Source of the DNA: Stenotrophomonas rhizophila
Lineage (GTDB): Bacteria > Pseudomonadota > Gammaproteobacteria > Xanthomonadales > Xanthomonadaceae
Direction of reading: 5' to 3'
Length of the DNA: 64,000 bases
NCBI RefSeq assembly: GCF_000661955.1
Contig: NZ_CP007597.1
Coordinates: 3,398,755-3,462,754 of the forward strand
The position numbers and the translations under genes are program-made. The notes under the pieces are model-generated. The model saw nothing but the letters and a program-made list of their open reading frames with translations, searched no databases and was not told the DNA's origin. This document shows, piece after piece, positions 1-64,000 of the stretch (its first letter is position 1; each line of letters begins with the position of its first letter).

Positions 1-63
1 CCAGCATGTGCAGGCCGCGTGGGCAGTGCCGGCAGCCACCGGCACCCCGCGCACGCCGCCGGA

Positions 64-531
64 TCAGCGCTTGGGCTGCAGCATCGTCCCGGTGCACTTC
101 TTCGACCCGCAGCGGCATTCCCAGATCTTCTTCAGGCGCGCGGTGTGGCGCTCGGCCAGGGTGATGCCGTAGTTGTAGGTCAGCTCGTCGCCCGGCTTGA
201 TGTCCTTGATCGCCTCGATGAACACCTTGTCCTCGCGGCGGTTGTCGCCCTCGGCTTCCTCGATCACCGCTTCGCAGTTCGGGTCGCAGCTGTGGTTCAA
301 CCAGCGCGCGTCGTTGCCTTTGTAGTTGGCATCGATGACGTAATCGTCGTTCAGGGTGAACAGGAACGTGTGCCCGCTCTCGACATCCCCGGTATCATCG
401 GCATCCACATCGGCGTGGCTGCGCAGCAACCCCTTGTACTGGATGACCCGCTCGCCCTGCTTGATCGGCGCCAGCGCGAACACGCCATTGCCGTGGATGG
501 AGGACTTGCGGGCTTGGATCTTCTTGGGCAT
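64..531 (-). CDS. Small SET-domain protein, putative lysine methyltransferase
   Basis: A 155-residue protein that is essentially one SET domain plus a post-SET tail. Visible signatures are NHSCDPNC (residues 79-86) and ELTYNYG (116-122), which in SET enzymes form the S-adenosylmethionine and lysine pocket, and post-SET cysteines C139, C141 and C146, which with a pocket cysteine usually bind zinc. The start at MPKKIQ is chosen because the SET fold begins shortly after it; an in-frame extension to 675 has no domain content. It is transcribed away from the SUF regulator. By family it would methylate lysines of a protein; the bacterial substrate is unknown. The family call is secure, the substrate is not. 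Confidence 0.85.
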   Translation of the reverse strand: MPKKIQARKSSIHGNGVFALAPIKQGERVIQYKGLLRSHADVDADDTGDVESGHTFLFTLNDDYVIDANYKGNDARWLNHSCDPNCEAVIEEAEGDNRREDKVFIEAIKDIKPGDELTYNYGITLAERHTARLKKIWECRCGSKKCTGTMLQPKR

Positions 532-647
532 GTGGCTGGCCGTTGCGGAAGGTAAGCCCCGATTCTCGCTTAATCTTTGTGATTGCCAAAGCCACGCGAC
601 ACCCAGCCCCTGCAACGCCTCGCCGGATCGCCCCTGAACGGGGTGGG

Positions 648-676
648 TTGGATGCCCGCGGAGAAAAGCGTACAAT
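648..676 (+). promoter_or_regulatory. Sigma-70-like promoter of the suf operon
   Basis: TTGGAT at 648-653 and TACAAT at 671-676 are separated by 17 bases, a good match to -35 and -10 hexamers, and lie 30 bases upstream of the Rrf2 regulator ATG. An Rrf2 operator could overlap it, but no clear palindrome was identified. Confidence 0.6.
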
Positions 677-706
677 TTCAGTCCGCTTTACGATTCCACC
701 CTCCCC

Positions 707-1159
707 ATGCTCCGCGTCACCAAACTCACCGATTACGCCACCGTCGTGCTGACCGTGCTCGCCGCCCGCCCGGGCGAAGTGCTCAGTGCGACCGAACTGG
801 CCGAGTTCGCCAGCCTTGAACCGCCCACCGTCAGCAAGCTGCTCAAGCCGCTGGCCCAGGCCGGGCTGGTGGAAGGCCTGCGCGGCGTGCGCGGCGGTTA
901 CCGCCTGACCCGCCCGGCCGAGCAGATCACCCTGTTCGAGATCGTGGAAGCCATGGAGGGCCCGCTGGGGCTGACCGAGTGCGCCCACGAGCACAGCCAG
1001 TGCGGGCGCGAGATGCAATGCGGCGCGCGCAGCAGCTGGCGGCTGATCAACGACGTGGTGTCCGAAGCACTGCGCGCGGTCAGCCTGGCGCAGATCCTGC
1101 CCCCTCTTCCCCTTGTTGATGCTTCGCGCCGCGTGATCGCGGCCGATGTCGTCTCCTGA
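707..1159 (+). CDS. SUF system Rrf2-family transcriptional regulator
   Basis: A 150-residue Rrf2/IscR-type winged-helix repressor. The N-terminal two thirds holds the helix-turn-helix (about residues 26-60) and the wing GVRGGYRL. Cysteines C92, C99 and C105 have almost the spacing of the three cluster-ligating cysteines of IscR, so a [2Fe-2S] cluster sensor is likely. It is the first gene of the suf operon; its 3' end overlaps the possible upstream start of sufB at 1146. It probably autoregulates the operon according to cluster supply. It matches the SUF Fe-S assembly regulator of gammaproteobacteria rather than IscR itself, since no isc genes are nearby. Confidence 0.9.
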
Positions 1160-1175
1160 TCCACAGGCAGCCCCC

Positions 1176-2651
<1,476 letters not shown>

Positions 2652-2717
2652 CCCCACCGCCGCCTTCGTTTGAATTTTTCAGCCACGCATGGCGTGGCGC
2701 TACCCCGGATTCGTATC

Positions 2718-3482
2718 ATGCTGAAGATCGACAACCTCCACGCCCGCATCGGCGAGAAAGAAATCCTCAAGGGCCTGTCGCTGGACGTGAAGCCCGGCCA
2801 GGTGCACGCCATCATGGGCCCCAACGGCGCCGGCAAGTCCACCATGGGCAACGTGCTGGCTGGCCGCGACGGCTATGACGTGAGCGAGGGCAGCGTGCAG
2901 TTCGAAGGCCGCGATCTGCTCGAGCTGGCGCCGGAAGAACGCGCCGCCGCCGGTCTGTTCCTGGCCTTCCAGTACCCGGTGGAAATCCCCGGCGTCAACA
3001 ACACCTACTTCCTGCGCGCCGCGCTCAACGCCCAGCGCAAGGCGCGCGGCGAAGAGGAACTGGATTCGATGCAGTTCCTCAAGCTGGTGCGCCAGAAGCT
3101 GGCCGTGCTGCACCTGAAGGACGAACTGCTGCACCGGGGCGTCAACGAAGGCTTCTCCGGTGGCGAGAAGAAGCGCAACGAGATCTTCCAGCTGGCCGTG
3201 CTTGAACCCAAGCTGGCGATCCTGGATGAAACCGATTCGGGCCTGGACATCGACGCGCTCAAGAGCGTGGCCGACGGCGTCAACGCGCTGCGCTCGCCGG
3301 ACCGTTCGTTCATCGTCATCACCCACTACCAGCGCTTGCTCGACTACATCAAGCCGGACGTGGTGCACGTGCTGGCCGACGGCAAGATCGTGCAGAGCGG
3401 CGGCCCGGAACTGGCCCTGGAACTGGAAGCCCACGGCTACCACTTCCTGAAGGACCGCGTGGTGCCGGAGGCAGCGGTCTGA
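2718..3482 (+). CDS. sufC: Fe-S cluster assembly ATPase SufC
   Basis: A 254-residue ABC-type ATPase that drives the SufBCD scaffold. Walker A GPNGAGKS spans residues 34-41, the signature is SGGEKKR, and the Walker B region reads LAILDETDSGLD, the SufC form with D in place of the usual P after DE. The start at MLKIDNLHAR is chosen by family alignment. Its stop shares one base with the sufD start, which indicates coupled translation. Confidence 0.96.
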   Translation: MLKIDNLHARIGEKEILKGLSLDVKPGQVHAIMGPNGAGKSTMGNVLAGRDGYDVSEGSVQFEGRDLLELAPEERAAAGLFLAFQYPVEIPGVNNTYFLRAALNAQRKARGEEELDSMQFLKLVRQKLAVLHLKDELLHRGVNEGFSGGEKKRNEIFQLAVLEPKLAILDETDSGLDIDALKSVADGVNALRSPDRSFIVITHYQRLLDYIKPDVVHVLADGKIVQSGGPELALELEAHGYHFLKDRVVPEAAV

Positions 3483-4744
3483 TGAGCGCCCTGCTCGATT
3501 CCCTTGCCAGCGGCTTCTGCGGCAGCGACGCGCGCCGCGCCGAACTGGACGCCGCCCTGCAGGCCGGCCTGCCCGGCCCGCGTACCGAAGCCTGGAAGTA
3601 CACCTCGCTGCGCCAGTTGGAACGCCGCAGCTTCAGCCCGGCGCCCCTGGCCGCCACCGACGTCGATGCCGCGCTGCTGGCCGACATTCCGTCGCCGCGC
3701 CTGGTGTTCGTCAACGGCCGTCCGTCGCAGGCACTGAGCGATGTGGCCGCGCTGCCGGCCGGCATCCAGCTGCAGACCCTGTCCTCGGCGCTGGCCGCCG
3801 GCGACGAAGCCCTGCGCTTTCTCGGCCGCCGTTTCGAGCGCAGCGACGAAGTGTTCGCCCGCCTCAACGCCGCCCTCGCCGATGAAGGCGTGGTGGTGCG
3901 CGTGGAAGACGGCGCACAGGTCGAACTGCCGCTGCAGCTGGTCTTCATCAGCGTGGCCGGCGAGACCGACCTGGCCTGGCACCATCGCCACCTGATCGAA
4001 CTGCGCGCCGGTGCCGCGCTCGGCGTGGTCGAACACCACCTGCATGTGGGCGATGCCGCGCACCTGGGCAACACCCTGGTGCACGTGCACCTGGCCCAGG
4101 ACGCCGTGCTCTCGCACGCCCGCGTGCAGGCCGACAGCGGTCGCGCCACTACCCTGCTGCGCACCGACGCCGTGCTCGCACGTAACGCGCAGTACCGCCG
4201 CATCGACCTGGAACTGGGCGCCGCATTGAGCCGCCACGAGCTCAACGTGCGCCTGGAAGGCGACAACGCCCAGCTCACCGCCAACGGCGTGTTGCTGGGC
4301 AACGGCCGCCGCCATATCGATACCCGCCTGGGCATCGAGCACATCGCGCGCGACACCAGCTCGCAGATGCTGTGGCGTGGCGTGGCGGCCAACCGCAGCC
4401 GCGTGGTGTTCCATGGTGGCATCCACATCCGCGCCGGCGCCGATGGCACCGATGCCAACCTGTCCAACAAGAACCTGCTGCTGTCGGCCGACGCCGAGAT
4501 CGATACCCAGCCCACGCTGGTGATCGACGCCGACGAAGTGAAGGCCGCCCACGGTGCCACCGTCGGCCAGCTCGATGCCAACGCCCTGTTCTACCTGCGC
4601 TCGCGCGGGTTGGCCGCCGACCAGGCCCAGCAGCTGCTCAGTGCGGCGTTCTGCCATGAACCGCTGAACGCGCTGGACGCCCGCCTGACCGAACAGCTGC
4701 GCCGCCAGCTCGACATCGCCCTGGCCCAGGCAGGCGTGGCATGA
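3482..4744 (+). CDS. sufD: Fe-S cluster scaffold subunit SufD
   Basis: A 420-residue SufD, paralogue and partner of SufB in the SufBC2D complex. The N-terminal half is poorly conserved, as usual; the C-terminal half shows the conserved run with HGGIHIRAGADGTDA and ADEVKAAHGATVGQLD, where the histidine of the KAAHGAT motif is conserved in SufD. It overlaps sufC by one base at its 5' end and sufS by four bases (ATGA) at its 3' end, consistent with a single translationally coupled operon. Confidence 0.95.
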   Translation: MSALLDSLASGFCGSDARRAELDAALQAGLPGPRTEAWKYTSLRQLERRSFSPAPLAATDVDAALLADIPSPRLVFVNGRPSQALSDVAALPAGIQLQTLSSALAAGDEALRFLGRRFERSDEVFARLNAALADEGVVVRVEDGAQVELPLQLVFISVAGETDLAWHHRHLIELRAGAALGVVEHHLHVGDAAHLGNTLVHVHLAQDAVLSHARVQADSGRATTLLRTDAVLARNAQYRRIDLELGAALSRHELNVRLEGDNAQLTANGVLLGNGRRHIDTRLGIEHIARDTSSQMLWRGVAANRSRVVFHGGIHIRAGADGTDANLSNKNLLLSADAEIDTQPTLVIDADEVKAAHGATVGQLDANALFYLRSRGLAADQAQQLLSAAFCHEPLNALDARLTEQLRRQLDIALAQAGVA

Positions 4745-5997
4745 ACCTCTCCACCGCGCGCCCGGCCCCCGATACCGCGGTGGCCCCGGACTGGGACCGC
4801 GTCCGCCTGGACTTCCCGCTGTTGATGCGCGAAGTGCACGGCAAGCCGCTGGTGTACTTCGACAATGCCAACACCGGCCAGAAGCCGGTGCAGGTCATTG
4901 GCGCGGTGGATGAGTTCTACCGCCGCTACAACGCCAACGTGAGCCGCGCGGTGCACGCGCTGGGCACCGAGGCCACCGATGCTTACGAAGGCGCGCGCAC
5001 CAAGCTGGCGCGCTTCCTCAACGTGCGCGCCAACGAACTGGTGCTGTGCAGCGGCACTACCTTCGCGCTCAACCTGGTGGCCTATTCGTGGGCCCTGCCG
5101 CGGTTGAAGGCCGGCGATGTGATCCTGGTGTCGCGCATGGAGCACCATGCCAACATCGTGCCGTGGCAGTTGGTGGCCGAGCGCACCGGCGCCACGATCC
5201 GCGTGGCCGAAATCACCCCCGACGGCGCGCTCGACCTGGACGCCCTGCGCCGTGCCATGACCGCCGAGGTCAAGCTGCTTGCCGTGGCGCACGTGTCCAA
5301 CGTGCTGGGCACGGTCAACCCGGTCCGCGAGATCTGCCGGGAAGCGCGCAAGCGCGGCATCATCACCGTAGTGGACGGTTCGCAGGCCGTGCCGCACCGC
5401 AAGGTGGACGTGGCCGCCATCGGCTGCGACTTCTATGCCATCACCGGCCACAAGATGTGTGGCCCCACCGGCACCGGCGCACTGTGGGCACGCCGCGAGC
5501 ACCTGGACGCGATGCCGCCGTTCATCGGTGGCGGCGAGATGATCAAGGAAGTGAGCTTCGAGGGCACTGTGTTCAACGATGCCCCGCACAAGTTCGAAGC
5601 CGGCACCCCGAACATCGCCGGTTTCATCGGCCTGGGCGTGGCGGTGGACTACCTTGAATCGCTCGGCCTGGACCACGTGGAAACACGCGAAACCGAGCTG
5701 CTGGCGCACTTCAACGAAGAACTGGGCAAGATCGACGGCCTGCGCATCTTCGGCACCACGCCAGACAAGGCGGCGGTGGTGTCGTTCCTGATCGAAGGCG
5801 CCCACTCGCACGACCTGGCCACCCTGCTGGACCTGGAAGGCGTGGCCGTGCGGTCCGGCCAACATTGCGCGCACCCGCTGCTGCAGTACTACGGGGTGGC
5901 GGCGACCTGCCGTGCGTCGCTGGCGTTCTACAACACGCACGACGAGATCGAGCGCTTCATCACCGCGTTGAACAAGGTGCGCAAGCTGCTGGGCTGA
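4741..5997 (+). CDS. sufS: Cysteine desulfurase SufS
   Basis: A 418-residue class V aminotransferase-fold, PLP-dependent cysteine desulfurase supplying sulfur to the SufBCD scaffold. The PLP lysine is K238 in ITGHKMCGPTG and the persulfide cysteine is C376 in RSGQHCAHPL, both in the group II (SufS) context. Its partner SufE is not seen in this window, nor is SufA, so these must be elsewhere or replaced. A hairpin terminator follows the stop. Confidence 0.96.
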   Translation: MNLSTARPAPDTAVAPDWDRVRLDFPLLMREVHGKPLVYFDNANTGQKPVQVIGAVDEFYRRYNANVSRAVHALGTEATDAYEGARTKLARFLNVRANELVLCSGTTFALNLVAYSWALPRLKAGDVILVSRMEHHANIVPWQLVAERTGATIRVAEITPDGALDLDALRRAMTAEVKLLAVAHVSNVLGTVNPVREICREARKRGIITVVDGSQAVPHRKVDVAAIGCDFYAITGHKMCGPTGTGALWARREHLDAMPPFIGGGEMIKEVSFEGTVFNDAPHKFEAGTPNIAGFIGLGVAVDYLESLGLDHVETRETELLAHFNEELGKIDGLRIFGTTPDKAAVVSFLIEGAHSHDLATLLDLEGVAVRSGQHCAHPLLQYYGVAATCRASLAFYNTHDEIERFITALNKVRKLLG

Positions 5998-6022
5998 CGG
6001 CAACCGACGCTTGGCGCCCCCG

Positions 6023-6048
6023 GAACGCCGCGAGAGATCGCGGCGTTC
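6023..6048 (+). terminator. Hairpin after sufS
   Basis: A perfect 11-bp stem (6023-6033 with 6038-6048) and a GAGA loop lie 25 bases after the sufS stop. There is no T tract, so termination is plausible rather than certain. Confidence 0.55.
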
Positions 6049-6132
6049 TGCGTTCCGGCGCTCCCGGTGGCCCCACGTTCGCTCCGGGCAGCGTAGCCCA
6101 ACGCGCGCGCGCCGGCGGCCCAACAATGCGAT

Positions 6133-6151
6133 AATGCGAACACTTCTCATT
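6133..6151 (+). promoter_or_regulatory. Fur-box-like operator upstream of tonB-like gene
   Basis: The 19-bp sequence AATGCGAACACTTCTCATT resembles the Fur consensus of interleaved AATGA/TCATT inverted hexamers and ends 13 bases before the tonB-like ATG at 6165. The call rests on motif resemblance only. Confidence 0.6.
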
Positions 6152-6164
6152 TGCGCACTTGGCG

Positions 6165-6926
6165 ATGTCGTCTCCCCTCCTTCGCACGGGCCAGCCGCAC
6201 CTCGGTCCGCCGTTGTCGCCCCGCCTGCCGGCGTTCGGCGAACGCCATGCGCGTGCCCTGGCGGCCGGCATCACAGCGTTGGCCCATGTGGGCGTCTTCG
6301 TTGCCCTGCTCTGGACACAGGCCTACTCGCCCGCCAACCTGCCCCCACCGCCGGCCGAGCGCACCCAGCTGATCCTGCTGCCGCCGCGTGCACCGGAAGT
6401 GCCGCTGGAAGAGATCGCCGCGCCCACGCCCAGCACCGCCGCGTCGGTGGCCAAACAGAAGCCCGAACCGCCGCGCCCGCTGCCGCAGACACCGCCGCGC
6501 GCCGCTGCCAACTGGGTCATTCCGCCGCCTACGCCACCGCAGCCCACCCCTGACTCACCCGCGCCCCAGCAGCAGGAGGCCTCGGTTGCCGCCGCACCGC
6601 CCAGCCCGCCGCTGCCCGCCGGCCCCAGCGAAGCCACGCCCGGCCGCGACAGCTGGGAGGGACGGGTAATGGCGCGCCTGGAGCGCTTCCGGCGTTACCC
6701 CAACGCCGCCCGCGCGCGCCGCCAGGAAGGCATCGCCCAACTGCGGGTCAGCGTGGCCCGCGACGGCAGCCTGCTGGCGCTCTCGCTGGAAGCCACCTCC
6801 GGCTTCCCGCTGCTGGACCAGGCCGCGCTGGAAACCTTCCGCCGCGCCGCGCCGTTGCCCAAGGTGCCGGAAGAGCGCCCGGCACCGGTGGAGCTGTCGT
6901 TCCCGGTGGAGTTTTTCATGCGGTGA
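6165..6926 (+). CDS. TonB-like energy transducer
   Basis: A 253-residue protein with TonB architecture: a short cytoplasmic N-terminus, one membrane helix at about residues 33-50, a long proline-rich periplasmic linker (about 55-160), and a C-terminal TonB-type domain with ERFRRYPNAARARRQEGIAQLRVSVARDG split by the core of the fold. TonB proteins carry proton-motive energy from ExbB/ExbD to outer-membrane receptors; two such receptors lie a few kb downstream. No exbB or exbD is visible here. The ATG at 6165 follows a Fur-box-like site, so iron repression is likely. Confidence 0.82.
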   Translation: MSSPLLRTGQPHLGPPLSPRLPAFGERHARALAAGITALAHVGVFVALLWTQAYSPANLPPPPAERTQLILLPPRAPEVPLEEIAAPTPSTAASVAKQKPEPPRPLPQTPPRAAANWVIPPPTPPQPTPDSPAPQQQEASVAAAPPSPPLPAGPSEATPGRDSWEGRVMARLERFRRYPNAARARRQEGIAQLRVSVARDGSLLALSLEATSGFPLLDQAALETFRRAAPLPKVPEERPAPVELSFPVEFFMR

Positions 6927-6931
6927 AGCGC

Positions 6932-6956
6932 GTACCGGCCAACGGCCGGTACCTAC
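6932..6956 (+). repeat. REP-like palindrome
   Basis: GTACCGGCCAACGGCCGGTAC followed by CTAC, one of the GTAG-class extragenic palindromes of the window, in the short gap between the tonB-like and acetyltransferase genes. Confidence 0.75.
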
Positions 6957-6989
6957 CCGGCGCCGCGCCCCCCGCCTAGAATGGGCGGC

Positions 6990-7526
6990 ATGAGCACCCT
7001 GACCTTCCGCGCGGCCACTGCCGCCGACATCCCCGCCCTGATCACCCTGGTCACCTCGGCCTACCGCGGCGACGCCAGCCGCGCCGGCTGGACCACCGAA
7101 GCCGACCTGCTGGACGGCGCCCGTATCGACGCGCAGGGCCTGCAGGCCGACCTGGCCAAGCCGCGTTCGACCATCCTGCTGGCTGAGCGCGATGGTCACC
7201 TGCTGGCCTGCGCGCACGTGGCCGACGACAACGGCAAGGGCTATTTCGGCATGTTCTCGGTCGACCCCGCCCAGCAGGGTGGCGGCATCGGCAAGCAGAT
7301 GATGGACGCCGCCGAGGCGCACGCCGCCCGCGAATGGGGCGTGTCGGTGATGCAGATGACCGTGATCGACGTGCGCGAGGAACTGATCGCCTTCTACGAG
7401 CGCCGTGGCTACGCGCGCACCGGTATCAAGAAGCCGTTCCCGTATGGCGATGAGCGCTTCGGCATCCCCAAGCGCGACGACCTGCGCTTTGAGATCCTGG
7501 AAAAGCCGCTGGTGGTCCCGGCGTGA
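6990..7526 (+). CDS. GNAT-family N-acetyltransferase
   Basis: A 178-residue GNAT fold. Motif A (acetyl-CoA pyrophosphate loop) is MFSVDPAQQGGGIGKQMM, followed by the motif B region with FYERRGYARTG. The substrate cannot be read from sequence. The start at 6990 (MSTLTFRAA) is preferred over the ATG nine bases upstream because the beta-1 strand begins right after it. Its stop overlaps the GTG start of the Rieske gene by four bases, so the two are probably co-transcribed. Confidence 0.85.
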   Translation: MSTLTFRAATAADIPALITLVTSAYRGDASRAGWTTEADLLDGARIDAQGLQADLAKPRSTILLAERDGHLLACAHVADDNGKGYFGMFSVDPAQQGGGIGKQMMDAAEAHAAREWGVSVMQMTVIDVREELIAFYERRGYARTGIKKPFPYGDERFGIPKRDDLRFEILEKPLVVPA

Positions 7527-7855
7527 GCGACACCTGGACCTACGTCTGCGCCAGCGCCGACCTGCTGCCGGGCGAGATGAAAAGCACCTTCGACGAGGTC
7601 ACCGGTACCCCGATCGTGGTGTTCAACCTGGACGGCGAGCTGTACGCCCTGGAAGACCAGTGCACCCACGACGAGTTCGAGCTGTCCTCGGGCACCTTTG
7701 ACACCGCCGAGGCCAGCATCGAATGCGTGCTGCACGGCGCCCGTTTCGACATCCGCGATGGCCGCGCCCTGTGCGCCCCGGCCTATTCGCCGGTGGCCAG
7801 GTTCCCGGTCAAGCGCGAACACGACGGGGTCTGGGCCCGCGACGACCGCGACTGA
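7523..7855 (+). CDS. Rieske [2Fe-2S] ferredoxin-like protein
   Basis: A 110-residue soluble Rieske protein. Ligands are visible as C47-T-H49 and C68-V-L-H71, which bind a [2Fe-2S] cluster with two Cys and two His. It resembles the small non-heme ferredoxins (BphF/NirD-like) that serve as electron carriers for oxygenases or reductases; no oxygenase partner is adjacent. It starts with GTG overlapping the acetyltransferase stop. Its place just after the SUF genes may reflect cluster supply, which is inference. Confidence 0.88.
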   Translation: MSDTWTYVCASADLLPGEMKSTFDEVTGTPIVVFNLDGELYALEDQCTHDEFELSSGTFDTAEASIECVLHGARFDIRDGRALCAPAYSPVARFPVKREHDGVWARDDRD

Positions 7856-7871
7856 ACAGCCGCGTTTTGAA

Positions 7872-7890
7872 AATGCGAATCGCTAGCATT
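7872..7890 (+). promoter_or_regulatory. Fur-box-like operator of receptor module 1
   Basis: The 19-bp AATGCGAATCGCTAGCATT is a strong imperfect palindrome of the Fur type, 44 bases before the GTG of the small membrane-anchored gene and upstream of a siderophore receptor. Confidence 0.6.
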
Positions 7891-7934
7891 ACCATGTGCA
7901 CCGCGGCCGCCCGGCCGCGCCTGCCTGGTAAACC

Positions 7935-8327
7935 GTGTCCGCCACCCGTTCCGCCCTCGGTGTTGCTGCCCTGTGGGCCACGCTCTGCGTGGTGCTGCTG
8001 GCCGCCGGCTGGCTGAGCGGCGCACGCGCCAGCATCCCGCTGGCACCGCCGACCGTGGCGCTGTCCGCGCTGTCCCTGTCGCCTGTCGATGCCACCGCCA
8101 CGCTGCCGCAGACACCGGTCCCCTGCCCCGAACCCCCGGCCAGTGAACAGGCCGCCACCACCGAAGGCGGCGCCGATCCTGACACCAGCGCCGCGGGGGT
8201 GACCCTGCGCCTGCGCCGCACCGCCTGGGTGGCGGTGGTGCCGCTGTGGCCGGCCGATGCGCTGCGCTGGCAGCGGATGGAACCGTCGCTGCGGCTCAAC
8301 CCCGGCCACGCCCCTCCCCACGCCTGA
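7935..8327 (+). CDS. Unrecognised 130-aa membrane-anchored protein (receptor module 1)
   Basis: I do not recognise this family. The 130 residues begin with a hydrophobic segment (about residues 8-27) that could be a signal anchor or cleavable signal, then a Pro/Ala/Thr-rich linker with a single cysteine (PVPCPEPP) and a short C-terminal part containing WVAVVPLWPADALRWQRM. The start is a GTG; no better ATG exists in frame. It lies between a Fur-box-like site and a TonB-dependent receptor gene 161 bases downstream, so a role in iron uptake is the natural guess. A gene of identical length and layout precedes the second receptor at 11727. Confidence 0.6.
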   Translation: MSATRSALGVAALWATLCVVLLAAGWLSGARASIPLAPPTVALSALSLSPVDATATLPQTPVPCPEPPASEQAATTEGGADPDTSAAGVTLRLRRTAWVAVVPLWPADALRWQRMEPSLRLNPGHAPPHA

Positions 8328-8488
8328 TCCCGCTGCCACGCACCGCGTGGTGGCCCTGCCCTGCCTGCGCGTCGCGCAGCCAGCGGCCGCGCCTGTTCGC
8401 CCTGCCCTGCCCCGCCTGCACCGCCGATCGGCCCGCCAGATCGCTGCATGCCCCTGCTGCCTACCTTCGCCCTTCTGGACCGTCCTCC

Positions 8489-10810
8489 ATGATCAAGAGC
8501 CGCAAGCACTCTCCCTCTTCGCGCAGCGCCGCCTGCCTGGCCACCGCCGGGCTGGTCACCGGCCTCGGCCTGGCCGCGCTGCCCGTCACAGCCCTTGCCC
8601 AGTCCAGCACCGCCACGCCGCAGACCCTGGACCAGGTGCACGTGCTCGGGGTGCGCGGCTACAAGGCCGACAAGGTCGCCTCGCCCAAGTTCACCCAGTC
8701 GCTGCAGGACACGCCGCAGACCATCCAGGTGATCACCGCCGACCTGTTCAACCAGCAGGGTGCCACCACGCTGACCGATGCGCTGCGCAACAGTCCGGGT
8801 GTGGGGACGTTCTACGTGGGCGAGAACGGCAACACCAATACCGGCGACAGCATTTTCATGCGCGGCTTCGACACCTCCAGCAGCATCTTCGTGGATGGCG
8901 TGCGCGACATCGGCTCGATCTCGCGCGATGTGTTCAATACCGAACAGGTGGAAGTGGCCAAGGGGCCGGCCGGTACCGACAACGGCCGCTCCGCCCCCAC
9001 CGGCGCGATCAATATGGTGAGCAAGCAGGCCACCCTGCATGACGCGGTGTCCGGCACCGTGTCGGCGGGTACCGACAGCCAGGCGCGCACCACCGCCGAC
9101 TGGAACCAGACCCTGGGCGCTACCAGCGCGCTGCGGCTCAATGCCATGTGGCAGGACAACGACCAGCCCGGCCGCGACCACGTCAACAACAGCCGCTGGG
9201 GCATCGCCCCGTCGCTCGCGTTCGGCCTGGGCACGGCCACGCGCTACTACCTGAACCTGCTTTACGTGGAACAGGACAACGTGCCCGACGGCGGCGTGCC
9301 CACCCTCGGCTTGCCGGGCTGGACGCCGCAGCCCACGCTGGAGCAGCTGGCCGGCCACCCGGTGGACCCGGAGAACTTCTACGGTACCCGCGCCGACCAC
9401 GACGACGTCACCGCGAAGATGGCCACGTTCCGCATCGAGCACGACGTCAACGACAACGTCCGCCTGACCAACACCGCACGTTGGGGCCGCACCGACCAGG
9501 ACTACATGCTGACCGCCTTCATGGGCACCGGCACCCGCGGTGCCAATGGCGCGGCGACCGGCAACATCCGCTACACCACGGCCGCCGACCTGGGCAGCTA
9601 CACCCTCGCGCGCAGCCTGCCGACCTTCAAGGACCAGCAGAACACCATCCTTACCGACCAGCTCAACCTGCGCGCCGACTTCACCACCGCTGCGGTCGCG
9701 CACAACCTGAGCACCGGCCTGGAGTTCACCCGCGAAGAACTGAAGAGTTTCGGGCAGGCCGCCACCGGCGGCAGCGTGTGGTCCGCGGCCAACCTGTACG
9801 CACCGGACTGGAACGCCACCGGCCTGACCTGGGCCCACAACGGCGCCGACAGTCATGGCAAGACCACGACGTCGTCGGCGTACCTGTTCGACACGCTCAC
9901 CATCGGCGAGAGCTTCCTGCTCACCGCCGGCCTGCGTGCAGACCACTACAAGACCGACTACCAGAGCGCGTCGGTCTGCGGTGGGCGCGGCCCCGCCTGT
10001 GGCAGCAATCCGGTCGGCACGGTGATCCGCAATCCGTCGCTGGCGCAGTCGGACACCCTGCTCAACTGGAAAGTCGGCGCGGTGTACAAGGTCGATGACC
10101 TGGTCAGCCTGTATGCCAACTACGCTATCTCGCAGCAGCCTCCCGGTGGCAGCAATTTCCAGCTGAGCGCTTCGGCCAGCAGCGCCGACAATCCCAGCCT
10201 GGATCCGCAGAAGGCAAAGACGTTCGAGGTGGGCACCAAGTGGAGCTTCCTGGACGACGCACTGGCCTTGAACGTGGCGCTGTTCAAGACCGAAGTCAGC
10301 AACGAGATCAACACCCAGGTGCTCGATGATGCCGGCAACCCCACCCAGACCGGCAAGAAGTCGGTTCAGGGCATCGAGGTGTCCACGGTGGGCCGCATCA
10401 CCGACAACTGGTCGGTGAGCGCCGGCTACAGCCACCTCGATACCGACGTCGAGGAAGGCGCCAACGTTGCCGCCGACGGCACCCGCAACCTGACCTACAC
10501 GCCGGGCGATACCTTCACCAGCTGGACCAGCTATACCTTCCCGTTCGGCCTGACCCTGGGCGGTGGCGCGCGGTATGCCGGCCAGATGCACCGCGGTACC
10601 GATGGCGCGGTGGGCACCCCGGCATTCACCAAGTCCTACACGGTCTACGATGCGGTGGCCTCGTACACCATCAACCCGCACCTGGTGGTGCGCTTGAACG
10701 CCTACAACCTGTTCGACAAGCAGTACGTGGCTGCGATCAACAAGAGCGGGTACCGTTACACCCCGGGCGCACCGCGCTCGTTCCTGCTCAGCGCCGACTA
10801 CCGCTTCTGA
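8489..10810 (+). CDS. TonB-dependent siderophore receptor, Fiu/PiuA-like
   Basis: A 773-residue outer-membrane receptor. A long signal peptide ends near ALAQ, followed by the TonB-box region (TLDQVHVLG), a plug domain ([32 protein letters not shown]) and a 22-strand barrel ending in the outer-membrane C-terminal signature LLSADYRF. Plug motifs such as FMRGFD and [15 protein letters not shown] match catecholate-siderophore receptors of the Fiu/PiuA group. The PiuC-type hydroxylase directly downstream is the usual neighbour of that group. The start MIKSRKHS is chosen by the signal peptide; longer in-frame extensions lack one. Probably repressed by Fur through the site at 7872. Confidence 0.92.
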
Positions 10811-10818
10811 TGCGTGGG

Positions 10819-10843
10819 CGGCGCGGGGAGGTTCCCCGCGCCG
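10819..10843 (+). terminator. Strong hairpin between receptor and hydroxylase genes
   Basis: An 11-bp perfect GC-rich stem with a three-base loop fills the gap between the receptor stop and the piuC-like start. There is no T run; it may stabilise the receptor message or partly attenuate the next gene. Confidence 0.45.
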
Positions 10844-10859
10844 CGTAGAGGATCCCGCC

Positions 10860-11546
10860 ATGCTGCTGCATGTTCCCAACGTACTTTCCGCCGATGAACT
10901 GGCCCATCTGCAGCGCGCGCTTGCGGCGGCGGACTGGGCCGATGGCCGCGAAACGGTGGGGGCACAGGGCGCGCAGGTCAAACGCAACCAGCAACTGCCC
11001 GACGCCTCGCCCCTGAAGGCCGAACTGGGGCAGGTGGTGCTGGCGGCGCTGGAGCGGCATCCGCTGTTCTTTGCCGCCGCGCTGCCGCTGCGGATCCTGC
11101 CCCCGCGCTTCAACCGCTACCAGGGCGGCGGCGAATACGGCCTGCATGTCGACGGGGCGGTGATGATCACCGGCCACGGCGAGCAGCGTGCCCACCTGCG
11201 CTCGGATGTGTCCTGCACCTTGTTCCTGAGCCCGCCGGAGGCCTATGACGGCGGCGAACTGGTGGTCAGCGACACCTATGGCGAGCACGAGGTGAAACTG
11301 CCTGCCGGCGATCTGGTGGTCTACCCGTCCAGCAGCCTGCACCGGGTCAACGCGGTGACACGCGGTGCCCGGCTTGCCTCGTTCTTCTGGGTACAGAGCA
11401 TGGTCCGCGATGACAGCGCGCGGCGCATGCTGCTGGAGATGGACAGCGCCATCGAGACGCTGCGCACCGGCGGTGCCGACGCGGCCGCCGTACTGCAGCT
11501 CACCGGCGTGTATCACAACCTGCTGCGCCGCTGGAGCGAGGTCTGA
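10860..11546 (+). CDS. PKHD-type Fe(II)/2-oxoglutarate hydroxylase, PiuC/YbiX family
   Basis: A 228-residue 2-oxoglutarate-dependent dioxygenase. The iron triad is H96-V-D98 and H161, with R171 (RGARLAS) placed to bind 2-oxoglutarate; [16 protein letters not shown] is the family signature. Members (PiuC, YbiX) sit beside Fiu/PiuA receptors and are iron-regulated; their substrate is not firmly known to me. GAGG at 10847 gives a good ribosome site for the ATG. Confidence 0.92.
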
Positions 11547-11589
11547 TCGTACCGGGGCCTGTCCTGCGGCAGGTGCATCATCCTCAATC

Positions 11590-11608
11590 GCAAATCATTC
11601 CCATTTGC
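11590..11608 (+). promoter_or_regulatory. Fur-box-like operator of receptor module 2
   Basis: GCAAATCATTCCCATTTGC has perfect 6-bp inverted ends and the internal ATCATTCCCATT of Fur sites. It lies 118 bases before the proposed small-protein start and upstream of the second receptor. Confidence 0.6.
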
Positions 11609-11726
11609 ACCCGGGAACGTATCTCACTACAATCCCGGCGCGTTGCGTCCCGAAACTCCGGGCCGCCGTAGACCGGACACCCCCCACTTGCGCCACCCGC
11701 ACCGCCACCGCAGCTTCGCCCCCGCC

Positions 11727-12119
11727 ATGCGCGGGCAGCGTCCGGCGTTGGCGAGCGTGCTGGCCTGGCTGGCCCTGGTGGCGATGCTGCTCACCGGCCT
11801 GCCGGTGCTGGAGCACGCCGTACCGGGCAGCAGCGACATCGTGCTGCAGATGCCGGTGGAAGAACGCCCCGCCGGCGGCGGAGAAACCGCCGCTCAGGAA
11901 GACGCACCGGCCAAGCTGCGCCGAGTGGCCAGCGCGCGGGCGTCAAGCACGCCGCTGCCGCCATTGCCCGAACCGGTGGATGCACTGGGCGCGCTGATGG
12001 CCACGATGATCGTGTTGCCGCCGCAGGTATCGCCGTCTGTTGATTCGGCACCGGCCACGCCGTTGCCGTCGGCGCCGGGGCTGCGCGTACAGCGCGGCCA
12101 GGCGCCACCGCAGGGCTGA
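11727..12119 (+). CDS. Unrecognised 130-aa membrane-anchored protein (receptor module 2)
   Basis: No family recognised. The proposed product is 130 residues: a hydrophobic segment at about residues 9-27, then a Pro/Ala-rich, low-complexity exported or periplasmic region. The ATG at 11727 is preferred because it places the hydrophobic segment at the N-terminus; a TTG at 11643 would add 28 mostly basic residues. It occupies the same position as the 130-aa gene at 7935: after a Fur-box-like site and about 150 bases before a TonB-dependent receptor. Residue similarity between the two is weak by eye. Confidence 0.5.
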   Translation: MRGQRPALASVLAWLALVAMLLTGLPVLEHAVPGSSDIVLQMPVEERPAGGGETAAQEDAPAKLRRVASARASSTPLPPLPEPVDALGALMATMIVLPPQVSPSVDSAPATPLPSAPGLRVQRGQAPPQG

Positions 12120-12270
12120 TCCCGCGCATCGCCTGCGGCGCCAACGCGCCGTCGATGCCGATCACCGCCTGTCTGCCCGCCCTGCGGGCCCCTTCCTGAT
12201 CTGTGGTGCGTGGCGTGGCCTGCTGGCCGCGCCCGCGCGCGTCCGTCTGCTTTCCTTCGAGGTTATTGCC

Positions 12271-14703
12271 ATGGCCCAGCGCCAGCGTCGTCATACGTCC
12301 CTTTCCCGTTGTTCGCTGAGCATCGCCCTGCTCGGCGCGCTCAGTGCCCCGGCCTTCGCCAACGGTGCCGCTGCCAGCTCGCCGACCACCCTGGACAAGG
12401 TGGTGGTCACCGCCGCCGGCTTCGAGCAGAAGATCACCGACGCCCCGGCCAGCATCAGCGTGGTCAGCCGCGAAGAACTGAGCAAGCGCCCGTACACCAG
12501 CCTGGTGGATGCGCTGCGCGACGTGGAAGGCATCGACGTGGGCATGGAAACCACCGACAAGAACGGCCGCGCCACCATTTCCATGCGTGGCATGCCGTCC
12601 GAATACACCCTGGTGCTGATCGACGGCCGCCGCCAGAGCAACGTGGGCCAGCTGTACCCGAACAACTTCGGCGGCGGCCAGTTTGCCTACCTGCCGCCGC
12701 TGGATGCCATCGAGCGCATCGAAGTGGTGCGTGGCCCGATGTCCACCCTGTATGGCTCGGACGCGATGGGCGGGGTGATCAACATCATCACCCGGCGCAA
12801 CCAGGACAGCTGGCACGGCTCGGTCACCCAGGGCTTCACCGTGCAGCAGGACGACCAGTTCGGCGATGCGCGCACTACCGATGTGTACCTGACCGGCCCG
12901 TTGCTCAAGGACCGCCTGGCCCTGGCGGTGCGCGGCAGCTACTACGACGCCAAGGCGTCCAACCCGGAGTGGGATGACCTGCCGCTGCCGGACGGCACGC
13001 TGTGGGAGCGCAGCATCGGCTTCGGCGGTGGCGGCAAGGCGGTGGCCAACACCAACTGGAATACCGGCCTGCGCTTGAACTGGACGATCAACGACGACCA
13101 CGACCTGAGCCTGGACTACGACGTCTCGCGCCAGAAGTACGACAACAGCGAAGGGCAGACCGGCACCCTGGACAGCGCCGCCAGCCTGTGGCGCGTGGGC
13201 AACGCGACCATTCCCAATCCGAACGGCAGCGGCACGGTCACCCGCCGCGTGGTGCAGCCGCGCGTGGGCTACACCGCCTACCAGCGCTATGAGCGCGACC
13301 AGCTGGCGCTGAGCCACCAGGGCCGCTACAGCTTCGGTACCTGGCAGACCACGCTGACGCACACCACCAGCAACAACCTGGGCCGTTCGCTGCCGCTGAC
13401 CTTGGACGAGCGCGCGGACCTGCAGACGCTGTGGAACGATGTGTGCGCACGCACCGGCGCGGCGGCCAACTGCGCCGCAGGCCGTGGCAATGCGCTGACC
13501 GCCCTGAACGCCAGCGAGCAGGCCCGCCTGCAGGCCTTCCTGCCGCGCCCGCTGCGCACGATGGAGCTGGAAGGCTACGTGCTGGACACGATGCTCGACA
13601 TGACCTTCGGCGCGCACAAGCTGACCGTGGGTGGCCAGTACAACGACACCGACATGGTGGACGGCGTGTTCGGCATGGACGGCGCCGGCTACCGTGACAA
13701 CGTCAAGCAGCAGCACCGGATGTGGTCGGTGTTCGCCGAGGACAACTGGTCGCTGACCGACACGCTGACCGCCACGGTGGGCGTGCGCTACGACGACCAC
13801 AACATCTTCGGCAGCCACGTCAGCCCGCGCGGGTATCTGGTGTGGAACGCGAGCGACGCGTGGACGATCAAGGGCGGGGTGAGCACCGGCTACAAGACCC
13901 CGCGCCCGGACCAGCTGTTCCCGGGCGTGACCGGGTTCGGCGGCCAGGGCGTGCTGCCGCTGGTGGGTTCGCCGAACCTGCAGCCGGAAACGAGCACCAA
14001 CTATGAGGTGGCGGCGTACTACGAAGGCAGCAACTGGGGCTTCAACGTCACCGGGTTCCTCAACAAGTTCGACGACAAGATCGCCAGCGGCGGCACGTTC
14101 CCGAACTGCGAAGTGGCCCCGGCCGGCAGCGGCTACTGCGTGGACGTGGGCCCGGGCTGGGCGGCGCTGGGCTACAGCACCTTCAGCCAGAGCGTGAACA
14201 TCGACAAGGCCGAAACGCGTGGTGTCGAGGCGGCGGCATACGTGGACCTGCTGGACAGCCTGCAGCTGCGCGGCAACTACACCTACACCACGTCCGAGCA
14301 GACCAGCGGCGTGGACAAGGGCAAGCCGGTGGGTGGCACGACCACGCCGGCCCGGCACATGGCCAATGCCAGCCTGAACTGGCAGCTCAACGATGCGGTC
14401 AGTCTGTCGCTGATCGGCGAAGGCCGCTACGACCGCTACCGCGACACGCTGGTGGGCAACGTGGGCGGGGTGAGCACGTCGCAGGTGCGCTACTACGAGG
14501 ACTACACGATCTTCCACCTGGGCGGCAGCTGGAACATCAACCGCTGGCTGACGCTCAATGCACGGGTCAACAACCTGTTCGACAAGGACTTCGTGTCGCA
14601 GTCGTGCGTGTTGATCAGCGACAGCGAATACAACTGCGTGGACGACTACGCAACCAAGGACCAGCGCCGCAGCTACTGGATGTCGTTGAACGCGAAGTTC
14701 TGA
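12271..14703 (+). CDS. TonB-dependent receptor, CirA/FepA-like
   Basis: An 810-residue outer-membrane receptor: signal peptide to about residue 30 (APAFA), TonB box TLDKVVVTA, plug with TDAPASISVVSREELSKRPYTSLVDALRDVEGIDV and RGPMSTLYGSDAMGGVINIITR, then a large barrel ending in MSLNAKF. The plug is of the colicin I/enterobactin receptor type (CirA, FepA). Extracellular-loop cysteines occur near the C-terminus (SCVLISDSEYNC). It is preceded by GAGG and by a Fur-box-like site 660 bases upstream. The exact ligand is unknown. Confidence 0.92.
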   Translation: MAQRQRRHTSLSRCSLSIALLGALSAPAFANGAAASSPTTLDKVVVTAAGFEQKITDAPASISVVSREELSKRPYTSLVDALRDVEGIDVGMETTDKNGRATISMRGMPSEYTLVLIDGRRQSNVGQLYPNNFGGGQFAYLPPLDAIERIEVVRGPMSTLYGSDAMGGVINIITRRNQDSWHGSVTQGFTVQQDDQFGDARTTDVYLTGPLLKDRLALAVRGSYYDAKASNPEWDDLPLPDGTLWERSIGFGGGGKAVANTNWNTGLRLNWTINDDHDLSLDYDVSRQKYDNSEGQTGTLDSAASLWRVGNATIPNPNGSGTVTRRVVQPRVGYTAYQRYERDQLALSHQGRYSFGTWQTTLTHTTSNNLGRSLPLTLDERADLQTLWNDVCARTGAAANCAAGRGNALTALNASEQARLQAFLPRPLRTMELEGYVLDTMLDMTFGAHKLTVGGQYNDTDMVDGVFGMDGAGYRDNVKQQHRMWSVFAEDNWSLTDTLTATVGVRYDDHNIFGSHVSPRGYLVWNASDAWTIKGGVSTGYKTPRPDQLFPGVTGFGGQGVLPLVGSPNLQPETSTNYEVAAYYEGSNWGFNVTGFLNKFDDKIASGGTFPNCEVAPAGSGYCVDVGPGWAALGYSTFSQSVNIDKAETRGVEAAAYVDLLDSLQLRGNYTYTTSEQTSGVDKGKPVGGTTTPARHMANASLNWQLNDAVSLSLIGEGRYDRYRDTLVGNVGGVSTSQVRYYEDYTIFHLGGSWNINRWLTLNARVNNLFDKDFVSQSCVLISDSEYNCVDDYATKDQRRSYWMSLNAKF

Positions 14704-14738
14704 GGCTAACTGCGTCGGGGCTTTCGGGGTGTTTGGCT

Positions 14739-14845
14739 GGGTCGGTGGGGGTGGGGTTATGGGGCACGCTGCAAGTACGTCCGTGTAAGCTCGTTCGCGC
14801 CATCCATGGCGCTCTACGGCCCCATAACCCCACCCCCACCGACCC
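14739..14845. repeat. Perfect 27-bp inverted repeat with 53-bp spacer
   Basis: Arms at 14739-14765 and 14819-14845 are exact reverse complements (GGGTCGGTGGGGG... and ...CCCCCACCGACCC). The transcript would form a very stable stem shortly after the receptor stop, so it may act as its terminator or be a small mobile palindromic element. Confidence 0.75.
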
Positions 14846-14886
14846 CAGACAGGTGGTCGGGGGCCCCGGCGCAGTCAAGGGCGGGG

Positions 14887-14910
14887 AGCAAGAGCAAGAG
14901 CAAGAGCAAG
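14887..14910 (+). repeat. AGCAAG hexamer microsatellite
   Basis: Four perfect AGCAAG copies in non-coding DNA between the receptor and the IS element. No gene was seen around it. Confidence 0.8.
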
Positions 14911-14935
14911 ATCCAGAGCAACAGCAGCCGAGCAA

Positions 14936-14983
14936 CGCTCGGCTCTACCGGATCGCGGCTTGGTTTTTGCCGAGCCATGCTCG
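14936..14983. repeat. Short palindromes of the GCTCGGC class
   Basis: AACGCTCGGCTCTACC and GCCGAGCCATGCTCGGC form imperfect hairpins typical of extragenic palindromes in this lineage. The region 14704-15311 otherwise holds the inverted repeats listed separately and no convincing gene. Confidence 0.5.
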
Positions 14984-15048
14984 GCACCCCTCTCCAAAAA
15001 ACGGCCAACAGTCCGCTCTTCCCATGCGCGCCGACCCTGTGTCCACGC

Positions 15049-15073
15049 GACGGCGGGTATGGGTTCACGGGAC
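15049..15073 (+). repeat. Left arm of a 25-bp inverted repeat around the IS110 element
   Basis: Identical, in reverse complement, to 16348-16372. It begins GACGGCGGGTATGG. A nearby 9-bp hairpin (15077-15096) follows it. The pair brackets the transposase gene. Confidence 0.7.
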
Positions 15074-15140
15074 CCTCCACCGCATGGATGCGGTGGCGGA
15101 GCCTTATCTGATCGGAATCTGGCAGTTTAGGTGTCGAGAG

Positions 15141-15205
15141 CCGGCGTGGGCCGCCGTGTGAGCCTGGATCTCGACGATCGCCGTGTAGCTTGGCGCCCAC
15201 GCCGG
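15141..15205 (+). ncRNA. Candidate IS110 bridge-RNA hairpin
   Basis: CCGGCGTGGGC (15141-15151) pairs perfectly with GCCCACGCCGG (15195-15205) around a 43-base internal loop, in the 230-base non-coding stretch directly upstream of the IS110-family transposase. IS110-group elements are known to encode a structured bridge RNA in their non-coding end that specifies donor and target. Position and structure fit; no pairing to a target or donor was shown, so this is a candidate only. Confidence 0.4.
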
Positions 15206-15311
15206 AATCTCCCTTGATCCGCCCGAACAGTTGCTGGAGCTGTCACTCGAAGCGATAAGACTGGGCAAGCGGGGGAGCTCTCGACCCTTCCAGACTATAC
15301 GGAGTCGGGCG

Positions 15312-16226
15312 ATGAACGGGATCGGGATTGATGTAAGCAAGCGCCGGCTGGATGTTGGAACCTCCGACGGCCAAACCCTGCAGGTCAGCAATGACCCCTC
15401 CGGTTTCGCTGAATTGGACCTCTGGCTGAGGCAGCGCCCGAGTAACCAGATCGTGCTGGAGGCCACCGGTGGCTACGAACAGCCTGTGCTGGATTTTCTG
15501 CACAAGGCCGGTCATCCGGTGGTTCGGGCCAATGCCTTGCGGGCGCGGAAGCTTGCTCAGGGGCTGGGCCAGAGGGCCAAGACCGACCGCTTGGATGCCT
15601 ATGCATTGGCACAGATGGCCACGCTGGTGAAGCTGCCGGCCTATCAGCCGTTGGAGGCTTGGCAGCAGAAACTGCGGGAGTTTGTGCGGGCACGTCGACA
15701 GATGATCCAGGCCTTGGCCGTCGCGCGACAGCAGCAGGAAATGGTGGGTGATCGTGAACTGCGCCGGCTTTTGCAGGCCAACATCACCCACCTGAAGACA
15801 CTGGTCAAACGCCTGGGAAAGCAGATTGCCGAGCAGCTCGCTCAACAGCCCCAGCTCACGGTTCTGAAGTCGATGAAGGGCGTCGGGCCGGTGGTACAGG
15901 CGGTGCTGGCCAGCTACCTGCCTGAGCTGGGCCATATCAGTGGAAAGGCCATCGCCAGCCTGGTGGGCGTGGCGCCGATGTCCCACGACAGCGGGACGAT
16001 GCGTGGAAAACGAAGCATCCACGGCGGTCGAGCCGAGATCCGTCAGGTGCTTTACATGGCCGGCATGTCAGCCCTGCAGCACGAACCGCGCATACGGGAC
16101 TTTTACCGGTCGCTACGGGCCCGCGGCAAGGAGGCCAAAGTAGCCATCGTGGCGGTAATGCGAAAGATGCTGGTGATCCTCAACGCCCGCGTGCGCGACG
16201 CTCAAAGCGGACCGATCCCCGCCTGA
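15312..16226 (+). CDS. IS110-family transposase
   Basis: A 304-residue IS110-type recombinase. The N-terminal RuvC-like DEDD residues are visible as D7 (GIDVSK), E50 (LEATGGYE), and D92/D95 (KTDRLDA). The C-terminal transposase_20 domain contains the helix-hairpin-helix MKGVGPVV and the segment [17 protein letters not shown], where S227 is the likely nucleophile. The gene is intact and full length for the family. Codon choice is less GC-biased than that of the neighbours, as expected for a mobile gene. The ATG at 15312 is chosen because GIGIDVSK is the family's N-terminus. Confidence 0.95.
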
Positions 16227-16252
16227 AGCGCGCCCGGGCACATCTCCAACGG

Positions 16253-16319
16253 CTGCCGGCCAGCGGCCGGCACTACCGTGCCCGTCTGCTGGAGGGGCCG
16301 AAGCCTCCTCCAGCAACAC
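16253..16319. repeat. REP-like palindrome and GCTGGAG hairpin after the transposase
   Basis: CTGCCGGCCAGCGGCCGGCACTAC is a reverse-oriented GTAG-class REP (16253-16276). Just after it GCTGGAGG and CCTCCAGC-like arms (about 16289-16314) form another hairpin that could terminate transposase transcription. Confidence 0.6.
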
Positions 16320-16347
16320 AGTTGCTACAAGGACGTACTTGCGGCGT

Positions 16348-16372
16348 GTCCCGTGAACCCATACCCGCCGTC
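16348..16372 (-). repeat. Right arm of the 25-bp inverted repeat
   Basis: Exact reverse complement of 15049-15073, 1.3 kb away. Neither arm extends further: the next bases on both sides mismatch. Confidence 0.7.
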
Positions 16373-16438
16373 ACGCCCCGGCAGACCACAGTGCCGCTTT
16401 GCTTGAAAGCTTTGAGCTTTGGCCAAAACCACCCACAA

Positions 16439-16457
16439 ATTGCGAACCATTCTCATC
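16439..16457 (+). promoter_or_regulatory. Fur-box-like operator of the PepSY/flavin operon
   Basis: ATTGCGAACCATTCTCATC resembles the Fur consensus and lies 38 bases before the proposed start of the PepSY gene, pointing to iron repression of the five-gene unit that follows. Confidence 0.6.
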
Positions 16458-16495
16458 AATGGTGTAATTCGCCATTCGATCAAAGTCCACCCCCA

Positions 16496-17131
16496 GTGCC
16501 CACTCCAACCTCCAGCGTGCAGCAGCAACAAAGTCGCGGCTTCTGGCTGCGCACCCTGCACCAGTGGCACTGGATCAGCTCGGCCGTCTGCCTCATCGGC
16601 ATGCTCCTGTTTGCCGCCACCGGCATCACCCTCAACCACGCCGCCAGGATCGAAGCCACCCCGCAGGTCGTCAACCGCCAGCTGGACCTGCCCGCCGACC
16701 TGCTCGCCACGCTCGGCGACCGCGCCGACGGCAACGCGCCCCTGCCCCGTGCCACCGCCCGCTGGCTCGATGCCCAACTGCATATCGCCATCGGCCGCCG
16801 CCCCGCCGAATGGTCCGACGGCGAAATCTACCTCTCCATGCCCAGCCCCGGCGGTGACGCCTGGCTCAGCATCGACCGCGACAGCGGCGCCGTCGAATAC
16901 GAAGCCACCACCCGCGGCTGGGTCTCCTACTTCAACGACCTCCACAAAGGCCGCAACGCCGGACCCGCCTGGGGCTGGTTCCTCGACGTGTTCGCCGCCG
17001 CCTGCCTGGTGTTCTGCATCACCGGCCTGTTCCTGCTCCACCTGCATGCCCGCCAGCGGCGCATGACCTGGCCCCTGGTCGGCCTCGGCCTGATGATCCC
17101 CCTGCTCATCGCCCTCATCCTCATCCACTGA
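16496..17131 (+). CDS. PepSY-associated membrane protein
   Basis: About 211 residues with the PepSY-TM layout: a first helix after the signature [12 protein letters not shown] (helix about residues 26-46), a periplasmic PepSY-like domain ([31 protein letters not shown]), then two more helices with [22 protein letters not shown] in front. Histidines near the membrane (HQWHW, LNH, DLHKG) resemble sites that bind haem or metal in this family. The start is uncertain: GTG at 16496 or 16517, both downstream of the Fur-box-like site; the longer frame to 16322 would run through that site. First gene of a likely iron-regulated unit with DUF2271, DUF4198, ApbE and a flavoreductase. Confidence 0.8.
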
Positions 17132-17152
17132 TCGCCCCCACGGAGCCGCACC

Positions 17153-17671
17153 ATGCGCGTCACCCTGACCATCGCCCTGAGCGGCCTGCTCGCCACCAGC
17201 CCCGCCTACGCCGCCACCCTCGACATCAACCTCGAAGTGCCCAAGCTCACCGTCGCCGAATATCACCGCCCCTACGTCGCGGTGTGGCTGGAAGGCGCCG
17301 ACCAGACAGTGGCCGCCAACCTCTCGGTCTGGTACCAGCAGACCGGCAACAGCGAAGGCCATGGCACCAAGTGGCTGCCCGACCTGCGCCAGTGGTGGCG
17401 CAAGAGCGGCCGCACCCTGGACGTCCCCGTCGACGGCGTCACCGGCCCCACCCGCCCCGCCGGCAAGCAGGCCCTGTCGTTCAACGACAAGCAGCCCGCG
17501 CTGAAGGCCCTGGCCCCCGGCAATTACACCCTCGTGGTCGAAGCCGTGCGCGAAGTCGGTGGCCGCGAACTGCTCAAAATCCCCTTCACCTGGCCGGTCA
17601 CCACCGCCCAGAACGGCAAGGCGCAGGGCGCCACCGAACTCGGCCTGGTCACCCTCACCGCCAAACCGTGA
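17153..17671 (+). CDS. DUF2271 periplasmic protein
   Basis: A 172-residue protein with a clear signal peptide (cleavage after AYA, residue 20). The mature part has the DUF2271 pattern: [14 protein letters not shown] early, [11 protein letters not shown] in the middle, and [18 protein letters not shown] near the end, predicted beta-rich. Function unknown. Across xanthomonads such genes sit with PepSY, DUF4198 and ApbE genes, as here; it starts 21 bases after the PepSY stop. Confidence 0.85.
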
Positions 17672-17795
17672 CCTTCCGCCCGTCTTCGCCGGCGGGCACA
17701 CCACACCCCCGCACCGCCGCGTAGCATCGGCGGTCGGACCGTTCCCCGTTCACCGGGCATGTCCCTCGTACCTGCCCCCTTACATGGAGTTGTTG

Positions 17796-18602
17796 ATGAA
17801 GCGCTCGCTCGTCCTAGCCGCCGCCCTGGCCGCCGCACTTCCGTTCTCCGCCCTGGCCCACAAAGCCTGGCTGCAGCCCTCGCAGACCGTCGTCGCCGGC
17901 GAGAAGCCGTGGATCACCGTCGATGCGGCCGTGTCCAACGACCTGTTCTACTTCAACCACGTGCCGCTGCGCCTGGACAACCTGATCATCACCGCTCCGG
18001 ACGGCACCCTCGTGCAGCCGCAGAACGCAGCCACCGGCAAGTTCCGCAGCGTGTTCGATGTCGAGCTCACCCAGCAGGGCACCTACCGCCTGGCCACCGT
18101 CAACAACGGCCTGTCGGCCAGCTGGGAAGAAGACGGCAAGCCCAAGCGCTGGCGCGGTACCCCCGCCACCTTCGCCACCGAAGTGCCGAAGAAGGCCAAG
18201 AAGCTGCAGGTAGCGCAGTCGGTCGGCCGGGTGGAAACCTTCGTCACCAACGGCACCCCCAACGACACCGCGCTGAAGCCGACCAAGCAGGGCATCGAAA
18301 TGGTCGCGCTGGGTCATCCCAACGACCTGGTCGCCGGCGAAGCCGCCCGCTTCCGCGTGCTGGTCGACGGCAAGCCGCGCGCCGGCCTGGCCTTCGAGAT
18401 CACCCGCGGCGGTACGCGCTACCGCAACGCCCAGGAAGAGATCAAGGTCACCACCGACAAGAAGGGCGAGTTCAGCGTCACCTGGCCCGAGGCCGGCATG
18501 TACTGGCTGGAAACCGGCAGCGAAGACAAGAAGACCTCGCTCAAGCAGGCCAAGACCCGCCGCCTGAGCTATGTGGCTACCCTCGAAGTGCTGCCGCAGT
18601 AA
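17796..18602 (+). CDS. DUF4198 periplasmic protein
   Basis: A 268-residue exported protein of the DUF4198 family, which includes predicted periplasmic metal-binding components linked to nickel/cobalt and iron transport. The signal peptide ends in SALA, so the mature protein should begin with histidine (H22, HKAWLQPS), a feature that in such proteins can create an N-terminal metal site. GGAG at 17786-17789 with six-base spacing selects the ATG at 17796 over the one at 17784. A GC hairpin follows the stop. Confidence 0.85.
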
Positions 18603-18638
18603 CCCGCGCAGTTCCGCTTCAGGCCGCACCTGCGGCAC

Positions 18639-18665
18639 GCCCCCTCCCCGGCGGAGGGGGCCTTT
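18639..18665 (+). terminator. Hairpin between DUF4198 and apbE genes
   Basis: GCCCCCTCC (18639-18647) pairs with GGAGGGGGC (18653-18661), followed by CTTT. It could end or attenuate transcription inside the operon. Confidence 0.5.
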
Positions 18666-18714
18666 GACCAGGATCGATGATGGCGCGGGCCGCACGCCCC
18701 CCCTGCCCCAGCCC

Positions 18715-19695
18715 ATGAATGACGTACCCCTCGACATCGCCAGCCTCGGTGGCCACACCATGGGCACCACTTGGCAGGTAAAGCTGGTGGTCGCGCGCAC
18801 GCGTGACCTGCACCCGCTGCATGCCGGCATCCAGGCCCAGCTCGACGCCATCGTGGCGCAGATGAGCACCTGGGAAGCCAACAGTGACATCGCCCGTTTC
18901 AACCGTGCCGCGCCCGGCAGCGCACAGCGCGTGCCCGACCTGTTCGCACGCGTGGTGGACGCCGCCGTGGACATCGCCCGCCGCAGCGCGGGTGCCTTCG
19001 ACCCCACCGTGGGGCCGCTGGTCGCGCTGTGGGGATTTGGCGCGCACGCCCACGCACAACGCATTCCCGACCCCGCCACGCTGGCCGCCACCCGCGCCCG
19101 CTGCGGCTGGCAGCGCCTGCACTGGGCCGACCAGACCCTGCAGCAACCCGGTGGCGTGGAACTGGATCTGTCCGCCATTGCCAAAGGCTTCGGCGTGGAC
19201 CAGGTCAGCGCCTGGCTGTGCCAGCAGGGCGTGCACGCCGCGCTGGTGGAAGTGGGCGGTGAACTGCACGGCTACGGCCGCAAGCCCGATGGCCAGCCAT
19301 GGCGCGTACTGGTCGAAGCCGGTCCCGAGGAAGAGGCCAGCAGCGCGCTGCCACCGCGGGTGCTCGCACTGGATGACCTGGCCGTGGCCACCTCCGGCGA
19401 CCGCTGGCACCACTTCGAACAGGACGGCGCGCAGTTCAGCCACACCCTGGACCCGCGCACCGGCGCGCCGGTCACGCGTGCCGCCGCGGCCGTCACCGTG
19501 GCCGCACGCGATGCGATGCACGCCGATGGCTGGGCGACCGCCCTGACCGTGATGGGCGTTACGCAGGGCCTGGCCTTCGCCCGCGAGCACGCGCTGGCCG
19601 CACGTTTTGTCAGCCGCGGCGCGCACGGCATCGAAGAACACATGAGCCCGGCCTTCGCGCAGCTGCTGGATGCACCACAGGCGCCGCGCGCATGA
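18715..19695 (+). CDS. FAD:protein FMN transferase, ApbE-like
   Basis: A 326-residue ApbE-family flavinyltransferase, which attaches FMN covalently to a Thr/Ser of a target protein using FAD and Mg2+. Motifs: GGHTMGTTWQV at the start, FDPTVGPLVALWGFG, GVELDLSAIAKGFGVDQVS (flavin site), VEVGGELHGYG, and near the end FSHTLDPRTGAPV with DAMHADGWATALTVMG (metal ligands). Unusually, no signal peptide or lipobox is visible at this start or in the in-frame upstream extension, whereas most ApbE act in the periplasm. The gene overlaps the flavoreductase by ATGA. Confidence 0.9.
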   Translation: MNDVPLDIASLGGHTMGTTWQVKLVVARTRDLHPLHAGIQAQLDAIVAQMSTWEANSDIARFNRAAPGSAQRVPDLFARVVDAAVDIARRSAGAFDPTVGPLVALWGFGAHAHAQRIPDPATLAATRARCGWQRLHWADQTLQQPGGVELDLSAIAKGFGVDQVSAWLCQQGVHAALVEVGGELHGYGRKPDGQPWRVLVEAGPEEEASSALPPRVLALDDLAVATSGDRWHHFEQDGAQFSHTLDPRTGAPVTRAAAAVTVAARDAMHADGWATALTVMGVTQGLAFAREHALAARFVSRGAHGIEEHMSPAFAQLLDAPQAPRA

Positions 19696-21299
19696 GCCGT
19701 CCGTCGCGCGCCACGGTCGGCAACGTGCTGGTGATCGCCCTGCTGGTGGTGCTGGCGTGGCTGCTGCTGCGCCTGCACCTGCAGGAACCGTGGTGGCAGG
19801 GCGCACCGCTGGCATCGCACTGGCGCATCGCCGCCGCCAGCGTGTTCGGCTATGCCGCGCTCTGCGCCCTGATCTGGTGGCGGGGCCGGCCGCGCGACGA
19901 TGCCGCGGTGGCAGGCGGGCAGGCACCGCTGCTGCTGGTCTGGGCCAGCCAGACCGGCTTTGCCCAGCAACTGTGCGAACGCAGCGCCGAGGCCCTGCGC
20001 GCGGCGGGCATACCGGTGCGGTTGCGCGGCTTGCACCAGGTGGACGCCAGCACGCTGCAGCAGGCCACGCAGGTCCTGTTCATCGCCAGCACCACCGGCG
20101 AGGGCGATGCGCCCGACCACGCGCTACCGTTCCTGCGCACGGTGATGCCACAGGCGCTGGCACTGCCGCAGCTGCAGTATGGCGTGCTGGCACTGGGCGA
20201 CCGCAGCTACGGGCACTTCTGCGCGTTCGGCCACCAGCTGGATGCGTGGTTGCGCCAGCACGGCGCGCACCCGTTGTTCGACACCGTGGAAGTGGACAAC
20301 GCCGACCCGGCTGCGCTGCGCCACTGGCAGCAGCTGCTGGGCCAGCTCGGCGGCACCGCCACCGACCTGCCCGACTGGACCCCGGCCGATTACCTGCACT
20401 GGCAGCTGCGCAGCCGCACGCTGGAAAACCCGGGCAGCCCCGGTGCCGGCACCTGGCGCGTATCGCTGGTGCCCGCCGACGGCGTCCTGCCCGCGTGGCA
20501 GGCCGGCGACGTGGTGGAAATCGGCCCGCGGCATGCGCCCGCCGCGGTGGATGCGTGGCTGGCCGCCACCGCGCTGGACGGCACGCAGCAGATCGACGGC
20601 GACACCCTGCACACGCACTTGTCGCGCGCCCATCTGCCCGATGCCGATGAAACACCGGACAACGATGCGGCGGCATTGGTGGCGTCATTGCGCCCCTTGC
20701 CGCACCGCGAATACTCCATCGCCAGCATGCCCGGCGAAGGCCACGTGCAGCTGCTGCTGCGCCGGCAACTGCGTCCGGACGGCACGCCCGGTCTGGGCAG
20801 CGGCTGGTTGTGCGACCACGCCGCGCTGGGCGGCCGCATCGACCTGCGTTTCCGCAGCAACCCGAATTTCCATGCCCCGGCGCCAGACGCCCCGCTGATC
20901 CTGATCGGCAATGGCACCGGCATCGCCGGCCTGCGCGCGCACCTGCGTGCCCGCATCGACGCCGGCGCGCGGCGCACCTGGCTGCTGTTCGGCGAGCGCA
21001 CGCAGGCGCACGATTTCTACTTTGGCGACGAACTGACCGCCTGGCAGCAGGCCGGCTGGATCGAACACCTGGATACGGTGTTCAGCCGCGACGGCGGCGA
21101 GCACCGCTACGTGCAGGATCGCCTGCAGGCGCACATCGACCGACTGTGGGAGTGGTCGCGCGAAGGCGCCACGATCCTGGTCTGCGGCAGCCTGCAGGGC
21201 ATGGCCCCGGCCGTGGACGCAGTGATCGAACGCGCGTTGGGCCGCGAAGGCAAGGAAGCGCTGATCGTGGCCGGCCGCTACCGGCGCGACGTGTATTGA
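19692..21299 (+). CDS. Membrane-anchored diflavin reductase (sulfite reductase flavoprotein-like)
   Basis: A 535-residue protein: two N-terminal membrane helices (about 10-28 and 44-62), a flavodoxin domain from residue 79 (SQTGF phosphate loop, TTGEGD at 134-139), then an FAD/NADPH reductase module (REYSIAS near 339, GNGTGIAGLR near 405, VCGSLQGM near 496) ending in RYRRDVY as in cytochrome P450 and sulfite reductases. It should move electrons from NADPH through FAD and FMN to a membrane or periplasmic acceptor. In related organisms the PepSY membrane part is fused to such a reductase; here a PepSY gene sits in the same unit. ATGA overlap with apbE. Confidence 0.88.
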   Translation: MSRPSRATVGNVLVIALLVVLAWLLLRLHLQEPWWQGAPLASHWRIAAASVFGYAALCALIWWRGRPRDDAAVAGGQAPLLLVWASQTGFAQQLCERSAEALRAAGIPVRLRGLHQVDASTLQQATQVLFIASTTGEGDAPDHALPFLRTVMPQALALPQLQYGVLALGDRSYGHFCAFGHQLDAWLRQHGAHPLFDTVEVDNADPAALRHWQQLLGQLGGTATDLPDWTPADYLHWQLRSRTLENPGSPGAGTWRVSLVPADGVLPAWQAGDVVEIGPRHAPAAVDAWLAATALDGTQQIDGDTLHTHLSRAHLPDADETPDNDAAALVASLRPLPHREYSIASMPGEGHVQLLLRRQLRPDGTPGLGSGWLCDHAALGGRIDLRFRSNPNFHAPAPDAPLILIGNGTGIAGLRAHLRARIDAGARRTWLLFGERTQAHDFYFGDELTAWQQAGWIEHLDTVFSRDGGEHRYVQDRLQAHIDRLWEWSREGATILVCGSLQGMAPAVDAVIERALGREGKEALIVAGRYRRDVY

Positions 21300-21329
21300 G
21301 TGCACGGACGCGCCGCGCGCCGGTGACGT

Positions 21330-21407
21330 TGGTGCCCAAACGACCGCCGAAGACCTTTCGCACCACCACCGCTTCCCAATCGACGCTGATGACCGTTGGC
21401 ACACACC
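21330..21407. repeat. Degenerate 40-46-bp tandem units, first block
   Basis: Units of the form CCAA-CGAC-GCCGA-GACC-TT-GCAC-ACC-CCG recur, for example at about 21338 and 21375, leading into the first 145-bp element. Similar units fill the gap between elements 1 and 2 (about 21577-21692) and between 2 and 3 (about 21860-21898). The region 21300-22038 has no convincing gene. Confidence 0.6.
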
Positions 21408-21552
21408 GGTAGGGTCGGTTCCCAAACGACTGCCGATGACGGTGATCGACGCGGCGAACGCATGACCCGCAACGGGGCCGCCTTCGACACAGGTCATGCC
21501 ACCACCGAACGCTGCACAGGCTATCGGCAGTCGATCGGGATGCGACCCTACC
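21408..21552 (+). repeat. 145-bp palindromic-ended element, copy 1
   Basis: Starts GGTAGGGTCGG and ends GCGACCCTACC, so its termini are inverted repeats. Near-identical copies of exactly the same length lie at 21693 and 21899. Size and ends suggest a miniature non-autonomous element. Confidence 0.8.
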
Positions 21553-21692
21553 AGGGCAGATCACGCCGCTACCGCCCCCAATAAACGGCCGATGATCTCT
21601 CGCGCCAACGCCGGTTTCCAAGCGACGGCCGATGACCTCTCGCGCGACCGCCGGCTCCCAATCAACCGCCGATGACCGTTGGCACAACCACC

Positions 21693-21837
21693 GGTAGGGT
21701 CGGTTCCCAAACGACGGCCCATAACGGTGATCGCCGCGACGAACGCATGACCCGCAACGGAGCCGCCTTCGACACATGTCATGCCACCACCGAACGCTGC
21801 ACGGGCTATCGGCAGTCGATCGGGATGCGACCCTACC
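21693..21837 (+). repeat. 145-bp palindromic-ended element, copy 2
   Basis: Same 145-bp unit as copy 1 with a handful of substitutions (for example ACGACGGCCCATAACGG for ACGACTGCCGATGACGG). Confidence 0.8.
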
Positions 21838-21898
21838 AAGGCGGATCACGCCGCCACCGGCCTCCAAACGACCGCCGATGACCGTTTGCACGACCACC

Positions 21899-22043
21899 GG
21901 TAGGGTGGGTTCCCAAACGACTGCCGATGACGGTGATCGACGCGGCGAACGCATGACCCGCAACGGGGGCGCCTTCGACACAGGTCATGCCACCACCGAA
22001 CGCTGCACAGGTTATCGGCAGTCGATCGGGATGCGACCCTACC
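21899..22043 (+). repeat. 145-bp palindromic-ended element, copy 3
   Basis: Same unit, orientation and length. Its right end (CCCTACC) overlaps the stop codon of the hutD-like gene on the minus strand. Confidence 0.8.
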
Positions 22044-22638
22044 GGGGGCTCAGTCGAATCGCGAGCAGTTCACCGCCGCCACGCAACGCAAATCGCGTGC
22101 GCGGGCCGGCCGCCAGCCAGGCGGTGTCGCCGGCGTCCATTGGCGGCAGGTCGGTGTCGCCCTCGAACTGCGCCTGCCCGGCCAACAAATGGATCGCCCA
22201 CGCCGTGGTCGGTTCGGTGAAGAAGAACATGCTGCCCACCAGCGGACGGTGCAGCAGTTCGGCCTCCAGTGCGTCGCGGCGCCACATCAGGTTGAAGTCG
22301 TGGGTGAGCCCGTCCACCAGCTCGCCGTGGATCTCCGCTTCGCCGGCAAAGCGCAACCTGTCGTGCGGCGGCAGCAGCGTCTGCACGGCCCCGTCGGCGA
22401 AGCGCAGGCGCAGGCCTTCGCCGCGCAGCAACACCAGTTCGCGCTCGATGCCGGGGAACGACGAGAACGCCGCATCCTGCTCGATCTCGGCGATCGACAG
22501 GCGCACCTGCCAATCATCGGTGTCGGGCACGCGCAGAATTTCCCGCGTCCAGCCCAGCCCATTGCGCCAGCGCTCGCGGCGGTACTCGAAACTTGGAATC
22601 ACGCGCGTGGCCGCGCTCAGGACAGGGTCGGTCGACAT
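22039..22638 (-). CDS. HutD/Ves-family protein
   Basis: A 199-residue cupin-like protein of the HutD/Ves (DUF886) family. Diagnostic stretches are WRNGLGWTREILRVP near the N-terminus, FSSFPGIERELVLLRGEG, and HDFNLMWRRD in the centre. HutD is linked to histidine use in pseudomonads, possibly limiting flux, but no hut genes are in this window. The stop codon TAG at 22041-22039 is contributed by the terminal repeat of the third 145-bp element, so the C-terminus may have been altered by its insertion. Confidence 0.85.
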   Translation of the reverse strand: MSTDPVLSAATRVIPSFEYRRERWRNGLGWTREILRVPDTDDWQVRLSIAEIEQDAAFSSFPGIERELVLLRGEGLRLRFADGAVQTLLPPHDRLRFAGEAEIHGELVDGLTHDFNLMWRRDALEAELLHRPLVGSMFFFTEPTTAWAIHLLAGQAQFEGDTDLPPMDAGDTAWLAAGPRTRFALRGGGELLAIRLSPR

Positions 22639-22652
22639 GCCCGCATTGTGCC

Positions 22653-23375
22653 TCAGCCAGCGCGGCCGCCGCAGTCCGGACCCAGCAGCTGCGAGCGCGC
22701 CAGCCAGTCCTTGTCGGGGTAATACGCGAACACCATCGCACCGTCACGCAGGCTGTTGATGAGCGGCTTGGCCACGGTCAGCCGTACCGCCGGGCAGCCG
22801 AGGCTGCGGCCCAGCCGACCCTGCAACCGGGCCATCGTCGGGTTCACGTACGGGGCGCCGTGGATGACGATGGCGCGGTCGCGCGCTTTGTCGTTGAAGC
22901 CCGGCTCCAGCCCTTCCAGGCGCAATGAATACCCATTGCCGCCCATGTAGGTTTCCTTGGCGGTAAACGCACCCAGGCTGGACATGAAGCTGCCATCGCG
23001 ATTGGAAAAATGTTCGGTCTGGTTGCCGCCGCTGTTGCGGCCATGCGCCACCCATTCCTCGAACAGCAGTTTCTGCCGGGCCAGGTCGAACACCCACATG
23101 CGCTGCTCGGTGGACGGGCGCGAGTAGTCGATCACGCTCAGCCGGGTCGGGTCGATGCCCAGTTCCGGCCGCCTCAGTGCGCAGGTCATCGCCTTGGCTG
23201 CCAGCTGCAGCACCTTGCGGTCGGCGCCCGGCGCCGCGCGCGCCAGCATGTCGGCCAGCTGCGCCGGCGGCAACGGGGCGGGCGCGGCAGCGGCGCATGC
23301 GCCCACGGCCGCCCCGGCCAGCGCCAGCCCACACAGGGCAGTTCGAGTTATCCGGGTCACGCGCATGGACGACAT
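22653..23375 (-). CDS. Murein L,D-transpeptidase catalytic-domain family protein
   Basis: A 240-residue exported protein (signal peptide to about residue 29, VGACAAAA; a lipobox is possible but weak). The catalytic region carries IHGAPYVN with H172 and SLGCPAVR with S191 and C194, as in the YkuD-like murein L,D-transpeptidase catalytic family. It likely acts on peptidoglycan stem peptides in the periplasm. It starts 17 bases after the stop of the other L,D-transpeptidase gene, so the two form an operon. MRVTR at 23366 is an alternative start. Confidence 0.85.
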   Translation of the reverse strand: MSSMRVTRITRTALCGLALAGAAVGACAAAAPAPLPPAQLADMLARAAPGADRKVLQLAAKAMTCALRRPELGIDPTRLSVIDYSRPSTEQRMWVFDLARQKLLFEEWVAHGRNSGGNQTEHFSNRDGSFMSSLGAFTAKETYMGGNGYSLRLEGLEPGFNDKARDRAIVIHGAPYVNPTMARLQGRLGRSLGCPAVRLTVAKPLINSLRDGAMVFAYYPDKDWLARSQLLGPDCGGRAG

Positions 23376-23392
23376 ACCAACAGGGCCAATCC

Positions 23393-24460
23393 CTACAAGG
23401 TGGACCCACCCGCGTCCGATTCCAACACCGGCTGCAGGTTCTGTTCATCGGCCACCGGCCGAACCGCCGGCAGGCTGGTCACCAACAGCGTGGTGCCCGG
23501 CACCAGCGCCTTGTACAGCTGCTCGGCAAATTCAGGCGGCAGCGCCATCGGCAGGCTGGGGGTAGCCAGCAGGTCCGGGCTGGCGTTGCCGGCGCTCTGC
23601 CCCAGCAACGGGTAGGCGGTCCACTTGTGCAGGCGCTGGTGCGCGTCCAGCGGGCTGGGCACGTCCGAGTAGCCCTGCTGCATCACGAACAGGGTGGTGC
23701 CCTCGAACGCCGGCAGCGCCTTGGCCTCCAGCCGCGATTCGCCAATCAGCACGCCATCACGCAGCACGTACAGGCGCTGGTCGTGCAGGCTGACCAGGAT
23801 GCCCACCTGGCCACTCGTCGCGGCCGCGTCGTTCCAGTAATGCGCCGGCGCATCGGTGGTTTCCACCAGCGGCTTGCCGGTGCTGTTCACCGGGGCCAGC
23901 ACCGCCGGGTAGGCCAGCGTCATCGGCGCGCTCTTGGCGTCGGCCACCACCACGGTGTCGCCGCGCTTGGTTTCACCGAACAGCTTCTGCGCGAACGCCT
24001 GCGGCAGGCGCACGCAGCCGTGCGAGGCCGGGTGCCCGGGCAGGTTGCCGCCGTGCAGGGCGATGCCGTCCCAGGTCAGCCGCTGCATGTAGGGCATCGG
24101 CGCACTGTTGTAGAGGTTGGACTTGTGGTCCTTGTCCTTCTGCAGAATGGTGAACACACCGGTGGGGGTTTCATGCCCGGTCTTGCCCGAGCTGATCGTG
24201 CTCAGGCCGATGGCGATGCCGTTGCGGTACACATAGGCGCGCTGCTCGTCCAGGCTGACCACCAGCACGATCGGCCCGGCCGGCGAGATTTCCGGATGCC
24301 AGAGAAATTCGCCCGGCTTGAGATCGGTGGGCCCGCGCGGTGCGGCGGTGGCTTTTTCGACGGCGGCTGCGGCCGGCGGTGCAGCGACCGCAACCGAGCA
24401 GAGTCCGCTGGCGAACAGGGTGGCCAGGGCCAGGGTAAGCAACGCGCGGCGTGGTGCCAT
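23393..24460 (-). CDS. L,D-transpeptidase (YkuD domain) with a degenerate second repeat
   Basis: A 355-residue exported protein, signal peptide to about residue 27. The YkuD domain (about 63-172) has H136 (ALHGG) and the active motif S146-H-G-C149-V-R151, which forms 3-3 peptide cross-links or attaches proteins to murein. Residues 218-262 repeat the opening strands of YkuD (GQVGILVSLHDQRLYVLRDGV versus GPIVLVVSLDEQRAYVYRNGI) but lack any SHGC motif, so the second half looks like an inactive copy. Confidence 0.88.
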   Translation of the reverse strand: MAPRRALLTLALATLFASGLCSVAVAAPPAAAAVEKATAAPRGPTDLKPGEFLWHPEISPAGPIVLVVSLDEQRAYVYRNGIAIGLSTISSGKTGHETPTGVFTILQKDKDHKSNLYNSAPMPYMQRLTWDGIALHGGNLPGHPASHGCVRLPQAFAQKLFGETKRGDTVVVADAKSAPMTLAYPAVLAPVNSTGKPLVETTDAPAHYWNDAAATSGQVGILVSLHDQRLYVLRDGVLIGESRLEAKALPAFEGTTLFVMQQGYSDVPSPLDAHQRLHKWTAYPLLGQSAGNASPDLLATPSLPMALPPEFAEQLYKALVPGTTLLVTSLPAVRPVADEQNLQPVLESDAGGSTL

Positions 24461-24896
24461 GGGGTCATTCCATCCAGTGATGCGCAGACGCTACACCAAC
24501 GCGCTGCATGAAACAGGTGTTCGCAGGGTCGGGAGCCGCCGCCACGCAGCGTGTGGCGCCAGCGGCGCGAGCACACCACGCCGTCCAAAAAGAAATTGCC
24601 CGGCCACGCATCCCTGCGCAGTACCGGGCAATCGTCACATCCTTGTCGGCATCCCGCCTTCCCCCTGTGCATCCTGCCCAGTATGGGTGCCGGCCATGCT
24701 CCCTGCACTCGGCCGTATCCTGTTCCGCCATCACAGCCCTTCCCGGGTCTGGATGCCACCGTCCTGGTGGATCCGCGCCATTCCTTCCGCGCCCGCATCC
24801 CTGCGCACCGCGTCCCTGCGTATGTCGGTGTCACCGCGCGTCCTGCGCGGCAACCAGTGACAGGCTCCCTGCCCGTCCCCGACCTGTCCTGTCTGG

Positions 24897-25226
24897 TCAG
24901 CGCCTCGGTACGGATGCCGGCAACGCCCTCCTGGGCGGTTCCGCGGCGGGACTCTTCATGATCCCCGTCGTCATCCGTTGTCGATTCCGTTCGACCGTTG
25001 CTGTCCCTATCCCCTTCACCCGCGTCAAATCCTCGACGCGAAGGAAGTGGCCGTGTTGTCGCCGGTACGCGACGATCGCCTCGGCCTTGTGTGGCCCCAC
25101 GTTCGCCAATCCCTGCTGCAGCGTCGACGCATCTGCTGTATTGATGTCGATCCGGTCGGATGCTTGCGCAGCCCCCATCAGCAACAGTCCCAGCACCAGC
25201 GCCTTACACGAAAACCAAGGCCCCAC
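24897..25226 (-). CDS. Small exported helix-hairpin-helix protein, ComEA-like
   Basis: A 109-residue protein: short hydrophobic signal (about residues 7-22, ending AAQA), then a ComEA-type helix-hairpin-helix pair (DRIDINTADASTLQQGLANVG and FLRVEDLTRVKGIGTATVERN). In competence systems such domains bind DNA in the periplasm; here it stands alone, so a role in DNA uptake is possible but unproven. The GTG at 25226 is chosen because AAGGAG lies seven bases upstream and it places the signal at the N-terminus. The 436 bases between this gene and the L,D-transpeptidase (24461-24896) show nothing I can name. Confidence 0.78.
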   Translation of the reverse strand: MGPWFSCKALVLGLLLMGAAQASDRIDINTADASTLQQGLANVGPHKAEAIVAYRRQHGHFLRVEDLTRVKGIGTATVERNRQRMTTGIMKSPAAEPPRRALPASVPRR

Positions 25227-25357
25227 CTTGCTACTCCTTGTGGCTCGGAACCGGTGCCTGCCGGCTATCCCGTCGGAAGCTCCAGCGTGCCTCGCCACAT
25301 ACACACAGCCTATCGTCCACAGCAGCTTCACACAGCCAGCCAAATACCTGACGTTGT

Positions 25358-25373
25358 GTAGGGAAATCCCTAC
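25358..25373. promoter_or_regulatory. Perfect 16-bp palindrome upstream of the M20 peptidase
   Basis: GTAGGGAAATCCCTAC, a perfect inverted repeat, lies 15 bases before a -10-like TAGAAT (25388-25393) with no good -35. That layout suits an activator or repressor site; the protein is not identified. Confidence 0.5.
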
Positions 25374-25425
25374 CCCTACTCCGGGCGTAGAATGTGAGGA
25401 CTTGCCAATGCATCCGGAGTGTCAG

Positions 25426-26919
25426 ATGGACAGCACCAAACTCGGCCAATTCGTCAGTGAGAAGTGGGACAGCGAAATCGTCCCGCAATTGGTCGATTAC
25501 ATCCGTATTCCCAATAAATCGCCGATGTTCGACGCAGATTGGGTGGCCAATGGGTACATGGAGCAGGCCGTTACCCTGATGGAAACCTGGGCCCGTGCCC
25601 AGAATCTGCCGGGCCTGACGGTGGAGGTGGTGCGCCTGGAAGGCCGCACGCCGCTGCTGCTGCTGGAAATCCCCGCCTCCGGCGCCGAGACCGGCGACGA
25701 CACCATCCTGCTGTACGGCCACCTGGACAAGCAGCCGGAAATGACCGGCTGGGACGACGACCTGGGCCCGTGGATTCCGGTGCTGCGCGGCGACAAGCTG
25801 TACGGCCGCGGTGGCGCCGACGACGGTTACGCCATGTTCGGTTCGCTGGCTGCCGTGCTGGCGCTGCAGGAACAGGGCCTGCCGCATGCGCGCTGCGTGG
25901 TGCTGATCGAAGCCTGCGAAGAATCGGGCAGCTACGACCTGCCGGCCTACGTGGACCACCTGGCCGACCGCATCGGCAAGCCGTCGCTGGTGGTGTGCCT
26001 GGATTCGGGCTGCGCCAACTACGACCAGCTGTGGTGCACCACCTCGCTGCGCGGCCTGACCGGCGGCAACTTCTCGGTCAAGGTGCTCAACGAAGGCGTG
26101 CATTCCGGAGATGCCTCCGGCGTGATCCCGTCCAGCTTCCGTCTGCTGCGCCAGCTGCTGTCGCGCATCGAGGACGAGAACACCGGCCGCATCCTGATCG
26201 ACGGCATGAATGTCGAGATCCCGGCCGAGCGCCTGGAACAGGCCAAGCGCGCCGCCGATGTGGTGGACACCGCGATCTTCGAGAAATTCCCGATGGTCGA
26301 CGGCCTGAAGCCGATGAACGAAGACCTCACCGAGCTGGTGCTCAACCGCACCTGGCGCCCGGCGTTGTCGGTGACCGGCGTGGACGGCATGCCGCCGCTG
26401 GCGTCGGCCGGCAACGTGCTGCGCCCGCATACCGCGGTGAAGCTGTCGCTGCGCCTGCCGCCCACCGCCGACGGCAAGGCCTGCGGCGAGCTGCTCAAGG
26501 AAGCGCTGCTGCGCGACCCGCCGAACGGCGCGGAAGTGAAGCTGGACCTGGAAAAGGCCTCCAGCGGCTGGAACGCCCCGGCCATGGCGCCGTGGCTGAC
26601 CCAGGCCATCGACGATGCCAGCCAGACCTTCTTCGGCAAGCCGGCGATGTACATGGGCGAAGGCGGCTCGATCCCGTTCATGGGCATGCTGGGTGAGAAG
26701 TTCCCCGGCGCGCAGTTCATGATCACCGGCGTGCTGGGCCCGCATTCCAACGCGCATGGCCCGAACGAGTTCCTGCACATTCCGATGGGCAAGAAGGTCA
26801 CCGCGTGCGTGTCCAAGGTCATCAGCGAGCACTACGCGGCCAGCCTGCGCGGCGAGACCAGCGGTTCGCCGGTTGCCGCCGACAGCGGCACCCGCCACGG
26901 CGGCCACGGCTGCTGCTGA
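25426..26919 (+). CDS. M20-family metallopeptidase
   Basis: A 497-residue di-zinc peptidase of the M20/ArgE/CNDP2-like family. Metal and catalytic motifs in order: LLYGHLDKQPE (His, catalytic Asp), GRGGADDGYA (bridging Asp), EACEESGS (catalytic Glu and metal Glu), CLDSG (Asp), and PHSNAHGPNEF (His). An insertion dimerisation domain lies between. No signal peptide, so a cytosolic dipeptidase is likely. GGAG seven bases before 25426 supports MDSTKL; an ATG at 25408 with its own GAGG is an alternative. The tail GGHGCC ends in an unusual double cysteine. Confidence 0.9.
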   Translation: MDSTKLGQFVSEKWDSEIVPQLVDYIRIPNKSPMFDADWVANGYMEQAVTLMETWARAQNLPGLTVEVVRLEGRTPLLLLEIPASGAETGDDTILLYGHLDKQPEMTGWDDDLGPWIPVLRGDKLYGRGGADDGYAMFGSLAAVLALQEQGLPHARCVVLIEACEESGSYDLPAYVDHLADRIGKPSLVVCLDSGCANYDQLWCTTSLRGLTGGNFSVKVLNEGVHSGDASGVIPSSFRLLRQLLSRIEDENTGRILIDGMNVEIPAERLEQAKRAADVVDTAIFEKFPMVDGLKPMNEDLTELVLNRTWRPALSVTGVDGMPPLASAGNVLRPHTAVKLSLRLPPTADGKACGELLKEALLRDPPNGAEVKLDLEKASSGWNAPAMAPWLTQAIDDASQTFFGKPAMYMGEGGSIPFMGMLGEKFPGAQFMITGVLGPHSNAHGPNEFLHIPMGKKVTACVSKVISEHYAASLRGETSGSPVAADSGTRHGGHGCC

Positions 26920-26936
26920 TTGCGTGATGCCGTGAC

Positions 26937-26967
26937 GGACGCAGCCTGGCCTTGCTAGGCTGCGTCC
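26937..26967 (+). terminator. Hairpin after the M20 peptidase
   Basis: GGACGCAGCCT and AGGCTGCGTCC form a perfect 11-bp stem with a nine-base loop between the peptidase and the next gene; no T run. Confidence 0.6.
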
Positions 26968-26989
26968 ATCCTTCGACGGCGCAGATGGC

Positions 26990-27265
26990 ATGAACGGACT
27001 GTTTGGCAGCACCAGCTGGCTCTACATCATCCTGGTCGGCTTCGTGGTCGGCCTGCTCGGGCGCTTCTTCATGCCCGGCAACAACCGCATGGGCTGCCTG
27101 CTGACCATCGTGCTGGGCATCGTCGGCGCACTGCTGGCCGGCTGGTTCGGCCAGTACATGGGCTGGTATGCCGCCGGTGAGCCGGCCGGCTTCCTCGGCG
27201 CGGTCCTCGGTGCGGTGGCCGTGCTCGCCGTGCTGCGGCTGGTCAGCGGCGGCGACAAGCGCTGA
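26990..27265 (+). CDS. GlsB/YeaQ/YmgE-family small membrane protein
   Basis: A 91-residue protein with three hydrophobic segments and the glycine-rich pattern VVGLLGRFFMPGNNRMGCLLTIVLGIVGALLAGW of the transglycosylase-associated protein family (GlsB/YeaQ/YmgE). Members are small inner-membrane proteins tied to stress in some bacteria; no enzymatic activity is established. It stands alone. Confidence 0.85.
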   Translation: MNGLFGSTSWLYIILVGFVVGLLGRFFMPGNNRMGCLLTIVLGIVGALLAGWFGQYMGWYAAGEPAGFLGAVLGAVAVLAVLRLVSGGDKR

Positions 27266-27324
27266 GCCCCCGCACGTTTCCCATTCCCCTGGCGCCCCCC
27301 GGTGCCGCTTCGACGTACCTGTCC

Positions 27325-29060
<1,736 letters not shown>

Positions 29061-29093
29061 AACACCGCAGGCACGAACCTGGGCGACCCGGTG

Positions 29094-29257
29094 GTAGAGC
29101 CGACCGTTGGTCGGCTGCTCTCCGCTCGGGCCTGGCAGATAGCCGACCAACGGTCGGCTCTACACGGTGGGGGCCCGTCTCCAGAGCAGCAGACCAACGG
29201 TCGGCTCTACATGGTGGGGGCCCGTCTCCAGAGCAGCCGACCAACGGTCGGCTCTAC
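29094..29257. repeat. SMAG-type REP cluster between murU and hda
   Basis: One forward copy GTAGAGCCGACCGTTGGTCG... (29094-29115) and three reverse copies at 29142, 29189 and 29236, the last three spaced exactly 47 bases. The last copy provides the hda stop codon. The gap 29061-29253 is otherwise empty. Confidence 0.85.
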
Positions 29258-29964
29258 AACCGGTGCGGGCCGTCTTCCAGGACCTGCCGCAGGAACGGCA
29301 CGGTGATGCGTCGCTGTGCGGCCAGCGATTCGCGGTCCAGCCAGTCCAGCAGGCTGACCAGGCTGCCCAGTTCGCGGCCGGTGCGGGTCAGCAACCATTC
29401 GATCGCCGCCTCGTCGATGGCCAGGCCACGGCGCAACGCGCGTTCGCGCAGCACCGCCGCGCGGCCTTCGTCATCCAGCGGCTGCAGCTGCACGCGAACG
29501 CACTGCTGCAGGCGCGAGCGCAGGTCCGGCAGCACCAGGCCGAGCTGGTCCGGACCGTGCTGGGCGGTATACAGCAGGGTGATGCCGGCACTGCGCGCGC
29601 GGTTGTGGAAATCGAACAGCGCCACCTCGTCCTCGCGCTGCCCGGCCACCGCATCCAGCCCATCCAGCGCGACCAGGTCGCGCCCTTCCAGCGATTCCAG
29701 CGCGGCGCGGGTGCGCCCCACCACCGCCTTCAGCGGCAGGTAGGTGGGTTGGCGGCCGGCCTGTTCGGCCAGCGAGCACATCGCCAGCGCCTGGTGGGTC
29801 TTGCCGGTGCCGGCCGCGCCTTCCAGGTACACCCAGTCGTGCGCGGCCCCCAACGCGATCGCACGCAGCTGCGCCAGCGCACCATCCGGTGCACCGATGA
29901 AGGTTTCCAGTCGCTCGTCCTGCGGGTAGCGCAGGGCGAGCGGCAACTGCGGAACGACGCTCAC
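29254..29964 (-). CDS. hda: DnaA regulatory inactivator Hda
   Basis: A 236-residue AAA+ protein related to DnaA domain III. It carries the sliding-clamp-binding motif QLPLAL at residues 6-11 and Walker A GAAGTGKT at 49-56, with the Walker-B-like VALDGLDAV. Hda with loaded DnaN stimulates ATP hydrolysis by DnaA to limit initiation. Its TAG stop at 29256-29254 lies in the GTAG of a REP. Co-oriented with the permease gene upstream; its start overlaps that stop. Confidence 0.93.
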   Translation of the reverse strand: MSVVPQLPLALRYPQDERLETFIGAPDGALAQLRAIALGAAHDWVYLEGAAGTGKTHQALAMCSLAEQAGRQPTYLPLKAVVGRTRAALESLEGRDLVALDGLDAVAGQREDEVALFDFHNRARSAGITLLYTAQHGPDQLGLVLPDLRSRLQQCVRVQLQPLDDEGRAAVLRERALRRGLAIDEAAIEWLLTRTGRELGSLVSLLDWLDRESLAAQRRITVPFLRQVLEDGPHRL

Positions 29965-31133
29965 TTCGAGTCAGGCGCCTTCGGTGAGGTATCCACGATG
30001 ATGGTGGGCGTGTCGATGTAGGAATCCAGCACGATCGCCGACTTCTCGCCGGCATACAGGTCGCTCTGGCGGTAACGCTGGTGTGCATAGCGCAGCAGCA
30101 CGTTGCTCACCGCCGCCACCGGCAGCGCCAGCAGCATGCCCAGGAAGCCGAACAACTGGCCACCGGCCATCACCGCGAAGATCACCGCCACCGGGTGCAG
30201 GCCGATCTTGTCGCCCACGATGCGCGGGGTGAGCACGTAGCTTTCCAGCAGCTGGCCCACGGTGAACACCACGCCGACCAGGATCAGCAGCTTCAGGTCG
30301 AAGCCCTGCGCCTGCACCAGCGCGGCACCGATGGCCATCACGATGCCAGTGGTGGCGCCCAGGTACGGAATGAAACTGATCAGGCCGGCCACCAGGCCGA
30401 TCAACAGGCCCAGCTTCAACCCCACCAGCGACAGGCCGGCGGCATACACCACGCCCAGCGCGATCATCACCAGGAACTGGCCGCGGATGAACGCGCCCAG
30501 CACCTCGTCGGACTCGCGGGCCAGCTTGGTGATGGTGCCGATGTGGTTGCGCGGGATCATCGACGCCACCCGCTCCACCAGCTTGTCCCAGTCACGCAGG
30601 AAGTAGAACGCCAGGATCGGCAGCAGCAGGATGTTGACCACCCAGGTCACCATCGTGAAGCCCGAGCGCGACACGTAGCCGAAGAAGGTCTTGGCGAAGC
30701 CGCCCGCCTGCTGCCAGTGGCTGCGTACCCACTCGATCAGCCGGTCCGGGTCCATCCACTGCATGATCTCCAACCCGGTCTTCTGCTCGAACCACGGAAT
30801 GCCGGTCTGCATCAGCCACTGCTGGGCCTGCGGGATGGCCGCCACCAGCGTGGCGATCTGGCGCTCGATCATCGGCACCAGGATCAGCAGCGCGGCGGTG
30901 ATCAGCAGGATCATCGCCACGAACACCAGCACCACGCCGGTGTTGCGCGAGCGGCCGGTGGCCTCGATGCGGTCGACCAGCGGGTCGCCCAGCCAGGCCA
31001 GCGCCAGGGCCAGCACGAACGGAGTGAGGATCGGGCCCAGCAGCCAGATCACCCAGCCCACTGCCAGCGCCGCCAGAACGTACTTGAGGCGGCGCAGGAA
31101 CTGCGCGATCTCGGCTTCGGGAGTGAGGATCAT
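29961..31133 (-). CDS. PerM/AI-2E-family permease
   Basis: A 390-residue membrane protein with about seven to eight helices and the AI-2E transporter family pattern (LGPILTPFVLALALAWLGDPLVD near the start, FIPYLGATTGIVMAIGAALVQ in the middle, GDKIGLHPVAVIFAVMAGGQLFGFLGMLLALPVAAV near the end). Substrate unknown; family members export or transport varied small molecules. Overlaps hda by four bases and the DUF2066 gene by four bases, an apparent three-gene operon. Confidence 0.88.
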   Translation of the reverse strand: MILTPEAEIAQFLRRLKYVLAALAVGWVIWLLGPILTPFVLALALAWLGDPLVDRIEATGRSRNTGVVLVFVAMILLITAALLILVPMIERQIATLVAAIPQAQQWLMQTGIPWFEQKTGLEIMQWMDPDRLIEWVRSHWQQAGGFAKTFFGYVSRSGFTMVTWVVNILLLPILAFYFLRDWDKLVERVASMIPRNHIGTITKLARESDEVLGAFIRGQFLVMIALGVVYAAGLSLVGLKLGLLIGLVAGLISFIPYLGATTGIVMAIGAALVQAQGFDLKLLILVGVVFTVGQLLESYVLTPRIVGDKIGLHPVAVIFAVMAGGQLFGFLGMLLALPVAAVSNVLLRYAHQRYRQSDLYAGEKSAIVLDSYIDTPTIIVDTSPKAPDSK

Positions 31134-32251
31134 CGCAGTCGGTACTCGTTGCTGGCCGGGGGCGGCGGGGTACCGGGGGCGTCATCGCCGTCGACCGGCA
31201 CCGGCAGCGGGGCCAGCGGCACGATCACGCCGTTGTCGCCGAGCATGCGGTTCAGGCCGGACAGGCCGGTGGTCATCTCCAGCGACAGCTCCAGGCGGTT
31301 GCCCGACGCGCGCAGCGGGGTGATGTTGCGCACCACCGGGTTTTCACGCAGGCCGGCGGCCAGGCGCAGGTAGTCCTCGGCACTGTCCAGCCCGCTCACC
31401 ACGATGGTGTAGCTGCCGGCCGCGCCGGTGGCGGCCCCGGCCTTGGCGTACCGCCGGACCAGCGCGTCGGCGGTGCCGTCGGCGCCGCTGGCCATGGCAC
31501 GGCGGGCGTCGGTGTCCTTGGTGGTCCACTTGTTCAGTTCCTTGCCACCGTCCACGAACACCCAGTCGGCCACCCAGCCGCCGTTGGCGCGGTACAGCTT
31601 GCCCACCAGCTGCATCGGCGGGGCGTAGCGCGAGGAGGCGCGGGCCACCGCGGCGGTGTCCTGGCGCCAGATGGCGCCCACCACCGCCTGCTCGGCGGCG
31701 CTGCCACCGGGCAGGCCCAGCTTGTAACCGCGTTCGATGGCGCGGTTCAGCAACGGGCGGGCGGCGTTGGCCTGCTGCACGCTGACCAGACGCGGGCCGC
31801 TGCCATCGTCGATGGCCAGCCAGACCACCGGCTTGGGCCGCGGCTGCGGCCACAGCGGCAGCCCCAGCGCGGAAATCAGCCCATCCACGTCGTCCTGGCG
31901 GAAACGGGCCACCAGGGTGGTGCGGAAACTGGGCGCCCCGCTGGCCGAGGTGCTCTGGTCCTGCCGATAGTCATAGCTGGCCACGTAATCCTTGGCCCCG
32001 CGCAGGGCCTGGGCCACGCCCGGGCGGCCCATCACGCTGCGGTCGCCCGACAGCTTGGCCAGCACGTTGCCCAGCGCGCGCGCCAACGCGCCATTGCGGT
32101 CGGCGTCGGCCTGGCTGTTGACCGGCACTTCGGCCTCATAGGCGCCCGTGGCGCTGGCCACGTCGCCTTCGGTACGCAGGCCGCTCTGGGCCATCGTGGC
32201 CACCGGCAGGCATAGCGTGAGGAGCATCATCAAAAAGAGGCTGCGGCGCAT
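31130..32251 (-). CDS. DUF2066 exported protein
   Basis: A 373-residue protein with a signal peptide (MRRSLFLMMLLTLCLPVATMAQ). The N-terminal half has the DUF2066 pattern (EAEVPVNSQADADRNGALARALGNVLAKLSGD). Function unknown. GGAAG five bases before the ATG at 32251 supports this start over 32263 or 32311. It heads the operon with the permease and hda and diverges from purM. Confidence 0.85.
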   Translation of the reverse strand: MRRSLFLMMLLTLCLPVATMAQSGLRTEGDVASATGAYEAEVPVNSQADADRNGALARALGNVLAKLSGDRSVMGRPGVAQALRGAKDYVASYDYRQDQSTSASGAPSFRTTLVARFRQDDVDGLISALGLPLWPQPRPKPVVWLAIDDGSGPRLVSVQQANAARPLLNRAIERGYKLGLPGGSAAEQAVVGAIWRQDTAAVARASSRYAPPMQLVGKLYRANGGWVADWVFVDGGKELNKWTTKDTDARRAMASGADGTADALVRRYAKAGAATGAAGSYTIVVSGLDSAEDYLRLAAGLRENPVVRNITPLRASGNRLELSLEMTTGLSGLNRMLGDNGVIVPLAPLPVPVDGDDAPGTPPPPASNEYRLR

Positions 32252-32359
32252 CAGGACTTCCATTGAGCGTATCCGGGGGGAATTGTTGCCCGAATAGGGC
32301 CTGCGCGCCAACGTGGCCTGTTAAAATCGCCGATTCACCCCAGCGCAGCGCCGACGCCC

Positions 32360-33415
32360 GTGACCAACTCCCCGTCCAACCCCTCTCCCCTGACCTACCG
32401 CGACGCCGGTGTCGACATCGACGCGGGCAATGCACTGGTCGAGCGCATCAAGCCGCTGGTCAAGCGCAGCTTCCGCCCCGAAGTGATGGGCGGGCTGGGG
32501 GGCTTCGGCGCGCTGTTCGACCTGTCCAACAAGTACCGCGAGCCGGTGCTGGTGTCGGGCACCGACGGCGTGGGCACCAAGCTGAAGCTCGCACAACAGC
32601 TGGGCCGCCATGACACCATCGGCATCGACCTGGTGGCCATGTGCGTGAACGACGTGCTGGTGCAGGGCGCCGAGCCGCTGTTCTTCCTGGACTACTTCGC
32701 CACCGGCAAGCTGGACATCGACACCGCCGCGGCGGTCGTGGGCGGCATCGCCAACGGCTGCACCGAGGCCGGCTGCGCGCTGATCGGCGGCGAAACCGCC
32801 GAAATGCCCGACATGTACGCCCCGGGCGAGTACGACCTGGCCGGTTTCACCGTGGCCGGGGTCGAGAAGAGCGAACTGAAGGACGGCGCCAGCGTGGCCG
32901 CCGGCGACGTGCTGATCGGCATCGCCTCCTCCGGCCCGCACTCCAACGGGTACTCGCTGGTGCGCCGCATCTACGACCGCGCCGGCCAGCCGGCGGACCT
33001 GGAGCTCGACGGCGGGGTCAAGCTGGTCGACGCGCTGATGGCCCCCACCCGGCTGTACGTCAAGCCGATCCTGGCGCTGCTGAAGGAACATGGCGCGGCC
33101 ATCCACGGCATGGCCCACATCACCGGTGGCGGCCTCACCGAGAACATCATCCGCGTGGTGCCCGATGGCCTGGGCCTGGACATCCAGGCCAACGCGTGGA
33201 CCCTGCCGCCGGTGTTCCAGTGGCTGCAGAAGGAAGGCGCGGTGGCCGACAGCGAGATGTGGCGCACCTTCAACTGCGGCATCGGCTTCGTGCTGATCGT
33301 GGCCGCTGACCAAGTGGAGACCGTGTCCGCTGCCGTGACCGCACAGGGCCTGGACCACTGGACCATCGGCACGGTGACCGTCGCCGACGGTGCCGAGCGC
33401 GTCAAGATCGGTTGA
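32360..33415 (+). CDS. purM: Phosphoribosylformylglycinamidine cyclo-ligase PurM
   Basis: A 351-residue AIR synthetase, fifth step of purine biosynthesis (FGAM plus ATP to AIR). Signatures: [13 protein letters not shown] at the N-terminus, [12 protein letters not shown] (ATP site), [11 protein letters not shown] and the glycine-rich [16 protein letters not shown]. Starts with GTG. A TAAAAT hexamer at 32322-32327 may be its -10. The purN gene lies two genes downstream in the same run. Confidence 0.95.
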
Positions 33416-33435
33416 TCGCGCCCATGGAGCCCCGC

Positions 33436-33927
33436 ATGGATGCCCTCGCTCCACCGCCGCTGCCGCCCCGGTTGCCCATGGCACCGCCGCGCGGCGGCCA
33501 GGATGACGCGGCGCAGCTGCGCCTGTTGTCGGTGCTGCACTACGTAATGGCCGGCTTCACCGCGCTGTTTTCCTTTTTCCCGGTGATCTACCTGGTGCTG
33601 GGCATCGCGGTGCTCAGCGGGGCCATGCCGGTGGACAGCAGCACGGCGTCGTCGCCGGGCGAGGTCCAGCTGATGGGCTGGGTGTTCACCGGCCTGGGTG
33701 CGGTGTTCTTCGTGGGCATGCTCGGCATGGCCGGACTGGTCGGCTACGCCGGGCGCTGCCTGGCGCGCGAGCAGCGCCACACGCTGTGCATGGTCGCCGC
33801 CGGCGTGTGCTGCATGTTCATGCCGCTAGGCACCATCCTGGGCGTGTTCACCCTGGTCACCCTGACCCGCACCTCGGTGCGTGAGCGCTTCGCGCACGGC
33901 GCCACCCCGCCCCCTTCCACGCCCTGA
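33436..33927 (+). CDS. Small membrane protein, unrecognised
   Basis: A 163-residue protein I cannot name. A proline-rich cytoplasmic N-terminus (about 25 residues) is followed by three likely helices: FTALFSFFPVIYLVLGIAVL, MGWVFTGLGAVFFVGMLGMAGLVGY and VAAGVCCMFMPLGTILGVFTLVTL. GGAG with six-base spacing picks the ATG at 33436. It lies between purM and a YjdF-like gene. Confidence 0.7.
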   Translation: MDALAPPPLPPRLPMAPPRGGQDDAAQLRLLSVLHYVMAGFTALFSFFPVIYLVLGIAVLSGAMPVDSSTASSPGEVQLMGWVFTGLGAVFFVGMLGMAGLVGYAGRCLAREQRHTLCMVAAGVCCMFMPLGTILGVFTLVTLTRTSVRERFAHGATPPPSTP

Positions 33928-33944
33928 CCTGCCGGCTGACGCGC

Positions 33945-34586
33945 ATGAACCACCGTGGCCGCAGTGCCCGTCCGTTTTCGATGGCCAAGAAGCTCGCCCT
34001 TGCCGCCGTGTTGGGGGTGTTCGCGGCCAGCTGGATCCAACCGCTGTGGCCGCTTGAGCAGACCCTGCACAGCTCGCTGACCGTGATCGGTCTGGTGGCG
34101 CTGTGGCGGGTCGACCGCCGCTGGGGGCTGGGCAGCGGCGCGTTCGCCGCGATCTGCGGCTTCATCGCCATCCACTGCATCGCCGCGCGCTGGCTGTATT
34201 CCAACGTGCCCTACGACGCGTGGCTGCAGGCGGCGCTGCACTGGTCGCCGAACGCCGCCTTCGGCTGGCAGCGCAACCACTTCGACCGGCTCATCCATTT
34301 CCTGTACGGCGTCTGCTTCACCCCGGCGCTGCTGCAACTGGCGCGCCATGCGTGGCCGGCGCTGCGCATCGGCCAGGCCTTCACCCTGGCGGTGATGGTG
34401 GTGATGTGTTCCAGCCTGGCCTACGAATGGCTGGAATGGGGCATTGCGCTGCTGCTGTCGCCCGAAGCGGCCGAGGCCTACAACGGCCAGCAGGGCGATA
34501 TGTGGGACGCGCACGCCGACATGCTGCTGGCCACGCTGGGCAGCCTGCTGGTCTGGCCGATGGCGCAGCGGAGCGTGCAGCGATGA
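33945..34586 (+). CDS. DUF2238 (YjdF-like) membrane protein
   Basis: A 213-residue multi-helix membrane protein with the DUF2238 motifs FGWQRNHFDRLIHFLYG, SSLAYEWLEWG and QGDMWDAHADMLLATLG, whose conserved His, Asp and Glu face one side of the membrane. Function unknown. It overlaps purN by four bases (ATGA), so the two are translationally coupled. Confidence 0.85.
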   Translation: MNHRGRSARPFSMAKKLALAAVLGVFAASWIQPLWPLEQTLHSSLTVIGLVALWRVDRRWGLGSGAFAAICGFIAIHCIAARWLYSNVPYDAWLQAALHWSPNAAFGWQRNHFDRLIHFLYGVCFTPALLQLARHAWPALRIGQAFTLAVMVVMCSSLAYEWLEWGIALLLSPEAAEAYNGQQGDMWDAHADMLLATLGSLLVWPMAQRSVQR

Positions 34587-35242
34587 GCGCACCGGCACGC
34601 CTGGCGGTGCTCGCGTCCGGCCGCGGCAGCAACCTGCAGGCGATCACCGCAGCCATCGCGGCCGGCCAGCTCGATGCGCAGGTCGTGGCGGTGCTGTCGG
34701 ACAAACCCGATGCGCCCGCCCTGCAGCAGGTTGCTGCCGAACAGCGCTGGGCGCGGTCGCCGAAGGACTTCGCCGACCGCGCCGCCTTCGATACCGCACT
34801 GGGCGACGCACTGGCCGGGTTCGCCCCGGACTGGGTGGTCTGCGCCGGCTACATGCGCATCCTGGGCCAGGCCTTCGTCGAGCGTTTCGACGGCCGGCTG
34901 GTCAACATCCATCCGTCGCTGCTGCCGCTGTACAAGGGTCTGCACACGCACGCCCGCGCACTGGAAGCCGGTGACGTCGCGCATGGCGCCAGCGTGCACT
35001 TCGTGGTGCCCGAACTGGATGCCGGCACCGTGCTGGCGCAGGCGCGGGTGCCGGTACTGGCCAGCGACACCCCCGAAACACTGGCCCAGCGGGTGCTGGC
35101 GGTGGAACACCCGCTGCTGATTGCCAGCCTGCAGTGGCTGGTGTCCGGCCGCGTGGCTGAACGGCACGGACAGCTGGTGGTCGACGGTCACCCCCTGTTT
35201 AGCCCCTTGCGCCTAGATTCCGCCGGTAAGCTGAACAGGTGA
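34583..35242 (+). CDS. purN: Phosphoribosylglycinamide formyltransferase PurN
   Basis: A 219-residue GAR transformylase using 10-formyltetrahydrofolate, third step of purine synthesis. GRGSN (13-17) binds the phosphate, and NIHPSLLPLYKG holds the catalytic Asn-His; HFVVPELDAGTVLAQ completes the family signature. Linked with purM in one run. Confidence 0.95.
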   Translation: MSAPARLAVLASGRGSNLQAITAAIAAGQLDAQVVAVLSDKPDAPALQQVAAEQRWARSPKDFADRAAFDTALGDALAGFAPDWVVCAGYMRILGQAFVERFDGRLVNIHPSLLPLYKGLHTHARALEAGDVAHGASVHFVVPELDAGTVLAQARVPVLASDTPETLAQRVLAVEHPLLIASLQWLVSGRVAERHGQLVVDGHPLFSPLRLDSAGKLNR

Positions 35243-35309
35243 GCGGCGCGCACACGCGCTGCTGATCCGGACGCTGGCATCCTCCCCCTTCCCCCTCTCC
35301 CGTGCCCGC

Positions 35310-36104
35310 ATGAACACCTCCCTGTCCAAGCCAGTGCTGCTGATTGCATCCCTGCTGTGCACCGTGGCGATCGCACAGGCACAGGAACCGCCTGCGGCCG
35401 CGCCGGAACAGGCAGCCGCGCCGTTGCCGGTACCGGCGATCAGCTGGGAAGCGCCGCCGCTGGAGCCGTTCACCGCCACCTACCAGGCCCTGTACAAGGG
35501 CAAGGATGCGGGCGACGCCACCATGAAGGTGACCCACACCGGCGGCGCGCAGTGGCGGGTGGACATGCAGGTCGTGGGCCGGCGCGGCTTTGCCAGCGTG
35601 CTGGGCCTGAACCTGGAACAGAGCACCGTGTTCGAGAAGCAGGGCGAGGTCTACGTACCGATCAGCCAGGCCACCGTGCGCAAGGGCCTGTTCCTGGGCA
35701 AGAAGGTAAGTGGCACCTACAACTGGCAGGCCGGCACCGCGCAATGGCTGGGCGACCTGAAGAAGGAACGCACCCAGCCGATTCCGCTGCAGCCCGGCGA
35801 CCAGAGCGCGCTGCTGATCAACCTGGCGATCATGCGCGACGCCCGCCCCGGCAGCCAGATGCACTACCGCTATGTCGACGTGGGCCGCGTGCGCCAGCAC
35901 GACTACCAGGCGGCGGCCGACACCGAGAACGTGCAGGTCGGCGACCTGTCCTACAACGCGCTGCGGGTCCACCGGACCAACGGCGGCAATGACGAAACCA
36001 TCCTCTGGATCGCCAACGGTGTTCCCACGCCGGTGCGCATCCTGCAACGCGAAGATGGGGAAGATCGGATCGATCTTCGCCTGATCGAATACCAAGGAGT
36101 CTGA
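35310..36104 (+). CDS. DUF3108 exported protein (first of a tandem pair)
   Basis: A 264-residue protein with a signal peptide (to about residue 25, IAQAQE) and a beta-rich DUF3108 domain (FTATYQALYKGKDAGDATMKV and VHRTNGGNDETILWIANGVPTPVRILQRE). Function unknown, predicted periplasmic. The neighbour three bases downstream is a paralogue. Confidence 0.85.
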   Translation: MNTSLSKPVLLIASLLCTVAIAQAQEPPAAAPEQAAAPLPVPAISWEAPPLEPFTATYQALYKGKDAGDATMKVTHTGGAQWRVDMQVVGRRGFASVLGLNLEQSTVFEKQGEVYVPISQATVRKGLFLGKKVSGTYNWQAGTAQWLGDLKKERTQPIPLQPGDQSALLINLAIMRDARPGSQMHYRYVDVGRVRQHDYQAAADTENVQVGDLSYNALRVHRTNGGNDETILWIANGVPTPVRILQREDGEDRIDLRLIEYQGV

Positions 36105-36107
36105 GCA

Positions 36108-36791
36108 ATGAACCTGATGAACCGCCCCCTGAGCTGGCTCGCCGCTGGTGCCCTGGCCCTGGTCAGCCTGCCGGCCATGGCGCTGCAGCCGTTCAAGGCT
36201 GACTACCTGGCCAGCTACATGGGCATGCAGGCCAACGGCACGATGACGCTGGCCAGCGAGGGCAGCAACAAGTGGCGCTACAGCCTGAACGTGAAGAACC
36301 AGCTGGCCGATCTCAGCCAGAGCACCGTGTTCGAGGAGGCCAACGGCCGCCTGCGCCCGCTCAGCAGCAACGACCGTTCGGTGCTGCTGGTGAAGAAGCG
36401 CAACGTGGATGCCACCTACAACTGGTCCAGCAACCAGGCCACCTGGACCGGTGACGTCAAGGGCGACCGCCGTGGCCCGGTGGCGCTGAAGACCGGTGAC
36501 ATGGACGCGCTGCTGATCAACCTGGCGATCGCGCGCGACCTGGCCGCCGGCAAGCCGCTGAACTACCGCATGGTGGACGAAGGCCGCATCAAGCCGATGA
36601 GCTACAAGGTGGTCGGCCAGGAAAAGATCACGGTGGGCGGCAAGTCGTATGACGCCACCAAGGTGTCGCGCACCGACGGCAACAAGGAACTGATCGCCTG
36701 GATCGTCAAGGAGTTCCCGGTACCGGCCCGCCTGCTGCAGCGTGAGGGCGGCAAGGACGCGCTGGACCTGACGATCAAAGGCATGAATTAA
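36108..36791 (+). CDS. DUF3108 exported protein (second of a tandem pair)
   Basis: A 227-residue paralogue of the preceding gene: signal peptide to about residue 27 (LPAMA), then FKADYLASYMGMQANGTMTLA and the C-terminal FPVPARLLQREGGKDALDLTIKG matching FTATYQ... and VPTPVRILQREDGEDRIDLRL of the first copy. Start spacing of three bases suggests co-translation. Function unknown. Confidence 0.85.
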   Translation: MNLMNRPLSWLAAGALALVSLPAMALQPFKADYLASYMGMQANGTMTLASEGSNKWRYSLNVKNQLADLSQSTVFEEANGRLRPLSSNDRSVLLVKKRNVDATYNWSSNQATWTGDVKGDRRGPVALKTGDMDALLINLAIARDLAAGKPLNYRMVDEGRIKPMSYKVVGQEKITVGGKSYDATKVSRTDGNKELIAWIVKEFPVPARLLQREGGKDALDLTIKGMN

Positions 36792-36802
36792 GCGCGGGCG
36801 CG

Positions 36803-37046
36803 GTAGAGCCGACCGTTGGTCGGCTGCCTGCACGCGCACCGACCAACGGTCGGTACCAACCGATTGCGGCATGTCGCCACCATTGCGGCGCGTCGCCATT
36901 GCAGCGTGTGGCCATTGCGCTATGCCGCCATTCCCGCGGTAGAGCCGACCGTTGGTCGGCTGCTTGCATGGGTACCGACCAACGGTCGGTACCTACCGAT
37001 TACGGCGTGTTGTCATTACGACGTTTCGCCATTGCAGCATGCCGCC
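36803..37046. repeat. Duplicated composite of SMAG REPs and 16-bp minisatellite
   Basis: The order forward REP (36803-36824), reverse palindrome ACCGACCAACGGTCGGTAC (about 36838), then degenerate units like CATTGCGGCGTGTCGC (about 36862-36930) is repeated as REP (36939-36960), palindrome (about 36972) and shorter run of the same units (about 36999-37046). No gene is seen in 36792-37054. Confidence 0.7.
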
Positions 37047-37054
37047 GGACAGAG

Positions 37055-37082
37055 AAAAAAGCCCGCTTGCGCGGGCTTTTTT

Positions 37083-37083
<1 letters not shown>
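37055..37083. terminator. Bidirectional rho-independent terminator
   Basis: A run of A, the stem GCCCGC/GCGGGC, and a run of seven T. It serves the plus-strand DUF3108 pair and the minus-strand murA/EF-hand unit, whose last stop is at 37083. Confidence 0.9.
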
Positions 37084-38713
<1,630 letters not shown>

Positions 38714-38729
38714 CTAATCGGTCCGCGGA

Positions 38730-38960
38730 CTAACCCGCTTCGCCCGGGGTCACCGTCTTCAGCGCCAGCGCGTGGATCGCCCCGCCCATCAGATCGCCCA
38801 GGGTGGCATAGACCATGCGGTGGCGCGCCAGCGGCAGCTTGCCGGCAAAGGCGTCGCAGACCACGGTGGCCTCGAAGTGAACGCCATCGTCGCCCTGCAC
38901 GTCCGCGCGGGCGCCGGGCAGGCCGGTTTCGATCAGATTGCGGATGGTCTCGGCGTCCAA
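38730..38960 (-). CDS. ibaG: BolA-family protein IbaG
   Basis: A 76-residue BolA-like protein. C35 and H63 (GAIHALALKT) are the residues that co-ligate a [2Fe-2S] cluster with a monothiol glutaredoxin. IbaG is usually next to murA, as here, and is implicated in Fe-S handling and acid stress. The neighbour kdsD diverges from it. Confidence 0.9.
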   Translation of the reverse strand: MDAETIRNLIETGLPGARADVQGDDGVHFEATVVCDAFAGKLPLARHRMVYATLGDLMGGAIHALALKTVTPGEAG

Positions 38961-38976
38961 CGGGCTTTCCTAATAA

Positions 38977-38990
38977 AATGAGCGCTCATT
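38977..38990. promoter_or_regulatory. 14-bp palindrome in the ibaG-kdsD divergent promoter region
   Basis: AATGAGCGCTCATT is a perfect palindrome following TAATAAAAT (38971-38979), a probable -10 for kdsD. It could be a regulator site; no regulator is identified. Confidence 0.4.
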
Positions 38991-39013
38991 CTACTCTTCC
39001 GCGTGGCGCCCGC

Positions 39014-40015
39014 ATGGCTGTATCGCCCCTGCTCCCCCATCCGGCCGACCCTGCGGCACTGGTCGCCAGCGGCCGCCGCGTGTTCCAGATCGAGGCCGAC
39101 GCCCTGGCCGCCGTGGCCGACCGGCTTGGCGATGCGTTCAGCCAGGCCTGCCAGCTGGTCCTGCACGGCAAGGGCCGGGTGGTGGCCACCGGCATGGGCA
39201 AGTCCGGCCACGTGGCCCGCAAGATCGCCGCCACCCTGGCCTCCACCGGCACCCCGGCCTTCTATGTACATCCCGGTGAAGCCGGCCACGGCGACCTGGG
39301 CATGATCACCGAAGACGACGTGGTGCTGGCCCTGTCCTACTCGGGCGAGTCCGACGAACTGCTGATGCTGCTGCCGGTGCTCAAGCGCCAGGGCAACCGG
39401 CTGATTGCCATGACCGGCCGCCCGCAGTCCAGCCTGGCGCAGGCCGCCGACGTCCACCTGGACGTCAGCGTGCCCGCCGAGGCCTGCCCGCTGGCGCTGG
39501 CCCCCACCTCCAGCACCACCGCCTCGCTGGCCATGGGCGATGCGCTGGCCGTGGCCCTGCTGGACGCACGCGGCTTCACCGCCGACGACTTCGCCCGCTC
39601 GCACCCGGCCGGCAGCCTCGGCCGCCGCCTGCTGCTGCACATCACCGATGTGATGCACAGCGGCGAGGAGCTGCCGCAGGTGGACGCCGACGCCAGCCTC
39701 AGCGAGGCCCTGCTGGAAATGAGCCGCAAGCGGCTGGGCATGACCGCCGTGGTGGACGCCGACCAGCGCCTGATCGGCCTGTTCACCGACGGCGACCTGC
39801 GCCGTGCGCTGGACACCGAGCTGGACGTGCGCAGCGCGAAGATCGCCGAGGTGATGACCCGCAACCCGCGCACCATCGGCGCCGACCAGTTGGCCGCCGA
39901 GGCCGCCCGGCTCATGGAGACCCACAAGATCACCGGCCTGATGGTGGTGGACGGCCAGGGAAAGCTGGTCGGCGCGCTCAACATTCATGACCTGTTGCGG
40001 GCGCGGGTGGTTTAA
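39014..40015 (+). CDS. kdsD: D-arabinose-5-phosphate isomerase KdsD
   Basis: A 333-residue SIS-domain isomerase with two C-terminal CBS domains, converting ribulose-5-phosphate to arabinose-5-phosphate for Kdo. SIS motifs: GMGKSGHVARKIAATLASTGTPA and LSYSGESDEL; CBS pair from about residue 205. MAVSPL at 39014 is preferred because it gives the usual family length and lies downstream of the -10-like TAATAAAAT; ATG 38978 would add twelve residues. First of the Kdo/LPS-export run. Confidence 0.92.
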   Translation: MAVSPLLPHPADPAALVASGRRVFQIEADALAAVADRLGDAFSQACQLVLHGKGRVVATGMGKSGHVARKIAATLASTGTPAFYVHPGEAGHGDLGMITEDDVVLALSYSGESDELLMLLPVLKRQGNRLIAMTGRPQSSLAQAADVHLDVSVPAEACPLALAPTSSTTASLAMGDALAVALLDARGFTADDFARSHPAGSLGRRLLLHITDVMHSGEELPQVDADASLSEALLEMSRKRLGMTAVVDADQRLIGLFTDGDLRRALDTELDVRSAKIAEVMTRNPRTIGADQLAAEAARLMETHKITGLMVVDGQGKLVGALNIHDLLRARVV

Positions 40016-40060
40016 ACCACAGTTGCCTTCCTCCATTCAGCCACGACCTGCCCCCTGCCG

Positions 40061-40609
40061 ATGCCCTATTCCCCGTTGCCCGGTTTCCCGTCCCACCTGC
40101 ATGCCGTTGCCGGCCGCATCCGGCTGGCCTGTTTCGACGTGGACGGCACGCTCACCGATGGTCGGCTTTACTACGACCGTGACGGCAACGAGAGCAAGGC
40201 GTATTACGTGCAGGACGGACTTGGCCTGAAACTGCTGCAGCAACACGGCATCCACCCGGTGTTGATCACCGCGCGCAACAGCCTGTCGGCACAGAAGCGC
40301 GGCGCGGACCTGGGCATCGACACCCAGATCGCGGTGGGCGACAAGCTGGCCAGCGTACGCGCGCTGTGCGCCACCCACGGCATCGGGCTGGACCAGGTCG
40401 CCTTCATGGGCGACGACCTGCCCGACCTCGCCCCGCTCTGCGCGGTAGGCTTGGCGGTGGCACCGGCCAATGCCCATCCCTGGATTGCCGAGCGCGTGCA
40501 CTGGCAGACCCGCAGCGATGGCGGCCGTGGCGCCGCCCGCGAGCTGTGCGACGTGCTGCTGGCCGCACAGGGCCACGTGGACGCGGTACTGGCGAGGTTC
40601 GGCGCATGA
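40061..40609 (+). CDS. kdsC: 3-deoxy-D-manno-octulosonate 8-phosphate phosphatase KdsC
   Basis: A 182-residue HAD phosphatase: nucleophile D26 and D28 in CFDVDGTLTDG, threonine motif LITARNS, and FMGDDLPDLAPL for Mg2+. It makes Kdo from Kdo-8-P. Overlaps lptC by four bases. Confidence 0.94.
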   Translation: MPYSPLPGFPSHLHAVAGRIRLACFDVDGTLTDGRLYYDRDGNESKAYYVQDGLGLKLLQQHGIHPVLITARNSLSAQKRGADLGIDTQIAVGDKLASVRALCATHGIGLDQVAFMGDDLPDLAPLCAVGLAVAPANAHPWIAERVHWQTRSDGGRGAARELCDVLLAAQGHVDAVLARFGA

Positions 40610-41166
40610 ACTGGCGCACCGTCCTGGGGGGCCTGCTGCTGGTGGCTGCCGTGCTCAGCGGCTGGTCGCTGCTGCGTCACCGCGACAAGCCGGCCGCGCA
40701 GGCCACCGACGACGGCAGCAAGGATTACGTGCTGCACGACTTCCAGATCATCGCGCTGGATGAGCAGGGCAAGGAATCCACCACCCTGCGTGCGCCGTTG
40801 CTGGAGCGGTCGCGCAACGACGAAACGATGAGCATCACCACCCCGCTGTTCCTGTTGCCCGACCAGGACGGCAACCATTGGGAACTGCGCAGCGACACCG
40901 GCTGGGTCAGCGCCAAGGGCGACCAGCTCAAGCTCGCCGGCAACGTCAGTGGCGACAGCCCCAAGGTGGCCAACGTGCCGCCCACCACCTTCCGTACCGA
41001 CCACCTGGATGTGTTCCCCAAGGAAAACCGGGCCAAGACCGATGCGCTGGTGACCATGACCCGCCCGGGCATGACCCAGTCCGGCGTGGGGTTCGAGCTG
41101 GATTCCAAGAACAAGACTTACCATTTCCTGAGCCAGTCCAAGGGCCGCTACACGCCCCAACGCTGA
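40606..41166 (+). CDS. lptC: LPS export protein LptC
   Basis: A 186-residue bitopic protein: one N-terminal membrane helix (about 4-24), then a beta-jellyroll periplasmic domain (YVLHDFQIIALDEQGKESTTLRAPLLER and WVSAKGDQLKLAGNV). It links the LptB2FG transporter to LptA. Position between kdsC and lptA confirms the call; the sequence itself is divergent. Confidence 0.92.
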   Translation: MNWRTVLGGLLLVAAVLSGWSLLRHRDKPAAQATDDGSKDYVLHDFQIIALDEQGKESTTLRAPLLERSRNDETMSITTPLFLLPDQDGNHWELRSDTGWVSAKGDQLKLAGNVSGDSPKVANVPPTTFRTDHLDVFPKENRAKTDALVTMTRPGMTQSGVGFELDSKNKTYHFLSQSKGRYTPQR

Positions 41167-41310
41167 GCCGGTGCAGCCGCAGGCGACGTCCCCTGGACCG
41201 GCGCCGCTGCACCGCCCCACCCGCCGGCCAGGCGCCTGCCTGGCCAATGCCCCCCTTACCCCGTGGCCTTTTCGGCTGCGCCCCCTTCTCCGGCAGGACA
41301 GACTCCCTTC

Positions 41311-41865
41311 ATGAAGATCCTATTTGCAGCCGCCTGCGCGATCAGTCTTCTGGTCCCCACCTTCGCCGCCAGCGCGAAGTCCACCGACCGCAACCAGGAC
41401 ATGACCATCGACGCCGGCGCCCAGTCGGGCACCCTGGTCGGCGATGGCAAGACCACCCTGTCCCAGGGCGTGGTGATCACCCAGGGCACGCTGGACCTGC
41501 GCTCGTCCGACGCCGAGATCTACATGAAGGACGGCGAGGCGGTGCGCGCGGTGTTCACCGGCAAGCAGGCCAAGCTCAAGCAGCAGCTCGATGACGGCAG
41601 CTGGATGGACGCCAGCGCCGACCGCATCGACTACGACATCAAGTCCGAGGTGCTGGTGATGACCGGCAACTACCACGTCAAGAGCGCGCGCGGCACCAAC
41701 GCCGGCCAGAAGATGACCTACAACACCCGCACCGGCGAAATGAACAGCGGCGGCGACGGCACCCGCGTGCGCACCGTGATTCCGCCCAAGAACAAGACTG
41801 CGGCGCCCGCTGCGGCCACGCCGGCCGCCAAGACCACCGTCCCCACTGCCGGGAGCAAGAAGTAA
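41311..41865 (+). CDS. lptA: LPS transport periplasmic protein LptA
   Basis: A 184-residue exported protein, signal peptide to about residue 21 (FAASAKS). The OstA-like domain repeats beta strands ([51 protein letters not shown]). LptA oligomers carry LPS across the periplasm. The tail is Ala/Pro/Lys rich. Ends with TAATG sharing bases with lptB. Confidence 0.93.
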
Positions 41866-42584
41866 TGCTCGTCGCCAAAGGCCTGCGCAAGCGCTACAAG
41901 CAGCGCGAAGTGGTCAAGGACTTCGGTCTGACCCTGGAAGCCGGTGAAGTGGTGGGCCTGCTGGGCCCCAACGGTGCCGGCAAGACCACCTGCTTCTACA
42001 TGATCGTCGGCCTGGTCGAAACCGACGCCGGCAGCATCGTGCTGGACGGCAAGGACATCACCGGCGACCCGATGTACACCCGGGCCAAGCAGGGCGTGGG
42101 TTACCTGCCGCAGGAACCGTCCGTATTCCGAAAGCTGACCGTGGCCGACAACATCCGGCTGGTGCTGGAGCTGCGCGAGGACCTGGACAAGGCCGGCCGC
42201 GAGGCCGAGCTGAATTCGCTGCTGGACGAGCTGCAGATCGGCCACGTGGCCGACCAACTGGGCGCCAGCCTGTCCGGCGGTGAACGCCGGCGCTGCGAAA
42301 TCGCCCGCGCGCTGGCCGCCCGGCCGCGCCTGATCCTGCTCGATGAGCCCTTCGCCGGCGTGGACCCGATCTCGGTCGGCGAGATCCAGCGCATCGTCAC
42401 CCACCTCAAGCAGCGTGGCATCGGGGTGCTGATCACCGACCACAATGTGCGGGAAACCTTGGGAATCTGCGACCGCGCGTATATCCTCAACGAAGGCAGC
42501 GTACTGGCGCAGGGGGCACCAGAGGCGATTCTGGCCAACGCCGATGTCCGTCGCGTCTACCTTGGGGACACCTTCAAGCTCTGA
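41865..42584 (+). CDS. lptB: LPS export ATPase LptB
   Basis: A 239-residue ABC ATPase: Walker A GPNGAGKT (34-41), Q-loop PQEPSVF, signature [15 protein letters not shown], Walker [14 protein letters not shown], switch HNV. It powers LPS extraction with LptFG. Starts on the last base of the lptA stop. Confidence 0.96.
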
Positions 42585-42625
42585 CGCCCGGCCGCTGCGG
42601 CGCCTTCCCTTCGTTCGGCACAGGC

Positions 42626-44065
42626 ATGAAAGCACGGCTGCAGACATCGCTGGGACAACAACTGGTCATGACGCCGCAGCTGCGTCAGGCGATCAAGCTG
42701 TTGCAGATGTCCAGCGCCGAGCTGGAGCTGGAAATCGCCGAGGCGGTGGAAACCAACCCCCTGCTGGACTGGGCCGAGAACGCCGAGCCCGCCCTGGAAG
42801 TGGCGCCCAGCGACGACGAGCGCCCGCCCACTCCCACCGACACCCACAGCGACGGCGAGCACCAGGCCTCGGCCAGTGAAGACTGGGCCCCGGGGGAAGG
42901 CGACTGGAGCAGCGGCAACAGCGGCGGCTCGTTCGACGATGACGACAACGGCAGCGCCGCCGAGCGCGTGGCCGACACCGACAGCCTGGTCGACCACCTG
43001 CTCTGGCAGCTGCACCTGTCGCACCTGTCCACGCGCGATCGCAGCATCGGCGCCGCACTCATCGACGCGTTCGAGGACGACGGTTACCTGCGCGAGCCTC
43101 TGTCGGCCATCGCAGAGACCCTGCTGCCGGCCATTCATGCCAATGACGCCGAGATCCTCACGGTGCTGCACCAGATCCAGCGCTTCGACCCGATCGGGGT
43201 CGGCGCGCGCACCCTGGGCGAATGCCTGCGGCTGCAGCTGGACGTGCTGTGCCCGGACACTCCGGGCCTGGCGCTGGCCCGGCGCATCGCCGATGGCCCG
43301 CTGGAGCGGCTGCCGCGCAGCGGCGTGGCCGGGCTGGCGCACGAACTGCGGGAACCGGTGGCCGAGGTGGAGGTGGCCGTGCAGCTGCTGCGCACGCTGG
43401 ACCCGCGCCCGGGCACCCAGATCGGCGAGCTGGCCCATGACAGCTACGTGGTGCCCGACTGCGTGGTCTGGCGCCAGAACGGCGTCTGGCGTGCGGCGCT
43501 GGCCAGTCATGCCGGGCCCAAGGTGGTCATCCACCGCGGCTACGAACAGATGATCCGCCGCTGCGGCGAGGCCGACGCCGGCTACCTGCGGGCGCACCTG
43601 CAGGAAGCGCGCTGGCTGCTCAAGGGCCTGGAGGCACGCGGGGAAACCCTGCTGCGGGTGATGCGCAGCCTGCTGCAGCAGCAGGCCGCGTTCCTGGAGT
43701 TCGGCGAACAGGCGCTGCGCCCGCTCACCCTGCGCGAGGTGGCGGCCGAACTGGGCCTGCACGAATCGACCATTTCCCGGGCGATCGCGCGCAAGTACGT
43801 GCGTACCCCGCGCGGCACCCTGGCACTGCGCAGCTTCTTCGCCTCGGGCATCGACACCGACAGTGGCGGCGAAGCGTCCAGCACTGCCATCCAGGCCATG
43901 ATCCGGCGCCTGATCGACGACGAGAACCCGCGCAAGCCGCTTTCTGACGCCAAGCTGGCTGACCTGCTCAAGACCTCGGGAATACCGGTAGCGCGGCGCA
44001 CCGTGGCGAAGTATCGTGAGGCCATGAACATTTCCGCCTCGCACGAACGGGTACGAATCGCCTGA
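42626..44065 (+). CDS. rpoN: RNA polymerase sigma-54 factor RpoN
   Basis: A 479-residue sigma-54: glutamine-rich region I (SLGQQLVMTPQLRQAIKLLQMS) that contacts activators, an acidic region II (about 55-110), the core-binding domain, a helix-turn-helix (ELGLHESTISRAIARKYVRTP) and the RpoN box (ARRTVAKYREAM) that reads the -24 element. The position after lptB and before hpf/ptsN is typical of proteobacteria. Confidence 0.96.
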   Translation: MKARLQTSLGQQLVMTPQLRQAIKLLQMSSAELELEIAEAVETNPLLDWAENAEPALEVAPSDDERPPTPTDTHSDGEHQASASEDWAPGEGDWSSGNSGGSFDDDDNGSAAERVADTDSLVDHLLWQLHLSHLSTRDRSIGAALIDAFEDDGYLREPLSAIAETLLPAIHANDAEILTVLHQIQRFDPIGVGARTLGECLRLQLDVLCPDTPGLALARRIADGPLERLPRSGVAGLAHELREPVAEVEVAVQLLRTLDPRPGTQIGELAHDSYVVPDCVVWRQNGVWRAALASHAGPKVVIHRGYEQMIRRCGEADAGYLRAHLQEARWLLKGLEARGETLLRVMRSLLQQQAAFLEFGEQALRPLTLREVAAELGLHESTISRAIARKYVRTPRGTLALRSFFASGIDTDSGGEASSTAIQAMIRRLIDDENPRKPLSDAKLADLLKTSGIPVARRTVAKYREAMNISASHERVRIA

Positions 44066-44120
44066 CGCACCGCGCCCGGCGGAAAGGTTCATTGGCTCAT
44101 CCGAACAAAGGAGAAACCCG

Positions 44121-44438
44121 ATGCGCATCGAGACGTTTGGCAAAGACGTAGAAGTCACCCCGGCCCTGCACGAGTACGTGGAAACCAAGCTGCAGCGCCT
44201 GGGCAAGCACTTCGACCAGCACTGCGAGGTGCGGGTCACCCTGGAGCTGCGCAAGAACGAACACCACGTCGATGCCAGTGCCAACGTCCCCGGCCAGACC
44301 CTGCACGCCGAGGCTGGCGGTCAGACCATGTATGCCGCGATCGATATCCTGGCCGACAAGCTGGACCGCCTTGTGATCAAGCACAAGGAGAAAAAACAGC
44401 AGCACGCGCCGCTGCCAGTGGGCGACAATGACGACTGA
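44121..44438 (+). CDS. hpf: Ribosome hibernation-promoting factor, short form
   Basis: A 105-residue HPF/YfiA-type protein (RIETFGKDVEVTPALHEYVETKLQRL, then basic IKHKEKKQQHAPLP). It binds the 30S subunit in resting cells. A good GGAGAAA ribosome site precedes the ATG. Confidence 0.93.
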   Translation: MRIETFGKDVEVTPALHEYVETKLQRLGKHFDQHCEVRVTLELRKNEHHVDASANVPGQTLHAEAGGQTMYAAIDILADKLDRLVIKHKEKKQQHAPLPVGDNDD

Positions 44439-44459
44439 CGTCCTCGTTCTTCCCCTGAC

Positions 44460-44912
44460 ATGCCCTTGACTGATCTCCTGGCGGCCGTGCGCACGCAAGT
44501 GTTGCCGGCCGCCGATCGCGACAGCGTCCTGCATGCCGCCGCCCGGCTGCTGGCCTGCCGCGAAGCCAATGCCGACCTGATCTACCAGAACCTGTGCCAG
44601 CGCGAGCAGCTGGGCAGCACGGCGATCGGCCACGGCATTGCCATTCCACACGGTCGCGCGCCGTTGCTGGAGCGCCCGCGCGGCGCCCTGCTGCGACTGG
44701 AACGCCCGGTCGAATTCGGCGGCGACGAACCGGTGGACCTGGTGTTCGCCATTGCCGTCCCGGCCCATTACACCCATCAACACCTGATGCTGCTGTCAGA
44801 GCTGGCCGAGTTGTTTTCCGAGCCGGACATCCGCCAGGCGCTGCGCGAAGCGCGCGACGGCGAAGCACTGCGCCAGGTCATCGAATTTCCCCCGCCGGCG
44901 AGTGCCGCATGA
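44460..44912 (+). CDS. ptsN: PTS nitrogen-regulatory IIA protein PtsN
   Basis: A 150-residue EIIA-Ntr. Phosphorylated histidine H64 lies in [14 protein letters not shown]. It receives phosphate from an HPr and regulates potassium, nitrogen and stress functions rather than sugar uptake. Overlaps hprK by four bases. Confidence 0.94.
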
Positions 44913-45859
44913 ATACCAGCATCACCGCGCGTGAGCTGTTCGAACAGCAGCGCGACCGCCTGGCCCTGCGCTGGGTGGCCGGGCAGCAGGGCGAGCGCCG
45001 CGAACTGGAAGCGGGCAACACCGTCTCGCGGCGGCCGTCGCTGGCCGGCTACCTCAACGCGATCTACCCCAACAAGGTGCAGATCCTGGGCACCGAGGAG
45101 CTGTCCTGGCTGGACTCGCTGGACTCGCGCCAGCGCTGGGAAACCATCGAGCGGATCATGCATTCGCACCCGCTGGCGCTGGTGATCACCCGCAACCAGG
45201 CCTGCCCGGAAGACCTGCGCGCGGCCGCCGACGAATCGCAGACCCCGCTGTGGATCTCGCCCAAGCGCGGCCACGAACTGCTCAACCACCTGTCCTACCA
45301 CCTGGCGCGCACGCTGGCGCCGCGGGTGATCCTGCATGGCGTGTTCATGGAGATCTACTCCATTGGCGTGCTGATCACCGGCGAAGCCGGCTCGGGCAAG
45401 AGCGAACTGGCCCTGGAGCTGCTCAGCCGCGGGCACCGGCTGGTGGCCGACGACGCCCCGGAATTCACCCAGATCGCCCCGGACGTGCTCGACGGCACCT
45501 GCCCGGAACTGCTGCAGGACCTGCTGGAAGTGCGCGGCCTGGGCGTGCTCAACGTCCGCGAGATGTTCGGTGACACCGCTGTAAAGAAGAACAAGTACCT
45601 TCGGCTGATCGTGCACCTGACCAAGCCCATGACCGAGCCCACCCCGCATGGTTACGAGCGCCTGACCGGCGATTCCGGCACCCGCCACGTGCTGGACCTG
45701 GACGTGCCGCTGATCACCCTGCCGGTGATGCCCGGGCGCAACCTGTCGGTGCTGACCGAAGCCGCCACCCGGCTGCACATCCTGCGCACCAAGGGCATCG
45801 ATCCTGCGGCGATGTTCATCGCCCGCCACAGCAACCTGTTGGAACGCCGAACGCCATGA
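44909..45859 (+). CDS. hprK: HPr kinase/phosphorylase
   Basis: A 316-residue bifunctional enzyme acting on Ser46 of HPr. Walker A is GEAGSGKS (158-165), the catalytic His is H143 (LHGVF), and the signature [15 protein letters not shown] follows. The HPr encoded downstream has the matching serine. Overlaps rapZ by four bases. Confidence 0.95.
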
Positions 45860-46746
45860 ACACCCCCGCCTCCGCCCCGACCGCCGCCACCCTGATCATC
45901 GTCAGTGGCCTGTCTGGTTCCGGCAAGACGGTCGCACTGAAAACCTTCGAAGACCTCGATTACTACTGCTCGGACAACCTGCCGATCAACCTGCTGCCGG
46001 ACTTCGTGCGCAGCCTGCTGGCCGGCCATGATGCCGATGCACCGCGCCGCCTGGCCGTGGGCATCGACGTGCGCGGGCAGAGCGACCTGAGCCAGCTCTC
46101 GCACTGGCGCGAAGATGCGCTGGCGGCCGGCCTGGACGCGCAGCTGCTGTTCTTCGATGCCACCGACGAAACCCTGCTCAAGCGCTACGCCGACACCCGT
46201 CGCCGCCACCCGCTCAGCCAGCTGGGCCTGTCGCTGCCCGAAGCGATCGCGCGCGAGCGCGAACTGACCGCCCCGCTGCGGCGCGCCGCCGACGCGGTGA
46301 TCGACACCACCACCCTCAACGTGCACCAGCTGCGCCGCAAGGTGGTCACCGAGTTCGCGCTGAACCATGGCAGCAAGCTGTCGCTGCTGTTCGAATCGTT
46401 CGCCTACAAGCGCGGCGTGCCGGCCGAAGCCGACTTCGTGTTCGACGCCCGGGTGCTGCCCAACCCGCATTGGGACCCCGAACTGCGCCCGATGTCCGGG
46501 CGCGAGCGCCCCGTGCGCGAGTACCTGGACGCCCAGCCCGACGTGCAGCGCTATGCCGGCCAGCTGATCGACTTCCTGGATACCTGGCTGCCACGGCTGG
46601 GCAACGACACCCGCAGCTATGTCACCGTGGCCTTCGGCTGCACCGGCGGCAAGCACCGCTCGGTGTACCTGGCCGAACGCATGGCCCGCCACGCCCGTGA
46701 GCAGGGCTGGCCGGAAGTGGCCACCTTCCACCGGGAACTGGATTGA
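45856..46746 (+). CDS. rapZ: RNase adapter protein RapZ
   Basis: A 296-residue P-loop protein: GLSGSGKT at 18-25, [11 protein letters not shown], and the C-terminal [18 protein letters not shown] that in E. coli binds GlcN6P and the GlmZ/GlmY RNAs. It tunes amino-sugar synthesis by targeting RNase E there; whether GlmZ exists here is unknown. Confidence 0.94.
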
Positions 46747-46803
46747 CGGCGTGCCTGGGCACCCGATTTGGAACACAGAAATGTCGTTGGATTGGGTGCT
46801 GTG

Positions 46804-46823
46804 CGCGCGGAGGCGCTTTTTTT
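46804..46823 (+). terminator. Weak hairpin with seven-T tract after rapZ
   Basis: GCGC-GCGGAG-GCGC followed by seven T (46817-46823), rare in this GC-rich DNA; a partial terminator between rapZ and the PTS genes. A short palindrome of the GTAG class follows at 46850-46873. Confidence 0.45.
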
Positions 46824-46849
46824 GCGGCCACTGGAGCACTTTGAAATGT

Positions 46850-46873
46850 CACCCGACCAACGGTCGGGTGCTA
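46850..46873 (-). repeat. REP-like palindrome between rapZ and the PTS genes
   Basis: CACCCGACCAACGGTCGGGTGCTAC, a reverse-oriented GTAG-class palindrome in the 192-base gap. Confidence 0.7.
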
Positions 46874-46938
46874 CCCGGGATGGGCCGCGTGCAGCCTACC
46901 CCTACCCCCAATTCATGTTGACCTGTTAACGTTCGGGG

Positions 46939-47331
46939 ATGACCTGTGGCATTCTCCTCGTAACACACCCCGGCGTCGGCACGTCCCTGTTGGATGTGGC
47001 GACCCGGCTGCTGCGGCACCTGCCGCTGAAGACCGAAGCTTTCGAAGTACCGTTCGACGCAGACCTGGACGTCCTGCTCCCACTCGCCTCGGCCGCCTTG
47101 CGCCGGGTGGACAGTGGCCAGGGCGTGCTGATCCTGACCGACCTGTACGGCGCCAGCCCCAGCAATCTGGCCGGGCAACTGGCTCGTCTGGGCACCCCGG
47201 CTCGCCGGGTTTCGGCGCTTAGCCTGCCGATGTTGTTGCGGGTGATGAATTATCCGGAACAGGGACTGGATCAACTGCCTGCCACTGCCGCGGCAGGCAC
47301 TCGCAATGGAGCGATTGTCGACGATGCTTGA
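46939..47331 (+). CDS. Mannose-type PTS IIA component (ManX-like)
   Basis: A 130-residue IIA-Man-like protein with the phosphorylatable H10 in ILLVTHPGVG and the second motif LILTDLYGASPSNLA. No IIB, IIC or IID gene is present nearby, so it probably acts as a regulator rather than in mannose uptake. Immediately upstream of HPr and enzyme I. Confidence 0.88.
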   Translation: MTCGILLVTHPGVGTSLLDVATRLLRHLPLKTEAFEVPFDADLDVLLPLASAALRRVDSGQGVLILTDLYGASPSNLAGQLARLGTPARRVSALSLPMLLRVMNYPEQGLDQLPATAAAGTRNGAIVDDA

Positions 47332-47593
47332 ACGTGAACTCACCGTATCCAACCGCCTGGGCCTGCACGCCCGCGCCACTGCAAAGCTGGTGCAGGAGCT
47401 GGCCCCTTTCCGCTGCAACGTGACCATGGCCGCCAAGGGCCGTGAGATCAACGCCAAGAGCATCATGGGCGTCATGCTGCTGGCCGCCGGCCAGGGCACC
47501 CCGGTCACCGTGCGCATCGACGGCGAAGACGAAGCCGCCGCGATGGACGCGGTGGTGGGCCTGTTCGAGCGGCGCTTCGACGAGGACAACTGA
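47324..47593 (+). CDS. ptsH: Phosphocarrier protein HPr
   Basis: An 89-residue HPr: H15 in NRLGLHARA takes phosphate from enzyme I and S46 in NAKSIMGVM is the HprK site. MLEREL at 47324 gives the correct family length; ATG 47306 would add six residues. It overlaps the IIA gene by eight bases. Confidence 0.95.
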   Translation: MLERELTVSNRLGLHARATAKLVQELAPFRCNVTMAAKGREINAKSIMGVMLLAAGQGTPVTVRIDGEDEAAAMDAVVGLFERRFDEDN

Positions 47594-47595
47594 CC

Positions 47596-49365
47596 ATGCC
47601 GGGGCAGCCGTCGCGACCGGGATCGACCGCCGCCAGCCGGACGGCGTCCGGCGCGCTGCTGTTGACCGGGCACGGTGCCTCGCGTGGCAATGCGCTCGGC
47701 CGCGCCCGGGTGCGGCTGCCGCACGCGCTGGAAGTGGCCGAGCAGCGCATCCCCCCGGCCAAGGTGGAGGCCGAACTGCAGCGCCTGCACCAGGCCGTGG
47801 ACGCGGCGCGTGCGGAAATGCACGACCTGCGCCAGCGCCTGCAGGGTGCCCTGAACAAGGAAGTCGGCGAATTCCTCGACCTGCACGCACTGCTGCTGGA
47901 CGACCCGGAGCTGCTGTTCGGGCTGGATGAGCTGATCCGCAGCGGCCCCTACAGCGCCGGGTATGCGCTGCGGGTGCAGCGCGACCGCCTGGCCAAGGTC
48001 TTCGACGGCATGGACGATGCCTACCTGAAGAGCCGCATGGACGACCTGGACCATGTGATCGGCCGCATCCATGCCTTCCTGCAGAAGCGCCCGCCGGACG
48101 TCAAAGGCATGGCCGGCGAAATACTGGTCTGCGACAACATTGCCCCATCCGAGCTGGCCCAGCTGCAGGCGCACGGTGTGGTCGGCATCGTCACCGCCGG
48201 CGGCAGTGCGCTGTCGCACAGCGCGATCCTGGCCCGCAGCCTGCACCTGCCGCTGATCGTCAACGTCCCCAACGTGCTGCAGAAGGTCGCCGACGGCGAC
48301 GTGCTGATCATGGATGGCAGCGACGGCACGGTCACCATCAACCCGCAGGCCCCGGACCTGCGCGACTACCGCGTGCGCCTGCGCGAGCACGCGCGCGAAC
48401 AGCGCGAACTCGGCCGCCTGCGCACCAAGCCGACCCGCACCCGCGACAACGTCGACATCGCGCTGCTGGCCAACGCCGAATCCAGCGAAGACGTCACCCA
48501 GGCCCATGCGCTGGGCGCACACGGGCTGGGTCTGTACCGCACCGAATTCCTGTTCCTGCAGCGCAACGAGCTGCCCGACGAACAGGAACAGTTTGAAACC
48601 TACCGCGATGCCGCCCTCGGCATGAGCGGGCGGCCGGTAACCATCCGTACCCTGGACCTGGGCGCGGACAAGGCCGACCGCACCGGGCTGACCCTGAGCA
48701 ACGAGGAAAACCCGGCGCTGGGCCTGCGTGGCGTACGCCTGTCGCTGGCCCGGCCCAAAGTGGCCGACACCCAGTTGCGCGCGATCCTGCGTGCCTCGGC
48801 CTACGGCAAGCTGCGCATCCTGATTCCGATGGTCAGCACCCGCGAGGAAATCCTTGCGGTGCGCCGGCGCCTGGCCAAGCAGGCCGAGCTGCTGCGCGCC
48901 GAAGGCCATGAAGTGGCCGAGCACATTCCCTTCGGCGCGATGATCGAAGTGCCCGCCGCGGCGATCGCGCTGGAGAGCTTCATCGACCTGGTCGACTTCC
49001 TGTCGATCGGCACCAACGACCTGGTGCAGTACCTGCTGGCGGCCGATCGCAACAACGAAGCGGTGACCGAGCTGTACTCGCCGTTGCATCCGGCGGTGGT
49101 GCGCCTGCTGGCGCATATCCTGCGCACCGGCCAGGCCTACGACATCCCGGTGGCGGTGTGCGGCGAGATCGCCGGCGACCCGCGCATGACCCCGCTGCTG
49201 CTGGCCCTGGGCCTCACCGAGTTCAGCCTGCACCCGGGCACGCTGCTGGAAGTGCGCCGCGCGATCCGCGACAGCGACCTGTCCGTGCTGCAGGCGATGG
49301 CGCCGAAGCTGATGCAGGCGCGCGACCGCCGCGGCATTGAACGCTGGATCGAAAAAGCCCGGTAG
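47596..49365 (+). CDS. ptsI: PEP-protein phosphotransferase (enzyme I)
   Basis: A 589-residue enzyme I. The N-terminal HPr-binding domain is followed by the phosphohistidine swivel (H208 in TAGGSALSHSAILAR) and the PEP-binding TIM barrel (GLYRTEFLFLQRNELPDE, SIGTNDLVQYLLAADRNN, CGEIAGDP). It lacks the N-terminal GAF domain of PtsP, so it feeds HPr in the general PTS. The TAG stop is the TAG of a downstream GTAG REP. Confidence 0.95.
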   Translation: MPGQPSRPGSTAASRTASGALLLTGHGASRGNALGRARVRLPHALEVAEQRIPPAKVEAELQRLHQAVDAARAEMHDLRQRLQGALNKEVGEFLDLHALLLDDPELLFGLDELIRSGPYSAGYALRVQRDRLAKVFDGMDDAYLKSRMDDLDHVIGRIHAFLQKRPPDVKGMAGEILVCDNIAPSELAQLQAHGVVGIVTAGGSALSHSAILARSLHLPLIVNVPNVLQKVADGDVLIMDGSDGTVTINPQAPDLRDYRVRLREHAREQRELGRLRTKPTRTRDNVDIALLANAESSEDVTQAHALGAHGLGLYRTEFLFLQRNELPDEQEQFETYRDAALGMSGRPVTIRTLDLGADKADRTGLTLSNEENPALGLRGVRLSLARPKVADTQLRAILRASAYGKLRILIPMVSTREEILAVRRRLAKQAELLRAEGHEVAEHIPFGAMIEVPAAAIALESFIDLVDFLSIGTNDLVQYLLAADRNNEAVTELYSPLHPAVVRLLAHILRTGQAYDIPVAVCGEIAGDPRMTPLLLALGLTEFSLHPGTLLEVRRAIRDSDLSVLQAMAPKLMQARDRRGIERWIEKAR

Positions 49366-49438
49366 TGCCGGCCGCTGGCCGGCTCCGCATGAACCTTCGG
49401 ATCGGCATGCGTGGTTGCCGGCCAGCGGCCGGCACTAC
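49362..49438. repeat. SMAG-type REP pair after ptsI
   Basis: A forward GTAGTGCCGGCCGCTGGCCG-type copy (from 49362) and a reverse copy (about 49417-49438). The first includes the ptsI stop codon. The remaining gap to mgtE shows nothing else. Confidence 0.85.
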
Positions 49439-49583
49439 CGTCGTTGAATGCGCGCGTCCCACGCGCATCGCCGTCGGCGGCCTACCCGATTGACACACAA
49501 GCACGCGATAATGACGCGCTGACCACCCCGCATGCCGCATCCTGTCCGGATCGCGGCCTTTTCTTTTCCCGCAGGAGCTGCCC

Positions 49584-50945
49584 ATGGCCGAAGCCGTACG
49601 CCACGACAAGACGGCACGCCAGCTGCGGCTGTTGTCCGATGCACTGGACAGCGGGCGACTGGGTCCGGTGCGCCGGCTGGTCAACACGTTGGCGCCGGCC
49701 GAGATCGGCAACCTGCTGGAATCGCTGCCGCCGGGCAAGCGCGAAGTGGTGTGGGGCCTGGTCGACCCGGAAGACGATGGCGAGGTGCTGGTCCACGTCG
49801 GCGAAGAAGTGCGCGAAAGCCTGCTGGCCGACATGGACCCGGACGAGATCATCGCCGCGGTCGAAGACCTGGACATCGATGACCTGGCCGACCTGGTCGA
49901 AGACCTGCCCGACACGGTCATCGACGAAGTGCTCAAGTCGATGGACCGCGAGAACCGCGAGCGGCTCGAGCAGGTGCTGTCCTACCCCGAGGACAGCGCC
50001 GGCCGCCTGATGAACCCGGACGTGGTGACCGTGCGCGCCGACGTCAATGTGGACGTGGTGCTGCGCTACCTGCGCCTGCGCGGCGAACTGCCCGACCACA
50101 CCGATCACCTGTTCGTGGTCAGCCGTCGCCACCAGTACCTGGGCCGGCTGTCGCTGGCCGCGCTGGTCACCCACGAAGACAACACCCCGATCAACCGGCT
50201 GATCGACGACGAGCAGCCGGCCATCGACGTCGGCGAGGGCGCCGAGGAAGTGGCCCGGCAGTTCTCCGATCATGACTGGGTGTCCGCGCCGGTGGTGGAC
50301 GACAACAACATCCTGCTCGGCCGCATCACCATCGATGACGTGGTCGACATCATCCGTTCGCAGGCCGAGCACCAGGCGTTGGGCGCCGCCGGTCTGGACG
50401 AAGAGGAAGACCTGTTCTCGCCGATCAAGCGCGCCGTGCGCGGCCGCGTGGTCTGGCTGGGCATCAACCTGTGCACCGCGTTCCTCGCGGCCAGCGTGAT
50501 CGGCCAGTTCGAGCTGACCCTTCAGAAGGTGGTGGCGCTGGCGGTGCTGATGCCGATCGTGGCCGGCGTCGGCGGCAATGCCGCCGTGCAGGTGCTGACC
50601 CTGATGGTGCGCGGCATCGCGCTGGGCCAGGTGGGTCCGAGCAATGCACGCATCCTGCTGTGGAAGGAATCGCGCGTGGCGCTGATCAACGGCACGCTGA
50701 TCGGCACGGTGGTGGGCATCATCGCCTTCCTGTGGTTCCACAGTTTCCTGCTGTCGCTGGTCATCACCCTGGCGTTGATCATCAACTTCTGCGCCGCTGC
50801 GCTGGCCGGCGTGCTGCTGCCGCTGATGCTCAAGCGCATGAACGTCGATCCGGCCGTGGCCGGCACCGTGGTGGTGACCGCGGTCACCGACGTGATGGGC
50901 TTCTTCAGCTTCCTTGGGCTGGCCACCCTGATCCTGCTGCACTGA
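49584..50945 (+). CDS. mgtE: Magnesium transporter MgtE
   Basis: A 453-residue MgtE: N-domain of helical repeats (about 1-130), two CBS domains (about 135-255) that sense Mg2+, a plug helix, and five membrane helices, with the pore region MPIVAGVGGNAAVQVLTLMVRG and the selectivity-linked GTVVVTAVTDVMGFFSFLGLA. It imports Mg2+ under CBS control. Confidence 0.94.
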   Translation: MAEAVRHDKTARQLRLLSDALDSGRLGPVRRLVNTLAPAEIGNLLESLPPGKREVVWGLVDPEDDGEVLVHVGEEVRESLLADMDPDEIIAAVEDLDIDDLADLVEDLPDTVIDEVLKSMDRENRERLEQVLSYPEDSAGRLMNPDVVTVRADVNVDVVLRYLRLRGELPDHTDHLFVVSRRHQYLGRLSLAALVTHEDNTPINRLIDDEQPAIDVGEGAEEVARQFSDHDWVSAPVVDDNNILLGRITIDDVVDIIRSQAEHQALGAAGLDEEEDLFSPIKRAVRGRVVWLGINLCTAFLAASVIGQFELTLQKVVALAVLMPIVAGVGGNAAVQVLTLMVRGIALGQVGPSNARILLWKESRVALINGTLIGTVVGIIAFLWFHSFLLSLVITLALIINFCAAALAGVLLPLMLKRMNVDPAVAGTVVVTAVTDVMGFFSFLGLATLILLH

Positions 50946-50958
50946 CCCTGGACCCCGC

Positions 50959-51225
50959 ATGGCCGTGACCCTCGACAACTACTTCGTCCCCGGCTGGCGC
51001 GACGCGACGTATACCTGCGCCGCCTGCGAATGGCAGGGCAGCGCGCGCCAGATGCCGATGGAACTGCACGAAGACGAAGCGCAGTTCGACTGCCCGCAGT
51101 GCGAAAACCCGATCCTGCTGGTGGTCCACCCCACCCTGGCCCAGGTGCAGGCGGCCGCCGCCGACGGGCATCCCGAGGCGATCGAGCAGATGGAGATCCT
51201 GGCCGCAGCGCCGCGCCCGGACTGA
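50959..51225 (+). CDS. Small zinc-ribbon-like protein
   Basis: An 88-residue protein with two C-x2-C pairs (CAAC at about 20 and CPQC at about 45), an arrangement that usually binds one zinc. The tail is acidic and helical. No family recognised. It follows mgtE by 13 bases. Confidence 0.7.
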   Translation: MAVTLDNYFVPGWRDATYTCAACEWQGSARQMPMELHEDEAQFDCPQCENPILLVVHPTLAQVQAAAADGHPEAIEQMEILAAAPRPD

Positions 51226-51292
51226 TGCACTGCACGATGCTCCGGCGCGCCAGGGCGCCTAGACTGAAATCGTTTCCAGTCGAGGATGGGCA

Positions 51293-52087
51293 ATGGCACG
51301 ACGCGCCGGGTGGCTGCTGTGGGCAATGGCGATGGTGACGCTGGCCGGGTGTGCGCCCACCCGCGAGGACGTGGGCCGGTTTGAAGCCCGCGCGGTGAAG
51401 GTTGACGGACGTACCGCGTATTACCAGGTCTTCGTGCCTCGCAGCGCACGGGCACAGGCCGATCGCCTGCCGGTTGTATTGTTCCTGCACGGTTCGGGCG
51501 AACGCGGCAACGACAACCAGGCCCAGACCGAGGCCGGGCTGGGCCCGTACCTGCGCCGCCATGCCGATACGTTCCCCGCGCTGGTGGTGCTGCCCCAGGC
51601 GCCGGACGACGGCGAATGGTCGGGTGACAACAACCGCGTCGCGCTGGCCGCGCTGGATGCCACCGTGGCCGAGTTCAACGCCGACCCGCAGCGCCAGTAC
51701 CTCACCGGCATGTCGATGGGCGGCTACGGCAGCTGGAACATCGCGCTGGACAGCCCGCAGCGCTTCGCCGCCATCGTGCCGGTGTGCGGCGCGGTACTGG
51801 CCCCGCGTGCGGTGCGCCCGACCCTGTTCGTGGAAGACGTGGCGCATGAAGCCGACCCGTACGCGGCCATCGCCCAGCGCCTGAAACACACCCCGATCTG
51901 GATGTTCCATGGCGCACGCGACGACGTGGTGCCGCCGGAAGACGACCGCCGGCTGAAGGCGGCCTTCGAGCAGGCCGGGGCCAAGGACGTGCGCTACACC
52001 GAGTACCCGGATGGCAACCACAATGCGTGGGATGCCACGTATGCCGATGACGCGATGTGGGCGTGGGTGTGGGCACAGAAGCGGTAA
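51293..52087 (+). CDS. Lipoprotein alpha/beta-hydrolase (PHB-depolymerase/esterase-like)
   Basis: A 264-residue serine hydrolase with a lipobox (LAGC, C20), so it is a likely outer- or inner-membrane lipoprotein. FLHGSGERGND is the oxyanion region, S141 in TGMSMGGYG the nucleophile, D-containing HGARDDVVPPED and H in PDGNHNAW complete the triad. It matches predicted peptidase/esterase enzymes; substrate unknown. Confidence 0.85.
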   Translation: MARRAGWLLWAMAMVTLAGCAPTREDVGRFEARAVKVDGRTAYYQVFVPRSARAQADRLPVVLFLHGSGERGNDNQAQTEAGLGPYLRRHADTFPALVVLPQAPDDGEWSGDNNRVALAALDATVAEFNADPQRQYLTGMSMGGYGSWNIALDSPQRFAAIVPVCGAVLAPRAVRPTLFVEDVAHEADPYAAIAQRLKHTPIWMFHGARDDVVPPEDDRRLKAAFEQAGAKDVRYTEYPDGNHNAWDATYADDAMWAWVWAQKR

Positions 52088-52127
52088 ACGTAACGCCGCA
52101 TACCGGGTTCCTGGATCCCGCAACCGG

Positions 52128-52278
52128 GTAGTGCCGGCCGCTGGCCGGCTCCTCGCAATCCAACCGGGTAGTGCCGGCCGCTGGCCGGCTCCTCACAATC
52201 CAACCCGGTAGTGCCGGCCGCTGGCCGGCTCCTCGGTACCGCTGGATTCATGCAGAGCCGGCCAGCGGCCGGCACTAC
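52128..52278. repeat. Phased SMAG REP array upstream of the REP transposase
   Basis: Three forward 24-bp REPs (GTAGTGCCGGCCGCTGGCCG...) begin at 52128, 52168 and 52208, exactly 40 bases apart, then one reverse copy at 52255-52278. They lie upstream of the transposase gene and the gap 52088-52377 holds no other gene. Confidence 0.9.
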
Positions 52279-52377
52279 CCTTTTGCGGCCGGCGGCCTGC
52301 ATTGCCGCGGTGTTGCACCACGGGCGCGTGCGCGCTTGCCTGACACCCTTGCGCTGGGCGATGAATCACGATGCCCC

Positions 52378-52827
52378 ATGAGCTCTTCCCGACTGCGCAT
52401 CGGCCGTTGTTCGCTTCCCGGGCAGGCGTACACCCTGACGATGGTGTGCCACAACCGACACCGCTGGTTTGATGATCCCGGCATGGCCGCCATCGCCATG
52501 CATCACCTGCGCGACATCGACCAACGTAGTTACGCCCGGTCACTGGCCTGGGTGGTGATGCCCGATCACGTGCATTGGCTGGTGGAACTCGGGACCCAGC
52601 CGCTGGCAGGTATCGCGCGCCGTTTCAAATCATCGAGTGCCCTGGCCATCAACCGAGCGCTCGGTCGCGGTGGCGCGCTGTGGCAGGCTGGCTATCACGA
52701 TCACGCCGTACGGTCGGACGATTCGCTGCATCGCCATGCCATGTACATCCTGGGCAATCCGGTCCGGGCAGGCCTGACTGAGCAGATCGAGGACTACCCG
52801 TACGCCTGGAGCCTATGGACCGGGTAG
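52378..52827 (+). CDS. REP-associated tyrosine transposase (RAYT)
   Basis: A 149-residue Y1 transposase of the IS200/IS605-like REP-associated group. The HUH metal site is H64-V-H66 in MPDHVHWLVEL and the catalytic tyrosine is Y106 in LWQAGYHDHAVR; YILGNPVRAGL is the family C-terminal motif. It likely mobilises the flanking GTAG REPs through single-strand intermediates. The stop TAG (52825-52827) is inside the GTAG of the first downstream REP. The gene appears intact. Confidence 0.92.
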   Translation: MSSSRLRIGRCSLPGQAYTLTMVCHNRHRWFDDPGMAAIAMHHLRDIDQRSYARSLAWVVMPDHVHWLVELGTQPLAGIARRFKSSSALAINRALGRGGALWQAGYHDHAVRSDDSLHRHAMYILGNPVRAGLTEQIEDYPYAWSLWTG

Positions 52828-53151
52828 TGCCGGCCGCTGGCCGGCTCTTCGCATGGACCCACCGGCAATGCCGGCCGCTGGCCGGCTCTTCGTATGGACC
52901 CACCGGCAATGCCGGCCGCTGGCCGGCTCTTCGCATGGACCCACCGGTAGTGCCGGCCGCTGGCCGGCTCTTCGCATGGACCCACCGGTAGTGCCGGCCG
53001 CTGGCCGGCTCCTCATACCGCTGGATTCATGCAGAGCCGGCCAGCGGCCGGCACTACCCTTGCGCGGGTGGTTGGCTGGGGAGCCGGCCAGCGGCCGGCA
53101 CTACCCCTGCGCGGGTGGTTGGCTGGGGAGCCGGCCAGCGGCCGGCACTAC
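52824..53151. repeat. Phased SMAG REP array downstream of the REP transposase
   Basis: Five forward REPs start at 52824, 52865, 52906, 52947 and 52988 (exactly 41 bases apart; two carry CAAT for GTAGT). Three reverse copies start at 53034, 53081 and 53128 (exactly 47 bases apart). No gene is in 52828-53225. Confidence 0.9.
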
Positions 53152-53225
53152 CGTGGTGCGGGAGGTTGGAGGGGCGGCGGCCGGCACGAACGCATGCAGA
53201 TGGTCCACGCCGCACATTCCGCGCC

Positions 53226-54176
53226 TCACCCCAGCAACGTCTCCAACACCGCCATGCGGACGGCGACGCCGTTGGCGACCTGGCGGAGTACCCACGACTG
53301 CGGGCCATCGGCCACTTCGTCGGTGACTTCCACGCCGCGGTTGATCGGGCCCGGGTGCAGCACGGCGGCATCGGTGCCGGCGCGCTTGAGGCGCTTCGCG
53401 TCCAAGCCGTACTGCGTGTGGTACTGCTCGATCGACGGCACCAGGCCCTCCTCCATGCGCTCGCGCTGCAGGCGCAGCATCATCAGCGCATCCACGCCTT
53501 CCAGCATGGCGTCGAAATCCTGGCCAACCATGCAGCCCTTCAGGGTGTCATCGTCCGGCAGCAGCGACTGCGGGCCGCACACGCGGATTTCGCCCACGCC
53601 CAGCGTACGCAGCGCGTGCAGGTCGGTGCGGGCCACGCGCGAGTGCTTCACGTCGCCGACGATCACCACCTTCATTTTGGAAAAATCGCTGCCCTTGGCC
53701 TGGCGCAGGGTCAGCATGTCCAGCAGGCCCTGGGTCGGGTGCGAGCTGCGACCGTCACCGGCATTGACCAGCGCGGTGCCCTCGCCTGCGGCCGCCGCCA
53801 GGGCCGCCACGGCGCCGTCGTCGGGGTGGCGCACCACGAAGCCGCGCACGCCCATCGCTTCCAGGTTCTTCAGCGTGTCGCAGGCGGTTTCGCCCTTGCG
53901 CGTGGACGAGGTGGACGCGTCGAAATTCAGCACGTCCGCGCCCAGCCGCTGCGCGGCCAGCTGGAACGAGCTGCGCGTGCGCGTGGACGGTTCGAAGAAC
54001 AGCGTGCATACCGCCGCGCCGCCCAGCACGTGGCGCTTGTTGCCCACCCGGCCCACTGCCGCATCGCGGATCTGGCCGGCACGGTCGAGCAGCTGCAACA
54101 AGGTTTGACGGGGCAGACCTTCCAGGGTCAGCAGGTGGCGCAGGCGTCCATCGGAATCAAGTTGCGAAGCGGTCAT
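53226..54176 (-). CDS. pyrB: Aspartate carbamoyltransferase catalytic subunit
   Basis: A 316-residue ATCase chain: FFEPSTRTRSSF with STRT at 64-67 binds carbamoyl phosphate, and HPTQGLLDMLTL and LHPGPINRG complete the active site. It catalyses the second step of pyrimidine synthesis. It follows yqgE-ruvX, a common order. Confidence 0.95.
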   Translation of the reverse strand: MTASQLDSDGRLRHLLTLEGLPRQTLLQLLDRAGQIRDAAVGRVGNKRHVLGGAAVCTLFFEPSTRTRSSFQLAAQRLGADVLNFDASTSSTRKGETACDTLKNLEAMGVRGFVVRHPDDGAVAALAAAAGEGTALVNAGDGRSSHPTQGLLDMLTLRQAKGSDFSKMKVVIVGDVKHSRVARTDLHALRTLGVGEIRVCGPQSLLPDDDTLKGCMVGQDFDAMLEGVDALMMLRLQRERMEEGLVPSIEQYHTQYGLDAKRLKRAGTDAAVLHPGPINRGVEVTDEVADGPQSWVLRQVANGVAVRMAVLETLLG

Positions 54177-54193
54177 GGGCGGGAGTCTGTGAG

Positions 54194-54691
54194 TCAGGAA
54201 ACGGGGGTGGCATCGTCCGGGCAGGACAACCAGCGCTCGATAATGACCGCGGCGGCCACGGCATCGAGGGTGGCGGCATCGCGGCGACGCTTGCGGCCTT
54301 CGGCACGTTCGACGGCAAACCGGCGGGCCGCTTCGACCGAGCTGGAGCGCTCGTCGACCAGCACCACCGGCAGCTTGAAACGCTCCCGCAGCTGGCGGGC
54401 AAAGCCCTGCGCACGCTTGCGGTTGGGCTGGTCCTGGCCGTCCAGGGTGAGCGGGTCGCCCACCACCAGGCCGTCAGGCCGCCATTCTTTGATCAGGCGC
54501 TCCACCGCGGCCCAGTCCGGGCCGTTGCCGTGCACATCCACCACCGCGATCGCGCGGGCGTGGGTGCCGAACGAACTGCCGATGGCCACGCCGATGCGGC
54601 GCGAGCCGACGTCGAAGCCCAGCACGGTGCCATCGCGGCGGATGGTGCCGGGGGCGGCTGCAGCGGGCGGCGGCGGGGTCGGCTCAGACAT
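54194..54691 (-). CDS. ruvX: Holliday-junction resolvase-like RuvX (YqgF)
   Basis: A 165-residue RNase-H-fold protein: [14 protein letters not shown] at the start, [14 protein letters not shown], and [13 protein letters not shown]. YqgF/RuvX acts in 16S rRNA 5'-end processing and is Holliday-junction-resolvase-like. Overlaps yqgE by eight bases. Confidence 0.92.
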
Positions 54692-55250
54692 GGCCGCTGT
54701 AATCGGTCAGCAGGAACAGGTCGACGCCAATGCGCGAGGCGGCGCCCTGCCAGCGCTGTTCGAACGGCGTGCTGAACAGCAGTTCGGTATCGGCCGGCAC
54801 GGTCAGCCAGCTGTTTTCACCCAGCTCGCTTTCCAGCTGGCCTTCGCTCCAGCCGGCGCAGCCGAGGGTGACCAGCGCGTTGCGTGGGCCTTCGCCGCGG
54901 GCCATCGCCTCGAGGATGTCGCGCGAGGTGGTCAGGTACACGCCCTCGCCGACGGCCAGGCTGGAATCCCAGCTGCGCGCATCGTCATGGATGACAAAGC
55001 CGCGCTCGGGATGCACCGGGCCGCCGTTGAGCACGATCTGGCCACGCAGGTCGGGGCTGTCGGTGGTGATTTCCATCTGCGCCAGCACGTCGCCCAGGGT
55101 GTACTCGGACGGCTGGTTGACCAGCACGCCCATGGCACCGTTGTCGTCGTGCTGACAGATCAGCGCCACGCTGCGCGCGAAGGTGGGATCGGTCAGCGAC
55201 GGCAGCGCGACCAGCAGGTGATGGGCGAGGGAGGTGGAGAGCTCGGACAT
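54684..55250 (-). CDS. YqgE/AlgH-family protein
   Basis: A 188-residue UPF0301 protein with [38 protein letters not shown] and [14 protein letters not shown]. Function not settled; AlgH in pseudomonads was linked to alginate regulation. Heads the yqgE-ruvX-pyrB run. Confidence 0.92.
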
Positions 55251-55330
55251 GGGTCCATTCTACCCGCTGGGCCCGGGACACGGGCGTGAGCGCTGCTAGG
55301 ATGCAGGCCTTCCAGGAAGGATCGCACCGC

Positions 55331-57133
55331 ATGACCGCCAGCCCTGCACTCCCCACTGCGTCGCGCAGCGCCATCGTGCTGATCGCGTTGCTGCAGGGGC
55401 TGATGCTGTACGCCGCACAGGAAGCCGCCGACAGCTGGCCCTTCCACGCCCTCGGCAACCGCGTGTGCTGGTATGCCTGGGTGCTGAGCGTGCCCACCGC
55501 CGTCGCCCTGACGCTGGTGCAGCTGCGTGATCGACGCCTGTGGCTGCATGCTGGGCTGGCCTCGGTGCTGGTGCTGGCCCTGGCCAGCGGCATCGGCTGG
55601 ACGCTCGGTGGCGGCGCCAAGGGGCTGGAGCAGAGCGGCGTGCTGTGGCCGTTCTCGGTCAGCATGGCCATCGCGGTGTTTGTCAGCCTGCCGTGGTGGC
55701 AGTTCCGCCTGCAGCACGGCCACTGGCGCGCGTCCTACGCCGCCCTGTTCGAACACGCCTGGCAGAACGGCTTGACGCTGGCACTGGCGGTGGCTTTCAC
55801 CGGCCTGACCTGGCTGCTGCTGTGGCTGTGGGCGGCGCTGTTCCAGCTGGTGGATATCGGCTTCTTCCATACCCTGTTCCGCGACGATGCCTTCATCGCG
55901 CTGGCCACCGGCACGCTGTTCGGCTTTGGCGTGCTGATCGGGCGAACCCAGCACCGCGCCATCCAGACGGTGCGTTCGGTGCTGTTCGCGGTGGGCCGTG
56001 GGCTGTTGCCGCTGTTGGCCTTCATTGCGCTGCTGTTCGTGCTCAGCCTGCCGTTCACCGGGCTCGAGCCGCTGTGGCGCACCCGCTCGGCGGCCAGCCT
56101 GCTGATCACCCTGTCGCTGCTGCTGGTGGTGTTCGTCAATGCGGTCTACCAGCACGACAGCGAGCAGCCCCCCTACCCGGCCTGGCTGCGCCGCTTGATC
56201 GAGGCCGCCCTGCTCGCGCTGCCGGTATACGCGGCCGTGGCGCTGTACGCGATGGGGCTGCGCATCGCCCAGTACGGATGGACCCCGGAACGCTTCTGGG
56301 GCGCGCTGGTGGCCGTGCTGGTGTGCGGCTACGCGCTTGGCTATGCGCTGGCGGTGCTGCGCCCGGGCGCGCACTGGCTGCAGCGGCTTGAACCGGTGAA
56401 CCGCTGGATGTGCTGGGCGGTGCTGGGCAGCGCGGTGCTGGCCAACTCGCCGCTGCTCGACCCGCTGCGGATCAGTGCCGGCAGCCAGCTGGCGCGCGTG
56501 CAGGCCGGTGCACCGGCGATCGACGCCGAGCAGGCCACTACCCTGCGCTTCGCCTACGGCCGCCACGGCGTGGACGCGCTCAAGACGCTGCAGCGCGACC
56601 CGCGTTTCAGCCAGGATGCACGCGCCGCCGGCGTGATCGTCTCCGCGCTGGCCCGCGACACGCGGTGGGGCCGGGACAACCAACTGGGCGACATCGACGA
56701 TGGCATTGCCGACCTGCCCGCGCTGCAGCGCCAGCTGACCCTCGCCAAGGGCCTGCCCACGCCGGACCCGGACTGGTGGCAGGCCGTGCTGGCGCGCACG
56801 CTGGCCCCCAGCGACTGCCTGGACGTGGGCCAGGACTGCGTGGTGCTGCGCCGCGACCTGGACAGCGACGGCGTGGACGAGGTGCTGCTGTGCAACCTGT
56901 CGCCGCATCGTCGCCCCTACTGCCGGGTGCATGCCCGTGACGCAGGCCGGTGGCACGACGTCGGCATGGTGTCCTTCCCGGAGGGCGACGGCACCGGCGG
57001 CGTCGCCCGTGGCAACACCGCGTTGCGCGACGGCCAGCTGCACCTGCAGGCACCGCGCTGGCCCCGCCTGTCCATCGACGGCGGGCCGGCCCAGACCATC
57101 GACGAAACCGCCTACAAGGAATCACGCCCATGA
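55331..57133 (+). CDS. DUF4153 membrane protein
   Basis: A 600-residue protein with about ten to twelve helices in the N-terminal two thirds (e.g. SAIVLIALLQGLMLYAAQ and the WLLLWLWAALFQLVDIGFFHTLF segment of DUF4153), then a soluble C-terminal part of about 190 residues with DCLDVGQDCVVLRRDLDSDGVDEVLLC, resembling an Asp-rich calcium loop. Function unknown. AGGAAGG 11 bases before the ATG at 55331 supports this start. Overlaps tag by four bases. Confidence 0.82.
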   Translation: MTASPALPTASRSAIVLIALLQGLMLYAAQEAADSWPFHALGNRVCWYAWVLSVPTAVALTLVQLRDRRLWLHAGLASVLVLALASGIGWTLGGGAKGLEQSGVLWPFSVSMAIAVFVSLPWWQFRLQHGHWRASYAALFEHAWQNGLTLALAVAFTGLTWLLLWLWAALFQLVDIGFFHTLFRDDAFIALATGTLFGFGVLIGRTQHRAIQTVRSVLFAVGRGLLPLLAFIALLFVLSLPFTGLEPLWRTRSAASLLITLSLLLVVFVNAVYQHDSEQPPYPAWLRRLIEAALLALPVYAAVALYAMGLRIAQYGWTPERFWGALVAVLVCGYALGYALAVLRPGAHWLQRLEPVNRWMCWAVLGSAVLANSPLLDPLRISAGSQLARVQAGAPAIDAEQATTLRFAYGRHGVDALKTLQRDPRFSQDARAAGVIVSALARDTRWGRDNQLGDIDDGIADLPALQRQLTLAKGLPTPDPDWWQAVLARTLAPSDCLDVGQDCVVLRRDLDSDGVDEVLLCNLSPHRRPYCRVHARDAGRWHDVGMVSFPEGDGTGGVARGNTALRDGQLHLQAPRWPRLSIDGGPAQTIDETAYKESRP

Positions 57134-57675
57134 GCGGCTACTGCCTCATCGCCCCCGGCCACCCGGTCCACGGCCATTACCACGACCACGAATACGGCTT
57201 CCCGCAGCGCGACGAGCGCGAGCTGTTCGAACGGCTGCTGCTGGAAATCAACCAGGCCGGCCTGAGCTGGGAAACCATCCTGAAGAAGCGCGAGAGCTTC
57301 CGCGCGGCCTATTCCGGCTTCGACGTGGATACCGTGGCCGCTTACGGCGAGCGCGACATCGAGCGCCTGCTCAACGATGCCGGCATCATCCGCAACCGGC
57401 TCAAGGTGCACGCAGCGGTGCACAACGCGCAGGTGATCCAGCAGCTGCGCGCCAGCCACGGCAGTTTCGCGGCGTGGCTGGACGCACACCATCCGCAGGA
57501 CAAGGCGGCGTGGGTGAAGCTGTTCAAGAAGACGTTCCGCTTCACCGGCGGCGAGATCACCGGCGAGTTCCTGATGAGCCTGGGCTACCTGCCCGGTGCG
57601 CACAGCCCGGACTGCCCGGTATACGCGCGCCTGCAACGCCTGCGTGCCGGCCAACGGTCGGCACCGACCGGGTGA
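57130..57675 (+). CDS. tag: DNA-3-methyladenine glycosylase I
   Basis: A 181-residue Tag glycosylase removing 3-methyladenine. Motifs: HYHDHEYGFPQRDERELFERLLLEINQAGLSWETILKKR, with the catalytic-pocket Glu of SWETIL, and FLMSLGYLPGAHSPDCPVY, whose His/Cys with the N-terminal Cys form the zinc snap. The last dozen residues are encoded through a REP-like palindrome (57644-57664). Confidence 0.9.
   Translation: MSGYCLIAPGHPVHGHYHDHEYGFPQRDERELFERLLLEINQAGLSWETILKKRESFRAAYSGFDVDTVAAYGERDIERLLNDAGIIRNRLKVHAAVHNAQVIQQLRASHGSFAAWLDAHHPQDKAAWVKLFKKTFRFTGGEITGEFLMSLGYLPGAHSPDCPVYARLQRLRAGQRSAPTG
57644..57664. repeat. REP-like palindrome inside the tag coding end
   Basis: GTGCCGGCCAACGGTCGGCAC, near-perfect palindrome, in frame within the last codons of tag. 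Confidence 0.7.
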
Positions 57676-57685
57676 TGCAGGGGGC

Positions 57686-58393
57686 TTACACCCCCATGTA
57701 ACGACCCGGACGGTGGTTGAACATCAGCACCAGGCTGAGCACCACCGCACCGATCGCCGAATACATCACCTGCGACGGGGACAGCACGAAGAACGCCACG
57801 CACATCAGCAGGGTATCGAAGGACATCTGCACCTTGCCGGCGCTCCAGCCGCGGGTGCGCTGCAGGTACACCGCCAGGATGCCGATGCCGCCCAGGCTGG
57901 CGCGGTGGCGGATGTAGAACAGGATACCGAGGCCAGCCAGCGCGCCGCCCACCAGGGCCGAATACAGCGGGGCGATATGGGCGAAATCGGCCCAGCGCGG
58001 CAGCAGGTCGGTGAGCGCGCCGCACGCGGTGACCGCCGCGAACGTCTTCAGGGTGAACTCCCAGCCCATCCGTCGCACGGCCACCCAGTAGAACGGCAGG
58101 TTGACCAGCACGAACACCAGGCCGAAGTTCCAGTCGAAGGCGTAGTGCGCCAGGAAGGCCAGCCCGGCCATGCCGCCGATCATCAGCCCGCCCTTGGCGA
58201 AGATGGCCAGGCCCAGCGAGGCCACCAGCGTGGCCAGGATCATGCCCTGCACGTCCTCGGCCACCGAATGGCGCAGCGCTTTTTCATCGGCGACAGTGCC
58301 GGCACTGTCCGGCGGCGGGGTCAGCGGGCCAGCGGTGACCAGGTGGCCGTCAGCGTCGTCGCACGGCGCGGGGCCATGGGAATCAAGGGACAT
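57686..58393 (-). CDS. YitT-family membrane protein
   Basis: A 235-residue protein with five to six helices and the YitT pattern (KGGLMIGGMAGLAFLAHY, NLPFYWVAVRRMGWEFTLKTFAAV, RHRASLGGIGILAVYLQRTRG). It lacks the usual C-terminal DUF2179 domain. Function unknown. The N-terminal 35 residues are polar. Converges on tag. Confidence 0.82.
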   Translation of the reverse strand: MSLDSHGPAPCDDADGHLVTAGPLTPPPDSAGTVADEKALRHSVAEDVQGMILATLVASLGLAIFAKGGLMIGGMAGLAFLAHYAFDWNFGLVFVLVNLPFYWVAVRRMGWEFTLKTFAAVTACGALTDLLPRWADFAHIAPLYSALVGGALAGLGILFYIRHRASLGGIGILAVYLQRTRGWSAGKVQMSFDTLLMCVAFFVLSPSQVMYSAIGAVVLSLVLMFNHRPGRYMGV

Positions 58394-58461
58394 GGGGGTG
58401 GGGGCTGTGCGTGGGGAGCGGTATTAGACACGATCAGCGTGACAGTTGCAGGTGAAATGAT

Positions 58462-59163
58462 TCAGAGAGCCATCCAGCTGCTGCCCGGGCCTGCGGCGCT
58501 CGGCGGCTCCAGGGTGAAAACCGCCTGGCCCAGGCGCTGGCGCACCACGAACACGCCCTGCTCCCACGCCGAGCGCTTGAACCAGTCGCGCTGGTCCAGC
58601 GCGGCCGGGCTGCGCATCGGGTGGCAGGCGATGAGCGCCCCGCCACGGTCCAGCACGCGTGCCTGCCAACGCTCGCCGAACCCGGCCCCCAGGCCGCGGT
58701 AGACCCGGACCCAACCGGCCCGGCCGGGCAGCGCCCGCCCCAGCCGTGCCACCTCGTCCTCGCGCTGGAAGCCCTGCGCGCGCACCGCAGCGGCAGCCGC
58801 CCGCCACGGGCCGGGATCGGCCCCCACGCGGTCGATCAGCGCCAGCCCGTGCTGTTCGATCAACGCCAGTACCGCGCGCTCGCGGGTTGCGGGGTCGCTG
58901 CCGGCGTAGGCAGCGAAATCGAACGGGTCTACGCACACCACGCTGGCCCCTGGGCAGCGCTGGTAGCGTGGTTCATCGCCGGGCGGACCGCATTGCAGGG
59001 TCAGCAGGCTGGCGCCATCGAGTACGTAGTCGCGCGGCAACGCCGCCATGAAGAGCGCGGCCACATGGTAGGCGTCCGCGCGAAACGGAACGCCGTCGAG
59101 CACGCGCCCGGCGTGGGTGACGTCGGGGCTGGATTCCACGCGTAGTTCGGTGAAGCGGGGCAT
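58462..59163 (-). CDS. Hypothetical protein
   Basis: A 233-residue protein I do not recognise. It has no signal peptide or membrane segment. Features are an Arg/Ala-rich composition, PRDYVLDGASLLTLQCGPPGDEPRYQRCPG with two cysteines, and a C-terminal VFVVRQRLGQAVFTLEPPS. The ATG at 59163 is preferred; a 40-residue upstream extension looks non-coding. Coding is supported by its length and the lack of a competing frame, not by homology. Confidence 0.6.
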   Translation of the reverse strand: MPRFTELRVESSPDVTHAGRVLDGVPFRADAYHVAALFMAALPRDYVLDGASLLTLQCGPPGDEPRYQRCPGASVVCVDPFDFAAYAGSDPATRERAVLALIEQHGLALIDRVGADPGPWRAAAAAVRAQGFQREDEVARLGRALPGRAGWVRVYRGLGAGFGERWQARVLDRGGALIACHPMRSPAALDQRDWFKRSAWEQGVFVVRQRLGQAVFTLEPPSAAGPGSSWMAL

Positions 59164-59227
59164 CGCGGCGTGACTCCTGTCGGCGGCAAGGCCGCACAGC
59201 ATGCCACTGTCACGCGGGCCGCTGCGC

Positions 59228-59446
59228 TCAACCGACCCGTGCAGCGGCCAGGTGATGGGCCACCAGCGCGTTGGCGTGGCCATGGCCCAGGCCGTGTTCG
59301 GTCTTCAGGAAGGCCACCAGCTCCATGTGCTTGAGCCCGCCCTGCGCAACCAGCAGCGCCAGCCAGTGGCCGACCGGCTGGCCGTAGGTCTTTTCGATGG
59401 ACGGGAAGTACGACGCCGGGCCTTTCAGGGTGGGGGTATCGCTCAT
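59228..59446 (-). CDS. DUF4287 small protein
   Basis: A 72-residue protein of the DUF4287 type (SYFPSIEKTYGQPVGHWLALL then KHMELVAFLKTEHGLGHGHANALVAHHL). A single predicted helical domain, cytosolic. Function unknown. Confidence 0.78.
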   Translation of the reverse strand: MSDTPTLKGPASYFPSIEKTYGQPVGHWLALLVAQGGLKHMELVAFLKTEHGLGHGHANALVAHHLAAARVG

Positions 59447-59617
59447 GGCGGATGCCTCGCAGGAGTGGCGCGCCGCCGGAATGGCGGGGCTCGTTGTGTA
59501 TGACGTGGCGGGGGGCGCGAAATCGACACGGGCTTTCATGCCCGCTGAACACCCCGCTGCCGCAGCATGCCAGGGCACCTCCGCACCCTCCCCTCGTCCT
59601 TTGCAGGAGTCCGCGTC

Positions 59618-60439
59618 ATGCCCTACCTGACCACCGCCGACAACACCCGGATCTTCTACAGGGACTGGGGCCACGGCCAGCCCATCGTGTTCCACCACGG
59701 CTGGCCGCTCACTGCCGATGACTGGGACACCCAGCTGCAGTTCTTCCTGCTGCAGGGCTACCGGGTCATCGCGCACGACCGCCGCGGCCATGGCCGGTCC
59801 TCGCAGACCAGCGGCGGCCACGAGATGGACACCTACGTGGCCGACGTCAACGCGCTGGCCGACCACCTGGACCTGCGCGATGCGGTGCACGTGGGTCATT
59901 CCACCGGTGGCGGCGAAGTGGCGCACTACGTGGCCCAGGCGAAACCCGGCCGGGTGGCCAAGGCGGTGTTGATCGGCGCGGTGCCGCCGATCATGGTGCA
60001 GAGCGAGCGCAACCCGGGCGGAACGCCGAAAGCGGTGTTCGACGGCTTCCGCCAGCAGCTGGCTGCAGGCCGCGCCAACTTCTACCGCGAGGTGCCCATT
60101 CCGTTTTACGGTTTCAACCGCGACGGTGCGCCGGTCCAGCAGGGGGTGGTCGACAACTGGTGGCGCCAGGGGATGATGGGGGCGATCAACGCGCACTACG
60201 ACTGCATCAAGGCGTTTTCGGAAACCGACTTCACCGAGGATCTGAAGAAGATCGATGTGCCGGTGCTGGTGATGCATGGCGATGACGACCAGATCGTGCC
60301 GATCGCCGATTCGGCCGAGCTTGCGATCAAACTGCTCAGGCATGGCACGTTGAAGGTCTACCCGGGGTATCCGCACGGCATGTGCACCACGCATGCCGAG
60401 GTGATCAACCGGGATCTTCTGGCGTTTATCCGGGGATGA
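59618..60439 (+). CDS. Alpha/beta hydrolase, non-haem chloroperoxidase/arylesterase type
   Basis: A 273-residue hydrolase: HHGWPLTADDWDTQLQFFLLQGYRVIAHDRRGHGRS, nucleophile S95 in VGHSTGGGE, acid in HGDDDQIVP, His in YPHGMCTTH. This is the pattern of cofactor-free haloperoxidases and arylesterases. Cytosolic. AGGAG lies nine bases before the ATG. Confidence 0.9.
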   Translation: MPYLTTADNTRIFYRDWGHGQPIVFHHGWPLTADDWDTQLQFFLLQGYRVIAHDRRGHGRSSQTSGGHEMDTYVADVNALADHLDLRDAVHVGHSTGGGEVAHYVAQAKPGRVAKAVLIGAVPPIMVQSERNPGGTPKAVFDGFRQQLAAGRANFYREVPIPFYGFNRDGAPVQQGVVDNWWRQGMMGAINAHYDCIKAFSETDFTEDLKKIDVPVLVMHGDDDQIVPIADSAELAIKLLRHGTLKVYPGYPHGMCTTHAEVINRDLLAFIRG

Positions 60440-60444
60440 GGGGC

Positions 60445-60610
60445 GTACCGACCAACGGTCGGTACCTACCGGGGTGATTGGATGATTGGGGTACCGACCA
60501 ACGGTCGGTACCTACCCGGAGGGTTGGGTGATCGGGGTACCGACCCCGGGATGGCGGGGTGATCGGCGTGCCGATCACGGGGCCGGTAGCGCACGACCGT
60601 TGGTCGTGCG
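60445..60610. repeat. REP-like palindrome cluster
   Basis: Two GTACCGACCAACGGTCGGTACC-type palindromes (60445 and 60491), a half copy near 60538, and a GTAGCGCACGACCGTTGGTCG variant at 60586. The gap 60440-60625 holds nothing else. Confidence 0.75.
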
Positions 60611-60625
60611 TGCGCCTTGCAGGTA

Positions 60626-61729
<1,104 letters not shown>

Positions 61730-61746
61730 CTATGCCCGTGCCTGCC

Positions 61747-62331
61747 TCAGCGCTCCGTATCCGGCAGTGACAGCCCGAACAGCACCAGCAGCAGGAAACC
61801 CGCGCCGAACAGCAGCAACAGGATGTGCCACACCCCGAAACGGTCCATGCGCTGCATGTCCACGCCTTCCTCGCGGTGGTAGCGCCGCAGCAGGCTGTTG
61901 ATCGGCAGGATGGGCACGAAGGTCAACAACGACACCAGCCCCATGCCGCCCGGCAGGCGTCCGCCCAGGTTGAGCAGGAAGTACACCGCCGCCAGCAGTC
62001 CCGGCGCGAAGGCCAGTTCGCGGCGGCGGCTGACGGCGATGTCACGCAGGTCGCTGAAACACAGGAACGACCACAGCGGGGCGAACAGGGCGCGCGCCCA
62101 GGGCCACTGGGTGCCGCCGGTCTCGCGCTTGATCGCCCGCCAGTTCTGCCAGAACCAGTACAACGGGTACAGCCCGAGCGTCACCAGCGACAGCGAGGCC
62201 AGTTTCAGCGTGGGCGGTGAGTAATACACGGCAGCGACCACATCGCGCGTGGCGATGCGGGGTGCCGGGGAAAACGGTGGTGCTGCGACCGGCAGAGTTG
62301 CCGGCGCACGGTAAGGATCGTCCACTTCCAT
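61747..62331 (-). CDS. Multi-pass membrane protein, unrecognised
   Basis: A 194-residue protein with about four helices (LKLASLSLVTLGLYPLYWFWQNW, LFAPLWSFLCFS, LLTFVPILPINSLL, ILLLLFGAGFLLLVLFGL) and a proline-rich N-terminus. The YPLYWFWQNWRAIK part recalls small membrane proteins with DUF4234-like segments, but I would not assign it. Confidence 0.65.
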   Translation of the reverse strand: MEVDDPYRAPATLPVAAPPFSPAPRIATRDVVAAVYYSPPTLKLASLSLVTLGLYPLYWFWQNWRAIKRETGGTQWPWARALFAPLWSFLCFSDLRDIAVSRRRELAFAPGLLAAVYFLLNLGGRLPGGMGLVSLLTFVPILPINSLLRRYHREEGVDMQRMDRFGVWHILLLLFGAGFLLLVLFGLSLPDTER

Positions 62332-62502
62332 ATGCGGATCACCTGCAATGCATCTACCGGCGAGGTGCCGGCGCCCCCTGTATCCCGGGAACCCGGGACG
62401 GCGCGACTATCGCAGAGCGCCGGGGGTTTTTCCAGATCCCCCGCGGCCCGGCGCACGGGGGCGGGCGGGGGCAAGGGCGCGCGTCGTGCGCGCCCGGTGC
62501 GG

Positions 62503-63645
62503 TCAGCGGACCTCGGAGATCTCCACCCCGTCCAGGCCCTGCGACAGCGTGCGCGCATCGCCGCCCTGCGACAGCTTGATGCGCAGGCGCACTTCGTTCT
62601 GCGAATCGGCGTAGCGCAGTGCGTCTTCGTAGCTGATCTCACCGGCCTGGTACAGCTCGAACAGGCTCTGGTCGAAGGTGCGCATGCCCAGCTGCACCGA
62701 CTCCTTCATCACTTCCTTGAGCTTGTGGATCTCGCCATCGCGGATGTAGTCCTGCACCAGCGGCGTGCCCAGCATGATCTCCATCGCCACCTTGCGCGAC
62801 TTGCCATCCGGCGAGGGAATCAGCTGCTGCGCCACCACGCCCTTGAGGTTCAGCGACAGGTCCATCAGCAACTGGTTGCGGCGGTCTTCGGGGAAGAAGT
62901 TGATGATGCGGTCCATCGCCTGGTTGGCGTTGTTGGCGTGCAGCGTGCACAGCACCAGGTGGCCGGTTTCGGCGAAGGCGATGGCGTGGTCCATGCCCTC
63001 GCGGGTACGCACCTCGCCGATCATGATCACGTCCGGTGCCTGGCGCAGGGTGTTCTTCAGCGCCGCTTCCCAGCTGTCGGTATCGATGCCCACTTCGCGC
63101 TGGGTGATGATGCAGCCCTCGTGCTTGTGCACGAATTCGATCGGGTCTTCGATGGTGATGATGTGCCCGGTCGAGTTGTGGTTGCGGTAGCCGATCATCG
63201 CCGCCAGCGAGGTCGATTTACCGGTACCGGTAGCGCCCACGAACAGGATGATGCCGCGCTTGGTCATCGCCAGCGTCTTGATGATCGGCGGCAGGCTCAG
63301 CTCTTCCACGGTGGGAATGCGCGTCTCGATGCGACGCAGCACCATGCCCACCTGGTTGCGCTGGTAGAAGCAGCTCACGCGGAACCGGCCCACGCCGGAC
63401 AGGCCGATGGCGAAGTTGCACTCGTGGGTCTTTTCGAACTCTTCGCGCTGCGCCGGCGTCATCACGTTGAGCACCAGGTCGCGGCTCTGCTGTGGCGTGA
63501 GCGGGGTCTGGGTGATCGGCGAGATCTTGCCGTTGACCTTGATCGCCGGCGGCATGCCCGCGGTGATGAACAGGTCCGACGCCTTCTGGTGCGCCATCAG
63601 CTTGAGGAACGAGGTGAAGTCGATGGTCGTGGTGGTGGTGTTCAT
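62503..63645 (-). CDS. pilU: Type IV pilus retraction ATPase PilU
   Basis: A 380-residue secretion-ATPase: Walker A GATGTGKST (137-145), Asp box TIEDPIEFVH, Walker B DVIMIGEVRTREGM and His box TLHANNANQAMDRI. It assists PilT in retracting pili for twitching. It follows pilT with a repeat-bearing gap, in the usual pilT-pilU order. Confidence 0.93.
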   Translation of the reverse strand: MNTTTTTIDFTSFLKLMAHQKASDLFITAGMPPAIKVNGKISPITQTPLTPQQSRDLVLNVMTPAQREEFEKTHECNFAIGLSGVGRFRVSCFYQRNQVGMVLRRIETRIPTVEELSLPPIIKTLAMTKRGIILFVGATGTGKSTSLAAMIGYRNHNSTGHIITIEDPIEFVHKHEGCIITQREVGIDTDSWEAALKNTLRQAPDVIMIGEVRTREGMDHAIAFAETGHLVLCTLHANNANQAMDRIINFFPEDRRNQLLMDLSLNLKGVVAQQLIPSPDGKSRKVAMEIMLGTPLVQDYIRDGEIHKLKEVMKESVQLGMRTFDQSLFELYQAGEISYEDALRYADSQNEVRLRIKLSQGGDARTLSQGLDGVEISEVR

Positions 63646-63670
63646 TGCGGTGTGCTCCGAAGATTGCCGG

Positions 63671-63721
63671 GAGCCGGCCAGCGGCCGGCGATGCAGGACG
63701 CCGGGCAGCGCCCGGCTCTAC
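63671..63721. repeat. REP-like palindromes between pilT and pilU
   Basis: GAGCCGGCCAGCGGCCGGCG and GCCGGGCAGCGCCCGGCTCTAC in the 78-base gap; both are of the GTAG-type or GCC-palindrome class. Confidence 0.7.
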
Positions 63722-63723
63722 CA

Positions 63724-64000
63724 TCATTCGAAGATCCGCTTGTCCTTGGCGTACTCGCGCGCCTGGTTGCGGGTGATCAGGCTGCGCTTGACCAGATCCT
63801 GCAGGTGCTGGTCCAGGGTCATCATGCCCATCTGCTGGCCGGTCTGGATGGCCGAGTACATCTGCGCCACCTTGTCCTCGCGGATCAGGTTGCGGATGGC
63901 CGGGGTGCCCACCATGATTTCCCATGCAGCGGTTCGCCCGCCACCGACCTTCTTCAACAGTGCCTGAGAGATCACCGCACGCAGCGACTCGGACAGCATC
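63724..64000 (-). CDS. pilT: PilT, 3' part (partial at window edge)
   Basis: The last 91 residues of a PilT retraction ATPase run off the window: VISQALLKKVGGGRTAAWEIMVGTPAIRNLIREDKVAQM, then SAIQTGQQMGMMTLDQHLQDLV. The nucleotide site lies outside. Identity rests on this C-terminal pattern and on pilU downstream. Confidence 0.88.
   Translation of the reverse strand, partial: MLSESLRAVISQALLKKVGGGRTAAWEIMVGTPAIRNLIREDKVAQMYSAIQTGQQMGMMTLDQHLQDLVKRSLITRNQAREYAKDKRIFE

Follow-up and report, generated by a model that had tools for sequence, protein, structure and literature searches.

A Fur-preceded five-gene operon of Stenotrophomonas rhizophila as a probable ferric-reductase module with a leaderless flavinyltransferase

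Main finding and proposed mechanism

We examined a 64,000-nucleotide stretch of the Stenotrophomonas rhizophila genome (the window) and found an operon whose best and, in our judgement, quite probable explanation is a ferric-reductase module that lies in the inner membrane and periplasm and is repressed by Fur. This reading rests on the domain content, the gene order (kept in 72 of 75 named loci), a Fur-like site (50 of 76 loci) and the receptor neighbourhood. It is also based on a Caulobacter operon that is bound by Fur and whose mutants are less fit in EDTA, on the flavinylation of a DUF2271 protein by its ApbE, and on a genome in which ApbE, DUF2271 and FeoB each occur once and FMN_bind is absent.

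Under low iron, the anchored diflavin reductase would draw electrons from NADPH through FAD and then FMN and pass them to the PepSY protein, modelled with three helices, in which haem is probably bound by the conserved histidines. The next carrier would be an FMN bound covalently to Thr of the DGVTGPT motif in the exported DUF2271 protein. This flavoprotein could reduce ferric chelates imported by the neighbouring TonB-dependent receptors, and the resulting Fe(II) would be taken up through FeoB. The DUF4198 protein may bind periplasmic metal by its N-terminal histidine, and ApbE would load the FMN, probably on the cytosolic side and no later than during export. The first-pass annotation had proposed, behind a Fur-like site, an electron route from NADPH to a periplasmic flavin or metal and a function in iron or metal reduction; of this, the route to a flavin, with Fur control and a part in iron reduction, is best supported, while its suggestion that the system is undescribed does not hold (see the last section). 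In the portions of the literature covered, we found no demonstration of metal reduction by the five-gene module.

Organization and conservation of the locus

All five co-directional genes named in the first-pass annotation were recovered with Pfam where it had placed them, on the plus strand of the window between 16496 and 21299. Together with their surroundings they are:

8489..10810, +, TonB-dependent receptor adjoining piuC (Pfam)
10860..11546, +, PKHD-type hydroxylase PiuC (PF18331, PF13640)
12271..14703, +, TonB-dependent receptor, CirA/FepA-like (PF00593/PF07715; NCBIfam matches below cut-off)
15105..16324, +, insertion of the IS110 family, separating the receptor from the operon (NF033542)
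16441..16455, +, Fur-like 7-1-7 site TGCGAACCATTCTCA (12 of 14 consensus positions)
16496..17131, +, PepSY_TM_like_2 membrane protein (PF16357, 7e-83; PF03929, 1e-10)
17153..17671, +, DUF2271 protein with a Sec-type leader (by eye) and the flavin-attachment motif DGVTGPT (PF10029, 1.7e-49)
17796..18602, +, DUF4198 protein, leader ending A|H, giving a predicted mature N-terminal His (Pfam, 9e-59)
18715..19695, +, ApbE flavinyltransferase without signal peptide (PF02424, 1.3e-80; leader scan)
19692..21299, +, membrane-anchored NADPH diflavin reductase (Flavodoxin_1, 8e-25; NAD_binding_1, 5e-11)

The genes are separated by 21, 124, 112 and -4 bases. The last value corresponds to the ATGA overlap of the ApbE and reductase genes, which is present in the window as claimed; an ATG overlapping the ApbE stop recurs in 69 of the 72 related loci that hold both genes. 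The likeliest start of the PepSY gene is the GTG at 16496, which aligns with an ATG in Xanthomonas.

The gene order recurs in 72 of the 75 named loci, with a receptor similar to that at 12271..14703 directly upstream of the PepSY gene in 44 of 75. In a wider sample across the phylum, 16 of 60 regions showed the five-gene order, and most of the others carried partial or fused forms of the cluster. The operon has a receptor, a PKHD hydroxylase and TonB genes as neighbours. The receptor next to piuC appears to be PiuA/CciT-like, a name that we take from its position. The IS110 insertion lies outside the system and is no part of it; two related loci (L033 and L035) are continuous across its position.

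Fur-like site and iron regulation

The Fur-box-like site reported before the operon was confirmed: it matches 12 of 14 positions of a 7-1-7 consensus, and when the region was resampled at random 100 times with a first-order model, no resampling equalled it. A site of at least 11/14 precedes the PepSY gene in 50 of 76 loci (a few of these were equalled by 1–3 of 100 resamplings), and none was found upstream of the other four genes (0/76, 0/74, 0/73 and 0/74). A genome-wide search with a pattern modelled on TGCGAACCATTCTCA itself gave 16 matches at 12 distinct places, and the reversed pattern gave none. In S. maltophilia, pepSY and a neighbouring gene belong to the predicted RegPrecise Fur regulon (PMC6240677). 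A scan for sigma-70-type promoters found none in 16226–16600 or in 17100–21700. By eye, TTGCGA-N17-TGTAAT around the Fur-like site can be read as promoter-like.

DUF4198 as a candidate metal binder

The structure model of the DUF4198 protein shows the beta-sandwich fold of Zcp and IsDUF4198 (9mhj, 9gcb). A histidine directly follows the predicted signal cleavage site in 73 of 74 named rows and in each of the 42 phylum rows linked to PepSY in which this position is present (four further rows are second fragments, and the cleavage site itself is a prediction). IsDUF4198 binds nickel through its N-terminal histidine with a Kd of 18 nM, and Zcp was solved with copper, zinc and cobalt. The operon protein may hold metal in the periplasm in the same manner, which offers this family a specific candidate role, metal binding by an N-terminal histidine. 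By a plain count along 9gcb, the second metal ligand of IsDUF4198, His18, would fall on Trp39 of the operon precursor; the operon family conserves His55 and His174 instead. The combination of this fold with a conserved mature N-terminal histidine seems to have been less noted so far.

The metals bound by these relatives also speak for an alternative in which copper, nickel or some other metal is the one handled, DUF4198 is its carrier and Fur acts in general metal stress. So does a PepSY_TM protein of Bordetella, CrpH, which supports haem-copper oxidoreductase function. We regard this alternative as unlikely, given the Fur-like site, the adjoining siderophore-type receptors and the regulation of the Caulobacter counterpart by iron and Fur.

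DUF2271 and its flavin site

The first-pass annotation described the DUF2271 and DUF4198 products as exported proteins of unknown function. Both have a predicted leader, and properties of both families are known: a DUF2271 protein is a substrate of ApbE (PMC8238504) and a DUF4198 member binds nickel. The typical flavin site is [S/T]GA[S/T], which does not form part of the published PepSY-like cluster definition. In DGVTGPT, proline occupies the alanine position in 91 of 106 rows, and alanine is found in 15. A Klebsiella target with Ala changed to Val was still about half flavinylated. The C-terminal GATELG was rejected as flavin site because this stretch is variable and missing from Janthinobacterium, Massilia and Cellvibrio; the conserved stretch, Dxx[S/T]G[A/P]T, lies upstream of it. 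Twin-arginine export, which would have accounted for loading in the cytosol, was also discarded: the 43 phylum regions gave one string match (L117) in which the rest of the motif is absent, with the start poorly placed in a few rows (e.g. L130, L150, L159). A DUF2271 profile run against solved structures gave chance-looking matches only, the best (E 0.005) being a designed protein.

The flavin chain might also be a general periplasmic redox supply, serving to repair oxidised proteins, quinones or flavins, and put under iron control to spare haem or iron, not to take iron up. In favour are the known MsrQ-like flavinylation systems and a discussion by Méheust et al. of flavins replacing iron-containing carriers where iron is poor (PMC8238504). 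However, the fitness defect of the Caulobacter mutants in EDTA (PMC12004947) and the TonB-dependent receptors around the operon make this explanation improbable, somewhat more so than a module for another metal.

A leaderless ApbE and the timing of flavinylation

The operon ApbE is the only one in the genome, and our leader scan found no signal peptide on it in any of 72 related loci, whereas 23 of 29 enzymes have one in a class sample (a control made up of 29 of 52 ApbE matches). Flavinylation by ApbE is, in the textbook view, a periplasmic reaction. The scan is a crude hydrophobicity measure, looking for a hydrophobic 9-mer behind in-frame ATG, GTG or TTG starts 18–80 codons before the MGT motif. 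A leader hidden by a mis-set start was thereby dismissed, as 0 of 72 loci passed with any alternative start. In a wider ApbE set, 6 of 36 passed: L127, which alone carried a lipobox, and five more (L117, L118, L150, L156, L158) that were judged leaderless by eye and are so placed in the tree. The operon enzyme is the sole ApbE in 21 of 25 sampled genomes (17 of these 21 if only enzymes not flagged by the scan are counted), and 4 of 25 have a second one. This excludes another ApbE acting outside the cell for our genome and for those 21. For clusters that lack the gene, an ApbE is encoded elsewhere in the genome in 18 of 18 cases, and 19 of the 20 such enzymes read have a leader.

An ApbE that is leaderless and the only one of its cell probably loads FMN in the cytosol, and the leader-bearing enzymes serving ApbE-less clusters further suggest that DUF2271 is flavinylated before export. 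We rate at about even chances the proposal that the operon enzymes are a clade of cytosolic ApbEs, all leaderless, that serve DUF2271 alone and attach its FMN before export, while other bacteria use a shared enzyme outside for substrates of this class. Not all DUF2271 clusters follow the leaderless pattern, since Méheust et al. describe their Amantichitinum ApbE construct as "signal peptide-truncated" (PMC8238504). The absence of a leader on an enzyme whose substrate is exported seems to have received less notice so far. In a search that reached few subscription journals, the only print on cytosolic ApbE or flavinylation before export was a 2025 review of ApbE that mentions cytosolic members of the family acting on internal targets. 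The missing leader makes one question testable: can covalent FMN pass the export machinery together with its protein, or does the chain receive FMN before it leaves the cytosol?

PepSY protein and diflavin reductase

The PepSY protein is the only PF16357 match in the genome; its model (pLDDT 83) combines a single PepSY-like domain with three long helices. In an alignment of 22 sequences, His 25, 48, 150 and 211 are invariant and His 184 is nearly so. A fold search with the model returned nothing at E 0.001, and its sequence profile had no match among solved structures. The N-terminal part of the diflavin reductase shows two hydrophobic stretches when read by eye, and the protein also has FMN and NADPH domains and a CysJ-like C-terminus; it matches CysJ models below their cut-offs, and its profile matches the CysJ structure 6efv at 1.3e-81. 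It is very unlikely that the reductase is uncoupled from PepSY and DUF2271 and acts on free flavin or on a partner in the cytosol, with PepSY fed by quinol: seven phylum regions do hold PepSY, DUF2271 and ApbE with no recognised reductase nearby, and the literature covered calls the electron donor of FoxB unknown, but the reductase gene closes the cluster in 72 of 75 loci, an ATG overlaps the ApbE stop in 69 of 72, and an NAD-binding domain is reported on 1077 PepSY-like genes (PMC8238504).

Comparison with known systems

The claim that the system is undescribed is refuted by two published precedents, the Caulobacter crescentus operon CC3059–CC3063 and the clusters of Méheust et al. What was supposed to be new is thus a recognised system with a defined model, and effort can shift to the electron path and the metal.

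Caulobacter belongs to a different class, the Alphaproteobacteria. Its operon (CCNA_03155–03159), compared through the published table, consists of the same five families in identical order on one strand, and its first gene is reported to start with GTG. It is under Fur, for which the operon described here has a conserved Fur-like site. Fur binding and iron regulation were shown in 2013, with values of 12 to 51 in the table columns interpreted as iron limitation and fur, and the DUF4198 gene is the most strongly induced of the operon (PMC3751524). Transposon mutants have lower fitness in EDTA (PMC12004947).

PepSY-like flavinylation clusters were defined in 2021 as likely iron-reduction systems (PMC8238504). 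They are delimited by a protein of PF03929 or PF16357 and, at most five genes away, ApbE, FMN-bind, DUF3570 or DUF2271, at least one of these partners bearing a signal peptide or a site for lipidation. The operon falls within this definition by its Pfam matches and by the DUF2271 leader as judged by eye. It shares with these clusters the PF16357/PF03929 protein together with ApbE, DUF2271 and DUF4198, and differs in the proline of its flavin motif and in its leaderless ApbE. It also has a separate CysJ-like reductase, which the part of the source covered does not name for the clusters.

With the sulfite reductase flavoprotein CysJ, the operon reductase shares the FMN and NADPH domains and the C-terminal RYxRDVY; unlike CysJ, it is membrane-anchored and its operon has no sulfite reductase partner. 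The ApbE is of the same family as the periplasmic lipoprotein enzymes, with the MGT region near its start, but it is leaderless and falls in a separate clade. The PepSY_TM siderophore reductases FoxB and HiuB, for which reduction of ferric siderophores has been shown or is thought to occur (hiuABC is Fur-regulated), are likewise receptor-linked and have conserved histidines. They have at least four helices, and FoxB two PepSY domains, whereas the operon PepSY model, with three helices and one domain, stays below the four transmembrane helices that mark these reductases.

Operon content and conservation

The first-pass annotation had described five co-directional genes, and all five families were identified by Pfam at the following position of the window; the genome is a single contig of 4.65 Mb:

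16496–21299, + strand: PepSY_TM_like_2, DUF2271, DUF4198, ApbE and diflavin reductase, in gene order

The intergenic gaps are 21, 124, 112 and −4 bases in order, the last confirming the reported overlap, an ATGA common to the end of ApbE and the start of the reductase. GTG 16496 is the likeliest start codon of PepSY and aligns with an ATG in Xanthomonas. The reductase resembles CysJ (top solved-structure match 6efv, E 1.3e-81) and by eye carries two hydrophobic stretches at its N-terminus. In a genome-wide domain search, we found one ApbE, one DUF2271, one DUF4198, one PF16357 protein and one FeoB_C match, and no FMN_bind proteins.

Conservation of the gene order next to TonB-dependent receptors had been proposed as a check. 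Among 75 named loci selected by DUF2271 similarity, 72 contain all five genes in the same order on one strand, and 44 have a similar receptor immediately upstream. The three exceptions are L046 and L059, which are interrupted by contig ends, and a Cellvibrio locus (L105) without DUF4198 and ApbE. Phylum-wide, DUF2271 scored above the cut-off in 65 of 398 genomes; from the 68 matches we took 60 regions, omitting seven from the window's family and one second copy. Tallied by row, the complete set occurs in 16 of these 60. A recognised reductase is absent in 7, DUF4198 is not in place in 2 and ApbE is absent from the cluster in 8; PepSY-DUF2271-DUF4198 stand alone in 8 and DUF2271-DUF4198 in 2. 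In 11 regions a reductase adjoins ApbE, and the DUF2271 next to them has diverged beyond what the model used could recognise; in 4 ApbE and DUF2271 share a single frame, and 2 show little or nothing of the operon.

Fur-like sites and neighbourhood

The Fur-box-like site claimed ahead of the operon held up: positions 16441–16455 match 12 of 14 positions of a 7-1-7 consensus, a score that was not equalled when the region was resampled 100 times with a first-order model. In 50 of 76 loci the 220 bases ahead of PepSY contain a site of at least 11/14, whereas no such site precedes any of the other four genes (0/76, 0/74, 0/73 and 0/74 regions). Of the 26 loci lacking such a site before PepSY, 23 belong to Xanthomonas, two to Luteimonas and one to Cellvibrio. 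In the Xanthomonas loci the best sites are weaker (10–11/14) and lie about 4 kb upstream, preceding a run of three longer frames (receptor, PKHD hydroxylase and Sel1 protein in L078, the locus whose domains were checked). A genome-wide search with a pattern modelled on the 16441–16455 site itself hit 12 distinct places (16 matches in all), and the reversed pattern gave none.

A second Fur-like site (11/14, 6135–6149) directly precedes a TonB gene (6165–6926), which follows a sufBCDS-like run (names by eye). A TonB-dependent receptor and PKHD hydroxylase (8489–11546) resemble the PiuA-PiuC/CciT-CciO pair; in Caulobacter the genes of this pair are also Fur targets (PMC12004947). Between receptor and operon lies an IS110-family element (15105–16324) that left the 16441–16455 site undamaged. 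By tblastn, none of the 75 named loci has such an element at the equivalent place; in two of the related loci, L033 and L035, the sequence runs without a break across the insertion point. The L033 record is titled Bacillus subtilis SK7B5, yet carries Stenotrophomonas-like DNA with a matching neighbourhood and a 98% identical DUF2271; it is probably a mislabelled or contaminated assembly.

The putative flavinylation motif of DUF2271

In the published flavinylation motif, D-x-x-[S/T]-G-A-[S/T], the final residue carries the FMN (PMC12052999). The DUF2271 motif of the window, DGVTGPT, has Pro in place of Ala. Of 106 DUF2271 rows, 91 have Pro at this position and 15 have Ala (a string match gave 81 and 15; the 10 misses, on inspection, all have Pro), and the attachment Thr is present in all 106. 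Among 47 phylum rows, the motif ends with Thr in all but one, which has Ser. The Pro-bearing motif is a plausible flavinylation site, since an Ala to Val exchange in a Klebsiella target is reported to keep about half of flavinylation (PMC12052999). In six loci (L133, L134, L138, L140, L155 and L159) the motif Gly is replaced by Ser, as in DAVTSAT, and neither ApbE nor reductase is found near DUF2271.

ApbE without a leader

The operon ApbE has just 15 residues from its start to the MGT motif, with no hydrophobic stretch between them. A crude scan flagged a leader in none of the 72 named ApbEs (which include near-copies and are not independent), in 6 of 36 from the phylum regions (L127 a clear lipoprotein, the other five weak), and in 23 of 29 from the class-wide sample (the loci returned among 52 ApbE matches). 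One leader-negative ApbE of the latter, L189, is itself DUF2271-linked. The cluster ApbE is the only one in 21 of the 25 genomes having ApbE in such a cluster, and 17 of these 21 are unflagged. Where the cluster has no ApbE, one occurs elsewhere in 18 of 18 genomes (28 matches in total); 19 of the 20 read carry a leader and the remaining one is leader-like by eye.

A quick tree of 82 ApbEs (one from the window, 16 chosen among the 72 named loci, 36 from the phylum regions and 29 from the class-wide sample) placed the 54 DUF2271-linked sequences on one side of a branch with an SH-aLRT of 95. Leader state changes twice on this tree, with the five weakly flagged rows scored leaderless, two unflagged controls scored leader-bearing by eye and three controls without a readable start omitted from the count. 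L127 (genome G588) has the only clear lipoprotein ApbE seen within the DUF2271-linked clade; its leader was either regained or retained, offering a natural contrast to the leaderless ApbEs.

By eye, the N-terminus of DUF2271 is a leader of the Sec type. Because ApbE lacks a leader and is usually the sole copy, FMN is probably attached to DUF2271 before or during export. An unfolded substrate is thinkable, since a seven-residue motif is described as enough for ApbE (PMC12052999). A leaderless ApbE with an exported target is the oddity of this operon worth a bench test.

Proposed electron path and described counterparts

We infer that electrons would pass from NADPH through FAD to FMN within the anchored diflavin reductase, then to the PepSY protein, and from there via FMN-DUF2271 to a ferric chelate; Fe(II) would then enter through FeoB. 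In 22 aligned PepSY sequences, His 25, 48, 150 and 211 are invariant and His 184 nearly so, a pattern consistent with haem binding. The PepSY structural model has three helices, and a structure search gave no good match to any solved structure.

The suggestion of an undescribed system did not survive comparison with the literature (see also PMC11334425, PMC13001220 and PMC13038864). Caulobacter CC3059-63, annotated as transporter, DUF2271, DUF4198, ApbE and sulfite reductase flavoprotein, matches the operon in gene families and order. Two columns of the published table, which we take to stand for low iron and the fur mutant, list values between 12 and 51 for it, and the same paper describes lacZ fusions and Fur gel shifts (PMC3751524). 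A 2025 Caulobacter study lists fitness defects in EDTA for CCNA_03155-03159 (PMC12004947), and the pepSY gene of S. maltophilia K279a and a neighbour appear in a predicted RegPrecise Fur regulon (PMC6240677). Méheust et al. report 3220 PepSY-like clusters, with DUF2271 in 2833 and DUF4198 in 1500, show one DUF2271 protein to be flavinylated, and propose iron reduction for these clusters (PMC8238504). Overall, the operon is an ordinary one that has been described before and here occurs in a new strain; its one oddity seems to have drawn little notice.
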